From Planctomycetota bacterium (lineage in GTDB: Bacteria > Planctomycetota > Planctomycetia > Pirellulales > Pirellulaceae): 64,000 bases of DNA. This document shows, in pieces, positions 1 through 64,000 of the stretch (position 1 is the first letter of the stretch; the number at the start of each line of letters is the position of its first letter). The position numbers and the translations under genes were made by a program. The stretch spans positions 186,001 to 250,000 of the forward strand of contig JABAAE010000003.1 in the NCBI GenBank assembly GCA_014238905.1, in the 5' to 3' direction. Below the pieces are notes generated by a model. The model was given only the letters and a program-made list of their open reading frames with translations, was not told the DNA's origin and made no database searches.

Positions 1-275
1 GCAAAGGGAATTTTACCAGCCGGTAAGGTCGAGGTTTCCCAGATGATCGAAAATGTCAGTGAATCTTCGGAGGAATACCATGACTTTCCGCGGCGCCCTC
101 TTCCCTTTGTTTGTTTAATTGCCAAGATAAGGGCTGGAAAGTGAATATTCTCGGCGGCTTCCATCTGGGCTTTTTTGACCAGAGACTTGGCGTAATCGTT
201 TGTCGAATCCAGTTCTTCAAATTGGTAGACTTGTCTAATAAAAGGCAATTGCCGGCGTATTTCAGTTTCGTCCAT
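1..275 (-). CDS. birA: Biotin--[acetyl-CoA-carboxylase] ligase, N-terminal part (runs off the left edge)
   Basis: The reading frame opens with ATG at 275 and stays open to base 1, giving 91 residues before the window edge. It contains the family's opening ELDSTNDYAK (here about residues 21-30) and the biotin/ATP-binding motif GRGRRGKSW (about 64-72), followed by LTFSIIW. Biotin protein ligase activates biotin as biotinyl-AMP and transfers it to the carrier lysine of acetyl-CoA carboxylase. The motif lies near the N-terminus, so there is no room for a DNA-binding HTH domain; this is the monofunctional type and probably not a repressor. No other ATG, GTG or TTG occurs in frame before the upstream stop at 354-356. 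It is divergent from obg with a 164-bp spacer. Confidence 0.9.
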   Translation of the reverse strand, partial: MDETEIRRQLPFIRQVYQFEELDSTNDYAKSLVKKAQMEAAENIHFPALILAIKQTKGRGRRGKSWYSSEDSLTFSIIWETSTLPAGKIPF

Positions 276-439
276 CGAATTTCCACGCGAGTCGGTAAAC
301 CGGGCGGTGAAAGAGGTGGGAAGGCCATCATCAACTGAAGGTGTTGGACAGAATCACACATTCCAGCCCGGACTCCGAATCGTTTATTTCGAAGCTAATT
401 GGTTGGTTTTAAGATTATTCCGTTATCGGTGATTGTTAA

Positions 440-1426
440 ATGTTTGTCGACCGAGTCGAAATAGAAGTTGTCGCCGGCAAGGGTGGAGACGGCTGCATGA
501 GCTTTCGCAGAGAAAGATATGTACCCAAAGGTGGTCCTGACGGGGGCGACGGTGGCCACGGCGGCAGTGTCATCATCGAAGCGTCCACGGGCGTTAACAG
601 CTTGGTTGCGCTCAAACACAAAAAACTCTGGAAAGCCGAACGGGGTAAACATGGTAGCGGGTCCAATCGCCGCGGTCGAAATGGTGGGGATATTGTGATT
701 CGCGTCCCGCCAGGCACCCTCCTGATCGATAAAAAGGAAGGGTTTGTGATCAAGGATTTGGCAGAGGACGGCGCATCGATCGTAGCAGCCAAAGGTGGCG
801 CAGGGGGTAGGGGAAACACCCACTTTAAGTCATCCACCAATCAGGCTCCCCGGGAACGGAGTTCGGGAAACCCTGGTGACGCACGGCGGTTAATTCTGGA
901 ACTGAAAGTGATCGCGGATGTCGGCTTGATCGGCAAGCCCAATGCTGGGAAAAGCACGCTATTGAGTCGAATCTCAGATGCCAAACCTGAAATCGCCGAT
1001 TATCCATTTACCACCAAATACCCCAACCTCGGAATTGTGGAGATCGATTTTGACCATTCGTTTGTGATGGCAGACATTCCTGGGCTGATCGAGGGGGCAA
1101 GTGACGGCATTGGTCTGGGCCACGAGTTTTTAAAACACGTCGAAAGAGCCGGAATCCTCGTACATCTTGTCGAACCGACGCCCGTTGACGAAAGCGATGC
1201 GATAGAGAACTATCGTTTGATCAGAAAAGAATTGGCTCAATACAAGAAGGAATTGGCCGAACGACCAGAGATTATTGTGATAACCAAATCAGAAATACCG
1301 GAAGCGGCTGCAATCCGGAGCACCTTGAGTACCGAGCTTGACCGGGAGGTCCTCATGGTTTCGGCAGCGACCGGCGACGGACTAAAATCGATGATTAGCA
1401 AAATAGCAGAACAACTTCGGAAGTAA
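440..1426 (+). CDS. obg: Obg-family GTPase (ribosome assembly)
   Basis: 328 aa. The N-terminal glycine-rich Obg fold is clear ([20 protein letters not shown], then repeated GGDGGHGG-type turns, residues 1-157). The G domain follows with P-loop GKPNAGKS at 165-172, the switch region [11 protein letters not shown] and DIPG at 212-215. Obg proteins act in late 50S subunit assembly and stress control. The expected G4 NKxD is TKSE here (282-285). The protein ends shortly after the G domain, so the C-terminal OCT domain of some homologues is absent. No convincing Shine-Dalgarno precedes the ATG. Unlike many bacteria, rplU and rpmA are not immediately upstream; birA is divergent there. Confidence 0.95.
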
Positions 1427-1543
1427 CATGGTTTTGAAATTCTCGCCAATTTCTTGGTTCATGGGATTCCAGCTTGTCCCGTTTCGAATCCTGCGAGATT
1501 CACTTATTTTTCGTTTGGATTCCTTTATTACGGAGTCCCTCCC

Positions 1544-2287
1544 ATGAACTTACTCGTTCTTGATATCGGTAATAGCCATGTCAAGTTATGTTCGGGGCGA
1601 ATGGACCAGCCTTTTCCTGTAAATGCATGTGAGTCGGTTCCTGTTTCCCAATGCAAAGCACGCATAACGGCATTGGGTTCGGTTGATAGATGTGTCATTT
1701 CCAGCGTCAACCCAGCACTATTGACTGGAATTCATGACCTCCTCGAAAATCGCCTCACCAGCGGAACACCCTACCTGTTGGATGCTGCGGGTTCCCCGTT
1801 GCAACTTCTGGTAAAGTCACCTGCAACCCTGGGCTCCGATCGCATCGCCGCAGCCTACGCCGCCCATTGCCGTTCCAACCTGGGGGCGATCGTGGTCGAT
1901 GCCGGCACAGCGGTGACTATTGATCGGGTGAATCGCCACGCTCAATTCGAGGGAGGAGTTATCTTTCCAGGCATCGAAATGAACCTCAAGGCGTTACACG
2001 ATCAAACGGGCCAACTCCCATTAGTGAAGTGGGACCGACGGTTAAATCGCACCTATGGTGACGACACCCAGAGCGCGATCTTGGCCGGTGTCTATTGGAG
2101 CCAAATCGGCGGCGTCGAGCGTGTCATAAACAACTATCTAGCCGGGATGGGTAACGCTCCAATCCTCGTTACCGGTGGTAACGGCAGGATGATCATTGAA
2201 CATCTACCCGACAACGCAGAATTTGTTCCCGAACTCGTCTGCGAAGGATTATGGAACATGGGTCGCGACAGGAATGACCTCATGTAG
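1544..2287 (+). CDS. coaX: Type III pantothenate kinase
   Basis: 247 aa from the ATG at 1544. The frame is open further upstream to 1454, but that segment has no family similarity, and a GGAG-like site (about 1532-1535) sits just before 1544. The start gives MNLLVLDIGNSHVK, the N-terminal phosphate-binding motif of the ASKHA fold. VVDAGTAVTID carries the second acidic motif, and GGVIFPGIEMN and VTGGNG are also typical. CoaX phosphorylates pantothenate in the first step of coenzyme A synthesis, typically using a monovalent cation and not inhibited by CoA. It follows obg on the same strand with a 117-bp gap and converges on the HlyD gene. Confidence 0.93.
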   Translation: MNLLVLDIGNSHVKLCSGRMDQPFPVNACESVPVSQCKARITALGSVDRCVISSVNPALLTGIHDLLENRLTSGTPYLLDAAGSPLQLLVKSPATLGSDRIAAAYAAHCRSNLGAIVVDAGTAVTIDRVNRHAQFEGGVIFPGIEMNLKALHDQTGQLPLVKWDRRLNRTYGDDTQSAILAGVYWSQIGGVERVINNYLAGMGNAPILVTGGNGRMIIEHLPDNAEFVPELVCEGLWNMGRDRNDLM

Positions 2288-2328
2288 CGACTGACAACGA
2301 CACCAGCCCTACTGTTGCGTTGAGCGTA

Positions 2329-3426
2329 CTATTTGAGAAGCACCTGGATATCAACGACGGCATTGGGACGCAAAAGCCAATTCGTACCACGTTGCCGATT
2401 CTCGACCTCGACAACGAAAAAGTACTTATCCGAAACCGAATTTTCAAGATTGACGCGAACCACTTTCCCATTGAATCGCTCGGTTGTTTTCAGAGGTGTT
2501 TGCAGGGTAACAACCACATCCTTACCATCCAAATCTCCGGGGAAAAGCTCCTTAGCGTCGGCCCGCCCGCTAATTTGCAATTTCTGCATCTGGATAACTC
2601 GCATCACTTTGTCACCGCGATTCACCCACTCACCAACCTGAACGTAAACCTCTGCAACTTGACCATCAATCAGTGAATTCACTTCATGTCGAGAGATCAG
2701 TTCATCGGCAGCCTGAATGTTCACCTCTTCCAAGGAAAGTTTTTCTTGGGAAACCTGTTTTTGAGTTCTCGCTTCGTCCAGTTGCAATTGAGATTGAATG
2801 GCTTCCAATTCGGACGTCTTGAAATCTACGTAGGGAATATTGCCTTTCCGATAAAGCTCTTCTTTTCGCTTCAAAACGTCCTTTGACATCGCCAACCCCT
2901 CTTGGGCGAACTTCAGTCGGTTGTCGTTCTCGGCATCCACCTTGGCCACATTTCGATTTTTTTCCGCCACCTTCTTTTGAAGACGCGCCGTATCATCGCG
3001 CAACCGGGCGACGGCCGAATCAGCCTGAATAAAAGCATTTTCGGCCACTAGAATTTTTGCTATTTGCCCTGCCTCAAGTGAAGGCACATCAATCTCCCGT
3101 ATTAACTGAACCCGGCAACGACGATTGATTAAAGTCGAGCGGTCCGCCGAAAGCTCAACATCAGAAGAATAGCTACCCGACAATCGCCCGGCTCCCGGTT
3201 CCTGGATCTGCGGTACTCCAGACAATCCCCGGGGCGACCTTAGGGCCACCCTCGCAGGCAGGAGGAGCGGTTGGGTTATCTTTTGGACAGCCAATTCGCG
3301 ATCCCCATCGGGAACTACAAATAGCGACCTGTCGACCGATTGCCCTTCGGCAGACGAATAAATGAATACTGCGCAGGCAACTACCAATAAACTGTTGACC
3401 AATAATTTCACTCGATTGAATTCCAT
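2329..3426 (-). CDS. HlyD-family periplasmic adaptor (membrane fusion protein)
   Basis: 365 aa from the ATG at 3426, chosen because AGGAAG precedes it at good spacing and the resulting MEFNRVKLLVNSLLVVA is a signal or anchor segment; the frame extends to 3474. A first barrel-sandwich half (EAGQIAKILVAENAFIQADSA) is followed by a long Lys/Glu-rich coiled-coil hairpin, the second half (LIDGQVAEVYVQVGEWVNRGDKVMRV) and a beta-barrel ending in VVDIQVLLK. This is the adaptor layout of RND, MacA or type I exporters. The larger GAF-containing adaptor lies 86 bp upstream on the same strand, so the two are probably co-transcribed. No inner-membrane pump or M50 peptidase is next to them; the TolC-like gene is 17 kb away. 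Substrate unknown. Confidence 0.85.
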   Translation of the reverse strand: MEFNRVKLLVNSLLVVACAVFIYSSAEGQSVDRSLFVVPDGDRELAVQKITQPLLLPARVALRSPRGLSGVPQIQEPGAGRLSGSYSSDVELSADRSTLINRRCRVQLIREIDVPSLEAGQIAKILVAENAFIQADSAVARLRDDTARLQKKVAEKNRNVAKVDAENDNRLKFAQEGLAMSKDVLKRKEELYRKGNIPYVDFKTSELEAIQSQLQLDEARTQKQVSQEKLSLEEVNIQAADELISRHEVNSLIDGQVAEVYVQVGEWVNRGDKVMRVIQMQKLQISGRADAKELFPGDLDGKDVVVTLQTPLKTTERFNGKVVRVNLENSVSDKYFFVVEVENRQRGTNWLLRPNAVVDIQVLLK

Positions 3427-3511
3427 CGATTCTTCCTGAAGCACCTGGAAAAACTGAACATTACCAAGAACCAAACTGCTGCGAGTCCGACCAATTCTAT
3501 AATATTAACCT

Positions 3512-5686
3512 TTAAAACCAGAAGAACACGTTTCGCTGCAAAGTTTCGTAGACCTCACGAAACAGAACGTATCCCAAGGATCGTTTTCCACAATAGATCC
3601 GCGCAGTGACCTGAGTGCCATAGAGCAACAAATCCGCTGGGATATCGTTTTTGTCAAATTTGATCCGAAGTAATATCACGTTGCCATTCTCACCGCGAAC
3701 GTCTGCTTTCTGATCATAGGAAATCAGGCTTCCTGAGAATTTTTCATTCGGCAGGGAGGCCAAAACAAATGTCACTTTCAGATCTTCCTCGAAAACGGTG
3801 GTGGCCTTCGAAAGGTGACCGAATTTTTTTTCCAGCATTTCCAATTCGATGACCCATTCCCCGGATTCATCGACAACGGTCATCAGATTTTCACCCCGAG
3901 AAATCTGCCGTCCATCAAGTTTGTCCTTCAATTGCCAGTCCACAATTCGGCCCGCACCGGGACTCACCACGGCAAGCTTATCAAATTTCTGCCGTATCAA
4001 TTCACGTTCACGGTTCAAACCCTGAACTCGAACATAATTGGTCGTAATCTCCTGCTCCAACCGCAGACTCTCAACAATACTCAACTCCGGTGTTCTAAGC
4101 TTATCTTCTGCGGAACCAATCATCCGGCGGGCCTCGGCAAGTTCTCCATCAAGGTCAATCAACTCGCCCCGGAGCTCGTCGCTGTTCAACTGAATCAACG
4201 TCTGTCCGGGGGTGACAAATAGCTGATTCTCAGCATCAGGTTCGATCAAACGTATCACTTCGCCGTCGTGTGGAGCAAAGATTTCGTATCTCGTCATCGG
4301 GGTCAATTTCCCGTCTGCTGACAATTCAAAATCCCATGGCAAAAAAGTCAAAATCCCCATTAGTACCAAGAGCACCGAAAGGACAATCGACCATCGCGGA
4401 ACTGCTTCTCGGGAAAAAATGCGAGTCCGTGAGATAGTCTGCCATAACGGCATAAGAAAAACGCCGTGGTGCTTCTGCGCGTTGGTCAACGCATCGCTGG
4501 CATGCGCCGAGACAACCTCAACCCTTTTCCGGAATGAATTCTCAATGCGTGAGTCACCCAAGCGTTCAAAAATCAAAGCCCCCAGGATTTCTTTTTTTGC
4601 CTTCTTCGCATTGGGCTCAGGATCCTCGACCAAGTCGTCCTGATGTGTCTCCCATAGCGGAATAACACAAACTACTTTTGAATGGGACCGATCCACGTAC
4701 TCCTGTAAGCGTCGTTCAATTTGCGGGGGCAGGTCTTCCGTATCCCCGTTGTACCAAAGGGGCTTTTCGCCCTTCACAACGCTCGTCGCCAAACCTCCCA
4801 ATTTTTTGACTTCGTCGGCTCGACGGTCTATCGAATCCAAGCCACTGACGACTTCAATTCTAAATTTGTTGCCTTCTTTTTTTGCAAAACTGACCCGGTC
4901 ACAATTGACCAGCCTTCGCCCCTCGTTGGCAATCGTGAAGGCAGTCTGCCGGGGGTCCAGACCATGATGGGAAGCTCGAATGAACTGTTCCAGCTTTTCC
5001 CACAACTCCTGCTGCTGTTGATAAGTTCGTATTTTTTTGTTTTTTAAAAAGTCACTTGCAATCTCGCACATTTGAACGAGGAATCGCAGGTAACCACGTT
5101 GTGTTGTGGGTCCGCTTCCGGATCTTTGAAAGACCTCTACCAGTCCCACTACTTTTTGATCAACCAATAACCTCTCGATCACCAGCAACGACGAAGTGGG
5201 GTTGGAAGCGTCCTCAGATTCACCGGTTCCCGAATTAGGCTGAACCAAGGCCGGTTCATTCGCCTCAATGAGACGTCGCAACAGCAGATCGTGAGCAATC
5301 TGGGCATTTTCATTACCGGCCAGCTCAGTGGTTGCGATATTAATCTGGAATTGAAGCTCTAACCGTCCGGATTCATTGACTTTCCAAACGGCCCCTCCGC
5401 TGGACGCCAAGGCACTCGTCACCCTCGATAGAAAGCCATCGTAAAAGTCGTCAATCGTACAATCTGACTGCGCCAACTGCTGAATTTCATTGACCAGCGT
5501 ACGAATTTGCAGTTTCGTTTGCTGTATCAGCTGCTCATCTGCCGCGGGGCTCACCGGCGTATTTGCCGTTTTTTCAGGCATTCCACCAGCCGATGGCATG
5601 GTGGGTTGCCCCACAAATTCCCGCTCCACTCGAGGTTCGTGGGGTGTTGGCCCTTGATTTTCGGGAGTTTCGTGATTGGAACTCAT
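3512..5686 (-). CDS. GAF-domain and HlyD-type adaptor fusion protein
   Basis: 724 aa. A low-complexity N-terminus (1-50) is followed by about 370 residues that look like two tandem GAF modules (about 50-195 and 215-390; for example GGAVWKVNESGRLELQF and VNCDRVSFAKKEG). One hydrophobic helix lies at about 431-453 (VLSVLLVLMGILTF). After it come a barrel-sandwich segment (APHDGEVIRLIEP...VTPGQTLIQL), a coiled-coil hairpin, the returning half (GAGRIVDWQLKDK) and a beta-barrel. The topology implies a cytoplasmic GAF sensor joined through one membrane helix to a periplasmic adaptor. GAF domains usually bind small ligands or mediate dimerisation; no ligand can be read from sequence. It is followed by the simpler HlyD gene on the same strand. 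Confidence 0.82.
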   Translation of the reverse strand: MSSNHETPENQGPTPHEPRVEREFVGQPTMPSAGGMPEKTANTPVSPAADEQLIQQTKLQIRTLVNEIQQLAQSDCTIDDFYDGFLSRVTSALASSGGAVWKVNESGRLELQFQINIATTELAGNENAQIAHDLLLRRLIEANEPALVQPNSGTGESEDASNPTSSLLVIERLLVDQKVVGLVEVFQRSGSGPTTQRGYLRFLVQMCEIASDFLKNKKIRTYQQQQELWEKLEQFIRASHHGLDPRQTAFTIANEGRRLVNCDRVSFAKKEGNKFRIEVVSGLDSIDRRADEVKKLGGLATSVVKGEKPLWYNGDTEDLPPQIERRLQEYVDRSHSKVVCVIPLWETHQDDLVEDPEPNAKKAKKEILGALIFERLGDSRIENSFRKRVEVVSAHASDALTNAQKHHGVFLMPLWQTISRTRIFSREAVPRWSIVLSVLLVLMGILTFLPWDFELSADGKLTPMTRYEIFAPHDGEVIRLIEPDAENQLFVTPGQTLIQLNSDELRGELIDLDGELAEARRMIGSAEDKLRTPELSIVESLRLEQEITTNYVRVQGLNRERELIRQKFDKLAVVSPGAGRIVDWQLKDKLDGRQISRGENLMTVVDESGEWVIELEMLEKKFGHLSKATTVFEEDLKVTFVLASLPNEKFSGSLISYDQKADVRGENGNVILLRIKFDKNDIPADLLLYGTQVTARIYCGKRSLGYVLFREVYETLQRNVFFWF

Positions 5687-5975
5687 AAGCCCAAGAAAAT
5701 CCTACAAAAAAATGACTCGTTTTAGTTCAGGATCAACGTCGCTGGGATTCTGATTGGAGCACTCAAAGACGCTACCGGATGGAAAACCTGCCGGTCCTAC
5801 TGTTTTTGACGAATGTAAGCATAAGGGGTTTATCGTCATTCTTACAAATCCGTTAACCTGAAACGCTAAATTTTTGCCCTCAAACCCGTCAAAAACTGGA
5901 TTTTCTACCAATCGTCAGTTAGATTTGTAGGGTTACCTCTTTTCTCTTTTGGCAATCACCTAATCGGAATCATCT

Positions 5976-8306
5976 GTGAAGCGTGAACGATCAACGAGCA
6001 TTCGCTCCATTTTGAATTTACAAGGCGTTGGATTTCAACGGCTTTTGAAAGTTGAATCGCATCAAAAGATTTCGCGAAAATCCCAATTGGGCCGGGGTTT
6101 TGAAACACTTGAAGATCGTATTGTCCTTTCTGCCTATCCCCTTCTGGATTCAGATCTTTTCATTCCATCGGGAGCCTCGGACACCACCGAAGTGCAGGCA
6201 CAAGCGATAAATGATCAGTCTGCCACCGACGGTAATACCTACCGGACTGCCAGCAATATTGGTGTGCTAGCTGGATCCACCAACATACATGACTATGTCG
6301 GTCGAGGCGACAGGAAAGACATCTATCAGTTTCAGATCAACAGTCAAACCAACGTCGTGATCAAGCTGCAAAACCTTGAGGCCGATGCGGAATTGCGACT
6401 GCTCGATGGTAATCGCGATTTGATCAAGTGGTCTCTACGAAGCGATACCAACAGCGAAATTATTAACACCACTCTTGAATCGGGTAGATATTTTGTTCGC
6501 GTTGACGCTCTGGATGGTTTAAATTCCAGCGAATACGACCTGAATTTCGTTGCAACAGATCCCCGGGCCGACGGCGGAGGAAACTCACTCGGTGAAGCGA
6601 CGGATTTGGGAATACTGGATCAAGAGAATGAAATCCGGATTTCAGGTTGGGTCGGCAACAGCGACAGGTGGGACTATTACCAATTTCAGGCGGATCAATT
6701 CCTGAGTATCAGGGCCGTTTTGAGTCAATTGTCAGCTAATGCCGATCTGTATTTTTATAATTCAAAACACAGCCTCCTCGACAGCTCTACAAATCGCGGC
6801 AAAACGATCGACAGAGTGAATGGTGACATTTCACCGGGGATTTATATCTTCGGTGTAAAAGCCCGTCACGGTGACCTGACGTACGATCTTTCGGTCGCCG
6901 CAGAACCGGACGATTCCGATGGGCGACTGGAAAATGTTGATTTTTACGGGACAACGGCGCGGGATTCAGCCCTAAATGCGATTTACGCACCCGAAGCATG
7001 GAATGCGGGTTACTCTGGCAAAGGGGTAGTCATCGCCGTTATTGATTCGGGCGTTGATAATACTCACAGTGATTTGAAAAACCAAATCTGGACCAACAGT
7101 GGTGAAATCGCTGGTGATGGCATCGACAATGACAACAACGGATTTATTGATGACGTGCGCGGCTGGGATTTTTCCGAAGACGACAACAGTCCAAGCGATC
7201 TGAATGGACACGGAACCCACGTAGCGGGAATCATTGCCAGCGCTCAAAACAAGTTTGGGGCCACCGGGATCGCATACGATGCCCAAATCATGTCGATTCG
7301 AGTTTTAGACCAAAATGGCGATGGCAGTTTTGGTCAGTTGGCTCGTGGTATTTATTATGCGGTTGATAACGGTGCCGATGTCATCAACCTCAGTATTGGC
7401 GGTGAGTATAGCTATGCTGTCAGAGCAGCTATCGCGTATGCGAATTCCAATGGGGTTTTTGTTGCGGTGGCTTCGGGTAACGGTGGACTCGAAATGCCCG
7501 CCTACCCTGCCCGACACAGCGCATCACTTTCCAACGTCATTTCTGTTGGAGCACATAACGCTCAGGATACCCACGCTTGGTTCAGCAATTACGTTGGTCA
7601 AAGTGGAGTACAACAGGTGGATGCTCCTGGTGTTAACATTTACAGCACGCTACCAGATAGCCGATATGGTCGTTACAGCGGAACCAGCTCGGCCGCTCCG
7701 TTTGTGACGGGCTTGGCGGCACTGGTGCTTTCGGTTGACCCCGATTTTTCGCCAAGCCTTGTTCGCCACTTTATTGCCGAGGGTGCCATCCGCAATATAT
7801 CCGGTTCGGATTCAATTGGTGGCATAGATGCGGCTCGCACACTTTACCTTGCAAGAAACTACGGCGGGAATTCCGGCGGAAGCGAATTCGAACCGGGCAA
7901 TGATGGAACCGGAACTGGCACCGATGCTGGTGGTCCCGGTATTCAAAAGCAGAACGTTATCGATTGGCATCGAATCGCCCAAATGGAGACCCCGGTTGAG
8001 CTTTCAGTGATGTCCGATGCATCAGCACTCCGAGTGAGCACGGACCTACTGATACCGCAATCTTTGGCATCTCTGGACCTTTCCAGCACGGTCCTGCCTA
8101 ACACGGTCCTGCCTAACACGACCCCATCCAACACGATCGAAATTGCCTTTGCCAATTACTCCAATTCAGAGCCTTTCGTATTAACCAGTCTTTCTGAGCA
8201 AAGGGAAAACGGAGTCGCTGATTCGTTGGTAGCAGAAGAGGCTTCGGATCGTCATGACGACTCGTTGAAATGGCTAAACTCGCATTCGCTAAAGACTCTG
8301 GGTTAG
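5976..8306 (+). CDS. Secreted subtilisin-like serine protease (S8) with two PPC-like domains
   Basis: 776 aa, GTG start. The N-terminus carries GFETLEDRIVLSA (41-53), a motif recurring near the start of large secreted planctomycete proteins and probably used for export or sorting. Two PPC-like beta domains lie at about 88-195 and 203-312. The S8 catalytic domain spans about 345-615, with Asp357 in AVIDSGVD, His412 in GHGTHVAG and Ser571 in SGTSSAAP, so the triad is intact. A Gly/Thr-rich spacer and a low-complexity tail follow. The tail contains a 15-bp repeat encoding VLPNT, and the stop codon lies in a second short repeat. It is an isolated plus-strand gene divergent from the GAF-HlyD gene. 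Substrate unknown. Confidence 0.92.
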   Translation: MKRERSTSIRSILNLQGVGFQRLLKVESHQKISRKSQLGRGFETLEDRIVLSAYPLLDSDLFIPSGASDTTEVQAQAINDQSATDGNTYRTASNIGVLAGSTNIHDYVGRGDRKDIYQFQINSQTNVVIKLQNLEADAELRLLDGNRDLIKWSLRSDTNSEIINTTLESGRYFVRVDALDGLNSSEYDLNFVATDPRADGGGNSLGEATDLGILDQENEIRISGWVGNSDRWDYYQFQADQFLSIRAVLSQLSANADLYFYNSKHSLLDSSTNRGKTIDRVNGDISPGIYIFGVKARHGDLTYDLSVAAEPDDSDGRLENVDFYGTTARDSALNAIYAPEAWNAGYSGKGVVIAVIDSGVDNTHSDLKNQIWTNSGEIAGDGIDNDNNGFIDDVRGWDFSEDDNSPSDLNGHGTHVAGIIASAQNKFGATGIAYDAQIMSIRVLDQNGDGSFGQLARGIYYAVDNGADVINLSIGGEYSYAVRAAIAYANSNGVFVAVASGNGGLEMPAYPARHSASLSNVISVGAHNAQDTHAWFSNYVGQSGVQQVDAPGVNIYSTLPDSRYGRYSGTSSAAPFVTGLAALVLSVDPDFSPSLVRHFIAEGAIRNISGSDSIGGIDAARTLYLARNYGGNSGGSEFEPGNDGTGTGTDAGGPGIQKQNVIDWHRIAQMETPVELSVMSDASALRVSTDLLIPQSLASLDLSSTVLPNTVLPNTTPSNTIEIAFANYSNSEPFVLTSLSEQRENGVADSLVAEEASDRHDDSLKWLNSHSLKTLG
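8087..8131 (+). repeat. 15-bp tandem repeat inside the subtilase gene
   Basis: Two perfect copies of CACGGTCCTGCCTAA (8087-8101, 8102-8116) are followed by a degenerate third (8117-8131). The period keeps frame and produces VLPNT-VLPNT-TPSNT in the C-terminal tail of the protease. Confidence 0.9.
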
Positions 8307-8342
8307 ACAAAAGAGACTCTGGATTAGATAGGCGATTCTGGA
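8294..8342 (+). repeat. 21-bp direct repeat covering the subtilase stop codon
   Basis: GACTCTGGGTTAGA at 8294 recurs as GACTCTGGATTAGA at 8315, a period of 21 bp, with a decayed third copy near 8334. The gene's TAG stop (8304-8306) is in the first unit and is repeated in frame at 8325-8327. Confidence 0.75.
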
Positions 8343-8493
8343 CTGGACACAACGGTGAACCGACTGGCTGGAAAATCCTGAAGGTTGTTGCTGTTTTGAT
8401 CGTTCACTCAGCGGTATAACCGAAGGGATTGCTTTCAATCAGCCACTTTACCACTGCCCTAAACGCCACTCCCCAAAACACCATTGATCTCCT

Positions 8494-11400
8494 ATGTGCT
8501 CAATAAGCAAATACTTGAGTACCCTCCTGATACCTTGGCCATCGGCTCAAGAAATTCCTAGAGGAATTTACTTTTCTTTTCTCGTCTTGTGCTGTCATGC
8601 TGGACTGAACGCCGCCAATGCGAATCAGGATCAACCCGCAGCAGGAAAAACAACCGCTTCCAAACCCGCCAACAGCGTCCCAAGCCAATTCAACAAACCG
8701 ATTCAAGAGAAAACTGATTCGGACAAGATGGCTTTCTTTGAATCCAAAATCCGGCCAATCCTCATCAAACACTGCTACGAATGCCACTCCGCTTCTGCTG
8801 AGGAAATCGCCGGCAATCTGGTACTCGATTCAAAAGCCGGATGGACATTGGGTGGTGATTCAGGACCGGCCATCGTTCCCGGAAAAAGCTCAGACAGCCT
8901 GTTACTCTCGGCCATCGAATACAATGATCTTGAGATGCCACCCTCGGGTAAGTTACCGCAGGAAGTGAGAGACAATATCAAGCGTTGGATCCACGACGGA
9001 GCGATCGACCCGAGAACCGGTGGGACAACAGTGACAAAGCCCCGAATCGATCTGGAACACGCCCGGAAATCATGGCGTTTCCAACCGCTTGGAGATCCGA
9101 GTCCGCCCAATAAAGGACTTGATTTCGTCGAACAATTCCCCTCGAGCATCGATCGGTTCATCGGGGCTCGACTGGTCCAAAAGAATATCCAGCCCTCTAA
9201 CCAGGCGGCTCCAACGGAACTCCTGGAAAGAGTTTACTTTGACCTTATTGGCCTGCCACCCGCTCCTCAAACGATCAACGAATTCCAAACGGGTAAGATC
9301 TCCTACGAACAACTCGTTGATCAGCTATTAGAGTCCCGTCATTTTGGTGAACGATTTGGACGTCATTGGTTGGATGTCGCCCGGTATGCCGACAGTAGTG
9401 GCGGGGGACGCATCCTCCTTTTCCCGGACGCCTGGCGATATCGTGATTATGTTGTCAATTCGTTTCATAGCGACTTACCCTTCGACCAATTCCTGAAGGA
9501 GCAAATCGCCGGTGATCTTTTTCTGCCATCTGATTCAGAGGAGATCCTTCGAAAACAGGCACGGGTCACAGCAACCGGATTCCTGATGCTGGGGCCTCAC
9601 AATTATGAACTTCAGGATAAGGAACTTTTGCGGATGGAGGTTGTCGATGAACAAATCAACGCCGTGAGCCGCGTTTTTCTTGGGCTGACCGTTAGTTGCG
9701 CAAGGTGCCATGACCACAAGTTCGATCCAATTCCTACCGAAGACTACTATGCCTTGGCCGGAATTTTCAGAAGCACAAAATCACTGCTGCCCGGTAATGT
9801 TTCCAAGTTTACAACGACACCACTCCCACTGGAGCCGGGCAAACAAAAAGTGCTTGACCGTTATCTGGCCGATACCGCCGCAACAAAAGAAACCATCGCC
9901 CGGCTGAAACAAAAGTTGTCGTTAAACAAAAATCGAAAACAGAGCTTTGTTGCCAGTGACCTGGATTCGTTTCCAGGGGCAATCGCTGATGACCAAACAG
10001 CCAGGCGGGTCGGCCAATGGAGTTACAGCACTTCCATCAAACCATTTATAGGTAAGGGTTACCATTTCAGCAAAAATGAGGGCGACCATGTCGTTTATCG
10101 CCTGGTTGCCCAAACTTCGGGCTCATTTGTCGTCAGAGCCTCCCAGGTCCCCAACCCTAATCGCTCGACGGCGGCGCTTTACCGGGTGACGACCAACGGA
10201 AAAACAAGTAGCCACTTGGTGAATCAGCAATTGCCACCACCATTAGAAGGGCATTTCCATATCCTGACAAAACTAAAATTGAACAAAGGGGATGTGGTCA
10301 CTGTTCGCCTGGAGAGCGGTCCCAACGGCGTCACGATAGCGGACTCGATCCACCTGGTCTCAAACTTGAAGACACTTCCAAAAAAGCCGGGCGATCTCAA
10401 TCAAAAAGAAAATCTTCAACCAACCCAACAAGCCATACAGCGGCGGCAATGGGCCGCAGAATTAACGAAGGCCAACACAAGATTGGCTGAATTGGAAAAA
10501 CACAAACCGGCCAGTCCGGCCAATGTGATGACGGTTCGGGAAGAAGACAAACCGGGGGACTTTCACGTCTGCATTCGAGGAGATGTGCATTCACCCGGCC
10601 AAGCTGTAAAACGAGGAGCGTTGAGGGTCATCGAAAACCTGATTCAACTCGAGGAACCCGTGGGATCGGGCCGATATCAACTCGCCGACTGGATGGCCAG
10701 TGAAAGAAATCCTTTAACGGCCCGTGTTTATGTTAACCGAGTCTGGGGTTGGGTCTTTGGCAGAGGTATCGTATCGACAACCAACAACTTTGGAGAAATG
10801 GGCGATTCACCCTCTCATCCGGAATTATTGGATTTCCTTGCCACCAACTTTATTCGCAACGGTTGGTCAACAAAGAAACTCATCCGGAAAATTGTACTTT
10901 CCAAAGCCTATCAACGATCTTCTACTGCTCATAAGACATCCGTGGAAAAGGATCCTGCCAATCGGCTGCTTGGTCATTTCCCGCTCAAGCGGCTCGATGC
11001 GGAGGCGATCCGCGACCGCATTCTTTCCTTCAGTGGAAAACTCGATGACACATTCGGGGGTCCCGCCATCAAACCCAATACCAAGTCTGAATTTGGCTAT
11101 GTTTATCACTCCAACCGGCGCAGTATTTACCTACCGGTATTTCGAAATACATTAAATAACCTGTTCGAGGTTTTCGACTTTCCCAACCCCAATCTGGTTG
11201 CCGGCCAACGCAGCACAAGCACACTCCCGACGCAGGCCCTTTACATGCTCAACAGTGAATTTGTCCGCCGCCAGTCCAAGGCAGCAGCTGAACGCGTCAT
11301 AGCCCATTCTCCGGCGAATCTTGAACAACAACTTGAATTTGTTTACCAAATCGGTTTGTCCAGAGGCCCTAACAATAATGAGATTGAAGTCGCCAGAAAG

Positions 11401-11517
11401 TTCTTTCAAGGCAACTCTGACAATCGGGAATTACCCAATCCGGCACGTCAGCTTCGGCAATGGCAGATTTTCTGCCAAATCATGATTTCTTCCATCGACT
11501 TTCAATACTTGAAATAA
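8494..11517 (+). CDS. Planctomycete cytochrome c-like / DUF1549 / DUF1553 protein
   Basis: 1007 aa. A hydrophobic N-terminus (FSFLVLCCHAGLNA) suggests export. PSCyt1 comes first, with the heme-type motif CYECH at about residues 93-97 (KIRPILIKHCYECHS). DUF1549 (PSCyt2) follows with FGRHWLDVARYADS and SCARCHDHKFDPI, the latter a second CxxCH. A beta-rich insert comes next, then DUF1553 (PSD1) with NPLTARVYVNRVWGWVFGRG and LPTQALYMLNSEF. This is a hallmark family of Planctomycetes; its members are periplasmic and its biochemical role is unproven, though it is often linked to polysaccharide use. The usual downstream DUF1501 partner is absent: a PmoA-family gene follows. No Shine-Dalgarno is evident, so the exact start is uncertain. 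Confidence 0.93.
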   Translation: MCSISKYLSTLLIPWPSAQEIPRGIYFSFLVLCCHAGLNAANANQDQPAAGKTTASKPANSVPSQFNKPIQEKTDSDKMAFFESKIRPILIKHCYECHSASAEEIAGNLVLDSKAGWTLGGDSGPAIVPGKSSDSLLLSAIEYNDLEMPPSGKLPQEVRDNIKRWIHDGAIDPRTGGTTVTKPRIDLEHARKSWRFQPLGDPSPPNKGLDFVEQFPSSIDRFIGARLVQKNIQPSNQAAPTELLERVYFDLIGLPPAPQTINEFQTGKISYEQLVDQLLESRHFGERFGRHWLDVARYADSSGGGRILLFPDAWRYRDYVVNSFHSDLPFDQFLKEQIAGDLFLPSDSEEILRKQARVTATGFLMLGPHNYELQDKELLRMEVVDEQINAVSRVFLGLTVSCARCHDHKFDPIPTEDYYALAGIFRSTKSLLPGNVSKFTTTPLPLEPGKQKVLDRYLADTAATKETIARLKQKLSLNKNRKQSFVASDLDSFPGAIADDQTARRVGQWSYSTSIKPFIGKGYHFSKNEGDHVVYRLVAQTSGSFVVRASQVPNPNRSTAALYRVTTNGKTSSHLVNQQLPPPLEGHFHILTKLKLNKGDVVTVRLESGPNGVTIADSIHLVSNLKTLPKKPGDLNQKENLQPTQQAIQRRQWAAELTKANTRLAELEKHKPASPANVMTVREEDKPGDFHVCIRGDVHSPGQAVKRGALRVIENLIQLEEPVGSGRYQLADWMASERNPLTARVYVNRVWGWVFGRGIVSTTNNFGEMGDSPSHPELLDFLATNFIRNGWSTKKLIRKIVLSKAYQRSSTAHKTSVEKDPANRLLGHFPLKRLDAEAIRDRILSFSGKLDDTFGGPAIKPNTKSEFGYVYHSNRRSIYLPVFRNTLNNLFEVFDFPNPNLVAGQRSTSTLPTQALYMLNSEFVRRQSKAAAERVIAHSPANLEQQLEFVYQIGLSRGPNNNEIEVARKFFQGNSDNRELPNPARQLRQWQIFCQIMISSIDFQYLK

Positions 11518-11717
11518 GCGACCAACATCGGGGCGTGATTCCGATTGAAGCGGTAATCAACTGGCATTCCATTTCCTGAATCAACGGTGAATTTCGGTTA
11601 CACTGGATTCCTTTAGAAATGGCCGCAACGGTTCCCACCTTTCCGAACAGGTGCTCGTTGTCAAATCACGGCACCCGAATTTCCTCATAGATTTCTAACT
11701 GTAAAAGGTAATTTTCG

Positions 11718-12632
11718 ATGATTCGCATCATGCTTTTGTTTGTTTTGATTTTGACTACAACCTCCCATGTCGATGCTCAGGAAAGAAAGGTCCCCTCTGC
11801 TGATAGCGAACAGGGCAAATTTCTGGATGTTGTTATTAATGGAAAAACTATCGCCCGCTACATGTATGAACACGATACCTCCAGCAAAGAAAAGCGACAT
11901 GAAACCTACAAACCCTATGTTCACGTTATGGGCCCGGACGGGAAAACGCCGATTACCAAGGGACCCGGCGGTCAATTCACTCACCACCGGGGAATATTTT
12001 TGGGGTGGAACAAGATAAGGTTCCAGAAAAAAAGCTATGACCTCTGGCATATGAAAACCAGCGAGATCATCCACAAGGGTTTCCAGAAGACATCCCAGGG
12101 AAAAGATGCAACGGTCATCGTAGCCAATCTTCATTGGATGGATTCCAACAACAAGATCATTCTAGATGAGCTGCGGACCATGACCTTTTACCATAACGAA
12201 AAAGACGCCCATATGCTGGCCGATTTTGAATGTCAATTGACCGCAGTAACCGATGATGTGTCACTTGACGGTGATCCGGAGCACGCAGGCTTTCAATTTC
12301 GACCGAGTGACGAAGTTTCCAAAAACAAATCGGCTAAATATCTTTTTCATGCGGAGGGTATCAATCCGAAAAAAGACCGTGATCTTCCATGGGTCGCATT
12401 AAATTATCGCCTCGGCGATCAGCTCATCTCCGTCCAACACATGAATCACTCCGACAATCCCAAGGGATCGATCTATTCTGCTTATCGCGACTATGGTCGT
12501 TTTGGTTCGTTTCCCAAGGTCACTTTGAAAAAAGGGGAATCACTCAAATTGAATTACCGGATCCGGGTCACTCTTGGTGATTTCCCAGAGAGGGAAAAAA
12601 TGGCCCTCGAATATGCAGATTACACGAAATAA
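11718..12632 (+). CDS. Secreted PmoA-family (DUF6807-like) protein
   Basis: 304 aa with a signal peptide (MIRIMLLFVLILTTTSHVDAQ). YKPYVHVMGPDGKTPITKG followed by FTHHRGIFLGWNKI matches the core of the 'methane oxygenase PmoA' family, where a double-His HHRG motif is conserved. FHAEGI and GRFGSFPKVTLKKGESLKLNYR in the C-terminal half are also typical. Despite the name, these secreted planctomycete proteins are not components of particulate methane monooxygenase, and their function is unknown; many lie beside sugar-oxidation or cytochrome genes, as here. AAAGGTAA stands just upstream of the ATG. The gap to the preceding DUF1549/1553 gene is 200 bp, so co-transcription is possible but not shown. 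Confidence 0.85.
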   Translation: MIRIMLLFVLILTTTSHVDAQERKVPSADSEQGKFLDVVINGKTIARYMYEHDTSSKEKRHETYKPYVHVMGPDGKTPITKGPGGQFTHHRGIFLGWNKIRFQKKSYDLWHMKTSEIIHKGFQKTSQGKDATVIVANLHWMDSNNKIILDELRTMTFYHNEKDAHMLADFECQLTAVTDDVSLDGDPEHAGFQFRPSDEVSKNKSAKYLFHAEGINPKKDRDLPWVALNYRLGDQLISVQHMNHSDNPKGSIYSAYRDYGRFGSFPKVTLKKGESLKLNYRIRVTLGDFPEREKMALEYADYTK

Positions 12633-12734
12633 GAAATCCGGTGCCATTTCTCAGTGGGGTTGAACGTCTACAATTGAGCCCGTTCATTATGACAACGGTG
12701 GCGTTCGGTGAACCCGGTGAGAAGCGGACGGTGG

Positions 12735-13868
12735 TTAACTCAAGAGGTTCCATATTCCAGCGGTTTCGATTGTTTCAATCGTGGCCGCTGGTCGTCTTTC
12801 CAGAAAGACCCGCGTGACATGGTAGAAAACCGGCGCCGCAAAACAAATGGAATCGATCCGGTCGAGTACTCCAGCGTGACCGGTCACCAAGGTACCGTAG
12901 TCCTTGACACCCCGATCCCGCTTGATGGCAGACATCGTAATGCTACCGGCGAATCCCATCACCGAAATTACCAGTGCCATGCATCCAGATCCAAACCACT
13001 GAAAAGGTGTCACGCGACCTGCGAAAACGATTGGAATCAACATACCGATTAATGAGGTACAGACCGCGGCTCCAAAAAAACCTTCCCAGGTTCGCGTTGA
13101 ATTGATGGTTGGGGCAATCACTTTACGTCCAACCATTTTGTCCCATATGAACTGCATCACGTCGTTGACCTGAACCAGAACAATAAAATAAAACAACAAA
13201 CCGACGTTACGGTCCTGCCACGGTTCCAGCGAATTAGTTGACGGATTCCAGTGGTTCAATTTCATGTAAAGTAACGCGGGTGCATAGCTGAGTGCATAAA
13301 CACACACCAGCAAACCAAATTGAATCTTGGCAATCCTCTCCAGAAATCGCTTATCGTCGCCAGACAATGCCGTCCGAAATGGAATAAACAGGCTGGCGTA
13401 AACCGGGATCATGATGCTGTATAGGTGATAAGCATCAAATTTCGAGTTGAAAACTTCGACTTCACGCCCAAGCCCCACCAGAAAATATTGCGCAGGAGTG
13501 AATAGAAAAAACGCCCAAAACAACGTACGATGATCCGCTCGTCTGGTCGGCGTCATCGTGACATATTCACGAAGTGCCCAAAAAGAAAGCAGGAAAAAAA
13601 TGACGACGGTGGTCGTTTCGTTAAACAGAAGCGCCGCCGACAAAATCGTGGTCATCGCTAGCCAAGAGGTAATCCGTTTGTTGAAGTTGCGAACAACTGC
13701 CGAGTCAATAAAATGATCCGGTCGCCCCTTAAGGATTCGCCCAATTCCAAACAAAATCAAAAGCGTCGCGATGACAGATATAAAGAAGGCTTTAGTCGCA
13801 AAATCGATGGGAATCTGCTGAGCAGTCTCTGCGAAAAACATCCCGGCCCTTTCCATTCCGCACAACAT
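12735..13868 (-). CDS. cdsA: Phosphatidate cytidylyltransferase (CDP-diglyceride synthase)
   Basis: 377 aa from the ATG at 13868; a TTG lies one codon upstream, directly after the stop of the preceding gene. Multiple hydrophobic helices run through the protein. The C-terminal CDS signature is clear: SAIKRDRGVKDYGTLVTGH, then GVLDRIDS, with the paired acidic and basic residues that bind CTP and Mg. It converts phosphatidic acid plus CTP to CDP-diacylglycerol, the branch point for phospholipid synthesis. At 377 aa it is longer than the E. coli enzyme (about 285), with extra N-terminal membrane segments. It is adjacent to the acyltransferase that makes its substrate, probably in one transcript. 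Confidence 0.92.
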   Translation of the reverse strand: MLCGMERAGMFFAETAQQIPIDFATKAFFISVIATLLILFGIGRILKGRPDHFIDSAVVRNFNKRITSWLAMTTILSAALLFNETTTVVIFFLLSFWALREYVTMTPTRRADHRTLFWAFFLFTPAQYFLVGLGREVEVFNSKFDAYHLYSIMIPVYASLFIPFRTALSGDDKRFLERIAKIQFGLLVCVYALSYAPALLYMKLNHWNPSTNSLEPWQDRNVGLLFYFIVLVQVNDVMQFIWDKMVGRKVIAPTINSTRTWEGFFGAAVCTSLIGMLIPIVFAGRVTPFQWFGSGCMALVISVMGFAGSITMSAIKRDRGVKDYGTLVTGHAGVLDRIDSICFAAPVFYHVTRVFLERRPAATIETIETAGIWNLLS

Positions 13869-13871
13869 CAA

Positions 13872-14480
13872 TTAATCTTCTGACTTCAGATTCAATACTG
13901 CATTCCTGGCTCGTTCCAGGAAATCAACTTTGGACTCACCGGCCTCTAGCCACATCGGTGCTCCGATAGAAATACAGCTTAGCAGGGGAACGGGCAGAAT
14001 TTCGCCTCTCGGCAAAACCCGGTTCATATTGTCCATGTAAACCGGAACTAGTTCCAGTTCAGGTCTCTTCTTACTCATATAGTAAAGCCCACTCTTGAAT
14101 TCTCCAAGCTCGCCCGAAGCACTGCGGCCTCCCTCTGGAAATACAATCAACGAATCTGTTTGACCAATCTCATTCATCATCAGTTGTATTGGACTCCTGC
14201 GGGCCGTTATTTCATGCCGGTCAATCAGCAATAGCTTGAGTGCTTTGGTGATATGCCGGCGGACGACCCCCTTATCCCAGTAATCCTTGGCCGCCACAGG
14301 CCGAGTCAGAACACGTACCTCTTTCGGCAGCGACGACCAGAGAACAATCGCGTCCAAATGACTGGTATGGTTGGCGAAATAGATGCGTTGGCAAATATCA
14401 GGTTGGCAATTGATCCACCTGATCTTTGCTCCACACAGCAACTTAGCGCAAAACGAAAGTGTGGCAGCAGTAAGATTCAT
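13872..14480 (-). CDS. 1-acyl-glycerol-3-phosphate acyltransferase-like protein (PlsC family)
   Basis: 202 aa. The catalytic H(X)4D motif is NHTSHLD, with His38 and Asp43. The glycerol-phosphate-binding motif FPEGGRS is at 114-120. RRSPIQLMMNEIG and a conserved proline region follow. The family transfers an acyl chain to lysophosphatidic acid to give phosphatidic acid, the substrate of the next gene, cdsA. The two ORFs abut with no intergenic base: the TAA at 13872-13874 touches the TTG/ATG start of cdsA, so translation is probably coupled. No transmembrane helix is obvious beyond the hydrophobic N-terminus (TAATLSFCAKLLCG), which may dip into the membrane. Confidence 0.88.
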   Translation of the reverse strand: MNLTAATLSFCAKLLCGAKIRWINCQPDICQRIYFANHTSHLDAIVLWSSLPKEVRVLTRPVAAKDYWDKGVVRRHITKALKLLLIDRHEITARRSPIQLMMNEIGQTDSLIVFPEGGRSASGELGEFKSGLYYMSKKRPELELVPVYMDNMNRVLPRGEILPVPLLSCISIGAPMWLEAGESKVDFLERARNAVLNLKSED

Positions 14481-15591
14481 AGAAACAGGACACCTCTCCT
14501 ATATCTTAAGTCGCCAAGCCTGTTTCAGACAGTCCACGATCGAGTCTCAGCTTGAATTCTTAAGGATGTGCCGGATTCCATCAATATATATTGCCTTTTG
14601 TGGATTTCCGGCCGCCCCAGTTCAAAAGATCAGCGATTCTCAACCAGATTGCAATTCGCGATTTCTTTTGCACCAACGTAACAAATTCATTTGCCACCGT
14701 CGCCCTAGGTCCCAATAAATGGTCGTTTAACCACAGTTTTAAAGAGCAAACAACGTGCACCTGCCTTCATGAGCCTCTTGTCGTTGGAATCTTGAAATTG
14801 CCTGCGGTTGAGGATTAACGGGTCAGCGACCCATTAAACGAAGTTGTTGCTGCCTGCCTCGGAAACAGTTTCGTCATCCGCTGATTAACGCTGAAGCCCT
14901 AGGTGAAAAAGTTCCGGTTGGACTTGGCGGCACCAAAGGCGATCCTCCCTCAGCCAACTAATGGTCCGAGCATTTTGACGGTCAGGACCACAGCTGAAGA
15001 ACTGGTGGATGCCAAATCACACCACAGAAATTGGTGGCGGAAAAAAATCCTGGCTTGTGCTACGACTACACCGTACAGAATGGCTTGGAATTTTCACCCC
15101 ACAGTGCGTCGTTGATTCCAAAAGAAGGAGCTCAAAGAAACGGCCTTTTCACTTGTGGCGGACCCCTTTTCCTGAGTTTGCTCTTCGCAACGCTTCAGGG
15201 ACCCGGTCGGTCAGCCATTTTCGACGCATCATTCAATCGTCGTTGGATAGACGATCAAAGCTCAAGAACCCAATAAGGGTTCCAACAAACTGAATTCAGC
15301 GACTCAAGTATCTACAGAAATAGGCCTGAGACTTTTCGGCAAGACAAACGTCATCCATTCGACCAAATCCAAACAATCCCCTTGTTCTCCAGCGAATAAC
15401 GCCATAGGGAGTTGCACATCCTCTAACGACGGCAGGCAAGACCGCCAGGCCCAAACGCACCGATGGACCTGCTAACGTCCCTTACTGAATAAAACCGAGC
15501 TCTGGACCGCACAACTCTTAGGTCCATGTTGACGCGAGCAAAAATCCTTCCCACACTACAAGATTGACAACTTGCCAAGGAGATCAGGCGG
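14481..15591. other. 1.1-kb spacer without a credible gene
   Basis: The longest gap in the window. Three short plus-strand ORFs (14903-15115, 15009-15293, 15031-15276) overlap one another, resemble no family I know and have no good ribosome-binding sites. I see no tRNA, no terminator with a U-tract and no repeat. It may hold a decayed gene or an unrecognised RNA. The promoter of the acyltransferase-cdsA pair should be at its left end, and that of the VOC gene at its right end. Confidence 0.6.
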
Positions 15592-15981
15592 ATGAAATTG
15601 AAGGCAATCGATCACGTGACACTGATCGTTTCCGACCTCCAAAAATCGCGCGATTTTTATCGCGACAAACTCGGACTCGATGAAGTTTCTCGTCCCGATT
15701 TCGATTTTCCTGGATTATGGTTTCAAGCTGGAAATACACAAGTCCATTTGACACTGACCAGTCAGGAATCGGGGGCAGCAGGACTAGGCCATCGTGGCAA
15801 CTCTATTCCATCGCGCGGCCATCATTTTGCATTTCGCGTAGACGATTGTTTTGCAGAAGCCAAACAGCTTCAATCGCAGGGCATCGAAATCGCCCAAGGA
15901 CCGAAACAACGCCCTGACGGGGCTGTTCAAGTCTATTTCAACGATCCAGATGGGCATCTCATCGAACTGGTTTCCGATTGA
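15592..15981 (+). CDS. VOC superfamily (glyoxalase / dioxygenase-like) protein
   Basis: 129 aa, one VOC domain made of two beta-alpha-beta-beta-beta modules. It opens with IDHVTLIVSDLQKSRDFYRDKLGL, whose His is a usual metal ligand, and has QVHLTL in the middle, HHFAFRVDD at the start of the second module, and YFNDPDGHLIEL at the end with the C-terminal Glu ligand. VOC proteins include lactoylglutathione lyases, extradiol dioxygenases and fosfomycin-resistance enzymes; the substrate cannot be told from this sequence. AAGGAG at 15577-15582 supports the ATG. It stands alone between the long spacer and the convergent glgC. Confidence 0.88.
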   Translation: MKLKAIDHVTLIVSDLQKSRDFYRDKLGLDEVSRPDFDFPGLWFQAGNTQVHLTLTSQESGAAGLGHRGNSIPSRGHHFAFRVDDCFAEAKQLQSQGIEIAQGPKQRPDGAVQVYFNDPDGHLIELVSD

Positions 15982-16095
15982 AGTCAGCAACCACCCACCT
16001 CGGTAAACCTCAAGCGCACTTAGCCGTGGATTGTCCCAGATCTCCAACACATGATCAGTACCACATGATCAGCAGAAAGCGAGTGGACATCAACG

Positions 16096-17382
16096 CTACT
16101 GGGAAACTCGATTTTCGGTTTTTGCAAAATGAGGACTTCCCACCGATTTTGTGCCGCTAATCACTGACCCCTTGGCAATCACGACCACCCCACCGTCACT
16201 GATTGTAAACCCCCTTTGGCGATCAAGCTCCAAGTCAAACCCGATTTGGCAGCCGGCAGGAATTGAAACTCCTTTATCGACGATGGCCCGGCGAATCCTG
16301 GCATGGCGACCTACTGTAACGTGACTGAAGAGAATGGAGTCTTCTACATGGGCATAACTGTTGACGCGGGTATGCGCGGCGATAATGCTCCGTTCCACCT
16401 GGCCACCGGAAATAACACTGCCTGAGCACACAATACTGTCTTGGGCATGGCCGACCCGATCGGTAGCACCACGACTTCCAAAGACAAATTTTGCAGCAGG
16501 GACGTTGGGCTGGAAGGTACGGACTGGCCAATGTTCACTATACAGATTCAACATCGGATCAACCGCTACCAGATCCATGTTGGCTTCATAATAGGCATCC
16601 AATGTGCCAACATCTCTCCAATAGGCAGACTGTTTTTGGTTTTCATCCTGGAATGGAAAAGCAAAAACATTTTGTTTACTAATGTTATTGGGGATAATAT
16701 CGCGTCCAAAGTCATGGCGACTCTGGAGATCAGTTGCATCGCGGCACAGCTCTTCGAAAAGGAATCGAGCCGAAAAAATGTAAATCCCCATGCTCGCAAG
16801 ACAATGGTCTGGCTCATTGGGCAGCGTCTTGGGAGAAGGAGATTTTTCTTCGAAGCCAACCACACGCTGAGAAGAATCTACCTGCATGACTCCAAACTCC
16901 TTGGCAGCCTTTTTATCGACCTTAAGCGCGCCAATGGTGAGATCCGCGTTGACCTCCTGATGAAATTTCAACATGCGTTGGTAATTCATCTTATAGATGT
17001 GGTCACCGGCAAGAATCACGACGTATTCCGGGCGCTCTTTCTCAATCGCGTAGATGTTTTGATAGACCGCATCAGCAGTTCCCTGATACCAATTTTCATC
17101 AATCCTTTGCTGGGGAGGAACGACATCGATAAACTCACCGAGCTCACGGCAAAAATACGGCCGCCAAGCTAAATTGATATGACGATCCAGACTCATCGCC
17201 TTGTATTGCGTTAGAATCAACATCTGACGAATACCGCTGTTAAGGCAATTCGAAAGTGAAAAATCAACAATGCGGTAATTACCACCAAATGGAACGGCCG
17301 GTTTTGCTCGATCCCTGGTCAACGGTTCCAACCGGGAACCCTTACCACCCGCCAGAACAACTGCTAAAACATCCTTCATCAT
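16096..17382 (-). CDS. glgC: Glucose-1-phosphate adenylyltransferase (ADP-glucose pyrophosphorylase)
   Basis: 428 aa. The N-terminus has the nucleotidyltransferase signature LAGGKGSRLEPLTRDRAKPA, then FGGNYRIVDFSLSNCLNSGI. Catalytic-site segments VILAGDHIYKMNY and GVMQVD follow, and FEEKSPSPK holds the sugar-phosphate-binding region. WRDVGTLDAYYEANMDLV is the family's C-terminal hallmark before the left-handed beta-helix. It makes ADP-glucose for glycogen synthesis and is normally under allosteric control by glycolytic intermediates. A second ATG lies one codon after the first; GAGGGA upstream fits either. It stands alone, with no glgA or glgB next to it. Confidence 0.95.
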   Translation of the reverse strand: MMKDVLAVVLAGGKGSRLEPLTRDRAKPAVPFGGNYRIVDFSLSNCLNSGIRQMLILTQYKAMSLDRHINLAWRPYFCRELGEFIDVVPPQQRIDENWYQGTADAVYQNIYAIEKERPEYVVILAGDHIYKMNYQRMLKFHQEVNADLTIGALKVDKKAAKEFGVMQVDSSQRVVGFEEKSPSPKTLPNEPDHCLASMGIYIFSARFLFEELCRDATDLQSRHDFGRDIIPNNISKQNVFAFPFQDENQKQSAYWRDVGTLDAYYEANMDLVAVDPMLNLYSEHWPVRTFQPNVPAAKFVFGSRGATDRVGHAQDSIVCSGSVISGGQVERSIIAAHTRVNSYAHVEDSILFSHVTVGRHARIRRAIVDKGVSIPAGCQIGFDLELDRQRGFTISDGGVVVIAKGSVISGTKSVGSPHFAKTENRVSQ

Positions 17383-17680
17383 TTATCCCTCTGTCGCCTA
17401 TTCGGCCGCAATTCCGTGGGTGGACAACCGGAAGCCTGAATCACCAACCTTAAAAATCCGGCCCGGGAGTGGGGATTATGACCAAAATCGAGTAATTTGA
17501 CCATGTTAATCACAATCCGAATCTAGCCGTGAAACGATGGGAAAGCGGTTGCCAGCCGCCTAGGAAAACAGCTTTCTAAACAATAATCGGCAATGCTGGC
17601 AGTCGTTCTCAATTCAGAGAGAACAGTGATAGCTTTCCGCCATGGAAGGATTCAATCTTTGAGGACAAAAGGAGCCTGTT

Positions 17681-18859
17681 TTGAAAATTGGATATCTTGA
17701 TTGCCAAAGTGGAATCAGCGGAGATATGTTCCTGGCAGCGTGTGTCGATGCCGGCGCGAACTTTGAAACTATTCAGGCTGGCATCGATTCATTGAATACC
17801 GGCAACTGCAAACTGCAACAACAGGAGGTCAAAAAATTTGGCTTTCGGGCATTAAAAGTCGACGTGTTACACGACCCCGAGCATGCCCATCGACATCTTC
17901 ATCACATCAATCAAATGATCGATGACAGCTCAATCAACGAACGCACGAAAAAACTCGCCAAGGAAATCTTTCTTAACCTTGCCAAAGCAGAAGCGAAAGT
18001 TCATGGCTCGACCTTGGAAAAAGTCCATTTTCACGAAGTCGGTGCCATCGACTCAATCGCTGATATTGTTGGGGGAGCGATCGCCTGGGATCTACTTGGG
18101 CTGGACCGATTAATCTGCTCCCCAATCGCAACCGGAAAAGGGAAAATCAAAATCGCCCACGGTTATGTAAGCGTTCCTGCGCCTGCTACCGTTGAGATCC
18201 TCAAAAGTATCCCCCTCGAAAAATCGGAAATTGAAGCGGAGTTGACCACACCCACCGGGGCCGCAATTGTCTCAACATTAGCCAATGATTTCGGTGGGCT
18301 GCCAGCAATGTCGATCCAAACAATCGGAGTGGGGGCTGGTACCCGCGAATTACTCGAACAAGCTAACGTTCTGCGTTTGACCATCGGAACCTCAACGGAG
18401 AGTGATGCAGATGAAATTCGACCTGAGACCATCCAACGTCTGGAAACCAATTTGGATGACGTGTCTGGAGAGGTGGTGGGTTATTGCACGGAATTATTGA
18501 TGGCTGCCGGAGCAGTCGATGTCTACACCACGCCGATACAGGTCAAGAAAAACAGGCCCGGAATTATCTTTAGCGTCCTGTGCCACACCGAAAATTTGGC
18601 AGAGATTCGAGAGATCTTGTTTCGCGAGACAGGCACGTTGGGAATCCGACACGAAACGATTCACCGTTTCGTGCTTCAACGTGAATTACACAAGGTGACC
18701 ACACCGTGGGGCAGGATCGATGGCAAACTGATAACGCAACCAGACGGCAGCAAAACCTTTACTCCGGAATTTGAAAGCTGTAAAAAAGCAGCCATCGAAA
18801 ACCAAGTGACCCTGCAGGACGTCTTTTCAGCAGCAACCGCGGCGTTTCATTCGAGTTAG
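17681..18859 (+). CDS. larC: LarC-type nickel-insertion protein (nickel-pincer cofactor synthesis)
   Basis: 392 aa, TTG start supported by a strong AAAGGAG at 17668-17674. MKIGYLDCQSGISGDMFLAA is the family's N-terminus; the His-rich stretch DPEHAHRHLHHINQMI is the expected metal-binding segment; FHEVGAIDSIADIVG and the C-terminal ETNLDDVSGEVVGY with QVKKNRPG follow. LarC inserts nickel into pyridinium-3,5-bisthiocarboxylic acid mononucleotide, completing the cofactor of lactate racemase and related epimerases. In lactobacilli larC is read through a programmed frameshift; here it is one continuous frame. larB, larE and a LarA-type racemase are not in the window. A hairpin (GTTCTC...GAGAAC, 17605-17624) lies upstream, of unknown relevance. 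Confidence 0.9.
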   Translation: MKIGYLDCQSGISGDMFLAACVDAGANFETIQAGIDSLNTGNCKLQQQEVKKFGFRALKVDVLHDPEHAHRHLHHINQMIDDSSINERTKKLAKEIFLNLAKAEAKVHGSTLEKVHFHEVGAIDSIADIVGGAIAWDLLGLDRLICSPIATGKGKIKIAHGYVSVPAPATVEILKSIPLEKSEIEAELTTPTGAAIVSTLANDFGGLPAMSIQTIGVGAGTRELLEQANVLRLTIGTSTESDADEIRPETIQRLETNLDDVSGEVVGYCTELLMAAGAVDVYTTPIQVKKNRPGIIFSVLCHTENLAEIREILFRETGTLGIRHETIHRFVLQRELHKVTTPWGRIDGKLITQPDGSKTFTPEFESCKKAAIENQVTLQDVFSAATAAFHSS

Positions 18860-18913
18860 AATTCCGATCGCCGTTTCGATCATCGATCACCGAACCTAGC
18901 CGCTGGTTGGGTA

Positions 18914-20230
18914 TCAAACATTGGCAGCCAGAATCCGCCCTCTGCATTCACCGAGACTGACTTGATGATGATCACTGTTTTCTGCAAAACCGCGGAGAAT
19001 CACTTCATCTCCATTCTCCAGGAAATCCCTTTTTTCCCCAGTGGGAAGTTCGAGACTCAACCTGTTCGTACTTGATACGGTCTCGCCGAAATCCCCCAGC
19101 CAGTTTCTTTCCAGCAAACATCCTCTGGATATTTTCTCCCTTCCGCTCACAGTCCCACTTCCAATGAGATCACCTGGACGGATGTTGCATCCGTTGGAGG
19201 CCTGATGGGTAATCATCTGGGCGATTGTCCAATACATATCTCGAAATCTCCCGCTGCTGATCCTGTAAGGCTCCAGGCCAACGCTACGCATTTTTTCAGA
19301 AAGCAAAAACACGTCCAACTGAAGGTCCAACCCCCCAGCCGTTCGATTGAGGTCAGAGTCCAAATAAGGCAATAACGGTGGGTCGTCTACCGGCCGCTCA
19401 TTGGCAGGAACACGAAAAGGCTCAAGGGCTTCAGCCGTTACCACAAACGGTGAAACAGAAGAAGCAAATGACTTGGAAAGAAACGGGCCTAGCGGTTGAT
19501 ATTCCCATCGCTGGAGATCTCTGGCCGACCAGTCATTCAGCAGGCAAAATCCAAAAACCGAGTCCTCCACATTATCGATCTTAATCGGATCTCCCAGCAA
19601 ATTTCCGCCGGCGAGATACACCCCCAATTCCATCTCATAATCCAACTTGCTGGATTCCTCAAATCGCGGATTTTCCTCTCCCACACCCGGTGCTATTTGC
19701 CCAACCGGCCTTCGGATATTGGTTCCCGAGACGGTGATGCTGGAGCTTCGGCCATGATAGCCAACCGGGAGATGCTTATAATTGGAAAGCAATGGCTCTT
19801 CTGGACGCAACATGGCCCCCACGTTGGTAGCGTGATAACGCGAAGCATAAAAATCTGAAAAGTCGCCAATTCGAGCGGGGAGGTGGAAATAGACATTTTG
19901 GATTTCATGAACCCCTTGTTCCACCAAGCCAGAATGGTCACGCAACATTCCCGGCTGGTCTGCCAAGAGCCCTTTCAAGGCCTCGCGCAAGGCCAATCGA
20001 TTTGCTTTGGTCAAGGCCATCACGTCATTAAGAACAGGCTGCATCAACGCCTGTTTGGATGGCAACAAATTCTCATCGGCGAGCAGATAGAGGTCGACAA
20101 TTCGGTCACCGACCACTACTCCCAATCGCGGTGACCGATCCTGCTGGGAAAACGAGCAATAGGGTAAATTATCGAGTGAAAAACCGAGTCCGGCATCATT
20201 GGCCGATTCAATCCAGGAAGTAATCATCAT
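18914..20230 (-). CDS. fahA: Fumarylacetoacetase
   Basis: 438 aa from the ATG at 20230 (TTG two codons upstream is possible). Family marks are the N-terminal SH3-like part with LPYCSFSQQDRSPRLGVVVGD, DFYASRYHATNVGAMLRP, LPVGYHGRSSSITVSGTNIRRP, the metal-site acidic residues in DYEMELGVYLAG, and LLNDWSARDLQRWEYQPLGPFLSKSF. The C-terminal part has NGCNIRPGDLIGSGTVSG. It hydrolyses fumarylacetoacetate to fumarate and acetoacetate, the last step of tyrosine and phenylalanine breakdown. No homogentisate dioxygenase or maleylacetoacetate isomerase gene is adjacent. It converges on larC with a 54-bp gap and heads a minus-strand block after the TolC-like gene. Confidence 0.94.
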   Translation of the reverse strand: MMITSWIESANDAGLGFSLDNLPYCSFSQQDRSPRLGVVVGDRIVDLYLLADENLLPSKQALMQPVLNDVMALTKANRLALREALKGLLADQPGMLRDHSGLVEQGVHEIQNVYFHLPARIGDFSDFYASRYHATNVGAMLRPEEPLLSNYKHLPVGYHGRSSSITVSGTNIRRPVGQIAPGVGEENPRFEESSKLDYEMELGVYLAGGNLLGDPIKIDNVEDSVFGFCLLNDWSARDLQRWEYQPLGPFLSKSFASSVSPFVVTAEALEPFRVPANERPVDDPPLLPYLDSDLNRTAGGLDLQLDVFLLSEKMRSVGLEPYRISSGRFRDMYWTIAQMITHQASNGCNIRPGDLIGSGTVSGREKISRGCLLERNWLGDFGETVSSTNRLSLELPTGEKRDFLENGDEVILRGFAENSDHHQVSLGECRGRILAANV

Positions 20231-20398
20231 GCCCAAATCAATTGGAATTCAAATGCAATCTCGCCAAGTACCTTAGACCATTCCTCCACTCCCTACAATT
20301 ACGAATCAACCTTTTTGTGAAATGGATAACCTGCAAATTTCCTCACAGTGTCCGCAACGGACAAAGGCCTTCGGAAAAAACCAATCTCAAGAAACGAA

Positions 20399-20434
20399 AA
20401 TCTCGTTTGCGACAACGAGTCAACAAACGAGATT
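20399..20434 (-). terminator. Inverted repeat, probable terminator after the TolC-like gene
   Basis: AATCTCGTTTG (20399-20409) pairs perfectly with CAAACGAGATT (20424-20434) around a 14-nt loop. Read on the minus strand the stem is followed by TTTTCGTTT, a fair U-tract, about 50 bp after the TolC-like stop. Confidence 0.55.
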
Positions 20435-20452
20435 CCGGAATTGCTTTCAATA

Positions 20453-20473
20453 GACCGCGGTGACCCCGCGGTC
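20453..20473. other. GC-rich perfect hairpin
   Basis: GACCGCGG (20453-20460) and CCGCGGTC (20466-20473) form an 8-bp stem with a 5-nt loop, 10 bp past the stop of the minus-strand TolC-like gene. There is no U-tract, so it may be a transcript-end stabiliser acting with the hairpin at 20399-20434. Confidence 0.5.
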
Positions 20474-20483
20474 AGCCATCTTG

Positions 20484-22826
20484 TTAATCTGTTGAACCGA
20501 CCAATCTTAACTTGGCTTTGGTGCGAACACGTGTGCCAGAGGATAATCCCTCGTCAGCCAAGCCAAGCTGGCTCCAACGAATGTTCTTTTTTTCGGGGGC
20601 CTCGGCCTCGAGATAACTTGCCTGAAGGATCTCAGAACCGCGAACAGCTTTAGTGATATTTCGATCATCCGCTTTGAAACCTGGCTCTTTGGGTGTGGAG
20701 GGCGGATCGACTCGTGGCTGAATTTCTTCGATTTCTTTTAACGGGACGAGTTCACCATCACCAAGAGGCCCTTCCAGGATCATCTCACCTTCTATCATTT
20801 CATCACCCATCAAAGTGCCATCCATTGGGACTTCTTCGCCGTAGACCGAACTGGAACCGTCCGAGATGCTGACGGTACCGGGTCGAGTAAAACCGTAATT
20901 CATGGGCAGGCTCGCGCTTCGTTTTCGCGCCAACTCTTCGGCGTCATAATAAGCCTTCTCGGGCCATTGTCCTTCGCCGAATTGCACGTTGTAATACTCA
21001 AGCGTTGTCCCGCGCAAACGGTGAATCAATGCCACGAACTGGTTGTAATTGGCGATACTGTCATGAAAAGCCACTCTGGCCTGGGCTTCGTTTCGCTGAG
21101 CCTCTAACACATTTGTGATATCAATTCCCTGATCCCGCAAGTCAGCGTAGGTACGAACTTCTTCCTGGGAAGCCAGCCAGCGATTGGCGTTAACCCGGGC
21201 CTGCTTGTAGTGAAACACCAACGCTTTCAAGGCATTCTGAAGCTCACGGGCAACATCCAGTTCCATATCCTCCAAACGCGCCCTTTCTCGAGCTAATTTC
21301 AATTGTGCATTTCGGACGTTCATCATCTCGCGGCGTTGGCCCACCGTGTAACCGCCGGTCAAGCCCATTCTCAGTTCTTGAGAATCGCCACCGAATAAAT
21401 TTTCCACTGCTCCGGAATTCGTTGCAGGAAAATCAAGTCCATCACCGCCAATGAGTTCGTCACCCAGGCCAAGGAACCGATACAGAAAGACGAAGTTCAA
21501 TTGTCCAAGAAGGCCATTCTTTGAGTAGTTGAGGGCCAATTCTTTCTTCTTAATTTCCCATTGTTTAATACGAAGATTTGGCCGTCGAATGAGAGCTTCG
21601 TTCAGTGATTCGTACCAGTCAAAAGCGATTTCAGATGTAATCGGCACGTCCACCGGTCGGATGAACTTACCATCGCTGGAGGAAATCCCAAGGAGGAACC
21701 GAAGATCTGTTTCTCGTCTCTGCATTTCAGCGTAGGCAGAATTCAAATTGCCAACAAAGTTGAAATACTGCTCCGCCGCCCGCGAGACCGTCGCCTTTGT
21801 CGATCGCTGTGAACCACCAATTTCGAAGTTATCTTTTTCTATGTTGTAGACCTTGATTGCGTTGTCTACCGATTCCTTTGCGACTTCAAACTGCCGATAT
21901 GAGTTGTAAAGACCCCAATAGGCTATCTCGATCTGCGTCAACATATTTTGCAGAAAAAATTCGGTATTAGCCACAGTCTGATCGCCACCAATACGTGCGA
22001 CCAAAATGGGTGTACGATTCACTGCTGTTCCTCGGCCCCGCAACAAGGGCTGATTAAATTCCAACTCCAGTGCAGCAGTCCAATCGCTCTCTAGTGCCTG
22101 GTTTCCGGTGTTTGGGGGAGGATCGCTCGAGAGGAAATTATTGTTACTACTGAAGTCCGCACGACTCCGGAGGGTAAAGAGAGTTCCCGTGGCAGCTTTT
22201 TTGCTTATGGCATGTTGAAAGCCGACGTTGCTCGCTTCGTTGTCTCGTTGCTCCCCAAAAACAACAAAGTTCCTGGGTCGATCGGTCGTGTTCCAAAAAA
22301 GGCTGCTCGTTACGTGAGCATCAAACTCCGCCAATGCTGCTTCGACTCCCTGGTTGGTATCCAGAGTTGAATTGGTCGACAGCAGTTCGGCTGATGTGAT
22401 TTGCCCCGGAACCGGTAATTGACTCGGTTCAGATTCACGGATTCCCACTTCATAAATCGTGGGAGCATCTGGATTATCGATCACTCCGGGAGTCGTTCCC
22501 TGAATGGTAAAGCCGACCTGAGTTGGCCGACCGGTCGCACGAATGGTCTTGGTATTCTTCAACGCGATGTTGACAGCATCCTCCAACGTCAAATCCATGA
22601 AGTCGGTGATCTCTTGATCATTCAATGTTAGCGGGGGGGCCGCTTGGGTCACTTCCGGTAGTATGCCCACCGCTGCGTCCGGATAACGCACATCGACCTG
22701 CTGATCAACGTAATACTGGAGGTCTGCATTTTCATGCACATAGAAGGGGCGGCCAGGTTGGCATCCCGAAAATATCATCATTATTACCGCGGCCATGGCC
22801 ACGGATTTATTAAGGGGGGAACTCAT
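20484..22826 (-). CDS. TolC-family outer-membrane efflux lipoprotein
   Basis: 780 aa from the ATG at 22826. This start gives a lipoprotein signal with lipobox FSGC (Cys22) and has AAGGA upstream; the frame runs on to 22886 without signal character. Two outer-membrane-efflux (OEP) repeats follow: the first includes SLFWNTTDRPRNF and LEFNQPLLRGRGTAVNRTP, the second a helical hairpin with IEIAYWGLYNSYRQFEVAKESV and ARVAFHDSIANYNQFVALIHRLRG. About 130 residues of acidic low-complexity tail follow (EEVPMDGTLMGDEMIEGEMI), longer than in typical TolC (about 470 aa). It would form the outer-membrane channel of an exporter. No adaptor or pump gene is adjacent; the HlyD genes at 2.3-5.7 kb are possible partners only by inference. 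Confidence 0.88.
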   Translation of the reverse strand: MSSPLNKSVAMAAVIMMIFSGCQPGRPFYVHENADLQYYVDQQVDVRYPDAAVGILPEVTQAAPPLTLNDQEITDFMDLTLEDAVNIALKNTKTIRATGRPTQVGFTIQGTTPGVIDNPDAPTIYEVGIRESEPSQLPVPGQITSAELLSTNSTLDTNQGVEAALAEFDAHVTSSLFWNTTDRPRNFVVFGEQRDNEASNVGFQHAISKKAATGTLFTLRSRADFSSNNNFLSSDPPPNTGNQALESDWTAALELEFNQPLLRGRGTAVNRTPILVARIGGDQTVANTEFFLQNMLTQIEIAYWGLYNSYRQFEVAKESVDNAIKVYNIEKDNFEIGGSQRSTKATVSRAAEQYFNFVGNLNSAYAEMQRRETDLRFLLGISSSDGKFIRPVDVPITSEIAFDWYESLNEALIRRPNLRIKQWEIKKKELALNYSKNGLLGQLNFVFLYRFLGLGDELIGGDGLDFPATNSGAVENLFGGDSQELRMGLTGGYTVGQRREMMNVRNAQLKLARERARLEDMELDVARELQNALKALVFHYKQARVNANRWLASQEEVRTYADLRDQGIDITNVLEAQRNEAQARVAFHDSIANYNQFVALIHRLRGTTLEYYNVQFGEGQWPEKAYYDAEELARKRSASLPMNYGFTRPGTVSISDGSSSVYGEEVPMDGTLMGDEMIEGEMILEGPLGDGELVPLKEIEEIQPRVDPPSTPKEPGFKADDRNITKAVRGSEILQASYLEAEAPEKKNIRWSQLGLADEGLSSGTRVRTKAKLRLVGSTD

Positions 22827-23161
22827 GGAGTCGTCCTTGTGCAATTCCTTGTTTAGCAAAACCAAATCTGGCTTGCTTGGTTCCATCGGATGATGGAATC
22901 CCCCCCGCCATCGGTGTTTTCGTTCATATGTCCGGCGAAAACGATGACTAAGATTTTTATCGACGGATCAATCGTTAAACTTTGCGCAAACTCTAAAATC
23001 CATCAAATTATTTTTGGTAGCTAGCACCCTGCTGCTGAAAAATTCACCAACCGCTAGATGTTCTACTGCCAGGCCCCGATCGCATTGAGATCATTTCACT
23101 CTCGTCGAACCGCAAATCTCCAGAGGAAGAGCTTTCCTTGGTCAGACTGGATATTTTTTTT

Positions 23162-24388
23162 TCATTGAAGAAATTTTTTAAGTCGTTCCACTGACTCTTC
23201 GATGTTGGCCCGACTATTAAAAGCACTGAGCCGAAAATACCCCTCCCCTGCAGCACCAAATCCACTGCCGGGAGTGCCAACCAAATGAGTCTTTTCCAAC
23301 AACAGATCAAAGAATTCCCAACTGGAAGCTCCACCGGGCGTCTTTAACCAGACGTAGGGTGCATTGACGCCACCAAAAACACGTATTCCTAATGACTCCA
23401 GCCCCTGTTTCAACAACTGGGCATTTTTTAGATAAAAGGCTACCAACTCGGCGATTTCAGCCTTACCCTGCTGTCCGTACGCTGCCGCCGCTCCCGCCTG
23501 AACCGGATAGGAAACTCCGTTGAATTTAGTGGCTTGGCGTCGATTCCACAAAGCGTGAATCGAAACCTCTTTCCCAGCGTCATCGATTCCCATCAATTGC
23601 TTTGGCACAACAGTAAACCCGCATCGTGTGCCAGTGAAACCGGCATTCTTGCTAAAGCTCCGAAACTCAATGGCACAGGAATGAGCCCCTTCGATTTCAT
23701 AGATGGAATGGGGAATCCCCTCCTCGGTAATAAACGCTTCGTAGGCTGCATCGTAGAGGATAATCGCACCATGACTCCTGGCGTACTCCACCCATTGCTG
23801 GAGAACTTCTTTACCGACCACAGTGCCCGTTGGATTATTGGGATAACAAAGATAAATCAAATCCACTTCTTGATCTGGAATTTCCGGGACAAAGTTGTTT
23901 TCCTCGGTAACCGGCAAATAAAGGAGTCCATCGTATTTACCTTGGGCGTTCGCATCCCCGGTGTTTCCCGCCATCACATTGGTGTCGACGTAAACCGGAT
24001 AGACCGGGTCAGTAATGGCTATCCTGTTTCCGATGCCAAAAATATCAAGAATATTTCCTGAATCACATTTGGAACCATCGGAGACAAACACTTCATCGGC
24101 GGCTATCCCCATTCCAGCATAGCTTCCCTCCACAATCGCTGTCCTCAAGAATTCATAACCCTGTTCAGGTCCGTATCCTCGAAAGGTATCCCGAGACCCC
24201 ATCTCGTCGACCGCAACGTGCATCGCTTGGACGATCGCGGCCGGCAGCGGTTCTGTAACATCACCAATCCCCATCTTGATCACTTCAGCATCCGCATGCG
24301 CATCAGCGAATGCATTTACCCGGCGAGCAATTTCCGGGAAGAGATAACCGGCTTTCAATTTTTGGAAATGATGATTAATTTGAGCCAT
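23162..24388 (-). CDS. dapL: LL-diaminopimelate aminotransferase
   Basis: 408 aa. The N-terminus has [13 protein letters not shown] and [13 protein letters not shown], typical of Dap[23 protein letters not shown] and YDAAYEAFI are the cofactor-site motifs of the fold-type I aminotransferases. [14 protein letters not shown] contains the PLP-binding lysine. It converts tetrahydrodipicolinate directly to LL-diaminopimelate with glutamate as amino donor, bypassing the succinylase and acetylase routes of lysine and peptidoglycan precursor synthesis. DapL is known in planctomycetes, chlamydiae and plants. The gene stands alone; AGGCAA precedes the ATG. It is divergent from the coiled-coil gene at 24782. 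Confidence 0.94.
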
Positions 24389-24781
24389 TTTTTATTGCCT
24401 GACTGAGGAAAAAACAAGCGTTTTGTTCTACCGCTAAAGGGTTGGTCCTTCAACCGTCCCAAGCAATCCAACCGCCCCGTTACGGACGTTTTTTGGCCGG
24501 TGTGCATTCGCTGGGAATCACAAGAAAGCGACGCAATTGATTGGATTGGCAGTTGCTATAATGGTAAAAAAAGGAAATGGTGGTTTTTTACCGGTCATTC
24601 CATATCGCGCAGATGTGCCTTCAATGCCGTAAGTTATGCGGTTTGCGAAAACATGAATGTCGGCGAGGTAGATTTCCGATTCCAACTGTCAGGTAAGATC
24701 CGCTCTACTTTTTGCAATAACACGATTTTGAAGGTTTCAGCTTTGAGGCTTACCTCGCCGTTTCGTCATCAGGAGAATTCC
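24389..24781. other. Divergent intergenic spacer
   Basis: 393 bp between dapL (minus) and the coiled-coil gene (plus). The plus-strand frame is open from 24500, but that part has no secretory or coiled-coil character and is read here as leader. Apart from the TATAAT element nothing is recognised. Confidence 0.5.
24554..24562 (+). promoter_or_regulatory. Candidate extended -10 promoter element
   Basis: TGCTATAAT (TGn plus a perfect TATAAT at 24557-24562) in the spacer between dapL and the plus-strand coiled-coil gene. Only a weak TTGATT lies upstream at short spacing (14 nt), as is tolerated with extended -10 elements. It would give a leader of roughly 210 nt. Confidence 0.4.
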
Positions 24782-25561
24782 ATGTCCTCGCGTCGCTTAC
24801 TTGTTCCGATCGTTTCGATGATGTTCTTGTCTATTTTCGCCGAAATCAGCAGCGGGCAAATACTGTTGCGCCGCCGCCGGGAACGCCTGAAGTCTGAGAT
24901 GAAAAACGAACTGCAGCAGCAGCTCGACGCAAACCTTGAATCCAAGGTCAGCACTGCGAGTTCAGAACTCTCCAAGAAAGCGTCCGATCAAATCAAAGCA
25001 GAGGCCGCCGCTTTGAGGATGTCTTTAAAAACCGAGCTCATCGCCATGAGAGCTGAGGCAAACAGGATTATTTCCGAAGAAAAAACCAAGATTGCCCGCA
25101 ATGCCGCCAACGAGATTGCCAAAATCAAACGCGCAGCCGACAGTAAGATCGCAACTGTAAAAAAAGAGCTGTTGGTTTCGAACACGCAGTCCATCAATAG
25201 TTCCATCACAACAGCAGAACAAAAGCTGAAAAATGCCATGGATGAGTTCTCTCGAGTACTCGCCTCAAAAAACGGCGACGCGTTTGTCAAGTTTGAAAAG
25301 AATACTGCGTCGCGGTTCGATACACTCAAATCCGAGGTCAATTCGTTAATTGATAACCAGATTGCTTCCGAAGTCGCGAAGGTCATCCGGAAACGGATTG
25401 CAAAATCCAACGCAGCGATGGAGAAGAGAATTGCAACCTTGATTGATGCCGCAATGGCCAAAAACCAGAACAGCACTCCTGAGCCTGATAGTCCCAAAGA
25501 GGAAAAGGGCGAGAAAAAAGCGATCCTGAATCGGACGCCGAGGTTAACCGAAGATGTTTAA
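24782..25561 (+). CDS. Secreted coiled-coil protein, Ala/Lys/Glu-rich
   Basis: 259 aa from the ATG at 24782, which has AGGAG upstream and yields a clean signal peptide (LLVPIVSMMFLSIFAEISSG, cut before Q). The rest is almost wholly charged amphipathic helix rich in Ala, Lys, Glu and Ser with few turn residues until the C-terminus (NSTPEPDSPKEEKGEKK). The pattern resembles apolipoprotein-like or stalk coiled coils, but no family can be named. A short basic run (LLRRRRERLK) directly follows the predicted cleavage site. It would be exported and fibrous. It converges with the next gene, 32 bp away. Confidence 0.75.
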   Translation: MSSRRLLVPIVSMMFLSIFAEISSGQILLRRRRERLKSEMKNELQQQLDANLESKVSTASSELSKKASDQIKAEAAALRMSLKTELIAMRAEANRIISEEKTKIARNAANEIAKIKRAADSKIATVKKELLVSNTQSINSSITTAEQKLKNAMDEFSRVLASKNGDAFVKFEKNTASRFDTLKSEVNSLIDNQIASEVAKVIRKRIAKSNAAMEKRIATLIDAAMAKNQNSTPEPDSPKEEKGEKKAILNRTPRLTEDV

Positions 25562-25570
25562 TGAAACAAA

Positions 25571-25595
25571 GAGGCGTTCAGGCACCACTCGCCTC
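25571..25595. terminator. Small hairpin between convergent genes
   Basis: GAGGCG (25571-25576) and CGCCTC (25590-25595) form a 6-bp stem around a 13-nt loop, touching the stop codon of the minus-strand gene. On the minus strand it is followed by TTTGTTT, so it may end that transcript. Confidence 0.3.
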
Positions 25596-26751
25596 AATAA
25601 TTGCTAGGTGTTGTTTTACCCCGCATAATTCGATTGACGACCGAAATCTGGGGAACTTTTACTGCAAGCGGCTGCAGATCAAACGGTGTCTTGGGCAACT
25701 CTGGCAATGACCGTGGCTGCAGCAAGCCTGCCAACCCTGGTATATCGGCGTCGTAGGCTTTATACATCTCTATGACCTTCAAAACCGCGGGGTTTATTTC
25801 CTGTCTGCCGTCAACCCGAGGGGTCCCAACCCAGTCAAAAGAGCCGACACAAACATAACTTTCATGGCGGTCATGAAACTCATACGCTTCCACGTCACGT
25901 TTTCGAAGCGCCGCGGTAAGTTGACTCGCTTTTTCAGCCGCTTCGGCCAACTTGCTGTCCAACCCACCGCCAAACATTCTCTTTAGATTGAATTCCTTTT
26001 TCTTGTCTTCAATTTCCTTCAGGTTGAAACTGACGTCACCCCTGAACGTGGCAACCCGAACCGAGTACAGTTTTCGATTTTCGAGGAGGCTGTACCTTGC
26101 GGTCTTATTCAAATTAATGATGAAGTGATCGGTACCCTCTTCGTTAAAAAACTCATCCGGCAATGTGGGATTAGGAAAAAGAAACGCCGCTCGAAATGGA
26201 CCCAGATTTTTTTTCCTGGAGTCATTCATATTGACCAATTGACGCATTGCTCCGATAAACTGACTGGTCGCCCGCAGATCTTTAAGGTTGTAGGACTTGG
26301 GTTGAAGCGACTTGACTCGTTCCAAGGTTTTGGGCACCCCTGGGTCTTCTACCGAATGGAAATCGCCTATCACGACACACACTTCCTCAAATTTTCCACC
26401 GTTGAGGTGCTTCATCTTTTTTCGATCAAGTTGTCCTGTCTCTTCATCCTTCTTTTCATTCCAAAGCAGACCTTCCACCGGTTGACTGAGATCGACCGTC
26501 CGACGATGAACATAACTCTTCAGGCGAAAGTCCCTCCGCAATTCGATGGCGAGTTGTTTAGCACGGCTATAGGCTTTTTCGCCGGCAAAGGAAGTCGCCA
26601 GAATAAGCCAGGGCCCATCGTCCGGCGTCAGTTGATAGGACTTCGCCGGATCAGCTTCAATTTTCTTTTGAAAAGGCTGGAAGGAAAGCTGACCAATGGC
26701 CGAATTCTGGCATGACAAAAACAGGATTGCAACACAACAAATTCGAGACAT
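25594..26751 (-). CDS. Secreted protein with two SPOR-like segments, function unknown
   Basis: 385 aa with an N-terminal signal (CCVAILFLSCQNSAIG). I do not recognise a named family. Two parts have the rhythm of SPOR peptidoglycan-binding modules: WLILATSFAGEKAYSRAKQL...FRLKSYVH near the N-terminus (about 48-82), and YSVRVATFRG (about 220-230) followed later by ASQLTAALRKRDVEAYEFH with YVCVGSFDWVG (about 270-310). The second is split by a charged insert. The C-terminus is proline-rich. SPOR domains bind denuded glycan strands at division sites; planctomycetes have limited peptidoglycan, so a role at the envelope is only a guess. Convergent with the coiled-coil gene. Confidence 0.7.
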   Translation of the reverse strand: MSRICCVAILFLSCQNSAIGQLSFQPFQKKIEADPAKSYQLTPDDGPWLILATSFAGEKAYSRAKQLAIELRRDFRLKSYVHRRTVDLSQPVEGLLWNEKKDEETGQLDRKKMKHLNGGKFEEVCVVIGDFHSVEDPGVPKTLERVKSLQPKSYNLKDLRATSQFIGAMRQLVNMNDSRKKNLGPFRAAFLFPNPTLPDEFFNEEGTDHFIINLNKTARYSLLENRKLYSVRVATFRGDVSFNLKEIEDKKKEFNLKRMFGGGLDSKLAEAAEKASQLTAALRKRDVEAYEFHDRHESYVCVGSFDWVGTPRVDGRQEINPAVLKVIEMYKAYDADIPGLAGLLQPRSLPELPKTPFDLQPLAVKVPQISVVNRIMRGKTTPSNY

Positions 26752-27169
26752 TAGTAAACCCTTGAAAATAGACCACTACGCAATTGAGATGGGGAGAATA
26801 GAAAACTGACCGCCCGACCGCCAGATAGAATAGGCAAAATCTGACAATTACTTTCCAGCGAGCCAATCACCTACTCTGCTAGCGAGTTGAGGAGGAATCT
26901 CACAGCTATTTTTCTGACATCAGGAAAACTGATTTTTGGACCGAGGGGCCATTCATTACCCAACGAATCGATGGAATTCCAAGAATCTAAGACCTAGCTT
27001 TCCGGCACCTTTACCATGAAAAACCATGAAAAATGACTAATTGACTGCCAAGATTGGTTGACTCCACAAGCTAGAATGGTCAATACTTGCAACTTGAGCC
27101 CTATCGACGTGGAGTATGTCGTTTTTGGCTAGCCACACAATTCACTTACTGGTTTAGAGGATCTTCACA
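26752..27169. other. Spacer upstream of infC
   Basis: 418 bp between the SPOR-like gene (minus) and infC (plus). It holds a tiny direct repeat ACCATGAAAA (near 27011-27032) and must contain the infC promoter and leader, but no ORF or RNA is recognisable. Confidence 0.5.
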
Positions 27170-27676
27170 ATCGAACGTATTCAGTCACGAATTAATGACC
27201 AGATTCGGGTAACACCGATTCGGGTGATTTCAGCCACAGGGGAACAATTAGGAGTCATTGCAACGAAGGATGCTTTGAGTCAGGCCAAAGATGAAGGCCT
27301 TGATTTGGTGGAAGTGGCTCCCAACGAACGCCCACCGGTTTGCCGTATTATGGACTTTGGAAAGTACAAATACGAAAAAGGCAAGAAAACCAATAAGAAC
27401 AAATCTCATCAAACCAAGACTAAAGAGATTCGCGTTCGACCCAAAACGGGACAACACGACATTGATTTTAAAATCAAACAGGCAATGGGTTTTCTTGGGC
27501 ACAAGGACAAGGTTCAGGTCACCGTCATGTTTCGGGGTCGAGAAATGGCTCATATCGAAGAAGGACGAAAAGTCATGGACACGATCATTGAAAGGCTGAC
27601 CGGGGAAGAAGGAAAACTCGAGACCGCTCCCCAACAAAACGCCAAGAGAATGATTTGCACGATTGCTCCCAGGTAA
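27170..27676 (+). CDS. infC: Translation initiation factor IF-3, non-canonical start codon
   Basis: 168 aa if read from ATC at 27170. An ORF finder would start at GTG 27224, but the 18 codons before it encode [18 protein letters not shown], the conserved beginning of the IF-3 N-domain, and that frame contains no ATG, GTG or TTG before the stop at 27155-27157. AGAGG at 27156-27160 lies 9 nt before ATC 27170; ATT at 27179 is the alternative. Family marks include [34 protein letters not shown] and [13 protein letters not shown]. coli infC starts with AUU, through which IF-3 represses its own translation; the same logic is inferred here. rpmI and rplT do not follow. The stop codon is in a tandem array. 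Confidence 0.9.
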
Positions 27677-27757
27677 TCCCGGTGCTCCCAGGTAATCCCA
27701 GGGAATCCCAGGTAATCCCAGGGAATCCCAGGGAATCCCGGTGCTCCCAGGTAGTCC
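27665..27757 (+). repeat. Tandem array over the infC stop codon
   Basis: A 19-bp unit GCTCCCAGGTAATCCCGGT (27665-27683) restarts at 27684, followed by 10-bp units of the form (T/G)AATCCCAGG to about 27740, then GGTGCTCCCAGGTAGTCC closing the array. The infC stop TAA (27674-27676) is inside the first unit and recurs in later ones. Confidence 0.9.
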
Positions 27758-27776
27758 TAGCCCAAAATCAGTTTTG

Positions 27777-27800
27777 AAGGCCTAAATCCTATCGGCCTTT
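27777..27800 (+). terminator. Weak hairpin downstream of infC
   Basis: AAGGCC (27777-27782) and GGCCTT (27794-27799) form a 6-bp stem with an 11-nt loop and only a short U-tract. It may end the infC transcript. Confidence 0.35.
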
Positions 27801-27919
27801 GTGCAGTTGTTGGCCATCAATAACAGGTCCAGCAAACCACACTCGGTGCATATTCGCCCCGATGAAATGTCTCCATCGGCCAGCATTGGGCGAAGCGTTT
27901 CTTAAGCGATGATGCACAT

Positions 27920-27963
27920 TTGATAGCTCACCAATTGATAGCTCACCAATTGATAGCTCACCA
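27920..27963 (+). repeat. 15-bp tandem array (three units)
   Basis: TTGATAGCTCACCAA at 27920-27934 and 27935-27949, and a third copy lacking the last base at 27950-27963. No gene is recognised around it. Confidence 0.9.
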
Positions 27964-28350
27964 GAACCATAAATAAATTTGCTCTGGTGAGTCGGTGTGG
28001 TCGACTTGATTCGCGAATTCTTCAAAAGCGAGTCAAATCAGTCATCGCTCCATCGAGACCCAACAAGGAAAATGGGCAGAGTGCCAATAAGCAGAGACCA
28101 AATTTTGGTGAATATTCATAAAAACCCCAAAAACATTCAATCTCTAATTACCAAAAGCCGACATTGACCCACCTTTTTTAATGTTCTAGACTCCGCCCCG
28201 AATTTGCACATGTAACGGTTGTCGATCGTTTTAGAACGGGACCATCGATTCTGCCTGATGAAGTGCAAAGGCATCAATCTAGACGAAACCGAACACGTAT
28301 CAAAAGCAGGATATGGTTCAGTTTTGAGTTGAAGAAAAACGGAGCGAATC

Positions 28351-30243
28351 ATGAAGAAAAAAAACACGCGAGATTTCCTTGTCACAATCATCAAGAAGTT
28401 GGCATGTGTGGTGATCGTGTTCGCTCTAGTGCCAACTGAGAAATTGCTGTCTCAGGACAACCAAAATGTCTCCCGCGACAAGCAAACGGTTTCCCCTAAC
28501 ACGACCGCTCCCAAGACCATCGATGTGGTGGCCGTTGTTAACGGAAAAAAATTGACCAGGCAAAAACTCGCCAAGGATTGCCTTGTTCGTTTTGGTGAAG
28601 AGGTCCTCGAAAACATGGTTTACAAACAATTGATCCTGATGGCCTGTCAGGAAAAAAATATTGTCATCACCCAGGGCGATGTTGACGCGGAAGTCACGAG
28701 GCTTTCCCAGCGTTTTCGAATTTCCCGTGAAGCCTACCTTCAAACCATTACGCAACGCCTGAAAACCGACATCGGCAAATACTATCGCGATGTCGTCTGG
28801 CCTAGTCTCGCATTACGAAGATTGGCCAAAGACCGAATCGAGCTTTCTCCGGAGGAAATCAAGCGGCGGATGGACGCCAAGTTTGGGCCTCGGGTACAAG
28901 TACGCATGATCGTGCTTGACAACCGGGAAAAAGCGAGTCGTATTCTCGCCGAGGTGAAGCAAAACCCTGACCACTTTGGGCGGATAGCAAAAAACAATTC
29001 GGTTGACCCTTCAACAGCATCCATGCGAGGGATGATGCGGCCGATCAGCCTGAACGTCTTCGAACCAGAGGTCGAAGAAGCGGTTTTTCAACTCAAGCCC
29101 AACGAAGTCTCAAACATCGTTGCCATCAACAAGCAGTACCTGATATTCAAATGTGAACGGCATTTTGCTGCGGCACAACTAACCGATCAGCAGGCAGATT
29201 ACTACCAGAAACAAACCGAAAACGAACTTTCCGAGGAGAAACTCACCAAGGCAGCCGAGGAAATCGTCAAGGATTTGCAGCAGAAATACAAGGTGGTCAA
29301 CGTATTTAACAGCCCGGATCTTCGCAGTCAAATGCCTGGAGTTGCGGCGACCATTGGCGAGCAGAAAATTCAAATCCGTGATCTTTCCGAAGAGTGTATT
29401 TCCAGGCATGGAATTTCTGTTTTGGAGGGGGAAATCAACCGGGAATTGTTAGATGAAGCTTTGGCACAATCCGGAAAAGTTGTGGATCAAGAGGCCATCG
29501 ATACCGAAGTCGATCGGTCAGCGGACTCTTACGGGTTCCTGACGCAAGAAGGCAAAGTGGACCGCGAAAAATGGTTGGAATTTGTGACCAAAGAAGACAA
29601 TGTGACTGTTGAGCTGTATGTTCGCGACGCAGTTTGGCCCACCGCCGCTCTTAAAAAGCTGGTTGACGGTAAAGTCGGGGTTTCCGAGGCTGACCTGCAA
29701 AAAGGATTCGATGCCAATTATGGTGAACGAGTCGAAGTCCTCGCCATTGTCTGCAACTCTGATCGACAGGCTCAAAACGTCTGGAAATTGGCATCCCAAA
29801 ACACCAGTAACGAATTTTTTGGTGAGCTGGCGGCAAAATATTCCGTGGAGCCTGGCTCCAGGGAAAATTATGGTCAGGTACCCCCGATCGCCCGTCATAG
29901 TGGTCGCCCTCAACTGGAAGACGTTGCCTACAAATTACAAAAAGGGGAATTGTCGGGCTTAATTAATTTGGGAAAACAATGGATTATCTTGAAATGCCTC
30001 GGCAGGACCGAACCGGTGGTTGTCGACCTTGAAACGGTCAAAGAGGAGTTGTTCAAAGATATTTTGGAAAAGAAAACCCGGGTAGCGATGAACCAGTGCT
30101 TCGAATCGTTACATGCATCCGCACAAATTGACAATTTCCTGACCGGTACAACGCAGTCAGGAGCAGTGGCCAGCACCGCCAGTCGTGGCAATGCAATCCC
30201 GCGAGGACGTCTTCCATTCCAGCAACGTAAACCCAGTCCCTAA
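28351..30243 (+). CDS. Exported peptidyl-prolyl isomerase-like protein with two SurA/PpiC modules
   Basis: 630 aa, CGGAG before the ATG. A hydrophobic N-terminus (LACVVIVFALVPTEKLL) directs export or anchoring. The protein is an internal duplication: each half has a SurA-like helical N-part (VNGKKLTRQKLAKDC and IGEQKIQIRDLSEEC), a YYRDVVWPSLALRRL / YVRDAVWPTAALKKL segment, and a parvulin-like domain (about 182-275 and 459-549) ending in YLIFKC / WIILKC. Parvulins isomerise Xaa-Pro bonds and act as periplasmic chaperones for outer-membrane proteins. The two isomerase domains are shorter and more divergent than PpiC, so catalytic activity is uncertain. A basic Pro/Arg tail ends the protein. The gene downstream (150 bp) is an unrelated membrane protein. 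Confidence 0.85.
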   Translation: MKKKNTRDFLVTIIKKLACVVIVFALVPTEKLLSQDNQNVSRDKQTVSPNTTAPKTIDVVAVVNGKKLTRQKLAKDCLVRFGEEVLENMVYKQLILMACQEKNIVITQGDVDAEVTRLSQRFRISREAYLQTITQRLKTDIGKYYRDVVWPSLALRRLAKDRIELSPEEIKRRMDAKFGPRVQVRMIVLDNREKASRILAEVKQNPDHFGRIAKNNSVDPSTASMRGMMRPISLNVFEPEVEEAVFQLKPNEVSNIVAINKQYLIFKCERHFAAAQLTDQQADYYQKQTENELSEEKLTKAAEEIVKDLQQKYKVVNVFNSPDLRSQMPGVAATIGEQKIQIRDLSEECISRHGISVLEGEINRELLDEALAQSGKVVDQEAIDTEVDRSADSYGFLTQEGKVDREKWLEFVTKEDNVTVELYVRDAVWPTAALKKLVDGKVGVSEADLQKGFDANYGERVEVLAIVCNSDRQAQNVWKLASQNTSNEFFGELAAKYSVEPGSRENYGQVPPIARHSGRPQLEDVAYKLQKGELSGLINLGKQWIILKCLGRTEPVVVDLETVKEELFKDILEKKTRVAMNQCFESLHASAQIDNFLTGTTQSGAVASTASRGNAIPRGRLPFQQRKPSP

Positions 30244-30393
30244 ACGCCGTTTCCCAAAAAATATTTCCTGTGAGAATGAGATCGGAATTTCGGGGATAGA
30301 TTGGCGGAGGCGGGAGGCAAACGGGAAAACAGAATCAATTTTTAGAACTCTTTCCATTTCCGAAACCGTCTAATCCACACCAGCAAATATCCT

Positions 30394-31074
30394 ATGGCTC
30401 GGCGGATTTTTCTGACTTGCTTCGTGCTCCTGTTGCTGTCCGCAGTTCTGGGCTCATTAATCTACAGGTCCATCGTCATCGGACCAGCGTTCTACCGGGA
30501 AATGATGCTGGAAGCCGATGAAAAATTAAAGTCCGCTGGAGACTCCCTCGAGGAGAAATCACTTGGACTTCATAATGTTGCCGTGAGGGAAGATAAATGG
30601 TCAGTTGAATTCACGCAGTCGGAAATCAACGGCTGGCTGGGTTCCCATCTTCCACAACAATATCCTCGCCAAACACCCAAAAACGCATCCGGAATTCGAA
30701 TCCGGTTGCAAAATGAAGGAAAATGTCAGGTTGTTTTTCGGCTCCAACAAGGATGGATCCATGGTGTAATCTCTATCCACCTGGAGGTCTTTATGATTTC
30801 CAATAGCGAGCAACTTGGTATCCGAATTGAACAAGCCAAAATGGGCTGGCTCCCCATTCCGATAAATCGACTCATCGATCAATTCAATGATCTGGCCCAA
30901 AAGGCAGATATCAACCTGGTTTGGACTCAGCAAAACGACGCACCCACCGCATTATTGACACCAAAATTTGATTTGAAGGAAAACATCGGAAGAAGAGTCA
31001 CCCTGCAGCGTTTATTGATCAACAAAGAAAAACTAGTTCTTTCAGGAACGGCTTCTGCATCGGCTGTTGAATAA
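30394..31074 (+). CDS. Membrane-anchored protein of unknown function
   Basis: 226 aa. One N-terminal transmembrane helix (IFLTCFVLLLLSAVLGSLIY) is followed by a soluble part with FTQSEINGWLGSHLPQ, then beta-strand-rich segments (IRIRLQNEGKCQVVFRLQQGWIHGVISIHLEVFM) and a C-terminal GRRVTLQRLLINKEKLVLSG. The 'sEINgwL' element after an anchor helix and the lipid-binding-like beta strands resemble YpmS/DUF2140-type proteins, but the similarity is loose and I make no firm assignment. It lies after the parvulin gene on the same strand and converges with the next gene. Confidence 0.72.
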   Translation: MARRIFLTCFVLLLLSAVLGSLIYRSIVIGPAFYREMMLEADEKLKSAGDSLEEKSLGLHNVAVREDKWSVEFTQSEINGWLGSHLPQQYPRQTPKNASGIRIRLQNEGKCQVVFRLQQGWIHGVISIHLEVFMISNSEQLGIRIEQAKMGWLPIPINRLIDQFNDLAQKADINLVWTQQNDAPTALLTPKFDLKENIGRRVTLQRLLINKEKLVLSGTASASAVE

Positions 31075-31208
31075 TTGCCTTAGAAACAGACGCCAGCAAC
31101 AGTGTCTGATGGTGTCGCCCTCTGGGGAGATCCGGACAGGAAAACAAGACGGCCGCAGCTGGCGTGCTTTTCTCCCTTTCCCCAGGTTGGTTCATCAAAA
31201 GACAAACC

Positions 31209-32795
31209 TTAGTGGATTCCCCCTACCGTGATATCGTCCCCGATGAGCTGATCAAATCGGGTTTGCCCATGGTCGTCGACGGAGTTAGGTCCTACGCTGT
31301 AGATCCGGGGATTTTGTTCCAACTGGTAACGAAAAATCTGGTCGGAAAAAGGATCGTCGAGTTTCGATTCTTTAACGGAGGGGATCTGCTGCAGATCAGC
31401 GGGATAATGCCCGTGGGTCGCTTTGAATATTTCCAAAGCGAAATGACCGCGTAAGAGCTTTTCCTGCGTAAGGTCATACTGGTAACTGTTGATGATGTTG
31501 GGCAGCATGAAAGCAAAATCACCGATCACCTGTGCACTGGCCAACTTCGCCTTACTTGTTCTGCCCCCCAGTATTGCCATCGCAATACGGTATGGTTTTC
31601 TTTTGTTTTTCAACTTTGCAACGACGTCCCTCAGCAGCGATTGAATGCCCGCATTCTGTTTCCTGAAATCTTTTTCCTCTATGAGGATCTCCAGTTGGTC
31701 AAAAAAGACATTCACCTCGAAAAGAACCAGATTCCAATCAACCATTGAAATCGCCATGTCTTCGACCCATTCGGGCCCGTAGCGATTTACAATCAGAGGA
31801 TGCAACTCAACGTTCTCGGCACCTACCACCGCTATTCGACAGATTTGATCCAATAATATTAGTCTTTCGTAAACGCATATTCGCTGGACAAGATCTTGAC
31901 GTCCGGGGAGAGCCACCAGTTTATTAAAGTAATCACTGAGTTCTTCGATCGTTGCCAAACCCGACTCAGCCATTGCCAATTCGCCTTTGCGAGCGGTCAT
32001 CCCGACACCACTACTGATCAGCTCCTCAATAAGCCACGGGCCCTGTCCCACCAGGTGACTCAGCCTACGAATTGACAACAGGTCCCTCTGGCAGCCGGCG
32101 ATGTCCTGGCGGTGGAGTCGGTTCATACTTCGCAACGCAAGACCCAAACTAAAGTTTCGGATCTCCTGGCTGAGGGGAAAAACATTCCCTCTCAAACCGG
32201 TTTGCTCCGTCGCCATCACCGGGAAGTAAAATCGTTCTAACTCTGAAGCCTTCACAATTCTGTCAAGTGTCGAATTCTGATTCTGAATCCATGTCGACAG
32301 TTCGGGAAATTCCGCTTCCGACCAAGGATTCGAATAACAGTGAAACAGCCGTTCCTGCAACGCGCTAACCTTGACTTCACGATTAAATCCTTGGACATCC
32401 TGCCGCTTTCGAAATTCAGTAATCATTAATTGCATCACAGTATCGGAGTTCTCGAAGGGCTGTGCCGATGGAAGATCCTCCGGTCGGATGGCCAAAAGAT
32501 TCCACCAAGAATCCGGGTAACGGGCAGCATCAAAATCAGGAGTCAAGTGCAGCAATTTTTCAACCGCGTTGTTGTCACCCGTTACGCCGGCGGACAACTT
32601 TTCATTGAGATAACTGGCGTAATCGACAAGACCCGATTTTGGATCGACCGACTCCACATAGGTAGTTTGCGGTCCTATTCGAAGACCACGGCTGGCCCCC
32701 CCTCGCAGATTCAGGCCAAGCCAGATCATGATCGCGCCGGTAAAAACGACCGAACCCGTGATAATCGCAGTTTTGAAGCAACCTTTTTTCATCAT
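31209..32795 (-). CDS. Membrane-anchored protein with a pseudopilin-like C-terminus, function unknown
   Basis: 528 aa from the first ATG at 32795; a TTG at 32816 is in frame. An N-terminal helix (AIITGSVVFTGAIMIWLGL) anchors a long alpha-helical soluble region. The C-terminal 75 residues (ALEIFKATHGHYPADLQQIP, then DPFSDQIFRYQLEQ and YSVGPNSVDDHG) match the globular end of GspG-type pseudopilins, where this sequence codes for calcium-site and strand elements. Here it is attached to a large helical domain rather than to a prepilin N-terminus, which I recognise as a recurring planctomycete architecture of unknown role. Divergent from the kinase gene; a palindrome lies between them. Confidence 0.72.
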   Translation of the reverse strand: MMKKGCFKTAIITGSVVFTGAIMIWLGLNLRGGASRGLRIGPQTTYVESVDPKSGLVDYASYLNEKLSAGVTGDNNAVEKLLHLTPDFDAARYPDSWWNLLAIRPEDLPSAQPFENSDTVMQLMITEFRKRQDVQGFNREVKVSALQERLFHCYSNPWSEAEFPELSTWIQNQNSTLDRIVKASELERFYFPVMATEQTGLRGNVFPLSQEIRNFSLGLALRSMNRLHRQDIAGCQRDLLSIRRLSHLVGQGPWLIEELISSGVGMTARKGELAMAESGLATIEELSDYFNKLVALPGRQDLVQRICVYERLILLDQICRIAVVGAENVELHPLIVNRYGPEWVEDMAISMVDWNLVLFEVNVFFDQLEILIEEKDFRKQNAGIQSLLRDVVAKLKNKRKPYRIAMAILGGRTSKAKLASAQVIGDFAFMLPNIINSYQYDLTQEKLLRGHFALEIFKATHGHYPADLQQIPSVKESKLDDPFSDQIFRYQLEQNPRIYSVGPNSVDDHGQTRFDQLIGDDITVGGIH

Positions 32796-32892
32796 CTGCT
32801 GTTCTGCCAGATCCAATGATCAGAAAAATCGAATTAATCCGTTCCGGACTATCTTATGGCAAATCGTCCTTTTGTTTGACCTTTGCGGTGGA

Positions 32893-32911
32893 CTAACTTA
32901 ACATAAGTTAG
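32893..32911. promoter_or_regulatory. Perfect palindrome between divergent genes, candidate operator
   Basis: CTAACTTA and TAAGTTAG, perfect 8-bp half-sites separated by ACA, in the 212-bp region between the minus-strand membrane protein (start 32795) and the kinase (start 33008). The AT-rich symmetric form fits a dimeric regulator site; no regulator is identified. Confidence 0.5.
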
Positions 32912-33007
32912 ACGGTCTTTTCTTTGTGGCGTTCGCCACTGCACCTATTCAGCGTCGTCCTGGGAAGGCACGAAGCCTTTTCCTTTCGGCCTGAAAGAGT
33001 AAACGGA

Positions 33008-35707
33008 ATGTCGGATTCGATTTCCAATTTGCCGCCATCAGACAGCGCACATTCGTTTAGTGACGCGGCGCTCGCCCCATCTTCAGATTCCAGGGGTTCC
33101 TCGATCAATCCGGATCGGGTGACAAAAAATAGCGAAGATGCGATTTCGTCAAATGATGTGACCATCATCTCCAAACCAGTCGGTTTCGAAGATCAGACCG
33201 AGACAATTTCTGCGTTGGAGGGTCGCAGAATTGCCAATTTCGAAATCAAGCAATTCCTTGGTGGCGGTGGTATGGGACTGGTTTTCCGTGCATTCGACGC
33301 AATCCTGGCCAGATCCGTAGCGATCAAGCTTCTCCCTCATGAAGGAACTTCACCAGAACTCGTTCAGAGATTTCAAATCGAAGCCCGAAGCGCTGCCAAA
33401 CTGGATCATCCAAACATTTCCCGCGTTTTTCAGGTCGGTTCGGACGATGCATGCGATTACATTGTCTTCGAATATGTCGAAGGTGATAATCTCGCTCAAC
33501 TGGTGCGACGAATTGGACCACTACCGTTGGAGCTTGGACTGCGATACACATTCCAACTCGCCTTGGCATTGCAACATGCCTATCAGCGTGGAGTCGTCCA
33601 CAGAGATGTCAAACCTGCCAACGTGGTCGTAACTGACGGCGGCAAACTTAAACTGATCGATCTCGGCTTGGCCCGCTCGCCAAAATCCCATGACAGCGAC
33701 CTGAGCCTGACTGCCTCCGGCGTTACATTGGGAACTTACGATTACATTTCGCCCGAACAGGCCCGCGACTCGCGAATGGCTGATGTGCGGTCAGATTTGT
33801 ATTCTCTGGGTTGTACCGTTTTCTTTATGTTCACCGGGCAGCCGCCGTACCCCCGCGGCACGCCTATAGAAAAAATCATACAGCACAGCAGTGAAAAGCG
33901 GCCAAACCCCGCCGATTACAGAACTGACCTTCCTGCAGGTTTAAATGCTATTACCAACAAGTTGCTCGCGATCGATCCCGATGATCGATTCCAACGCCCC
34001 GCTGAGTTGATCGCCGAGATTCAGGACTTTGCCTCCAGAAACAACATTCCGCTGTTAGGTTACGACGACAATGTGATCGTCAAAAAGATCATACAAAAAC
34101 CGACGTGGACCATGCAGCTGATCCCTGTATTGATTCCGATAGCGTTACTTCTTTCATTCGTCTTATATCTAGATTGGGCAGATAAAAAGGCGATCCTGGA
34201 CAGCCAGGAAAATGCAAGGAACACGCAACGATCCGAGTCGACAGCCAATTCCCAACGTTCGCCGGTAGGACAATTCGACCCGGGTGTATTGAACGCCGCC
34301 GAATCCAACCGCAACAGCAACCGGTCGGGCTCCGAAGCAGAAACGGCATCGAACAGGGTAGATCGACGTACCAATCGATCTAACAAGAAAGCTGAAACAT
34401 CCGCCGGTGGCCTCGAAAAACCAAGTTCGTCCGCGGGTATTCCCGGTAGTGAACCACAGCTTGCCCCGTTGGACTTCGTCGCCGTCGGGAATCCAGAGGT
34501 CGATTATCCAACGCTGCCGGAGAACGCCCTCATCGTCAACAACCTTGCAGAGGCTCTCGATAGGGTCAGCAAGGACAGTCGGGTAACGGAGATCAGGATC
34601 TTTTCTGCAACACTCCTGGTGCAACGCACGCAGGTCATAAAAATCAAATCCAATCTAACGTTATCGGCGGCCCCTGGTATCGATCCGATTATTATCTTTC
34701 GACCGGAATCGGAACAGGATACAACATTTCTAAAAGTGCGTGGCGGCAGCCTTGCTGTCAGGGATTTGCATTTCCGAATCGAACCCGGTCGTCCGGCAGA
34801 GACTGAGTTCACCCCCACATCTGCTGAAGAATTCGACATGGGAAAGAGTCGATTCGGGGCACTCTTTGAGCTGGATTCTGTCAACAGCAGCACTTTTTCA
34901 GAATGCTCGTTGACCTATGCTGCCGCCGTTGAAGGAGAGGAATCGGACCTTCCCAAGCCCAGCATTTTCAGAGTAACACAAACCAAATCCAATTCAGGTG
35001 ACTTCGACATGCCGGCCAATGGTTCCATTGCCGCCAAGCCCGTCATCACTATCCGGAATAGCTGCGTGCGAGGCGAAGCGGCGCTGATTGATATGCCAAC
35101 AAGTTTCCCCTTCACCTTGGCATTCAGCAACAGTCTGTTTGTATCCAACCGAACGATGCTGGAGTTCGGACCGGCAGATCCCCAGCGTGAACCAAGTGGC
35201 AGTGAAATCGAAATTTATCTCTCCAACATGACCGTAATATCGCGACTGGGAATCGCCCGATTGGATAGCGGCGTCGATGCTAGTTTTTTTCCTGTTCGAA
35301 TCGATGCGAACCAGTCTATATTCAATTATGCCAATACCGTCAGTCTTCTATCGCATACCAATATGGCTGACGATTTTGTTCTGGAAAAATCGTTGATGTT
35401 TAAGACGATCGACAGTTTCTTTCCGCCGAACAATAAGCTCCTGACTATTGAATATAGAAATCCCGATCTGAACACTGAAACCAGGGATTTCAATGATATG
35501 GGCGACTGGCTGAATGTCACCGGCGTGGCCGGTAGTACTGCCGAAGTCACATGGCAGAATTTTGATGGCCTCTCCATCCCCGCACATGAGCACACGGTGT
35601 TTGATTACGAACTCAGCGGTGGCTTTGAAAAAAATCCCGCCATCCGAAAAAAAGCCGGCATCGATGTATTGGCATTTTCTCCCATCCCACCAGCCATTAT
35701 CGAATAA
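33008..35707 (+). CDS. Receptor-type Ser/Thr protein kinase with a beta-helix-like extracytoplasmic domain
   Basis: 899 aa from the ATG at 33008 (GGA upstream; the frame is open to 32924). The kinase domain runs from about 78 to 345: glycine loop LGGGGMGLVF, VAIK lysine, HRDVKPAN with His198, DLG in place of DFG (LIDLGLARS), and SPEQAR. A transmembrane helix at about 366-388 (LIPVLIPIALLLSFVLYL) leads to a Ser/Asn/Arg-rich linker, then about 420 residues of short beta strands (EALDRVSKDSRVTEIRIF, LTLSAAPGIDPIIIFRPE, AVRDLHFRIEPG) like a right-handed parallel beta-helix of the pectin-lyase type. The topology suggests a surface or periplasmic sensor. Ligand and targets unknown. The gene is followed by rpsA after 365 bp. 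Confidence 0.87.
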   Translation: MSDSISNLPPSDSAHSFSDAALAPSSDSRGSSINPDRVTKNSEDAISSNDVTIISKPVGFEDQTETISALEGRRIANFEIKQFLGGGGMGLVFRAFDAILARSVAIKLLPHEGTSPELVQRFQIEARSAAKLDHPNISRVFQVGSDDACDYIVFEYVEGDNLAQLVRRIGPLPLELGLRYTFQLALALQHAYQRGVVHRDVKPANVVVTDGGKLKLIDLGLARSPKSHDSDLSLTASGVTLGTYDYISPEQARDSRMADVRSDLYSLGCTVFFMFTGQPPYPRGTPIEKIIQHSSEKRPNPADYRTDLPAGLNAITNKLLAIDPDDRFQRPAELIAEIQDFASRNNIPLLGYDDNVIVKKIIQKPTWTMQLIPVLIPIALLLSFVLYLDWADKKAILDSQENARNTQRSESTANSQRSPVGQFDPGVLNAAESNRNSNRSGSEAETASNRVDRRTNRSNKKAETSAGGLEKPSSSAGIPGSEPQLAPLDFVAVGNPEVDYPTLPENALIVNNLAEALDRVSKDSRVTEIRIFSATLLVQRTQVIKIKSNLTLSAAPGIDPIIIFRPESEQDTTFLKVRGGSLAVRDLHFRIEPGRPAETEFTPTSAEEFDMGKSRFGALFELDSVNSSTFSECSLTYAAAVEGEESDLPKPSIFRVTQTKSNSGDFDMPANGSIAAKPVITIRNSCVRGEAALIDMPTSFPFTLAFSNSLFVSNRTMLEFGPADPQREPSGSEIEIYLSNMTVISRLGIARLDSGVDASFFPVRIDANQSIFNYANTVSLLSHTNMADDFVLEKSLMFKTIDSFFPPNNKLLTIEYRNPDLNTETRDFNDMGDWLNVTGVAGSTAEVTWQNFDGLSIPAHEHTVFDYELSGGFEKNPAIRKKAGIDVLAFSPIPPAIIE

Positions 35708-36072
35708 CACCTACCCTTGGCGGTGCGGTTCCAAGCTTTGCTGGGCAGATTGACTGGCCTGCTCGATGGATTCTGTCAGTTCGAGATGAACACCGCTTTT
35801 AAATTGGTGAAAAGGAGCAGGTTTGGATTGCCTGCCTAAAACCGGCCAACCCTATAAAAGCAGGCTCATTCCGAGCGTGCTGAGACCCTCTTGAATCATG
35901 TGAGATTTAAGGTGTAAAGCGTATTTAGACGTTGTTGTCAATCCGGATTTTGTGTAGGCTCATCAGATTATCTTTTTTCGCAGCGGCAACGCTTTTTAAC
36001 CACTGTCCTGAAATCGTATTTCGGGCCACCCAAATCTCATGTGCCCACCGTCGGGTGCATCAAGGAATCTCA
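35708..36072 (+). other. rpsA upstream region and leader
   Basis: 365 bp. The frame of rpsA is open from 35932 but has no S1 character before 36073. A hairpin CCTGAAAT-CGT-ATTTCGGG (36007-36025, one G-U pair) and a small AGCG-GCAA-CGCT stem followed by five T's (near 35982-35998) lie in the probable leader. They may take part in S1 autoregulation, known in E. coli; here that is conjecture. Confidence 0.35.
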
Positions 36073-37872
36073 ATGGTAAATCGCAACCTAATTAGCAGTT
36101 TGGAAGACGACGACATCGCTTCCGAACTATCGACACTTTTCGCCGGGTCTGATGAAGACTTTGAACGGGCTTTTGTCGAGAACGAAGTTTTTGAACAAAA
36201 CAGTGAAATTGATCTTAACAAGATCGTCAAAGGCAAAATCCTTCGGGTTGATGACGACAAAGTCCTCATCGATGTTGGTTTTAAGAGCGAAGGTAGCATC
36301 AATCGCGGCGAATGGAACGAGTTAACTGACCCTCTTCCCGAGGTTGGACAAGAAGTCTATGTCTACGTGGAAGACCTCGAAGACGAATTTGGAGAAACGG
36401 ATGACCCCTTCGGGTTGATCTCCATTAGTAAGACCAAAGCCGATCACATCATGCATTGGCAAAAAGTGATCGACAAAGTCCAAGAAGGCGATGTCGTACT
36501 CGGTCAGGTTACCAAAAAGATCAAAGGTGGATTGCTGGTTGAAATTGGTGTTCCAGTATTCCTGCCAGCCAGTCAGGTCGACATTCGCCGACCTGGTGAT
36601 ATCGGCGATTACATTGGGCGTTTTGTCCAATGCGAAGTATTAAAAATCGATCAGGAACGACGAAATATTGTCGTCAGTCGCCGAGCCCTGATTGAAAGTG
36701 AAAGAAAGTACATTCGTGAAATCCTGCTTCGGGAACTCACCGAAGGGGACATCCGCAAGGGAATCGTCAAGAACATTGCCGACTTCGGTGCCTTTGTCGA
36801 TCTAGGTGGAATTGATGGACTCCTTCATATCACCGACATGTCTCACGCCAGGATCAACCATCCCTCCCAGATGGTATCAATGGATCAGGAAATTGATGTC
36901 ATGATTCTCAACATCGATCGGGAAAAAGAAAAGATCGCGTTGGGCCTCAAACAAATGCAGGCCAATCCGTGGGATGAAGTTGAAGAAAAGTATCCCATTG
37001 GAGGTGTCTTCAATGGTGAAGTCGTCAACGTGATGAGCTACGGTGCCTTTGTCAAACTTGAAGACGGAATCGAAGGCCTTGTTCACATTTCTGAGATGTC
37101 ATGGGTGAAACGAATCAATCACCCCAATGAAGTAGTTCAGATTGGTGATGAAATTGAAGTGGCTGTTTTGGGTATCGATCGCAAGGGCGAACAAATGTCC
37201 TTGGGAATGAAGCAGACCCAGAACAACCCTTGGGACAACATTCTGGAAAGATATCCAATTGACGGCTCTGTCAAAGGAAAAGTTCGCAACCTGACCAACT
37301 ACGGCGCGTTTGTCGAATTGGAAGAGGGCATCGATGGACTGCTACACGTCTCGGACATGTCTTGGACCAGGAAAATCAGTCATCCCAACGAAATGTTGGA
37401 AAAAGGTGAAGATGTCGAGTGCAAAATCTTGGCCGTCGATCCGGACCGGCGACGTATCGCCCTGGGAATGAAGCAGTTGGACAATGATCCTTGGGCAACT
37501 GACATCCCGGCGAAGTATCAACCAGGTCAACTAATCAATGGGAAAGTGACCAAAATCACCAACTTTGGAGTTTTTGTCGGTTTAGAAGATGGACTGGAGG
37601 GTCTCCTCCATATCTCTGAATTAGCAGAAGACAAAATCGAAGATGCCCAAAAAGTGGTCAATGTTGGGGATGAATTGGAAGTCAAGGTTTTGCGAGTTGA
37701 CACGGAAGAACGAAAGATTGGTCTTTCGAGAAAGCGTGTCGATTGGACTCCGGAAGAGGAAGCCAAAGAAGCTCAAAAAGAAGCTGCGATCCAGAAGGAA
37801 GAATCTGAACTCAAAGGTGGCCTGGGCGATTCCGGACCTCTCATCAAGTCTCCTTCCGGGGATTCCGAGTAA
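36073..37872 (+). CDS. rpsA: 30S ribosomal protein S1, six S1 domains
   Basis: 599 aa from the ATG at 36073, with AAGGA upstream. Six S1/OB repeats are visible: VKGKILRVDDDKVLIDVGFK, VVLGQVTKKIKGGLLVEIG, IRKGIVKNIADFGAFVDLGG, FNGEVVNVMSYGAFVKLEDG, VKGKVRNLTNYGAFVELEEG and INGKVTKITNFGVFVGLEDG. The last four have the canonical GAFV core with the DGLLH(I/V)S strand; the first two are the ribosome-binding type. It unfolds and recruits mRNA to the 30S subunit. The C-terminus is acidic and Lys-rich (EEEAKEAQKEAAIQKEESEL). A strong terminator follows. Confidence 0.95.
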   Translation: MVNRNLISSLEDDDIASELSTLFAGSDEDFERAFVENEVFEQNSEIDLNKIVKGKILRVDDDKVLIDVGFKSEGSINRGEWNELTDPLPEVGQEVYVYVEDLEDEFGETDDPFGLISISKTKADHIMHWQKVIDKVQEGDVVLGQVTKKIKGGLLVEIGVPVFLPASQVDIRRPGDIGDYIGRFVQCEVLKIDQERRNIVVSRRALIESERKYIREILLRELTEGDIRKGIVKNIADFGAFVDLGGIDGLLHITDMSHARINHPSQMVSMDQEIDVMILNIDREKEKIALGLKQMQANPWDEVEEKYPIGGVFNGEVVNVMSYGAFVKLEDGIEGLVHISEMSWVKRINHPNEVVQIGDEIEVAVLGIDRKGEQMSLGMKQTQNNPWDNILERYPIDGSVKGKVRNLTNYGAFVELEEGIDGLLHVSDMSWTRKISHPNEMLEKGEDVECKILAVDPDRRRIALGMKQLDNDPWATDIPAKYQPGQLINGKVTKITNFGVFVGLEDGLEGLLHISELAEDKIEDAQKVVNVGDELEVKVLRVDTEERKIGLSRKRVDWTPEEEAKEAQKEAAIQKEESELKGGLGDSGPLIKSPSGDSE

Positions 37873-37915
37873 CCCGGAATTCCGGAACACCGCTTTCAAA
37901 TTCGAACAAGACTCA

Positions 37916-37949
37916 AGCCCTTTCGGTATCCCCGAAAGGGCTTTTTTTT
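37916..37949 (+). terminator. Rho-independent terminator of rpsA
   Basis: AGCCCTTTCGG (37916-37926) pairs with CCGAAAGGGCT (37932-37942) over a TATCC loop and runs directly into eight T's. A textbook intrinsic terminator, 44 bp after the stop. Confidence 0.93.
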
Positions 37950-38179
37950 GGATATAGCTGTTAGATCCGGAACAACTTGTCCAATTGACTATTTTTCAAA
38001 AAGGCCTGTCAATTGTTGAATGTCGTCCGATAACTCTTTAGCAGGACGATTTTCAATCAGCATGGACGCGATATTCTTCATTGAACGTTTGGTGTTTTTG
38101 GCGTTTCTCCAACCTTGTATAAGGGCGGCGGATTCGGTCAACTCCCATTTCGTTCACGAAAAAAAGTGAATTCAGTTCC
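37950..38179 (+). other. Spacer before the sigma-factor gene
   Basis: With the rpsA 3' region it makes a 307-bp gap. After the terminator nothing coding is seen. It should hold the sigma-factor promoter, but no clear -10/-35 pair is evident. Confidence 0.45.
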
Positions 38180-39103
38180 ATGGTTGAACAAGTTCAAGAT
38201 AACGGTGTCGACAAAAATGAGACCGTTAATCAGGTTAATGAGATCGATGTTTCCAGTAGCCTTCAATCGCCTCTGGAAACGTACCTCCGCGAAATCAATG
38301 AGACCAAGCTGTTAACCGCTGCGGAGGAAAAACAGCTGGCAACCGCCATCGCGTTGGGAGATGTGCGGGCTCGTGACCGAATGGTCCGCGCCAACCTCCG
38401 ACTGGTCGTCAACATCGCTCGTGGCTATACGGGCAAGGGATTGGGGCTTCAGGACCTAATCGAAGAAGGCAACCTGGGACTTCTCCGCGCCGTTGAAGGA
38501 TTTGATCCTGCCGTAGGCACTCGGTTCAGCACCTATGCCAGTTATTGGATTAAGCAATCCATCAAGAGAGCGCTGATCAATTCGGCCAAGACGATTCGAA
38601 TTCCAGCCTATATGGTCGAACTGCTGTCGAAATGGCGAAGAGCGAATAATCGCCTGAGTGAAGAATTGGGGCGAACTCCGACGCCGGAAGAAATCACACG
38701 CCTGCTTGGCCTTCCCAAAAAGAAACTGCCGATCATCAAGAAGGCAATTCGGATCTACAACTCTACGCCGCAGACAGATCAGGCTGATTCGGGTTGGTCA
38801 CTCGGCGAGATGATCATGGATGAAAGGATGAAAAACCCGGAAGACGAATTAGTCGAATCGGACGTCCTGGCCCGTGTCATGGAGATGTTGGACGAAATGG
38901 ATATTCGGGAAGCAACTGTTCTGAGAATGAGGTTTGGACTCAACGATCAGGATTCCCATACCCTGAAAGAAATCGGCGAAAAACTTGGGTTAACCCGGGA
39001 ACGGGTCCGCCAGATTGAGACCGAGGCGCTCAAAAAACTGAACGACGGTTTGAAAGACGCTAAAGAGAGAACGATCTTCGTGAAGTCGTTCCGAGCAAGC
39101 TGA
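38180..39103 (+). CDS. Sigma-70 family RNA polymerase sigma factor (RpoD/RpoS-like)
   Basis: 307 aa. Region 1.2 is present (SPLETYLREINETKLLTAAEE), then region 2 with DLIEEGNLGLLRAVEGFDP and GTRFSTYASYWIKQSIKRAL (2.1-2.4), region 3 (RRANNRLSEELGRTPTPEEI) and region 4 with MDIREATVLRMRFGLNDQDSH and the helix-turn-helix TLKEIGEKLGLTRERVRQIE. No region 1.1 or large non-conserved insert exists, so this is probably a group 2 factor or a compact primary factor, not the long RpoD type. Region 2.4 suggests recognition of TATAAT-like elements. It stands alone after rpsA. Confidence 0.93.
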   Translation: MVEQVQDNGVDKNETVNQVNEIDVSSSLQSPLETYLREINETKLLTAAEEKQLATAIALGDVRARDRMVRANLRLVVNIARGYTGKGLGLQDLIEEGNLGLLRAVEGFDPAVGTRFSTYASYWIKQSIKRALINSAKTIRIPAYMVELLSKWRRANNRLSEELGRTPTPEEITRLLGLPKKKLPIIKKAIRIYNSTPQTDQADSGWSLGEMIMDERMKNPEDELVESDVLARVMEMLDEMDIREATVLRMRFGLNDQDSHTLKEIGEKLGLTRERVRQIETEALKKLNDGLKDAKERTIFVKSFRAS

Positions 39104-39583
39104 TCGACTCGATCCCAAGTCATGCCACCGGGAGTGGCATCAAAAGATCAAGCACTTTAGTTCGGCATCGGCGAAGATCCGTTGACGCTTAATGAAACCG
39201 CGAGTCCAGCTCATCACTGACCGAGAAATCAACAGCCGATTCCGGCCAAGTTAAACAGTAATCCGTCGCGTGCCTTTTCCACCGGCGGCCCGAAATTCAG
39301 GAGGTTGAATTCTCCTTCATCCGGGCAAACCAACTTTCTCTGGCAACCCCCATGTTGCCCCACATTCGTTCGTCCAATAGTAGCGGTTGTGCGGAGGTTT
39401 CCAATCAATCCGGCGATCCTCTCTCTCGAATCTCATTCTCACTGACTCAGTCGGAGGATCCCTTACTCCGAAACCTGGGCTCTAGAATAAGGTAGACTGA
39501 CATTCCCGTTGAGTGGCATAGCCACTCTGTACCGGGATTAATCATGAGCTTCTGTTTACTATCCGGTCGATCTTTTTGAATCC
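39104..39583 (+). other. Spacer between the sigma factor and kinase genes
   Basis: 480 bp without a recognisable gene. A 7-bp hairpin ATGCCAC-CGGGA-GTGGCAT (39122-39140) sits 18 bp after the sigma-factor stop; it lacks a U-tract but may mark the transcript end. A minus-strand ORF (39447-39701) overlaps the kinase start and looks spurious. Confidence 0.5.
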
Positions 39584-41041
39584 ATGTCCAATATCGGCGT
39601 AAAACGGTTCGTAGAATTGCTGCAGAAAAGCCGTCTGCTGCCGGACGTCCTCTTACGCAATGCGCTGACACAACTGAAGGATGAGAACGACGGTCAACCA
39701 CTAGCCGACACTAGCTTCGTGACCCAACGTCTGATTGAAATGGAGTTGATCACCAAATGGCAATCCGACAAGCTTCTAAGTCAGAAATATAAAGGCTTCT
39801 TTCTAGGGAAATATAAAATCCTAGAGCATATTGGCACCGGTGGCATGAGTAGTGTTTACCTTGTCGAACACATGCAAATGCGACAGCGGCGAGCCATCAA
39901 AGTCCTGCCACGAAAACGGGTTGCCGACAAAACCTACCTTGAACGATTTTATATTGAGGCCCGCGCTTCTGCTTCGTTGGACCATCCGAATATCGTTCAT
40001 GCATTTGACGTCGATCATGACGAGGACAGCCAAACACACTACTTGATTATGGAGTATGTGGACGGACGGGACGTTGGCAAGATTGTCGAGCAGGATGGCC
40101 AGGTACCCATAAGGGATGCTGCGCGGTACATCGCCCAAGCGGCCGAAGCCTTACAGTTCGCGCACGACGAGGGGGTCATTCACCGGGATGTCAAACCTGG
40201 AAACCTTCTTGTCGACAAAAACAATGTTGTCAAAATTTTAGATATGGGTTTGGCCTTGTTTAAAGAGGACGAGTATTCCCTCACTCTTGAATTTAACGAA
40301 AAGATCCTCGGAACCGCCGACTACCTGGCCCCCGAACAAGCCATTAACAGCCATACGGTAGACCATCGGGCTGACGTCTATGGATTGGGTTGCACATTTT
40401 TTTTCATGTTGGCTGGTGAACCCCCCTTTAACATTGGCTCATTGGCCCAACGCATCGCCATGCATCAATCCAAACATCCCCAGCCGATATCGAAATACCG
40501 GGATGACTGCCCGCCTGAGTTGCAGCAGATCCTGGAAAAGATGATGAAAAAAGACCCGGAGCATCGATTTCAAACCTGTGGCGACGTCAACCGCATTCTA
40601 ATGGCATGGTTAGCCGGACAAAAAATCCAAATCGGATCATCGGCCCAGGTCATTTCAGGTGGCTCTGGAGCCGGAAATTCTGATGTGCTGGAATCGGGGA
40701 TCCACTCCGGTACAGCCAATGCGGAAAATGGCGGAGAATCCTCGTCAGGTTCGATTGATGACACGATTCGCCAATCAGCATCGAGCAGTTCATCCTATTC
40801 CAAAAACGTACTGAATTCTGTTTCGTTTTCGGATATAGTCGCCGGATCAGAAATACAATCCGATACCCCTACCATCGAGCCGAACACGGACTCCCGGAAA
40901 GTCTCGAAGCCTGATAGCAACGTTAAAACGACTATTGGTGTTTCTCCTGTTTTCCTAGTATCGATCGTTCTTCTGTCGGTTTTTGCTTCTTCAGCGTTTA
41001 CCATTCTTATTCTGGACTGGTTACGCATGCTGGGTGGCTAA
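39584..41041 (+). CDS. Receptor-type Ser/Thr protein kinase with a planctomycete N-terminal helical module
   Basis: 485 aa. An N-terminal helical segment (1-75; LLQKSRLLPDVLLRNAL...LADTSFVTQRLIEMELITKWQSDKLL) precedes the kinase domain and is typical of a subset of planctomycete kinases. The kinase domain spans about 76-345: GTGGMSSVYL loop, AIKVL lysine, HRDVKPGN (His200), DMG in place of DFG, and LAPEQA. A Ser/Gly/Asn-rich linker follows (about 360-445), then one C-terminal transmembrane helix (VSIVLLSVFASSAFTILIL), leaving about 6 residues outside, so no real extracytoplasmic sensor exists. Probably a membrane-tethered cytoplasmic kinase; targets unknown. It stands alone between two spacers. 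Confidence 0.9.
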   Translation: MSNIGVKRFVELLQKSRLLPDVLLRNALTQLKDENDGQPLADTSFVTQRLIEMELITKWQSDKLLSQKYKGFFLGKYKILEHIGTGGMSSVYLVEHMQMRQRRAIKVLPRKRVADKTYLERFYIEARASASLDHPNIVHAFDVDHDEDSQTHYLIMEYVDGRDVGKIVEQDGQVPIRDAARYIAQAAEALQFAHDEGVIHRDVKPGNLLVDKNNVVKILDMGLALFKEDEYSLTLEFNEKILGTADYLAPEQAINSHTVDHRADVYGLGCTFFFMLAGEPPFNIGSLAQRIAMHQSKHPQPISKYRDDCPPELQQILEKMMKKDPEHRFQTCGDVNRILMAWLAGQKIQIGSSAQVISGGSGAGNSDVLESGIHSGTANAENGGESSSGSIDDTIRQSASSSSSYSKNVLNSVSFSDIVAGSEIQSDTPTIEPNTDSRKVSKPDSNVKTTIGVSPVFLVSIVLLSVFASSAFTILILDWLRMLGG

Positions 41042-41583
41042 CCGCCTTCACAGGCTGGGCTCCCCGTTATTGTCACGCATGTTGTCATCCGAAGGTGCCT
41101 TCCCCAGCCTCCTCTGCTGGTCGTTTCCACTTCAAACCTAGGTTGTTCAAGAAGGGCTATACGTTGTTCCGTAAAGGCTAATCGGGGGGGCCTGAGAGGA
41201 TCCTTGGGGGCGGAGATTTTTGTGCAGGTCATGCCACCGAAACAGAACCCGATTATCTTTCAAAACAGGTCATAATGAGAATACCCGCCCACCAACGATT
41301 TTCGAGGCGACCGATTGGGAGCAAGAACGCCCCCAAGCTCCCTAAAAATCGGCAAACCTTGAAGAAACGGCTAAAACGTCCCCCTCAGCCGTCTGTTGGA
41401 TGAGTACTATTTGCAGGTAAAATCGCTTGCCTTACGGATGACTTTCGGCCAGACCGTTTGATCTTTGGTTTCCCTGATTCGAGTCGCGACCTATACTTAA
41501 AGCAGGGTCATCCTGAGGATTCTGACTTTAAAGCAGTCCGATCACATTAATTTCGTCCACTTATCCTTTCCCGGGAGCTGTGA
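41042..41583 (+). other. Spacer upstream of the heme-motif protein
   Basis: 542 bp. A 64-residue minus-strand ORF (41038-41232) has no family character. No hairpin with a U-tract, tRNA or repeat is seen. Confidence 0.5.
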
Positions 41584-43449
41584 GTGCAGTCTTTGAAACC
41601 AATTGCCTGTCTTATTCTGGGGACCAGCTTATCGATTTTTTCTTTCGATAGTGTTTCCGCTCAAACGGCACAACAACGGGCAGCCATCGAAAAAGTAAAT
41701 GCCATGATGCTCCAAGCGGGGCAGCAATACTCCTCAAAAAAGTATTCCGATTGTGCCGCGACCGTGAAGCGAATCCAGGTCGACATCGAAACACTCACCA
41801 TCTCCCGAGATGCAAGAGTGATTCGAGCACTTCGACCGACCTACACTCGACTACAAAAGGCTCACTCCCTGCTGGAACTGGAGGGGTACTCCCTCCCAGC
41901 ACTCAAGCCTCTCAACCCTCCCAAAGGAAAACCTGGCATGCCGCCTACCGGTGTTAGCTTTTCCAAAACAATCGCGCCAATTCTGGTCAACAACTGTGGT
42001 CGATGTCATGTCAATCAGGCTCGAGGCCGGTTTTCGATGGCTACCTATCCGGCTCTGATGAGCGGTCCCAACAATAATCGTGTCATTTTTCCGGGTGATG
42101 CCAGCGGCAGCCGACTGATAGAAGTCCTTGAGGATGGAGAAATGCCGCCAAATGGAAAAATAAAAGATGATGATTTAGCGGCGCTCAAGAAATGGATTGC
42201 CGAAGGCGCTAAATCGGACGCCGAAGACGCAACTGCAAATTTAAACGAGATTGCCAGGGCAGCTGACCCGGACGGGACACCGGCACCCGAAGCCAAAGTG
42301 GTTAAATCCACCGGCAAGGAAACGATCAGCTTTGCTTTCGACATCGCTCCTATCTTTGTCACCAATTGCAATGGCTGCCATTACGACATCCAGAACAACG
42401 CCCGCGGCGGCCTCAATGTTTCGACTTTTCGGCAGTTAATCCGTGGTGGTGATACCGGGCAGGCAATCGTCCAGGGCAAACCAGCCGAAAGCCTTTTGCT
42501 CAAACGGCTGAAAGGTGAAGGTGGAACTCGAATGCCAGCCGGTCGACCTCCGTTGAAGGATGATGAATTAGCCAAAATCGAAAAGTGGATTCTTGAAGGA
42601 GCAACCTTTGACGCCACCGATGATCGGGAAGACATCAAACCGATCTATCAACTTGCCAAAGCAACCCGGTCTACCCATGAGGAGCTAATGAGTGAACGAC
42701 TCGTTTCTTCGAAGAGAAACTGGACGTTATTCATGCCGGGTACCCCGCCGAACAAGGTGGAAACCGACAGCTTTGTGATTTACGGCGACATGTCCGAATC
42801 GGTACTTCAATCCTATGCGAAACTCGCTGAAAAAATCTCTCCCAAAATCAAGAGGACATTTTTAGGCCAAAACGGACCTCTTGTAAAAGGACGAGTCACG
42901 CTGTTTCTGTTTAAGCAACGCTATGACTACAGTGAATTCGGTAAAATGGTGGAGAAACGGGATATTCCAAAAGGATGGAAAGGGCATTTCCGCTATGACG
43001 TGATCAACGCTTACGGTGCCATAATTCTCCCTAGAAATGATGATGATTACTCCGAGGAAGCGTTGTTTGCGCAGCAAATATCTGGTGTTTTGGTTGCAAG
43101 CCTTGGAAAAAACACGCCCTCATGGTTTTCCGAAGGTGCCGCTCGTGTCGTCGCAAAAAAGCTGGATCCAAAAGACCCGCGTATCGACCAATGGAAAGAG
43201 AAACTGGGTATGATTGCCGCCAAAATTCAAACTGGCGATGAGTTCGTTCGAGGTCAGCTTCCACCTGAGGACACCGCTTTGGCGGGCTACGCCTTTGTCC
43301 AGTTTCTGATGAACAATCGGTCTGCTTTTACAAATCTCATTAAAGCGTTGCGGGATGGAAACGATTTTGAAAAAGCTTTTTCGGTTATTTACCGAGGTAC
43401 TCCATCGGAAGTTGCCAAAAAGTGGATGGGCAAGGGACGCGGTAACTGA
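41584..43449 (+). CDS. Exported protein with two PSCyt1-like heme motifs and a degenerate gluzincin-like domain
   Basis: 621 aa, GTG start with CGGGAG at 41572-41577. Signal peptide with a cut after DSVSA. A helical region follows, then two planctomycete cytochrome-type domains with CGRCH (about 138-142) and CNGCH (about 262-266), each followed by the usual GGLNVSTF / ARGRFSMATY and PAGRPPLKDDELAKIEKWI patterns. The C-terminal 230 residues look like the peptidase MA-like/DUF1570 gluzincin fold, ending with PSWFSEGAARVV. At the place of HExxH the sequence is QQISG (in LFAQQISGVLVASLG, about 495-509), so zinc binding and catalysis are probably lost. SEGAA and the overall layout are kept. It may act in binding rather than cleavage. 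Stands alone. Confidence 0.85.
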   Translation: MQSLKPIACLILGTSLSIFSFDSVSAQTAQQRAAIEKVNAMMLQAGQQYSSKKYSDCAATVKRIQVDIETLTISRDARVIRALRPTYTRLQKAHSLLELEGYSLPALKPLNPPKGKPGMPPTGVSFSKTIAPILVNNCGRCHVNQARGRFSMATYPALMSGPNNNRVIFPGDASGSRLIEVLEDGEMPPNGKIKDDDLAALKKWIAEGAKSDAEDATANLNEIARAADPDGTPAPEAKVVKSTGKETISFAFDIAPIFVTNCNGCHYDIQNNARGGLNVSTFRQLIRGGDTGQAIVQGKPAESLLLKRLKGEGGTRMPAGRPPLKDDELAKIEKWILEGATFDATDDREDIKPIYQLAKATRSTHEELMSERLVSSKRNWTLFMPGTPPNKVETDSFVIYGDMSESVLQSYAKLAEKISPKIKRTFLGQNGPLVKGRVTLFLFKQRYDYSEFGKMVEKRDIPKGWKGHFRYDVINAYGAIILPRNDDDYSEEALFAQQISGVLVASLGKNTPSWFSEGAARVVAKKLDPKDPRIDQWKEKLGMIAAKIQTGDEFVRGQLPPEDTALAGYAFVQFLMNNRSAFTNLIKALRDGNDFEKAFSVIYRGTPSEVAKKWMGKGRGN

Positions 43450-43621
43450 TAGAAGTTCGGCTGAAAATGGAGAAGGGACCTGCTCACTTCAAAGCCAGAA
43501 AAAACTGAATGGAATTGATTTTTTTGGGTAGGCAGAATTATCGGCCGTCTCTCATTTCCAACGGTAGTCGCGGACTACTGATTTAAACCACTTTCCAAGT
43601 TTCAATTGTTTGATCGTCTGA

Positions 43622-44722
43622 ATGATATTCGACTGCCATTTGGATCTCGCCATGAATGCGGTTCATTGGAACCGCGATCTGACAAAACCACTAGACCAGA
43701 TTCGATTACGCGAATCAGGAATGGTCGACAAACTCGACCGTGGCAACGGTGTCGTCTGTTTTGAAGAAATGAGCAAAGGGAATATCAGGTTTTGCATTGC
43801 AACGCAAATTGCGCACAGCGTTTCGCAAAACAGCCCATTGCCCGGCTGGAACAGTCCGGAAATTGCCTGGGCTCAAACACAGGCCCAACTCGCCTGGTAT
43901 CGGGCGATGGAAAACAGGGGATCGCTAAAACAGATCACCCAAGCGGCCGATCTTGAATTTCTGCTGAACCACGATCAGGCAAGCTGCCCAATTGGATTCG
44001 TCCTCAGCTTGGAGGGAGCGGATTCCCTTTTGGATTTGAGTTTTCTGGGGCAAGCTTACCAGGATGGGCTGCGAATTGTGGGCCCAGCCCATTACGGTCC
44101 AGGACGATATGCCGCAGGCACCGGCGAGACTGCCGGTTTCACTGAAATCGGTTTTGACCTTTTGAAGGAAATGACTGCACTGAAGATGATTCTCGATGTC
44201 ACGCACCTTACGGATAAGGGGTTCGACCAAGCTCTTGAACAATTTGGTGGACCGCTGATTGCCAGTCATCATAATTGCCGAAAATTAGTCGATCATCAAC
44301 GTCAATTGACCGACCAGCAAATCCGGCAACTATTGGATCGAGGTGCTATTATTGGCGTTGCCTTAGATGCCTGGATGCTGATCCCAAACTGGAAGAGAGG
44401 AGAAACGACACCCGACGAAACGGGGGTTTCCCTCCACAATGTCGCCGATCAGATTGAACACGTTTGCCAGATCGCCGGCAACGCGAATCATTCGGTCATC
44501 GGTTCGGATCTCGACGGAGGATTTGGACATGAGCAAACCCCCAAAGAAGTCACTACCATTTGCAAATTAAATCTCTTGGACGCCATTCTTGAAAAACGGG
44601 GATTTCCAGAAATCGATCGCAAAAAAATTATGCATGCCAATGCCATTGAGTTTTTCCGCCGGCATTTACCCCATCAGTCGTCGGTCAAGACAGGTCCGGG
44701 ATCCACTGATTCAAGCAACTGA
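43622..44722 (+). CDS. Membrane-dipeptidase family protein (peptidase M19)
   Basis: 366 aa. The N-terminal metal-binding HxD is in FDCHLDLAMNAVHW. Further family motifs are GFVLSLEGADSLLD with the bridging Glu, GLRIVGPAHYGPGRYA, LDVTHLTDKGFDQALE and GGPLIASHHNCRK with His ligands, and VIGSDLDGGFG near the end. Renal-dipeptidase homologues cleave dipeptides, and in bacteria often D-amino-acid-containing ones; the substrate here is unknown. No signal peptide is present (MIFDCHLD is the very start), so it is cytoplasmic, unlike the mammalian enzyme. The C-terminus is followed by a small conserved gene 162 bp downstream. Confidence 0.9.
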   Translation: MIFDCHLDLAMNAVHWNRDLTKPLDQIRLRESGMVDKLDRGNGVVCFEEMSKGNIRFCIATQIAHSVSQNSPLPGWNSPEIAWAQTQAQLAWYRAMENRGSLKQITQAADLEFLLNHDQASCPIGFVLSLEGADSLLDLSFLGQAYQDGLRIVGPAHYGPGRYAAGTGETAGFTEIGFDLLKEMTALKMILDVTHLTDKGFDQALEQFGGPLIASHHNCRKLVDHQRQLTDQQIRQLLDRGAIIGVALDAWMLIPNWKRGETTPDETGVSLHNVADQIEHVCQIAGNANHSVIGSDLDGGFGHEQTPKEVTTICKLNLLDAILEKRGFPEIDRKKIMHANAIEFFRRHLPHQSSVKTGPGSTDSSN

Positions 44723-44883
44723 ATCCCGCCTCCTCTAACGGCCAATGCGAATCCCGTTCATTGTTGGTCCGCTCTACTTTAACCAAGATCAAATCGCAAG
44801 CTGTAGGCACGGCCAGGACATTGGTCTAGAACAAAACATGCTAACATGGACCACTGGCCCCTTTTCCTGAGAACCCCAGCGTC

Positions 44884-45069
44884 ATGAAAAACACCGATCC
44901 GTTTGAAAAACCTAGAGAAAACTTTGATGAGTTGATTGAACAGATCAGTTCGCCCGACTCTCCTGTTGGTATCGATGCCAAATACACACACGCCATCATC
45001 ATCGATTATCTAAGGCAAATTTCTCACCGACTCGACTCGATTGAGTCAATCATGAAATCGAGACCCTAA
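44884..45069 (+). CDS. Small conserved-looking cytoplasmic protein, unknown function
   Basis: 61 aa, MKNTDPFEKPRENFDELIEQ, with a C-terminal helix containing YTHAIIIDYLRQISHRLDSI. The heptad-like pattern of the last 30 residues suggests a coiled-coil dimer. I recall similar small Asp/Glu-rich proteins with a 'H-x-I-I-x-x-Y-L-x-x-I' core in planctomycetes, but cannot name a family. The codon pattern looks like a real gene, yet there is only a weak GAG upstream. It sits between the M19 peptidase and a spacer. Confidence 0.55.
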   Translation: MKNTDPFEKPRENFDELIEQISSPDSPVGIDAKYTHAIIIDYLRQISHRLDSIESIMKSRP

Positions 45070-45425
45070 ATTCTGTATTTCAGAGTTGGCCCGAGCTGAC
45101 AAATTTCCGTTGATGATTCCGCTAATGGTTGACCTGAATGCCGGCTAATGGCGAGCCAGTCCGATCATCCTCAATTTGATTGCGAATCACCCGTTGGAGT
45201 CGTTTTCACCGCAACCGCAGTAAATTTGGAGCATCGGGTGAAATGGGAAGCAGCCTATTTCATTTCGATTCAAACCGGTGGAGCCACAGACCGAAATGAC
45301 GAAATCGACTCCTTTCCCCAATTTATTGTAGCTATTTTGGATCTACCCACCTCGCGAGTCACGGGATAAACTGTTTGTTAGGCGAGTGTCCATTCAATTA
45401 GTTGTGATTTTCAAGAAGGCGAGTG
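45070..45425 (+). other. Spacer upstream of the EF-hand gene
   Basis: 356 bp. A 73-codon plus-strand ORF (45148-45369) lacks a ribosome-binding site and any recognisable motif; I do not call it a gene. The gene that follows has AGAAGGCGAG just before its ATG. Confidence 0.5.
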
Positions 45426-46553
45426 ATGTCCACAGATAACGATTCTCTGTCCGATTCGGACGCACCGATTGAATCGGATCCCGGTACCCCAGCGGATCCT
45501 TTTTTTGTAACCAGAATGCTAGTCTGGGGGACGATTTTATTTATTGGCGTGGCTGGTTTAGTCTGGGAATACGGGATTGTGCTGCCTGGTTTCAATAACG
45601 CACAAGATAAGCTGACCGAATTATCCGATGACAATATCACCCGCAAGGCTTCAGACGCAGTGACAATGGTTGATGTCAAAAACGTCAAAGCCATCAGTAA
45701 CATGAAGCCCGAGACAACGATTGTAAAACCCGCAAAAAAGAAAAGCGAAGATGACATGTCGATGCGGGCTAGAAATTTCTTTCGAAATGACAAATACACT
45801 TGGCATCATGCGCTTCCCTGGAAAGCTCCAGAAACGATTACCGTCGTCTACAAGCGGCTAATGAAAAACGAGTCTGAGCTCGATTACAAAGAAGAATATT
45901 TTACATCTTTAGAAGACGTTTCAGCTGGTGCAAATGGTGAAAATTTGATCAAGGCTTCAGAATGGAAATTCAGCGCCGTCTATTTCGGTGAAGATCCTCC
46001 TCCGGGTGGTCTTCGCTCGGTCAGCAAGGATGCGGTCAATCCAGGTGATACACCTTCAGCCGCAGGCGCTGGCGGTGGTCGCGGTGGATCTGGCGGGGGA
46101 TCTGGCGGGGGAGCGAGTGGTGGCCGCGGTGGTGCTGGCGGTGGCCGCGGTGGTGCTGGCGGTGGCCGCGGTGGTGCTGGTGCAGCGACTGGTGGTGGCC
46201 GTGGTGGACCGGGTGGTGGTGCTGGCGGCCGGCAGAGAATGGATCCAGATCAACTCTTTGAAGACAACGACAAAAACAAAGATGGCAAACTTTCCGAGGA
46301 GGAGCTGCCCGAACGAATGCGTCAATTCGCTTCCAATATGGATGCCGATGGAGATGGTGCTATCACCAAAGAAGAATTGACAACGGCAATGGAGAATTTT
46401 CGCAACTCAGGTGGCGGGGGAGGACGGTCCAAGTCCGGTGGTCAATCTCGGCCAAAAGCAGAGGATCAAGACAGCCCAAAAAAGGAAGCCAAAGCAGAAG
46501 CGACCAAAGCAGAAGCGACCAAAGAGAAAGCGGTTGAAACTGACAAGAAATAA
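45426..46553 (+). CDS. Membrane-anchored EF-hand protein with a Gly-rich linker
   Basis: 375 aa from the ATG at 45426 (GTG one codon earlier; AGAAGGCGAG upstream). An acidic N-terminus precedes one transmembrane helix (LVWGTILFIGVAGLVWEYGI), then a lysine-rich helical part and a beta-rich segment (WKAPETITVVYKRLM). A long Gly/Arg/Ala-rich linker follows, partly encoded by three 21-bp repeats. Two EF-hand loops follow: DNDKNKDGKLSE and DADGDGAITKEE, both with complete Ca2+-ligand patterns. The tail is charged with a KAEAT repeat. Planctomycete EF-hand proteins are commonly extracytoplasmic; the single TM with a short N-terminus suggests the calcium-binding end is outside. Role unknown. Confidence 0.8.
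   Translation: MSTDNDSLSDSDAPIESDPGTPADPFFVTRMLVWGTILFIGVAGLVWEYGIVLPGFNNAQDKLTELSDDNITRKASDAVTMVDVKNVKAISNMKPETTIVKPAKKKSEDDMSMRARNFFRNDKYTWHHALPWKAPETITVVYKRLMKNESELDYKEEYFTSLEDVSAGANGENLIKASEWKFSAVYFGEDPPPGGLRSVSKDAVNPGDTPSAAGAGGGRGGSGGGSGGGASGGRGGAGGGRGGAGGGRGGAGAATGGGRGGPGGGAGGRQRMDPDQLFEDNDKNKDGKLSEEELPERMRQFASNMDADGDGAITKEELTTAMENFRNSGGGGGRSKSGGQSRPKAEDQDSPKKEAKAEATKAEATKEKAVETDKK
46119..46181 (+). repeat. 21-bp tandem repeat in the Gly-rich linker
   Basis: Three copies of GGTGGCCGCGGTGGTGCTGG(C/T) at 46119, 46140 and 46161, in frame, encoding GGRGGAG units of the EF-hand protein's linker. A shorter 12-bp duplication (GGATCTGGCGGG) precedes it near 46086. Confidence 0.9.
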
Positions 46554-46586
46554 ATCGTCAGCTCGACTGAATTACCTTCATCATGG

Positions 46587-46615
46587 AAAGGGTAGCCACT
46601 GGGCTACCCTTTTTT
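46587..46615 (+). terminator. Rho-independent terminator of the EF-hand gene
   Basis: AAAGGGTAGCC (46587-46597) and GGCTACCCTTT (46602-46612) pair over an ACTG loop and run into a T-tract ending at 46615; 33 bp after the stop. Confidence 0.93.
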
Positions 46616-46926
46616 GCAATACGACCAACCCAATTTCGGTATTGGACCATTCGCCTCAATCCGAAATGTGCGTTTCATCGCATTATTGGACCAATATCCA
46701 GTTCCACCGACCTCAGCATCGCCCAAAACATACGGCAAAATCAATGATTAATGGTATCCCCAAGGGCTACCAGACCGTTTTCTGGTAAAATCCGGATAGC
46801 GATAAGGGATGGCAATCCTATGAATTTCGCCATCCTGACAGTGACGCCAAGAGACCAAACCCTTTTTGTTGGCGACAGCCGTACGTGCGATCTGGCAGCA
46901 TCAATTCGCGTTGATGATCGAGAGAC
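46616..46926 (+). other. Spacer upstream of the DUF4129 gene
   Basis: With the EF-hand 3' end it makes a 373-bp gap. A 51-codon frame with ATG at 46820 and AAGGGATGG upstream overlaps the next gene by 49 bp (to 46975); it could be an upstream small ORF but shows no family character. Confidence 0.4.
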
Positions 46927-49023
46927 ATGGAAACAAATTTACAGCGCAAGATGGGCGGTTGGACGGTCGAACTGATCGCTCCCGGTCTGATCATGCTCAT
47001 GACAGGCAGCCTCGCTTTTTTTCTAGTCGAGTTATTCTACTACGGTGCCACTGAGTCTCGAGTGAAATGGGTCTTGGGCCTCTTTGTTTTTGCTTCGGTT
47101 CTCGTTAGTCGAATTTCAATCTCCGACGGCTACGAGAAAGCGATCCTTTACGGCACATTGCTGGGAGGCGCGAGCCTGTTTGTCCTATCGGTCCTTACCG
47201 AGGTCCCGCTCATTTTGAGCATCTTCTTTATTGGAATCATCTGGTGGTTTAATAGTAAGCTGACCTGGGATTGCACAGTCATTGATCATTCAAAAGACTC
47301 AACAGATCAGGGTTTGTTGCAAAGGCTCGGCGTCGCTTCAGATCAATTGTCCGAGGAAGAGCCGATAGATGACATGGAGCCTGATGAACTTGGTACCTCG
47401 GATCCAGAGGACAAGGAGAATTTGGAAAAAGACCAAGCTTGGACTCAACGTTTTTTTTCCAGGAAAAGACGCCCAAACACACCCGGCGTCTGGGTCCTTT
47501 ATTTATCCCTGGCCGCGTTTCCTATTTTTGGAATTGGGCAGGGATTCATCAGCGATTTATCACGTCGGGAAAATGCCTTTATTGACTTTTGTCTCTACAT
47601 GGTGGGTGGCTTGGGTTTATTGGTGACAACCGCCTTAATGGGTCTTCAGCGTTATCTAGCCAGAAGAAATGCGACCATGCCCAACGGAGTCGCCGTCTCG
47701 TGGATTGGATTGGGCATCGCCATGATCGCGGGAATCCTCATCACCGGCTGGCTTTTACCTCGTCCTTACGCCGAATACTCCATCGCTGAAAACCCGTTCA
47801 AATGGACCCGCCAAAGCAGCTGGCAAAGCAGCCGAAATCCGATCGGCAGCGACGGGAAGAAAAGCGAAAATTCGGGTGGTCAAGATCAGCGTCAGCCCAA
47901 CCAACAGGAATCTAACAAACAAACTGGATCAAGCCAGGGAGGGAACCAAGGCAAGCAAGGCTCTCAATCTCAATCCAAACAGCAATCTAGCTCCAAGTCG
48001 AAATCATCTGGCAAACGGGAGGCTAAAACGAAATCCAGCGGGAAAATCGCTGCGAAAAAAAACAATGAATCGGGTAAATCACCGGCAAACAAAAAAACAA
48101 CTTCGGGCAATGACCAAACCAATCCAAAAGGAAAACAACAATCAAGAAATCAGTCTGAAAATAAAACTGAAAAATCAGACGAAAAGGCCTCTGAAGCGAA
48201 AAGTCGCTCGCCGGAATCCAAGAAGTCTGGCAATAAAAACCAACAGCCATCCACAGGAAAACAGAAGAGAAACAAATCCTCCAAAAATGGCAGTCAAACA
48301 TCCGATAAAAGCGAAACAAATTCGAAGTCGGATGACCCGGACAAGGCTAAAAAGGAGCAACGAAATTCGGGTTCGGGACCGGAAAATAATAACAGTCCAC
48401 AGCGCAATGGGGCCCAAAAAAGCGGATCAGCGGATCCCAAAAGAAATTCTTTCAGGATGCCAACGATTGGCAATATCACCTGGTTTTTTCAGATTTTTTT
48501 CTGGTTAGCTATCATATTGGCAGCCAGTTATTTTGCTTGGAGAAATCGCCAAAAACTGTTGGCGAGCTGGAGGCAACTCATCGAAGACATCCGGAACTTC
48601 TGGGAAAAACTCTTTCGAAAGCAAAAGCCGGCGAATACGCGAGCCGAACAACGGCGCTCGACCGAATCCAAGTCAAGCAAACCAGCGAGGCCTTTCTCTA
48701 CGTTTAACGATCCATTCCAAAACAATTCTTTTCGTGAAATGAGTCAGGTTGAATTGATCCGTTACAGCTTTGAGGCGCTTGAAGCTTGGGGAAGAGATCA
48801 CAGTATTACAAGAGAAGACAATCAGACGCCCCATGAATACGTAATGGAACTGGTCAAGCAGGAACAATCGGTGGCAAAGTCGGCAAAGCCATTGGCTGAT
48901 TATTATTGTGCTGCGGCGTTTTCGAGGGATGCCAACATCGACCAGTCCGTTCCCAGTGACCTGAAAAAACTTTGGGAAAAATTGAGTCAGTCCCAGAAAG
49001 CAACACCTCATCCCGCCAGTTAA
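46927..49023 (+). CDS. Polytopic membrane protein with a C-terminal DUF4129-like domain and a long low-complexity linker
   Basis: 698 aa. Six or so hydrophobic helices occupy residues 10-290 (for example LIAPGLIMLMTGSLAFFLVE, VLYLSLAAFPIFGIGQGFI, SWIGLGIAMIAGILITGWLL). A Ser/Lys/Gln/Asn-rich linker of about 210 residues follows (295-505; repeats of SKSKSSGK-type), then a further helix (FFWLAIILAASYFAW) and a soluble tail. The tail has RYSFEALEAWGRDHSITREDNQTPHEYV and PLADYYCAAAFSRDANI, the core of DUF4129, which often accompanies transglutaminase-like membrane proteins. Here no transglutaminase domain is visible. The linker would be exposed to solvent and is likely disordered. The start could also be the ATG at M9 (GGWTVELIAPG). 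Confidence 0.78.
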   Translation: METNLQRKMGGWTVELIAPGLIMLMTGSLAFFLVELFYYGATESRVKWVLGLFVFASVLVSRISISDGYEKAILYGTLLGGASLFVLSVLTEVPLILSIFFIGIIWWFNSKLTWDCTVIDHSKDSTDQGLLQRLGVASDQLSEEEPIDDMEPDELGTSDPEDKENLEKDQAWTQRFFSRKRRPNTPGVWVLYLSLAAFPIFGIGQGFISDLSRRENAFIDFCLYMVGGLGLLVTTALMGLQRYLARRNATMPNGVAVSWIGLGIAMIAGILITGWLLPRPYAEYSIAENPFKWTRQSSWQSSRNPIGSDGKKSENSGGQDQRQPNQQESNKQTGSSQGGNQGKQGSQSQSKQQSSSKSKSSGKREAKTKSSGKIAAKKNNESGKSPANKKTTSGNDQTNPKGKQQSRNQSENKTEKSDEKASEAKSRSPESKKSGNKNQQPSTGKQKRNKSSKNGSQTSDKSETNSKSDDPDKAKKEQRNSGSGPENNNSPQRNGAQKSGSADPKRNSFRMPTIGNITWFFQIFFWLAIILAASYFAWRNRQKLLASWRQLIEDIRNFWEKLFRKQKPANTRAEQRRSTESKSSKPARPFSTFNDPFQNNSFREMSQVELIRYSFEALEAWGRDHSITREDNQTPHEYVMELVKQEQSVAKSAKPLADYYCAAAFSRDANIDQSVPSDLKKLWEKLSQSQKATPHPAS

Positions 49024-49184
49024 TGGTTGATTACCACCAGAGGCCCCCGGCTCTCCAGCGAGCCTAATTTGTAGATGAATACTTGCGGACTCGCCCATTG
49101 CCTTGCGGACCCGCGCGTTGTACTGAACAATGTTAACAGCCGTGACGGCATTTCCCTTCAGGGTCAAGGTTATCGTGGGGCGAT

Positions 49185-49352
49185 ATGAAAATTTCATTAA
49201 TTCGGATTTTATTTTGCTTATTCAGTTCGGTTCTCATCGGCTGCGGTGGCGGGCCGGTTCCTAATTCCTTGCCCGACAAAATTAAAGCAGCCAAGATTGA
49301 ACCGACGCAACAAAATGTCAGAGATGTCAAAATGGAAGTTGCCCCAGATTAA
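49185..49352 (+). CDS. Tiny lipoprotein (55 aa), possibly the truncated start of a longer one
   Basis: MKISLIRILFCLFSSVLIGC is a complete type II signal with lipobox LIGC (Cys20), followed by 35 residues ending in KMEVAPD. GTGGGG stands upstream. The TAA at 49350-49352 is followed, one codon later, by TGA (49356-49358) in the same frame, after which the frame is open for 45 codons (49359-49493, LKNLGPEEKPIEFKDQQLVY...FVELLGTR). That extension looks protein-like. Either this is a short lipoprotein, or a gene of about 100 residues that has acquired two stops. Planctomycetes have many small lipoproteins with this kind of GCGGG start. Confidence 0.6.
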   Translation: MKISLIRILFCLFSSVLIGCGGGPVPNSLPDKIKAAKIEPTQQNVRDVKMEVAPD

Positions 49353-49496
49353 AACTGATTGAAAAATCTGGGACCTGAAGAAAAACCTATCGAATTTAAG
49401 GATCAGCAACTCGTTTATTCGGTTGTTTTTGGAGGGGCGCAAAATAATGCCAACCAAAAGCATTCGCTTTTCGTAGAGTTACTTGGAACTCGATGA
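49353..49496 (+). pseudogene. In-frame continuation of the tiny lipoprotein frame after two stop codons
   Basis: Same frame as 49185-49352. After AAC and TGA the frame reads LKNLGPEEKPIEFKDQQLVY, then SVVFGGAQNNANQKHSLFV and ELLGTR, ending with TGA at 49494-49496 inside a short tandem array. A TTG start at 49359 is conceivable but has no ribosome-binding site. It may be the broken C-terminal part of the lipoprotein. Confidence 0.4.
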
Positions 49497-49532
49497 ACTG
49501 CACAGAACTCGATGAACTTGATGAACTGCACA
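49486..49532 (+). repeat. 19-28-bp direct repeats over a stop codon
   Basis: GAACTCGATGAACTGCACA (49486-49504) recurs at 49505-49532 as a copy enlarged by an internal GATGAACTT/GATGAACTG duplication. It covers the TGA at 49494-49496 of the broken lipoprotein frame and ends just before the next gene. Confidence 0.85.
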
Positions 49533-49548
49533 ATGTGAAGTGAATGAT

Positions 49549-50094
49549 ATGGAAGACGACGGAAAAGAATCGCCATTCAAGGTTGAAAGACCAGCCAACG
49601 ATCCCTTGGGGTATCTGATTATCCCCATTTTTGCCCTGCTCTTGGTGGCGGCCATCATCTTATGGTTTAATCAGGATCCGGAAGTCGAAAAGCAGAAACT
49701 GTTCCCAGTTTCTGGGAGAGTGACTTTGAATGGAGAACCACTCAGTGGATCTTTCCAAATCAACTTTTATCCCATCGAAGCCGACAATATGGTTGCCAGT
49801 GCTTTTCTGGAAGATGACGGCACGTATTCGTTGAGTTCAGGCCAAAACGGTTTGGTGGGTGCAGAACCTGGCAATTACCTGGTGTCTTTGAAAATGCTCG
49901 AGGGGCCAGAAGAAACCTGGCGAATCAGCAACAACGACCCCTCCAAAATCAAAATCAATCCAGTAGACGGTGGAACGATTGTTCCAGATGACCCGGATCC
50001 ACCGTTTGATAAAATTTACACCGACATCAAAGATTCCCCTCAACGGGCGATCGTCTCTGAGACGACAAATGTGATCGATTTCGATTTGGATTAA
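49549..50094 (+). CDS. Membrane-anchored protein with a carboxypeptidase-regulatory-like fold
   Basis: 181 aa from the ATG at 49549 (GTG at 49540 is in frame; GAAGTGA lies upstream of either). One transmembrane helix (YLIIPIFALLLVAAIILWF) leads to a beta-rich soluble domain: PVSGRVTLNGEPLSGSFQINFYP, DDGTYSLSSGQNGLVGAEPGNYLVSLKML. This is the pattern of carboxypeptidase-regulatory-like (transthyretin-like) proteins, very common in planctomycetes, usually as lipoproteins; here the anchor is a helix. The role is unknown, probably structural or binding. Follows the tiny lipoprotein. Confidence 0.8.
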   Translation: MEDDGKESPFKVERPANDPLGYLIIPIFALLLVAAIILWFNQDPEVEKQKLFPVSGRVTLNGEPLSGSFQINFYPIEADNMVASAFLEDDGTYSLSSGQNGLVGAEPGNYLVSLKMLEGPEETWRISNNDPSKIKINPVDGGTIVPDDPDPPFDKIYTDIKDSPQRAIVSETTNVIDFDLD

Positions 50095-50465
50095 ACGAAA
50101 CCGAAACGAGGGCAGTCACCGGTGGCCTGCAGTAAACTGGACCGCCGCTTCTTTTGGTGCTGATTCGATTTGGCCCTGACGACCAATCACCCATCTGTAT
50201 GACGGTGCATCGATTATCCGCTACGACGATTTCTAAGCGTTGGTATTTACTGCTCATCGAGATGTTAATCGTCGCTGAACGACAGAAAGACCACCCCGTC
50301 CCAGCAGAGTCTCTTTTTTTGGATCCAGCCTCGGTTTGTTGCCGATGTTCGATTTTGTTCACAATATCGGGTCATTTGCCGCGAACTACTGTACAATACC
50401 AATGTGATATCATCTTGATATCTAGTGGATTTAAAGCTCTCACCCCACAACAGAAAGATGACGCC
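50095..50465 (+). other. Spacer upstream of the SPFH gene
   Basis: 371 bp. The SPFH frame is open from 50154, but that stretch has no SPFH similarity and reads like untranslated DNA. A pair of GATATC motifs (TGATATCATCTTGATATCTA, near 50404) lies about 45-60 bp before the start; function unknown. Confidence 0.4.
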
Positions 50466-51353
50466 ATGACAACTAACGAAAAATCCGTAAAAATCCCCAG
50501 TGGGTGGATGCTGCTTCCATTTGTCATCATTGGGTTTCTGACCGCTGCCAGCTTGATCGGGTTTTTTATCTACGGCTGTGTTAACGAACAACCCAGACCC
50601 TGGCAATTGATATCCGGCATCCTCACCCTGGCGACATCCTTGCTGCTAAGCAACGGCTTCTTTACCTTTCAGCCCAATGAGGCCACCGTATTGACCTTGT
50701 TCGGCAAGTACATCGGCTCTGCCCGCAACCACGGGTTTCAATGGACTAACCCCTTTCAAACCCGAAAGAAAATTAGCCTCCGGTCAAGAAATTTCAACAG
50801 CCCCACCATGAAGGTAAACGACAAGCGAGGTAATCCAATAGAGATCGGTGCCGTCATCGTCTGGAAGGTTCAGGACACTGCCCACGCTGTATTTGAAGTT
50901 GACAACTATAAGTCCTTTGTGGAAGTCCAAACTGAATCGGCCGTCCGGCAGCTCGCAAGTCACTACGCCTATGATGATGGTGAAGAGGGAGAAACAACGT
51001 TGCGTAGCGGACGAGACGAAATCTCCAAGGCATTGGCAACTCGGCTCCAGGAAAGACTGAAAAATGCCGGCGTCTTCGTCGAAGAGGCAAGATTGTCTCA
51101 TTTGGCGTACTCTCCGGAAATTGCTCAAGCGATGTTAAGACGCCAACAGGCCGAAGCAATTATTTCTGCCAGAAAAAAAATCGTTGAAGGTGCCGTGTCC
51201 ATGGTTGAAATGGCTCTTAAGGATCTGACGGACAAGAAAGTCGTCGAACTGGATAACGAAAGGAAAGCTACGATGATCAGCAACCTTTTGGTCGTTCTTT
51301 GTAGTGAGTCCGAAGCCAAGCCCGTTCTAAATACCGGAACGCTATATAACTAG
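50466..51353 (+). CDS. SPFH/Band 7 membrane protein
   Basis: 295 aa from the ATG at 50466. Two adjacent hydrophobic segments ([20 protein letters not shown] and [19 protein letters not shown]) lead to an SPFH domain: [72 protein letters not shown] helical C-terminal part with [39 protein letters not shown] and [25 protein letters not shown] completes it. SPFH proteins (stomatins, flotillins) form membrane-curving oligomers, often as protease or microdomain scaffolds. This subtype is followed by a small ribbon-helix-helix gene, here 159 bp downstream, a pairing I recall in other bacteria. Role unknown. Confidence 0.9.
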
Positions 51354-51427
51354 TCCAAGAAATAGTCCGTCAAGAAGGCGGCGGACACCGTTACTGATAT
51401 CACATTGCCAACTGAAAACAGCTTGAA

Positions 51428-51458
51428 AATGCCCTTCGTGCGGAAGCACGAGGGCATT
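51428..51458 (+). terminator. Hairpin after the SPFH gene
   Basis: AATGCCCTTCGTGC (51428-51441) pairs with GCACGAGGGCATT (51446-51458), one bulged T, GGAA loop. T's begin only 20 nt later, so it is a weak terminator or an attenuator before the RHH gene. Confidence 0.45.
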
Positions 51459-51512
51459 CAAGTTTCAGTGATCCCAGTTTTTTAAGATTCGATTTGAAAA
51501 GAGCCAATCATC

Positions 51513-51701
51513 GTGGGTAAGGAAAGAAAAAACTATCCGCTACGTTTATCAAAACAGTTGTTCGAAGACATTCGCAGGATGGCCGAGCAGGAAATGCGAA
51601 GTGTCAATGGCCAGATTGAGTTTCTCTTGGCTGACGCGGTCAAAAAGCAAAACATCGATCAGAATGATGCCGACAAAACCACATCAACAGATCAAGGTTG
51701 A
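51513..51701 (+). CDS. Arc/RHH-type small DNA-binding protein
   Basis: 62 aa, GTG start; AAAAGAG upstream. The N-terminal KNYPLRLSKQLFEDIRRMAE is the beta strand plus helix A, and MRSVNGQIEFLLADAVKKQ helix B, of a ribbon-helix-helix (Arc/MetJ) fold; the invariant N of 'S-x-N-x-x-I' is present. RHH dimers bind operator DNA, commonly as antitoxins or repressors. No toxin gene is adjacent. The neighbour upstream is the SPFH gene, and the pair may form a conserved module. Convergent with the dehydrogenase across a repeat array. Confidence 0.78.
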   Translation: MGKERKNYPLRLSKQLFEDIRRMAEQEMRSVNGQIEFLLADAVKKQNIDQNDADKTTSTDQG

Positions 51702-51766
51702 AATCTCCTTTCTTTCCCCATCGTCGTTGCAGGCAACGATGCTCACTTTATCCGGGACATCCACCA

Positions 51767-51871
51767 ACAGTGAAATCGGTTACAGTGAAATCGGTTACAG
51801 TGAAATCGGTTACAGTGAAATCGGTTACAGTGAAATCGGTTACAGTGAAATCGGTTACAGTGAAATCGGTT
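51767..51871. repeat. Seven perfect 15-bp tandem repeats
   Basis: Seven identical units ACAGTGAAATCGGTT, then a partial unit ACAG. The stop codon of the minus-strand dehydrogenase (TTA at 51870-51872) is formed at the last unit's end, and because the period is a multiple of three, an in-frame TAA recurs at each junction downstream. It lies between convergent genes. Confidence 0.97.
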
Positions 51872-52844
51872 ACAGAGCCTTACCTCTGTCCTCAATGACG
51901 CCATTCACAATGTGCGCAGGCAATCGACCACTCAACCGATCGGCCACCTGAGTAGCAGCTCGACTTCTCAATTCAATCAACGATTCCTGTGAAACAAACG
52001 CGGCATGCGGAGTGACAATCACGCGAGAATCATTGTAGGGGGCTTGAGACAGATCAGGCGGCTCTGGGTCCTGTACGTCCAATGCTGCACCAGCGATGCC
52101 ATCTTGAGCCAGGCATTGCGTTAAAGCCCCATGATCAATCAAACCGCCCCGCGCGGTGTTGATCAAAAATGCCGTATTCTTCATCTGGGCGAATTCACTC
52201 TTGCCCACCAAGCACTGTGTCGTTTCATCAAGTGGAGTATGCAGCGAGACATAATCGCTTCGACTCAACAATTCTTCAAAAGTGACCAACTCAACACCTT
52301 CGATCACTTTTTGAGAGCGATTGTAGGCGATCACTTTCATCCCAATCCCCTGCGCCAGACGTGCGAACTGTTGACCAATGTTCCCCAAGCCGACAATGCC
52401 GAGAGTTTGACCACAGATCCTTTTCAATGTGGTACCCGACTGAAGATCATATCCACCCGCCGTTGTTTGAAGGTGATAGTAGGCAATTTTCCTGGCCATT
52501 CCCATCAAAAGAGCAAGTGCATGTTCGGCAACCTCCACCACACAATAATCCGGCACGTTGGTTACTGGAATCTTGCAATCAGTGCAAAATTCGACATCGA
52601 TATTGTCCAGACCAATCCCCATTCTGGAGACAATTTGGCAATCTTTCGCAGCGGCAATCACTGCCGCCGTGGTACGTGCCCAATTCGTCATAATTGCATC
52701 ACAACCTGAAGCTGCTTCGATCAAATCGCTCTCGCTCTTCCCGCGCGGATTGACGATTTCTGCATCTGCGGTTTCCAAAATCGCCGTTTCGATGCCGAGG
52801 TTCTCCCAAGCAAAATCGGTGACCAGAACTCTATATTTTGCCAT
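51870..52844 (-). CDS. D-isomer-specific 2-hydroxyacid dehydrogenase (CtBP-like)
   Basis: 324 aa. N-terminal catalytic half with VLVTDFAWENLGIE, then the Rossmann domain with GIVGLGNIGQQFA (NAD-binding GxGxxG), NTARGGLIDHGAL (catalytic Arg), ALDVQDPEPPDLSQAPY (catalytic Glu) and VIVTPHAAFVSQESL (catalytic His). The triad of the D-2-hydroxyacid dehydrogenase family is complete. Nearest in style are C-terminal-binding-protein-like and phosphoglycerate dehydrogenase-like enzymes; the substrate is not evident. The gene ends in a tandem array with the RHH gene on the other side. The upstream minus-strand gene ends 25 bp before its start. Confidence 0.9.
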   Translation of the reverse strand: MAKYRVLVTDFAWENLGIETAILETADAEIVNPRGKSESDLIEAASGCDAIMTNWARTTAAVIAAAKDCQIVSRMGIGLDNIDVEFCTDCKIPVTNVPDYCVVEVAEHALALLMGMARKIAYYHLQTTAGGYDLQSGTTLKRICGQTLGIVGLGNIGQQFARLAQGIGMKVIAYNRSQKVIEGVELVTFEELLSRSDYVSLHTPLDETTQCLVGKSEFAQMKNTAFLINTARGGLIDHGALTQCLAQDGIAGAALDVQDPEPPDLSQAPYNDSRVIVTPHAAFVSQESLIELRSRAATQVADRLSGRLPAHIVNGVIEDRGKAL

Positions 52845-52869
52845 TACGTTCCATTCTTTTGTTTAGTGA

Positions 52870-53103
52870 TCAATTTCGCTCGGCGATGTTTCTCAATACC
52901 GTCACGGCGGGGATCAGCCTATTGCGGAGGTAGAACGCCCGTTTCAACACCACCCCGGTTGGCAACTGGGTAAAGCGGCGATTCGCCAACCCCTCACCAT
53001 CCCACCAGAGTCTACCGTAAAAGACCAAACACCGGTCGGAAAAAATCAGGACCCGGAAATAGGTTGAGGCGTCGATGACGGGGCTGCCCAACAGGTTCAT
53101 CAT
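52870..53103 (-). CDS. Small hypothetical protein (77 aa)
   Basis: Starts with two consecutive ATG codons, GAGAGG about 12 nt upstream. The sequence FRVLIFSDRCLVFYGRLWWDGEG and VVLKRAFYLRNRLIPAVTVLRNI has the composition of a folded domain, but I recognise no family. It lies 55 bp after the LigD-like gene and 25 bp before the dehydrogenase, in the same orientation, so co-transcription is likely. Confidence 0.45.
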   Translation of the reverse strand: MMNLLGSPVIDASTYFRVLIFSDRCLVFYGRLWWDGEGLANRRFTQLPTGVVLKRAFYLRNRLIPAVTVLRNIAERN

Positions 53104-53158
53104 ACCGGATCAACCTCTCGATGATCTCTAAATGGGCGGGCAGAAACATCCAACAACG

Positions 53159-53578
53159 CTACTTGATTTGATGTTGCAACGTCCACCTGGTTCCGGTAAC
53201 CCACGAAATGGTCAGCCGTCCACTCCACTCACCGAACAACTGGACAATCAATCGATTAGCGTCAAATTCCAACAACTGAAATTCACCGCAACTTACCTGC
53301 TGCACAAATCCACGATTTTCGCTGATATCCCCCTCGTAACTGAGATAATCTAGCCGATGATCACCGAGCTTCTCACAAGCCGCTGAAAATCCTAAACAGG
53401 GTTCGGTTTCGCAGGCCCACGTCAACAGATGCTGCCCATCCTCAAACATCCAGTCCCAATGTGATTTCCCACAGACGACTGGTTGCCCAGCAATAAGATG
53501 TTGCCCAGCGGGCCTTTGAAAAGGCTCGGGTACCTGATGTAAGAGGATCACAAATCGCTGAAGAGACACTGAATGCAA
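53159..53578 (-). CDS. LigD 3'-phosphoesterase-like (DNA polymerase ligase N-terminal domain) protein
   Basis: 139 aa. RFVILLHQVP is the first strand; SHWDWMFEDGQHLLTWACE matches the family's HxDxxLE...L.SW element; DHRLDYLSYEGDISENRGFV matches the DHPxDYxxFEG segment; GRLTISW ends the fold. In LigD the N-terminal phosphoesterase trims 3' ends during non-homologous end joining. Stand-alone copies occur in planctomycetes and archaea. The first of the usual catalytic His/Asp (HYD) is altered to HWD, so activity needs testing. No ligase or Ku gene is near. Upstream neighbour: the DUF11 lipoprotein gene on the same strand (92-bp gap). Confidence 0.72.
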   Translation of the reverse strand: MHSVSLQRFVILLHQVPEPFQRPAGQHLIAGQPVVCGKSHWDWMFEDGQHLLTWACETEPCLGFSAACEKLGDHRLDYLSYEGDISENRGFVQQVSCGEFQLLEFDANRLIVQLFGEWSGRLTISWVTGTRWTLQHQIK

Positions 53579-53670
53579 TTTTCAAATCAAAGGCATCGCA
53601 AATGATGGTGGGGGCCGATTTCGTTAATTGAACCAGCTTTGAGAAACGATCCTATCCCGACTCACCATCG

Positions 53671-56220
53671 TTATTTGGTTACGCTTATCTTAACGGAATC
53701 CTCGATCAGTTTCGAACGGTCACTCTTGGCACCGACGACGATCGTGTACTCCTTGTCCGCCTTGGTCGGTTTTAGCGAGAGCCGAAAAGAACGCGACTGG
53801 GATCCTCGCAGCGACTTAATCGTCTCGAATACATAAGTCGTTTCCTGCGGCCCCACCTGCTTCGTCAGGTTGGGTGTCCCGTCCACAAATTCAAGATCGT
53901 TTGGAACCCTAACGGTCAGCATCACATTGGGCTCAAAATCGCGAGGTGGTCGGTCATTTAATAATTCCAGTGTAAGCTGAGCGGTATCACTGAGATTGAC
54001 AGGATTTGTTAAAAACAGACCTCGTACCTGAAGTGTATTGGAAAGAGCAGGGTTGTTGACCGGATTTGGTGCATTGATCGGTGGGGGCAATGGTCGAATG
54101 ACGGTCTTGGTTTGATCACGTCCTTTGGCACCTTCCTTGGAAGAGAATGTCACAATATTCAAAGCATTATTGGATTCCCTGAAGAACTTGTAATCGACGG
54201 CCAAGGGAATCACTTCCCCTGGTGAAAGCTCTTTAAACTGCCAGAATAATTCGTCATTTTCACGCTGTTTATATCCAGCCGAAGCATAATCAGGCACAAA
54301 TGATGGATCAAATCGAATTGCCACCTCTACATTGGTCAGCGGTACATTCCCTGTATTCTTCAAGTCGATCGTATATCGTTTGGTTTCACCGACTGCCCCA
54401 CTTTCTGGGCCATTGACCGCAATCTCGGCGGCTGGCTTTGGCACATTGGTTACCTGAACACATTGTTGGATTCGTGCCTTGCTTCCATCGCTTGATGTGA
54501 CATCGAGCGTAAAGCATTGTCTACCCGGTTGAGTCACGACAAAACTGATTTCCTTCTCGGTGGCAAATCCAAATTCGAGTTGCTCCTTGAGCGATTGTTC
54601 AACAGGGCTGGGATGACCTGGCAAATTGAGCCCTGCATCATAGTTGGCAATCAACCTGATACCGGAAATAGGTTGTTCACATTGATTCTCAATGCTGATG
54701 ACGTAGGTGATTTGGTCACCAACCTTCGCTTCGGTCGGACCCTTGATTTTCAGTCCAATACAGGGCACCGCCACATTGGTTTCCATGCATCCTTGAACTG
54801 GGGCAAGCCGATCTTCCTTGCTCTCAACAGTAAAGCAGGTTGTTGTTTTTCCTGCCCGAAATGCTTTTAATTTCAAATCAATTGAGTAGGGCGTTTGTCT
54901 TGCCGCCACATCTCCCATTCGCCATTCAATTCGGTTTCCAACGACTTTTCCCTGCGGCTTGGAGGAAAGAATTTCCAGTTTTGGATCAATTTCAGTTAAT
55001 CGAACAATGACGTTGCGAGCCACTGCATCACCCGGATTACTGACATTAATCCGATAGGTAAACTCGGCGTCTCGTCCAACGTTATTCGGACCAGCGACCT
55101 CAATAGCCAAACCGGGCGCTGTCCAGCGAACATTGGTAACGGTATCGAGGACCGTTAGTTGCCGCTGACCGCCAAAACTACTACCTGGTCGGACAATCTG
55201 GATCCGAACTCGCGCACTAGCTGGCCCATTTTGTAACTGTTGAATTCCGATACTGGCTTCGCCGATACTGTTGGTAGTGATTTCCGCTTTTTGGCTACCG
55301 GTCGGCAACAGGCCTGCATTGGTCCCCCCCACAATTTCATAGATGACCTTCCAATTAGGAATGGGTTCGTTGTTCCCTCTAGTCAATCGAACAGGCAAAT
55401 TATGCAACTGACCGTTGGTCAGGGTGGCATCATCTGGCGTTGTCCAGCGAGCATCAAGCCAGTGAATTTTCGCCGTCGTCCGTCTTCTATCCCATCCGGT
55501 GGCATTGGGAGCGACGCACGTCAGGTGGGAGGTTCCCTCTGTCGGCGAAGTCAGGCTGACCCAAGTTTGTCCTTTGGCAACATAAATATCATCCCCTGGT
55601 GAAGGCGTCCCCCGCGTTAACCTACCACCAGAGGCAGAGGTTGAACTTTTTGCGAATCCGGTAGAGACCTTTTTTGCCTCCCGGCCAAATACACCGTTGA
55701 TCAATTGGTTGGGACTTGGGGCAACAGTCACCAGATTGCCAACACTCTCCTGGGAAAGCATCCACTCCACTGGTTGCCGAAGCACGTATCGGCCGTCATT
55801 ACCGCAAAGGCCAGCCATCACAATCACCTCGCTTCCCACTGGAGCGACCACTTCATCAGGCGTCAGAATGATCCTGCCCGATTTTGCAGGGATCGTCACT
55901 TCGGGAGCGGCAGGCAGGACTCGAACGGCGAGGGGGGGTGGTGCCTGCTGAACGGGTAAAGCAGGACTTGCGGTAATGGGTTGCAGCGTGTTGGGAGGTG
56001 TTGCCTGAGGCAATTGCCAAGGTGCCGGAACAGGACTGGGTAACGGGCCGACCGGAGCCTGAAAGACTGAGGACGTTCCAACAGGGACAGGCCCCTGAGT
56101 GAATAACCGGTTACCGGTCGGGTCAATTCGCGGGATTGAGAAAGGAGCGCAACCACTGAAACCGCCCACGATCATGCAGAGCATCGCGAAAAGCGCCAGT
56201 TGTTTGAACAATCGGTTCAT
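53671..56220 (-). CDS. Large lipoprotein with DUF11/CARDB-like repeats
   Basis: 849 aa. The signal ends in lipobox FSGC (Cys24). A Pro-rich stretch (60-115) leads to beta-sandwich modules: an early Ig-like part (PVRLTRGNNEPIPNWKVIYEI), then three or four DUF11-type repeats with typical 'Y-x-I-x-V-x-N-x-G' strands (RDAEFTYRINVSNPGDAVARNV, VGDQITYVISIENQCEQPIS, VGETKRYTIDLKNTGNVPLT) and a last part near NVMLTVRVPNDLEFVDG. It is probably an outer-membrane-attached adhesion or scaffold protein. Conserved Cys pairs in the middle (CFTVESKE..GCMETNVAVPC) could form disulfides. The gene follows the 1306-aa secreted-protein gene on the same strand (306-bp gap). Confidence 0.82.
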   Translation of the reverse strand: MNRLFKQLALFAMLCMIVGGFSGCAPFSIPRIDPTGNRLFTQGPVPVGTSSVFQAPVGPLPSPVPAPWQLPQATPPNTLQPITASPALPVQQAPPPLAVRVLPAAPEVTIPAKSGRIILTPDEVVAPVGSEVIVMAGLCGNDGRYVLRQPVEWMLSQESVGNLVTVAPSPNQLINGVFGREAKKVSTGFAKSSTSASGGRLTRGTPSPGDDIYVAKGQTWVSLTSPTEGTSHLTCVAPNATGWDRRRTTAKIHWLDARWTTPDDATLTNGQLHNLPVRLTRGNNEPIPNWKVIYEIVGGTNAGLLPTGSQKAEITTNSIGEASIGIQQLQNGPASARVRIQIVRPGSSFGGQRQLTVLDTVTNVRWTAPGLAIEVAGPNNVGRDAEFTYRINVSNPGDAVARNVIVRLTEIDPKLEILSSKPQGKVVGNRIEWRMGDVAARQTPYSIDLKLKAFRAGKTTTCFTVESKEDRLAPVQGCMETNVAVPCIGLKIKGPTEAKVGDQITYVISIENQCEQPISGIRLIANYDAGLNLPGHPSPVEQSLKEQLEFGFATEKEISFVVTQPGRQCFTLDVTSSDGSKARIQQCVQVTNVPKPAAEIAVNGPESGAVGETKRYTIDLKNTGNVPLTNVEVAIRFDPSFVPDYASAGYKQRENDELFWQFKELSPGEVIPLAVDYKFFRESNNALNIVTFSSKEGAKGRDQTKTVIRPLPPPINAPNPVNNPALSNTLQVRGLFLTNPVNLSDTAQLTLELLNDRPPRDFEPNVMLTVRVPNDLEFVDGTPNLTKQVGPQETTYVFETIKSLRGSQSRSFRLSLKPTKADKEYTIVVGAKSDRSKLIEDSVKISVTK

Positions 56221-56526
56221 TACGTTGCTGAATTAGAGGTTCTCAACATTCGTCAAAGTGAGTCCACGGATTTCAATGACGATTCGTGAGAAAATCTACC
56301 ACCCTCTTGGCAACATGTAGGTTTTTTTCACCAAGGGCTGTTGAGAAAAAGCAACAAAAGGATAACGGTTATATCGATGATTAGCGACAAAGGGAAAATC
56401 TGTGTGGTTTGGACGTTGATAGAATCCCGACAATCCAACCAATTAAAAAACAGTCGCCAAAAACTGCAGTCGAAGAGTCTGAATCGACTTTTGGCCCAAA
56501 CCAGACCATTGCTCTCGATCGAACGA
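56221..56526. other. Spacer between two large minus-strand genes
   Basis: 306 bp. A short hairpin GTCGA...TCGAC with flanking T's on the minus strand (near 56471-56494) may terminate the 1306-aa gene. No ORF or RNA is recognised. Confidence 0.4.
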
Positions 56527-59500
56527 CTACTTTCGTGAAGATTGTGCCTCGGCAGCAGGTTTTTCCGAAGTCGTTGACTCTTGTGGCTGCCTTGCGATGT
56601 CAACGGGCACAGCGGCTGCATCCTTGGCCGAATTGGAGTTCGATGGAACATACGCTCCAATGAAGGCTGGCCAATAACTATTTAACAGCTGATGAGCCTG
56701 CAACAACTCACCTTCGGAAATTTTGTGAGCTGCCAAAGTGACTATTTTGGTAAGTGCCTGCTGATCCGAAGCATCAAACCACCGATCGAATACCCTGAAA
56801 TTATCAACCAACACAGCACCTTTGCCCAAGATATCCACCCCGACACGTATATCGGAGAGATCTGTCGGCACATCGTTGAAGTGAACCGCAAAAACCTTCC
56901 ATTCACTTTCAATTCTGACCGGTAGCGGCAGATCTTCTTCAGCGGAAAACGATCCAAAGCGGTAATACTCTTTTCCGCCACGATTTCCATCGAGTGACAG
57001 TCGAACTTGCGGACAAGTTTGACCATCCACTAACTTCATCGAAACCAGGAGCGAAAGTCGGCCTGTTCGGGGAATAGCCAGTTGCGCCCCGCGGATCCAA
57101 CCCCATTTTTCGTCCGCGGTGTTAGTCAATTCCAAAGCCCGTGACCCGTTGGGAGTATTCACCTCAATGGCCGCGACTTGAAAGTCCTCATCCTCCAGGA
57201 AACTCCACCCTTGGGGCCTAGAACGCTGATCTACAATCTCGAATCCTGTGTTGGACGAATTTGAGATCGAAGTCGGCTCCGGTAGAAATCGAATTTTTGC
57301 CAATAAAAGATCCTTTTGCCGTATCAACTCTTCTTTGACTTCGGCGGGCTGGGAAATCTGCACCCCACCGATGTCCATCTCCTTTTGATCCGAAACTGCC
57401 GCCACCAGATCAAATGGCTCAAGCTCTAGAATCAAGCGGGCTCCCTTTTCATTTTTTTCAAGCGTATTGAAAAAATCGCCCGTCACCGATCTCAGATTGA
57501 CCACCGGCGTTGTAAATGAAATCGCTACCCGGCTGGACCAGGGAGACTGATTCACAACATACAAGTAGCTCTTTTCACCAACAGACTTCATTCTGACCAC
57601 CACCGGAGACTCCAGGTTATTCCTGGTGACCGTTTCAAAAGCAATATTGGGGAGCTTGGTATAGGTCGACCAAATTCGCTTTGGATCCGATGATAAAGCC
57701 CTAGTGCTGAGAAAGCTGGAATCAACCATCAGTAACGCATCCTGCCTGGCAATTTGGCGGACCAACTCTCGTCGAAAAGCGTCGTTGGAATTGGCGACAT
57801 CAGCATAATAGGTCAACTCACGAGGCACCGACGGTTCAGGAAAACCCGCTGCTAGATCTGAGATACGCTCGGCTCTGGGTAGAATCACTCGTTGCACATT
57901 AAAATAATGGGGACGGTCCAATTTATCATCTCCGCTCTTGCTTTCGTTCGACGCTTTGACCAGTGACATCGATTCACCTATGGCGAATTGACTTCTTTTG
58001 TCTGCGTGGTTGGTTGCTGCGGATTCCAAAACCGAGAGCATTAACCCGACATTGGCTTTGTTAAGAGACGTTACATCAATTCCCTTTGGGAGGTTCATGT
58101 CTATCGGTTTTTCCCGACCTCTTAACGTTGGGAATAGCCGCGGCAAATCAGCCATTGACTGGCTGCCAAAACCAGATGAACCAAAAACCATCTTTCTTGA
58201 CACTAAGGTATCCGAGGTATCAAGGATCAAACGTTTTTTAGTTGCTGCACCAATATCCTGATTCAGTTGATCAAAAAATTTCGAATACTGATCGGCCCGC
58301 CAACTCAGGAATTCCTCCCGTTTTTCTGCGTAAACCCGGTGACGTATACTTGGGAAATCGCCGTTGGAAACCAATTGGATGGTTTGATCCTGCAAAAATC
58401 GATCGACAATGAAATCGTTATAGCCAGTCTTGGCGTCCACAAACGTCAGTTGATTATTGCCACCTACCTGCAGTGAAATACCGCCAAAAGACGGGTGATG
58501 GGAATAACGATTGGTGATTTCGACAATTAGACGGCGAACGATTGCCTGCACTTTGGGATGCAGCACGTTGTAGGCTGTTGACATTTTCCCGTCGACCGTT
58601 TGCAGCCTCATATCCTGGAATTGGGCTGTCGTCATTTCGTGACGAAGTGCTTCCAACTCGGCAATGTTTTCGGGAATTTGCAACCGAGGGATCAACGTTA
58701 AACTGTTGGCATTGAATTGCCGGAACAACAATTCAAGAACATCTTTTCGAATGGGATCTTTAGCGGATGCCGAAAACACTCCCGTATCCAGCCCGGGAGT
58801 AGCCTGCAAAACAGCACTCGGATAAATCGAACTGCCATTTTCATTCACATCCAATACCACCCCTTGGTACCCGCTACTATTGAGAAGCCGAATTAATCGC
58901 TCCCCTCCCACCATGAAAGTCTGCCAATCATGTAATTCGATTTGATTTTCCGCTGCCATCGGTGCCGCCAACATCCGGCTGTAATGTTCTACAGATATAT
59001 TTGCCATTAATCTGCGATGTTGGTTCGTTGAAAACACGAACGCTTCCTGCTCGTTATTGACCTTAAAAACGCGAATTTTTTTAATTCGAACATTCTCATC
59101 AGCGGACGCGTTACGCACCAGCAATAGCGGACTCTTGGAATGACTCCAGGTCAGAAACCGGTTCGTCCGATAGTTTCTTTCGGGTTTTTTGGAATCGGCC
59201 GAAACGTCCCTGAACGAGTCGACGACAACCGGGGCATAGGAGCGTTGGCCGGTTCGATCCAATAGAACAAAATCGCAGAGTCCATCCGAATCGAGCTGAC
59301 AATCAATTTCAAAAAGTAACAGATCCTGCGATGAATGGAGCTGAAGTGGAAAAATTTTCCAGCTTTCTGCTTCGACTTCAAAATAATCGCCGCCCGGTTT
59401 CGTTGGAATGGGAAGGTGTTTTTTTATCATCTCCCGGGTACTGTCGCTTAGTCGGTCAAGTTGACGAAACCGCAATAGACGTGGTAACCACTCTGTTCGA

Positions 59501-60447
59501 CCAGGAGAGTCCTCGAAAACCAATTCCAGATTGGAAGGGTGATCAATTCGTGTCTTGATAACCGATCGATGAGGAACAACGAATTGAATGGAGCGGGAAA
59601 CTAGTCTTTGAGCTGGTGAAAACGGAATTTTAAACGGTTCAATTATACTGGCTTCCCAGTGGTAAACTCCCGGCGTCGCTGGCACTTCGATTTCAAAATC
59701 AAAACGGTCGCCAGGCCCTTCAACATCCCGCACCTCAGTCCAAATCGGTTTGCTGCCACCGACTTGACTTCGCAAGGCGACTTGCAGCTTCTTTCTCGAT
59801 GAAAAATCCAAACGACTATTCTGAGATATCCCAAGGGGCAATGTTAACTTTTCATTGGGACTGAAAACCATAGAATCGCGGTTCGAGAGGAATTTAATCT
59901 CATCACCCGCCGCCCGAAAAACGACAATTCTGTGGGAGGCAAATCCAGATTCCTTCGAATAGGAATCGGAGAGTACCTCGTCAAGTTGAAACTCCCCTTC
60001 CAGACTGGTCTCTGTTGAGTCATTCTCCGCATCAACGGCAACCGACTCCTTGCCGTTTAAATGAACCGGCGTTAACTCGAACTGGATGTTGCTCTCCAGA
60101 TCACCCACCACTTCGATTTCGAAACCACCAAACCGGGTTGCCTGTTTTAAATCAACAATAATGGAGTTTTGGTACTGGTAAATTCTTCCTGACTGATCAG
60201 CCTCAAGTCCAAGAATCCGAAGGTTGCCAATTTGAACGTTCGGAGGAAAATCAAATCGCCCCTTCCAGGCTGTAATTTGTTCACCGCCCCAATTGATGCG
60301 CAGCCTCGTTCCGTTGAGACTTTCATCTCCCAAGGCACTATTGAGCAGCCAAAGCAAATTCGTGATGACCAGAAGCACACCGAGCATGGGTCGGCGTAAC
60401 GCCGAACAACAAAATTCAGGGCATGCCGGACTTCCTTGTCCGTACAT
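56527..60447 (-). CDS. Very large exported protein, possibly glycoside-hydrolase-like, function unknown
   Basis: 1306 aa. The hydrophobic segment MLGVLLVITNLLWLLNSALG begins at residue 21, so translation may start at 60387 (ATG) instead of 60447; a purine-rich AAAGAAAAA favours 60447. The N-terminal half is beta-rich (sugar-binding-like modules). A central region of about 350 residues (WQTFMVGGERLIRLLNSSGYQGVVLDVNENG, ANSLTLIPRLQIPENIAEL, RRLIVEITNRYSHHPSFGGISLQVG) reads like a TIM barrel of the GH10-like/YngK type. The C-terminal part includes another beta-sandwich (GSRALELTNTADEKWGW...LSLLVSMKL) like a carbohydrate-binding module. Catalytic residues cannot be identified. The tail is Ala/Ser/Pro-rich. 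Confidence 0.65.
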   Translation of the reverse strand: MYGQGSPACPEFCCSALRRPMLGVLLVITNLLWLLNSALGDESLNGTRLRINWGGEQITAWKGRFDFPPNVQIGNLRILGLEADQSGRIYQYQNSIIVDLKQATRFGGFEIEVVGDLESNIQFELTPVHLNGKESVAVDAENDSTETSLEGEFQLDEVLSDSYSKESGFASHRIVVFRAAGDEIKFLSNRDSMVFSPNEKLTLPLGISQNSRLDFSSRKKLQVALRSQVGGSKPIWTEVRDVEGPGDRFDFEIEVPATPGVYHWEASIIEPFKIPFSPAQRLVSRSIQFVVPHRSVIKTRIDHPSNLELVFEDSPGRTEWLPRLLRFRQLDRLSDSTREMIKKHLPIPTKPGGDYFEVEAESWKIFPLQLHSSQDLLLFEIDCQLDSDGLCDFVLLDRTGQRSYAPVVVDSFRDVSADSKKPERNYRTNRFLTWSHSKSPLLLVRNASADENVRIKKIRVFKVNNEQEAFVFSTNQHRRLMANISVEHYSRMLAAPMAAENQIELHDWQTFMVGGERLIRLLNSSGYQGVVLDVNENGSSIYPSAVLQATPGLDTGVFSASAKDPIRKDVLELLFRQFNANSLTLIPRLQIPENIAELEALRHEMTTAQFQDMRLQTVDGKMSTAYNVLHPKVQAIVRRLIVEITNRYSHHPSFGGISLQVGGNNQLTFVDAKTGYNDFIVDRFLQDQTIQLVSNGDFPSIRHRVYAEKREEFLSWRADQYSKFFDQLNQDIGAATKKRLILDTSDTLVSRKMVFGSSGFGSQSMADLPRLFPTLRGREKPIDMNLPKGIDVTSLNKANVGLMLSVLESAATNHADKRSQFAIGESMSLVKASNESKSGDDKLDRPHYFNVQRVILPRAERISDLAAGFPEPSVPRELTYYADVANSNDAFRRELVRQIARQDALLMVDSSFLSTRALSSDPKRIWSTYTKLPNIAFETVTRNNLESPVVVRMKSVGEKSYLYVVNQSPWSSRVAISFTTPVVNLRSVTGDFFNTLEKNEKGARLILELEPFDLVAAVSDQKEMDIGGVQISQPAEVKEELIRQKDLLLAKIRFLPEPTSISNSSNTGFEIVDQRSRPQGWSFLEDEDFQVAAIEVNTPNGSRALELTNTADEKWGWIRGAQLAIPRTGRLSLLVSMKLVDGQTCPQVRLSLDGNRGGKEYYRFGSFSAEEDLPLPVRIESEWKVFAVHFNDVPTDLSDIRVGVDILGKGAVLVDNFRVFDRWFDASDQQALTKIVTLAAHKISEGELLQAHQLLNSYWPAFIGAYVPSNSNSAKDAAAVPVDIARQPQESTTSEKPAAEAQSSRK

Positions 60448-60733
60448 TTTTTCTTTACCAGGGTAATCTGAAAACGGCCATTTCCACCATCCGAAAAGAA
60501 ATTGTCGACCGCTCAGTATTCTATTTAAAATTCAATTTCCACTGCTAGAGCAAGTTGAACTGTCTCCGCTCGAAATCCAAAGGGCTACCAAAGAAATCCC
60601 ACTTTTAAAACGCCGGCGCCCCTGAATTCTGGTCACAGGGATGCCAGCAATGACAGCACTTGGCAACGTCTTCCCGTTAGGGAGAATCGAATGCAAACCT
60701 CAACCGGCCGGAAAAAGCTCAATCCACAGGCAG
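60448..60733. other. Spacer, no gene seen
   Basis: 286 bp between the pseudo-sulfatase and the 1306-aa gene, both minus strand. No repeat, RNA or strong hairpin is seen. It probably contains the promoter of the large gene. Confidence 0.4.
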
Positions 60734-61996
60734 CTACTCGGTTCCTAAATGCAATGCCTTGGGAAGTGGCTGCCTGGACAGCGTTCCATGTTGCTGCAAC
60801 GAAACAAGGTGACCTGATAAAACGCCAACCATCGCGTCAACCACGTCTGGGCAGGAATCACCGACTTCATTGACTTCGAGTCGATCATCCGGTTTCACGA
60901 ACAGGTTCCCAGGCTGTTGAGTATCAAGCTGAAATGGCGATCCCATGGCGTGGGAATAACTCCAGGCCGAAGTTTGAATGCGGATGGCCTGATTCCCCAA
61001 GCTGACCGCACACAAATCCAGATTTGCGATTCGAGCGTCCTCGTCACCTAACGGTTCATCGCAGCCATCAAACCAGTTTTTAATGATTCCATACAAATCG
61101 CCGGTTTGCTGTAATTTTGGTAATCGCTTTCCAGCAGCGTCTTCACCGGCATGACTACAAAAAAGCGGTACGTGCAATTGTTCCGCATGCAACCCGACCG
61201 GTGTCATTTCTTTTCCTGAAACCATTTTGACCGATTTTACCTCTCCGCCTTGTCCCTGGCCTACAATCCGATGTTCACCAAGTGGAAATCCCCGTAGACC
61301 TGCAAAAATCGTCATTGACGGGGACGCCGGAGTAGATAACGCGGCCTTCAATTCACCAAATGCTTGATCAAACTGACATACTTGCGCTGCGTATCCATGC
61401 AACAGCTTCAATCTCTCGTCGGGATCATAATCGGCTTCCAATTGCAGCGATGGCGTCTGTAAAAAGGAAAAAGGTGGCGGATCTTCCTCCCCCTTAAACC
61501 ACTGCTGCATCTCAATAGGTGCATCCCACCTACCAAACATACCCTTGGTATGAACCCAAAAAAGCAATGGCTGTTCTGCATTTTGGTTTTGCCAAGCCTC
61601 CGCAGCGACCGCGAATAACCTGTGATAGTCTGAATCAGACTGTGATGCGATATCGGAGTCTTGATCTTCGGTCTGCAAAGAGATTACTTCGTCAAACGAA
61701 TCCTCCACCAGAGCACCAATCACAGGGTCGTCGGTAATCAGCACCGATTTAATTTCGGCATTGAAAAACCCAACCGACTTCGGCACACACCCCAATTCAA
61801 TAGCCGCCGCATGAACACCGGACACCGAGGACAGAAAAAGGGCCGCGGGATCCAAGGATTCGGCGATGAAAAAATCGAAGACATCGGCATGAGCAGCCAG
61901 ACGGTCGAGATGGGGTGTCGGCACCCATGAATTCCCATACGCACCTAGAAATCTCGCATTGATTCCATCGACGGTTACTACCAGAGCGGATTTCAT
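60734..61996 (-). CDS. Sulfatase/alkaline-phosphatase-fold protein lacking catalytic residues
   Basis: 420 aa. The N-terminus ALVVTVDGINARFLGAYGN, then VPTPHLDRLAAHADVFD, is the start of the sulfatase family. At the position of the formylglycine motif C/S-x-P-S-R it reads ESLDPAALFLSSVSG (about 46-60), so the nucleophile is missing. The usual metal-binding DD near residue 10 is DG, and the later SDHGexLGEH motif is AGLRGFPLGEH (about 228-243). No signal peptide is visible, another difference from secreted planctomycete sulfatases. The start codon overlaps the stop of the upstream DUF4190-like gene (ATGA), so the two are translationally coupled. Probably a non-enzymatic member; role unknown. 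Confidence 0.8.
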   Translation of the reverse strand: MKSALVVTVDGINARFLGAYGNSWVPTPHLDRLAAHADVFDFFIAESLDPAALFLSSVSGVHAAAIELGCVPKSVGFFNAEIKSVLITDDPVIGALVEDSFDEVISLQTEDQDSDIASQSDSDYHRLFAVAAEAWQNQNAEQPLLFWVHTKGMFGRWDAPIEMQQWFKGEEDPPPFSFLQTPSLQLEADYDPDERLKLLHGYAAQVCQFDQAFGELKAALSTPASPSMTIFAGLRGFPLGEHRIVGQGQGGEVKSVKMVSGKEMTPVGLHAEQLHVPLFCSHAGEDAAGKRLPKLQQTGDLYGIIKNWFDGCDEPLGDEDARIANLDLCAVSLGNQAIRIQTSAWSYSHAMGSPFQLDTQQPGNLFVKPDDRLEVNEVGDSCPDVVDAMVGVLSGHLVSLQQHGTLSRQPLPKALHLGTE

Positions 61997-62814
61997 TCAG
62001 TGCCCGTGGGCTTTCGAGTTCGGTCTACTTTGGTCCGTTCGTTATCGATCATATCAACTGCCCACTGCACCCCAAAAGGTTCAACGTAGGCTTCCCGCTT
62101 CATCGTGAGATCAAAGAAGACATCTTCCTCGCCGGGAACGACCAACTTGAATTTATGGATGACGTAATCCACAAACTTCTTGTAACGAAAAGAAGTCACG
62201 TGCTCAACAAATTCAATCTTGGAATCTACCCCGTGGTCCACAATTTTGGTGAGAATCGGTCGCCTGAACAAATCCGTTTTTTGATTAAACGGCGTTCCGG
62301 AAAGGTCCTGCATTACGCTCGTCACTGCAGCGTCAGCCTGCGGACGGGTCTGAACTTTTTTTTCCGAATAGAATTCATCCAAATCCGTTCCCGGAACCAC
62401 TCTGTCAAAGAAACCAAAAGTCAATTGATGTGCCCCATTAAGATCTCCCTCACGGATCATTTCCAACCACCGTAGAGCATGATTCAGGCTGGCCTGCCTG
62501 ATCGTCTGTTCCCTGGATAGCTTGCCACTAATTTGCCACGCTCCAAAGAACACAGCCAATCCCATTCCTGCTATCACAAGGATTCTACCCTCGAGAATGC
62601 CATCAGATTTTTTGATGCGTACGATCGCGGAAATGCCCAACACAAAAGCGAAAAATGAACTGAAAAGGAAAATAGGAAAAAAGACTGCAGCAGCAGAAAA
62701 AATCCCAAAGATCAAGCAACTAATCGCAACAGGGTCTAGCGAGGCGTACTGGTCCATCCCCATCTCATACTTGTTGCCCATCCCTTCGGCTGAGTTTTTT
62801 TCATTTTGCGGCAT
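61993..62814 (-). CDS. DUF4190-like membrane protein
   Basis: 273 aa. Two hydrophobic segments (LDPVAISCLIFGIFSAAAVF and FLFSSFFAFVLGISAIVRI) followed by EGRILVIAGMGLAVFFGAW match DUF4190-type membrane proteins, in which GxGLA follows the helices. The C-terminal soluble part (LNHALRWLEMIREGDLNGAHQL...KFVDYVIHKFKLV) is helical then beta-rich and does not match anything I know. Its stop overlaps the start of the degenerate sulfatase gene by 4 bp. Upstream lies the CvpA-like gene (100-bp gap), same strand. GGA precedes the ATG. Confidence 0.75.
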   Translation of the reverse strand: MPQNEKNSAEGMGNKYEMGMDQYASLDPVAISCLIFGIFSAAAVFFPIFLFSSFFAFVLGISAIVRIKKSDGILEGRILVIAGMGLAVFFGAWQISGKLSREQTIRQASLNHALRWLEMIREGDLNGAHQLTFGFFDRVVPGTDLDEFYSEKKVQTRPQADAAVTSVMQDLSGTPFNQKTDLFRRPILTKIVDHGVDSKIEFVEHVTSFRYKKFVDYVIHKFKLVVPGEEDVFFDLTMKREAYVEPFGVQWAVDMIDNERTKVDRTRKPTGTE

Positions 62815-62914
62815 GGTTTGATTCCGTATTGTTTTTTAATGTCTTTCTGACTTCCCGAAAGAAGCAACCTGCCCACAAACTCTATTTCGCCGGCCAATCA
62901 TTTCCATCGGCAAT

Positions 62915-63616
62915 TCATTCAAACGAACCCATCTCTTTTTCTTTTAAACTTAACCGGCGATCGTGCCATCTCAAAATGAACTCACTGTTTGAATCGAAAA
63001 CCCTGACATCCAAATCGCCATCATCAGGATGCATGGTCACGTGGGGATACTCGTAGGGAGATGTTTCGTCAAGAAATCCCAGGTTTTGATACTCAGAAAA
63101 GGGACCCCTCGAGCGACTCTGAACAAATGCCAACCACATCCGATCCGGCCCGATCCCGCTTGAACTGTCTGGATCGGGATGGAAGCCGCTTGTTTCGACC
63201 GGTGCCATGTGAAAGGTAAACGCCGAAAAGCAGACAAAAACCCATGCAATCCACACCGAGAGCAGACTTCGACCTACCAACTCAACCACGCTATTGAATT
63301 TTACGCGGTAGGACGACATTAGTTCGGTCACGAGCCTCAGAATTCCGAAGGAAAGGAAAAACACCGCCCAGACAGAGATAAAGTCGAGTGCAAAGAAATC
63401 AGCACCCGTCGTTTCGACCAGAAAATCAGCCAGCGGTTCGAATAATGAACTTGCGACCAAACCGGCAAAAATCACACAAAATAATGTGATCAGGCAATTC
63501 CAAAAACCGCCAAACCAGCACCCTGTTCCCACAGCCAGGAATAGAAATATAAGCGTGAGTACTATCATCAAATGATCTATTAATAAAGGGTGGTAAAAAG
63601 ACTTCAGGCGAAACAA
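62915..63616 (-). CDS. CvpA-family membrane protein
   Basis: 233 aa. Four hydrophobic helices (MIVLTLIFLFLAVGTGCWFG, CLITLFCVIFAGLVASSLFE, VWAVFFLSFGILRLVTELM, LSVWIAWVFVCFSAFTFH) with a FAGLVASSLFEPLADFL element typical of CvpA. CvpA-like proteins are linked to envelope maintenance, and in E. coli to colicin V export. The TTG at 63616 directly follows the stop of the ATPase gene; the first ATG is at 63568. No Shine-Dalgarno decides between them. The C-terminal 80 residues (HPDPDSSSGIGPDRMWLAFV) are soluble. Confidence 0.75.
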   Translation of the reverse strand: MFRLKSFYHPLLIDHLMIVLTLIFLFLAVGTGCWFGGFWNCLITLFCVIFAGLVASSLFEPLADFLVETTGADFFALDFISVWAVFFLSFGILRLVTELMSSYRVKFNSVVELVGRSLLSVWIAWVFVCFSAFTFHMAPVETSGFHPDPDSSSGIGPDRMWLAFVQSRSRGPFSEYQNLGFLDETSPYEYPHVTMHPDDGDLDVRVFDSNSEFILRWHDRRLSLKEKEMGSFE

Positions 63617-64000
63617 TTATTTCTGTAGAACACGTTGCAATTCCTGGACGCTGGTAGTCCCTTTGGCAACCAGCACGACACCTTCCTCCCGGAGGGATAA
63701 ATACCCCTCCGATTTTGCAAGATTGGTTAACGATGCAAGATCAGTCGTCTTGGACAACGCCTTTCGAAACGATTCAGAGACATTGAGCAATTCGAATAGT
63801 CCTGTGCGTTCCATAAATCCCAACCCGGAACATTTAGGGCAAATTTGAATTTCAATAGGCTTACCATTTTGATCCACCGCTTGTTCAGGTGGAGGAGGTT
63901 GGGTGTGATTATAAAGCGATTGCACCCGTCCAGGAGGCAGTCCCATTTGTTGCAACAGTTGGGGAGGTGGTGAAAAAGGCTGACGACATTTCTCGCACAA
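63617..64000 (-). CDS. Type II secretion / type IV pilus assembly ATPase (GspE/PilB-like), C-terminal part, runs off the right edge
   Basis: About 127 residues remain in the window. LCEKCRQPFSPP and QICPKCSGLGFMERTGLFEL form the C-terminal zinc ribbon (two CxxC pairs) of GspE/PilB ATPases, followed by the C-terminal helical domain with ELQRVLQK. The P-loop and Walker B are outside the window. The ATPase drives pseudopilin or pilin assembly. The gene is followed without a gap by the CvpA-like gene. A segment rich in prolines (NHTQPPPPEQ) is inserted between the Cys pairs. Confidence 0.85.
   Translation of the reverse strand: MCEKCRQPFSPPPQLLQQMGLPPGRVQSLYNHTQPPPPEQAVDQNGKPIEIQICPKCSGLGFMERTGLFELLNVSESFRKALSKTTDLASLTNLAKSEGYLSLREEGVVLVAKGTTSVQELQRVLQK

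Follow-up and report, generated by a model that had tools for sequence, protein, structure and literature searches.

A putative diheme cytochrome c of planctomycetes joined to a predicted gluzincin domain that lacks the HExxH motif

Introduction

What does a metalloprotease fold do once its HExxH motif has been lost and it has been joined to two heme domains? This question is raised by an open reading frame in the window, by which we mean the whole stretch of 64,000 nucleotides analysed here, part of a planctomycete genome of 6.1 Mb in 96 contigs. The nearest named relatives are mostly recorded as Pirellulaceae, Planctomycetaceae or Planctomycetota, Pirellulaceae being part of the class Planctomycetia. 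An initial annotation, made from the sequence, had described two PSCyt1-type CxxCH domains fused to a peptidase fold in which QQISG replaces HExxH, and had suggested a binding or sensor role, or an unusual active site. Planctomycetes and related bacteria have many PSCyt proteins, the functions of which were, according to a paper of 2017, entirely unknown (PMC5615132).

Here, we describe a computational analysis of this protein, its relatives and their genomic neighbourhoods. Sequence profiles, structure prediction and a phylogenetic tree support a metalloprotease fold that has lost HExxH and is joined to two heme domains. On the sequences compared, the fusion is an old and constrained pseudopeptidase-cytochrome, not a product of decay.

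Results

A putative exported protein with two conserved heme domains

The frame opens with a GTG codon at 41584, preceded by GGGAG read directly from the sequence, and its stop codon ends at 43449 on the forward strand; sequence and translation agree that it is intact (Table 1). The product would be exported to the periplasm.

Table 1. Parts of the fusion gene and its upstream kinase neighbour, in window coordinates
Feature	Position	Strand	Basis
Complete gene (621 aa) for the predicted fusion of diheme cytochrome c and pseudo-gluzincin	41584..43449	+	open frame, same-architecture homologues
Likely N-terminal signal peptide, end about ...SVSA-Q	41584..41661	+	translation, by eye
Helical N-terminal region, residues 28-105	41665..41898	+	AlphaFold helices 29-50, 54-71, 77-99
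Heme domain 1 (PSCyt1 / class I type), CGRCH 138-142, probable distal Met187	41947..42219	+	Pfam, conservation
Heme domain 2 (PSCyt1), CNGCH 262-266, probable distal Met317	42319..42612	+	Pfam PF07635, conservation
Predicted pseudo-gluzincin domain, residues about 365-619	42676..43440	+	model mf80304d4a31a, profile matches to intact HExxH homologues
QQISG, residues 497-501, HExxH position	43072..43086	+	alignments with intact homologues
WFSEG, residues 514-518, position of third-ligand motif WxNEG	43123..43137	+	alignments with intact homologues
Residues 442-477: helix, loop and strand with 7 of 10 newly conserved positions	42907..43014	+	column comparison
Ser/Thr protein kinase, 485 aa, upstream recurrent neighbour	39584..41041	+	Pfam Pkinase 5.2e-52

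The two PSCyt1-type domains of the initial annotation are borne out by Pfam, in which PSCyt1 (PF07635) matches the protein in two stretches with 61.3 bits against a cut-off of 22. In a full-length alignment (A3) of the window protein and 67 of 73 relatives with two CxxCH motifs, Cys138, Cys141, His142 and Met187 of the first domain and Cys262, Cys265, His266 and Met317 of the second are identical in 68 of 68 sequences, a count that is partly due to selection for the heme cysteines and histidines and not so for the two methionines. Six-coordinate hemes with His/Met ligation are typical of electron-carrying cytochromes. Both hemes should, from this conservation, be six-coordinate with His and Met, the methionines being the probable distal ligands, and both CxxCH motifs would carry covalent heme and pass electrons. 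The presence of the two distal methionines in every aligned protein speaks against a gas-sensing or peroxidase heme. In diheme cytochrome c peroxidases and proteins of the MauG type, one heme has an open or non-Met distal site; no such site was found in the 68 proteins, in which Met stands at both MP motifs.

Two hemes are usual in the family and not universal: among 137 inactive open reading frames with CxxCH, 122 have two or more such motifs and 15 have one, some of the latter being shortened by contig ends. An f12 relative with one PSCyt1 domain (L060:1397-3562, minus strand) has an Ada-type zinc-binding match (2.4e-7) at residues 249-296, preceding PSCyt1, which looks as if it replaces one heme domain.

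The C-terminal domain is related to gluzincins through its homologues and its predicted fold

The kinship of the C-terminal domain to gluzincins shows through its relatives or its structure and not from the window sequence alone. Profile annotation misses the domain in this protein. No Pfam match was returned for the window domain up to E 10, PF13485 (Peptidase_MA_2) included; searched alone, it gave nothing that was accepted from PDB sequences or NCBIfam, flagellinolysin (NCBIfam, only E 0.11) and other weak matches being set aside. A search of 198 genomes of the class returned matches in 131 (E up to 0.01), and 70 loci of this class sample, including the window's own, were read for the motif and used to iterate the HMM. 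Five homologues without CxxCH carry HETSH or HETAH aligned at QQISG and WxNEG aligned at WFSEG (MAFFT); the four of these that were scanned all match Peptidase_MA_2, with E values of 3.6e-6 to 1.6e-3 and below the curated cut-off.

Because the iterated HMM contains intact sequences, the fair test is a profile built from 34 inactive domains alone. This profile finds an intact HExxH homologue in genome G061 (E 9e-19), as well as intact homologues outside the class. When the 34 inactive domains were compared with 9 intact ones by hhalign, they aligned with a probability of 99.4% over 247 columns, Q497, Q498 and G501 facing H, E and H, and SEG facing NEG. With E values no higher than 0.1, 10 of these 34 domains also match PF13485, the best at 9.7e-8. 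When PDB sequences were searched with the profile of intact homologues, the one match was a Grimontia (Vibrio) collagenase (E 0.004), which is of the same family as the best fold match.

AlphaFold modelled the full-length protein with a mean pLDDT of 90.6 and a pTM of 0.72, at which the relative placing of the domains is uncertain, and the C-terminal domain alone (mf80304d4a31a) with a pLDDT of 95.0 and a pTM of 0.92. The best fold match of the domain is a collagenase (Foldseek 1.9e-4), which we take to be of family M9. By VIA, the domain model matches the collagenase 7wss over 226 residues (Z 14.9, rmsd 4.2), M30 lugdulysin with Z 14.3, and aminopeptidases presumed to be of family M1 with Z of about 12; among the best 50 fold matches listed, Z ranges from 11.6 to 14.9 and identity from 4 to 16%, and TFIID entries are among the matches listed. 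In the model a helix at residues 491-506 bears QQISG and a helix at 513-527 bears WFSEG, which is the order expected for the two zinc helices. The C-terminal domain is thus predicted to have a gluzincin fold; the similarity is strong through the profiles of relatives and through structure, and the placing of QQISG at the HExxH position is supported by the MAFFT alignment, the hhalign comparison and the fold matches of the AlphaFold model, which extend over most of the domain.

Loss of the catalytic motif

Among 160 domain sequences compared, near-copies included, HExxH is present at the site in 15 and absent in 145. It is missing from the site in 137 of the 138 domains that lie in open reading frames with a CxxCH string. 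The sole candidate for an intact peptidase fused to hemes among the sequences read, L171, was rejected, its CxxCH lying by eye inside a zinc-finger-like cysteine cluster and not in a PSCyt domain. In the 137 heme-type inactive domains the first His position is mostly Gln (80) or Glu (37), the motif Glu is mostly Gln (82), and the second His is mostly Gly (58), Ser (46) or Ala (24); His occurs at the first motif position only in L055 and at the fifth in none. An intact HExxH was sought elsewhere as well, and none is present in the window protein, while among the 137 heme-type relatives the string occurs only in L143 and L147, off the active-site column. In these two it reads HEELH and lies near the domain start; a non-heme sequence, L052, has HEREH, also off the column, and such strings would mislead a motif scan.

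The WFSEGAA element, which the initial annotation had regarded as kept, is indeed present in the window protein, and its Trp and Gly are found in 137 of 137 heme-type relatives; its acidic residue is less constant in the family, with Glu in 63 and Asp in 32. Glu517 of the window protein occupies the third-ligand position and is not informative as a zinc ligand without the His pair. A second change affects column 565, which is Tyr in 15 of 15 intact domains, within WQY in the nine closest intact homologues; a different residue stands there in no fewer than 132 of the 137 inactive heme-type domains (Ala565 in the window protein). This Tyr may be catalytic, and the loss of both HExxH and Tyr speaks against ordinary peptidase activity. 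A residual or unusual metallopeptidase that uses other residues could draw on Glu517, since an acidic residue is retained there in 95 of the 137; with the motif absent from all 137, the Tyr replaced in nearly all and no HExxH elsewhere in the window protein, we consider such an activity very improbable.

Newly conserved residues and the pace of change

Conservation has also been gained. Ten positions, R372, W380, G401, R446, E451, E457, R459, P462, H468 and Y477, are at least 80% conserved in inactive domains, in a test that used 82 thinned inactive domains and required the residue to differ from the common residue of the nine closest intact homologues. Two of them, R372 and R459, face a gap in most or all of the nine intact rows and may be insertions or alignment effects. 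In all 137 domains, for example, E451 is found in 133, R459 in 126 and H468 in 126. Seven of the ten (R446, E451, E457, R459, P462, H468 and Y477) lie within residues 442-477, and the newly conserved residues would line the former cleft. The former zinc helix is variable in inactive relatives. Median identity of 67 relatives to the window protein is 30% for the N-terminal region, 53% for each heme domain and 39% for the pseudopeptidase; from these values, the dead domain appears to change faster than the hemes and yet to be constrained. The loss of the motif and of Tyr together with the conservation of new positions points to re-specialisation, not decay.

Two alternatives bear on these residues. 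The protein could still be an enzyme, either because the newly conserved His, Glu, Arg and Tyr residues make up a site for another metal or substrate in place of the lost zinc site, or through a catalytic heme. The polar residues E451, E457, R459, H468 and Y477 count in favour of the former, and the account of MamO in part of one paper provides a precedent for a dead protease fold that binds a transition metal (PMC4794232). This reading is nonetheless rather unlikely, as no known enzymatic signature was found, the former zinc helix varies, and the invariant distal methionines argue against an open, peroxidase-type heme. Alternatively, the domain could be only a structural remnant that stabilises the cytochrome part. 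Its conservation below that of the heme domains (39% against 53% and 53%) would also fit a mainly structural role, as would the variation of the former active-site helix; the existence of newly conserved positions, and of an inactive clade that lacks CxxCH (below), makes this an improbable account.

Spread and history of the fusion

Of the 70 loci in the class sample, 58 have a heme-type inactive domain; they come from 57 genomes, G102 contributing two. The same holds for 79 of the 80 named loci, a figure that reflects selection, since these loci were fetched by likeness to the heme-type inactive form; the search for related loci used an 11-row alignment. A phylum search of 294 genomes with the inactive-only profile gave matches in 65, and the ten loci that were read from outside the class (L171-L180) all have HExxH.

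A tree of 104 thinned domains, 82 of them heme-type inactive, was built with the motif columns removed. It contains one change between the intact and inactive states, on a branch with SH-aLRT 69, and several of its deep forks are poorly separated; the heme label needs 4 changes. A single loss of the catalytic motif perhaps occurred, which fits the sequence tree with weak support. Six inactive sequences without CxxCH in the open reading frame (families f14 and f17) form a clade with SH-aLRT 99, which suggests that the inactive domain is useful by itself. Eight inactive sequences lack CxxCH in all, and two of these, L051 and L120, extend to contig ends. Four genomes (G061, G079, G081 and G189) contain both an intact paralogue and an inactive fusion, which indicates that the intact gene was not simply replaced.

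Genomic neighbourhood

Neighbourhoods were derived from our own longest-ORF calls, not from annotation, for 79 of 81 places including the window; L117 and L119 were left out, the target being masked there by a longer open reading frame on the opposite strand. In 37 of 65 loci, a Ser/Thr kinase belonging to one cluster precedes the target by no more than three genes in the same orientation, and in 26 of 65 it is the direct upstream neighbour; it is downstream in 0 of 72. These counts come from 80 named loci and the window, a set rich in Pirellulaceae in which upstream genes were scored if at least 1.5 kb was available, and they are not independent, since related loci, some of them near-copies, are counted together. 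Kinase and target are often separated by another gene. A comparison of 26 genomes of the family gave 19 with a target match (E up to 1e-60); in 6 of these (G000, G481, G471, G472, G005 and G491) the best kinase match is next to the target, and the kinase is also found in 7 of 7 genomes without a target match. Among 36 loci from other families, 2 (L198, L200) have a kinase of more than 500 bits no more than three genes upstream in the same orientation, and 4 (L181, L184, L186, L217) have a weaker kinase of 246-260 bits upstream; in L181 a strong kinase also lies downstream of the target, in the opposite orientation. A further 4 of the 40 loci in this set gave no target, and some have little upstream sequence. 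The kinase as a universal partner is ruled out by the loci of other families and the 26-genome comparison; the association recurs but does not hold everywhere.

By eye, the window kinase has a hydrophobic C-terminal segment followed by a short tail and no sizeable domain thereafter. About 75 residues before its kinase domain (ending ...KGFFLGKY) also look, by eye, to be shared with target-adjacent kinases elsewhere.

The position of this kinase raises the possibility that the fusion senses redox state or a ligand and passes a signal through the envelope to the kinase, the diheme part reading the periplasmic redox state. Such a sensor would suit the placing of the kinase, upstream in 37 of 65 loci and downstream in 0 of 72, and its lack of a sizeable domain after the hydrophobic segment. 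The 6.1 Mb of genome G000 yield 44 rows of kinase matches, some of which are pieces of the same frame, so an adjacent kinase should be rare by chance. Against this weigh the relatedness of the loci, the frequent intervening gene, the occurrence of the kinase in genomes without the target, its adjacency in only 6 of 19 genomes with it, and its scarcity upstream in other families, and we consider the sensor unlikely. Its more elaborate form, a planctomycete-specific envelope redox pair in which the diheme part reads redox state, the dead domain binds a partner and the neighbouring, C-terminally anchored, sensorless kinase receives the signal, is a shade more doubtful still.

Several other genes occur near the target. 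In the window, a gene with a Peptidase_M19 (membrane dipeptidase) match (43622-44722) directly follows it on the same strand, and a glycine-rich protein with EF-hand matches (best 1.9e-9) is encoded further downstream (45423-46553). An oxidoreductase cluster was typed as glycine oxidase ThiO from one member tested (L131); such a gene follows the target in the same orientation at 13 of 18 f13 loci (L182-L186, L188-L190, L193, L194, L217-L219). The named loci contain 19 members of the cluster, and 18 of these are on the opposite strand, upstream of the target in the loci seen.

A small gene with an intact HELGH...RERFAEWFA (L077:3019-3774, L112:3002-3718 and 20 other loci) was considered as the active half of a dead/live pair. 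HELGH is kept in 22 of 22 members of the cluster, and the gene is present in L071, the closest named relative. In 16 of 65 loci it directly precedes the target in the same orientation. It was rejected as a live partner, as it gives only a weak Peptidase_M90 match (E 0.052), has by eye no signal peptide, and was not found in the window's genome in a search run without a positive control.

Discussion

The observations are best explained by an exported diheme electron-transfer or redox protein whose C-terminal gluzincin domain is non-catalytic and has been repurposed for docking or binding, a reading to which we assign a probability of roughly 0.5. Since the fusion recurs in many related bacteria, the dead enzyme fold has probably taken on another role that involves no cleavage, for example the binding of a partner. 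The binding or sensor role suggested in the initial annotation is in this respect plausible on the sequences. The gluzincin domain would no longer cleave peptides and would serve as a docking or binding module, in which a helix (446-455), a loop and a strand (467-471) may form a surface where the cleft used to be, to which a partner, protein or peptide, would bind. By binding it, the domain might bring the hemes to their redox partner, or couple the redox state of the hemes to it.

One recurrent PSCyt architecture thereby gains a concrete partner domain, a peptidase fold whose catalysis was lost perhaps once and which was then re-specialised. The family offers residues to mutate, a frequent kinase neighbour, and a comparison of live and dead forms inside one phylum.

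A fusion of a dead gluzincin with c-type hemes was not found in the titles and abstract starts that searches of open-licence literature listed. The word cytochrome is absent from the main text of PMC10632474 and appears in two passages of PMC8567305, on spectra. Both heme domains of the window protein resemble PSCyt1 (PF07635), whereas published architectures, in the excerpt that lists them, pair PSCyt with PSD, carbohydrate-binding or interaction domains, gluzincin not being among those named. The C-terminal domain shares its fold, whole-domain alignment and WxxxG with PF13485 and the planctomycete HExxH...WxNEG homologues, but the window family lacks HExxH and Tyr and is fused to hemes. It has the predicted fold of the collagenase, lugdulysin and aminopeptidase families, in contrast to which the window protein has no zinc site. 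TAF2, the inactive M1-like part of TFIID, likewise keeps the gluzincin fold without catalysis; unlike the protein described here, it is a eukaryotic transcription factor and has no hemes. Among magnetosome proteins, MamE carries CXXCH motifs. The MamE/MamO/MamP system, as set out in part of one paper, brings protease folds and c-type cytochrome together, and its MamO is a protease fold that has lost catalysis, has been repurposed and binds a transition metal (PMC4794232). That system differs in its trypsin-like fold and in the metal-binding function of its dead domain. By its sequence, the pseudopeptidase-diheme fusion would therefore represent a new combination of known parts, PSCyt domains and inactive gluzincins.
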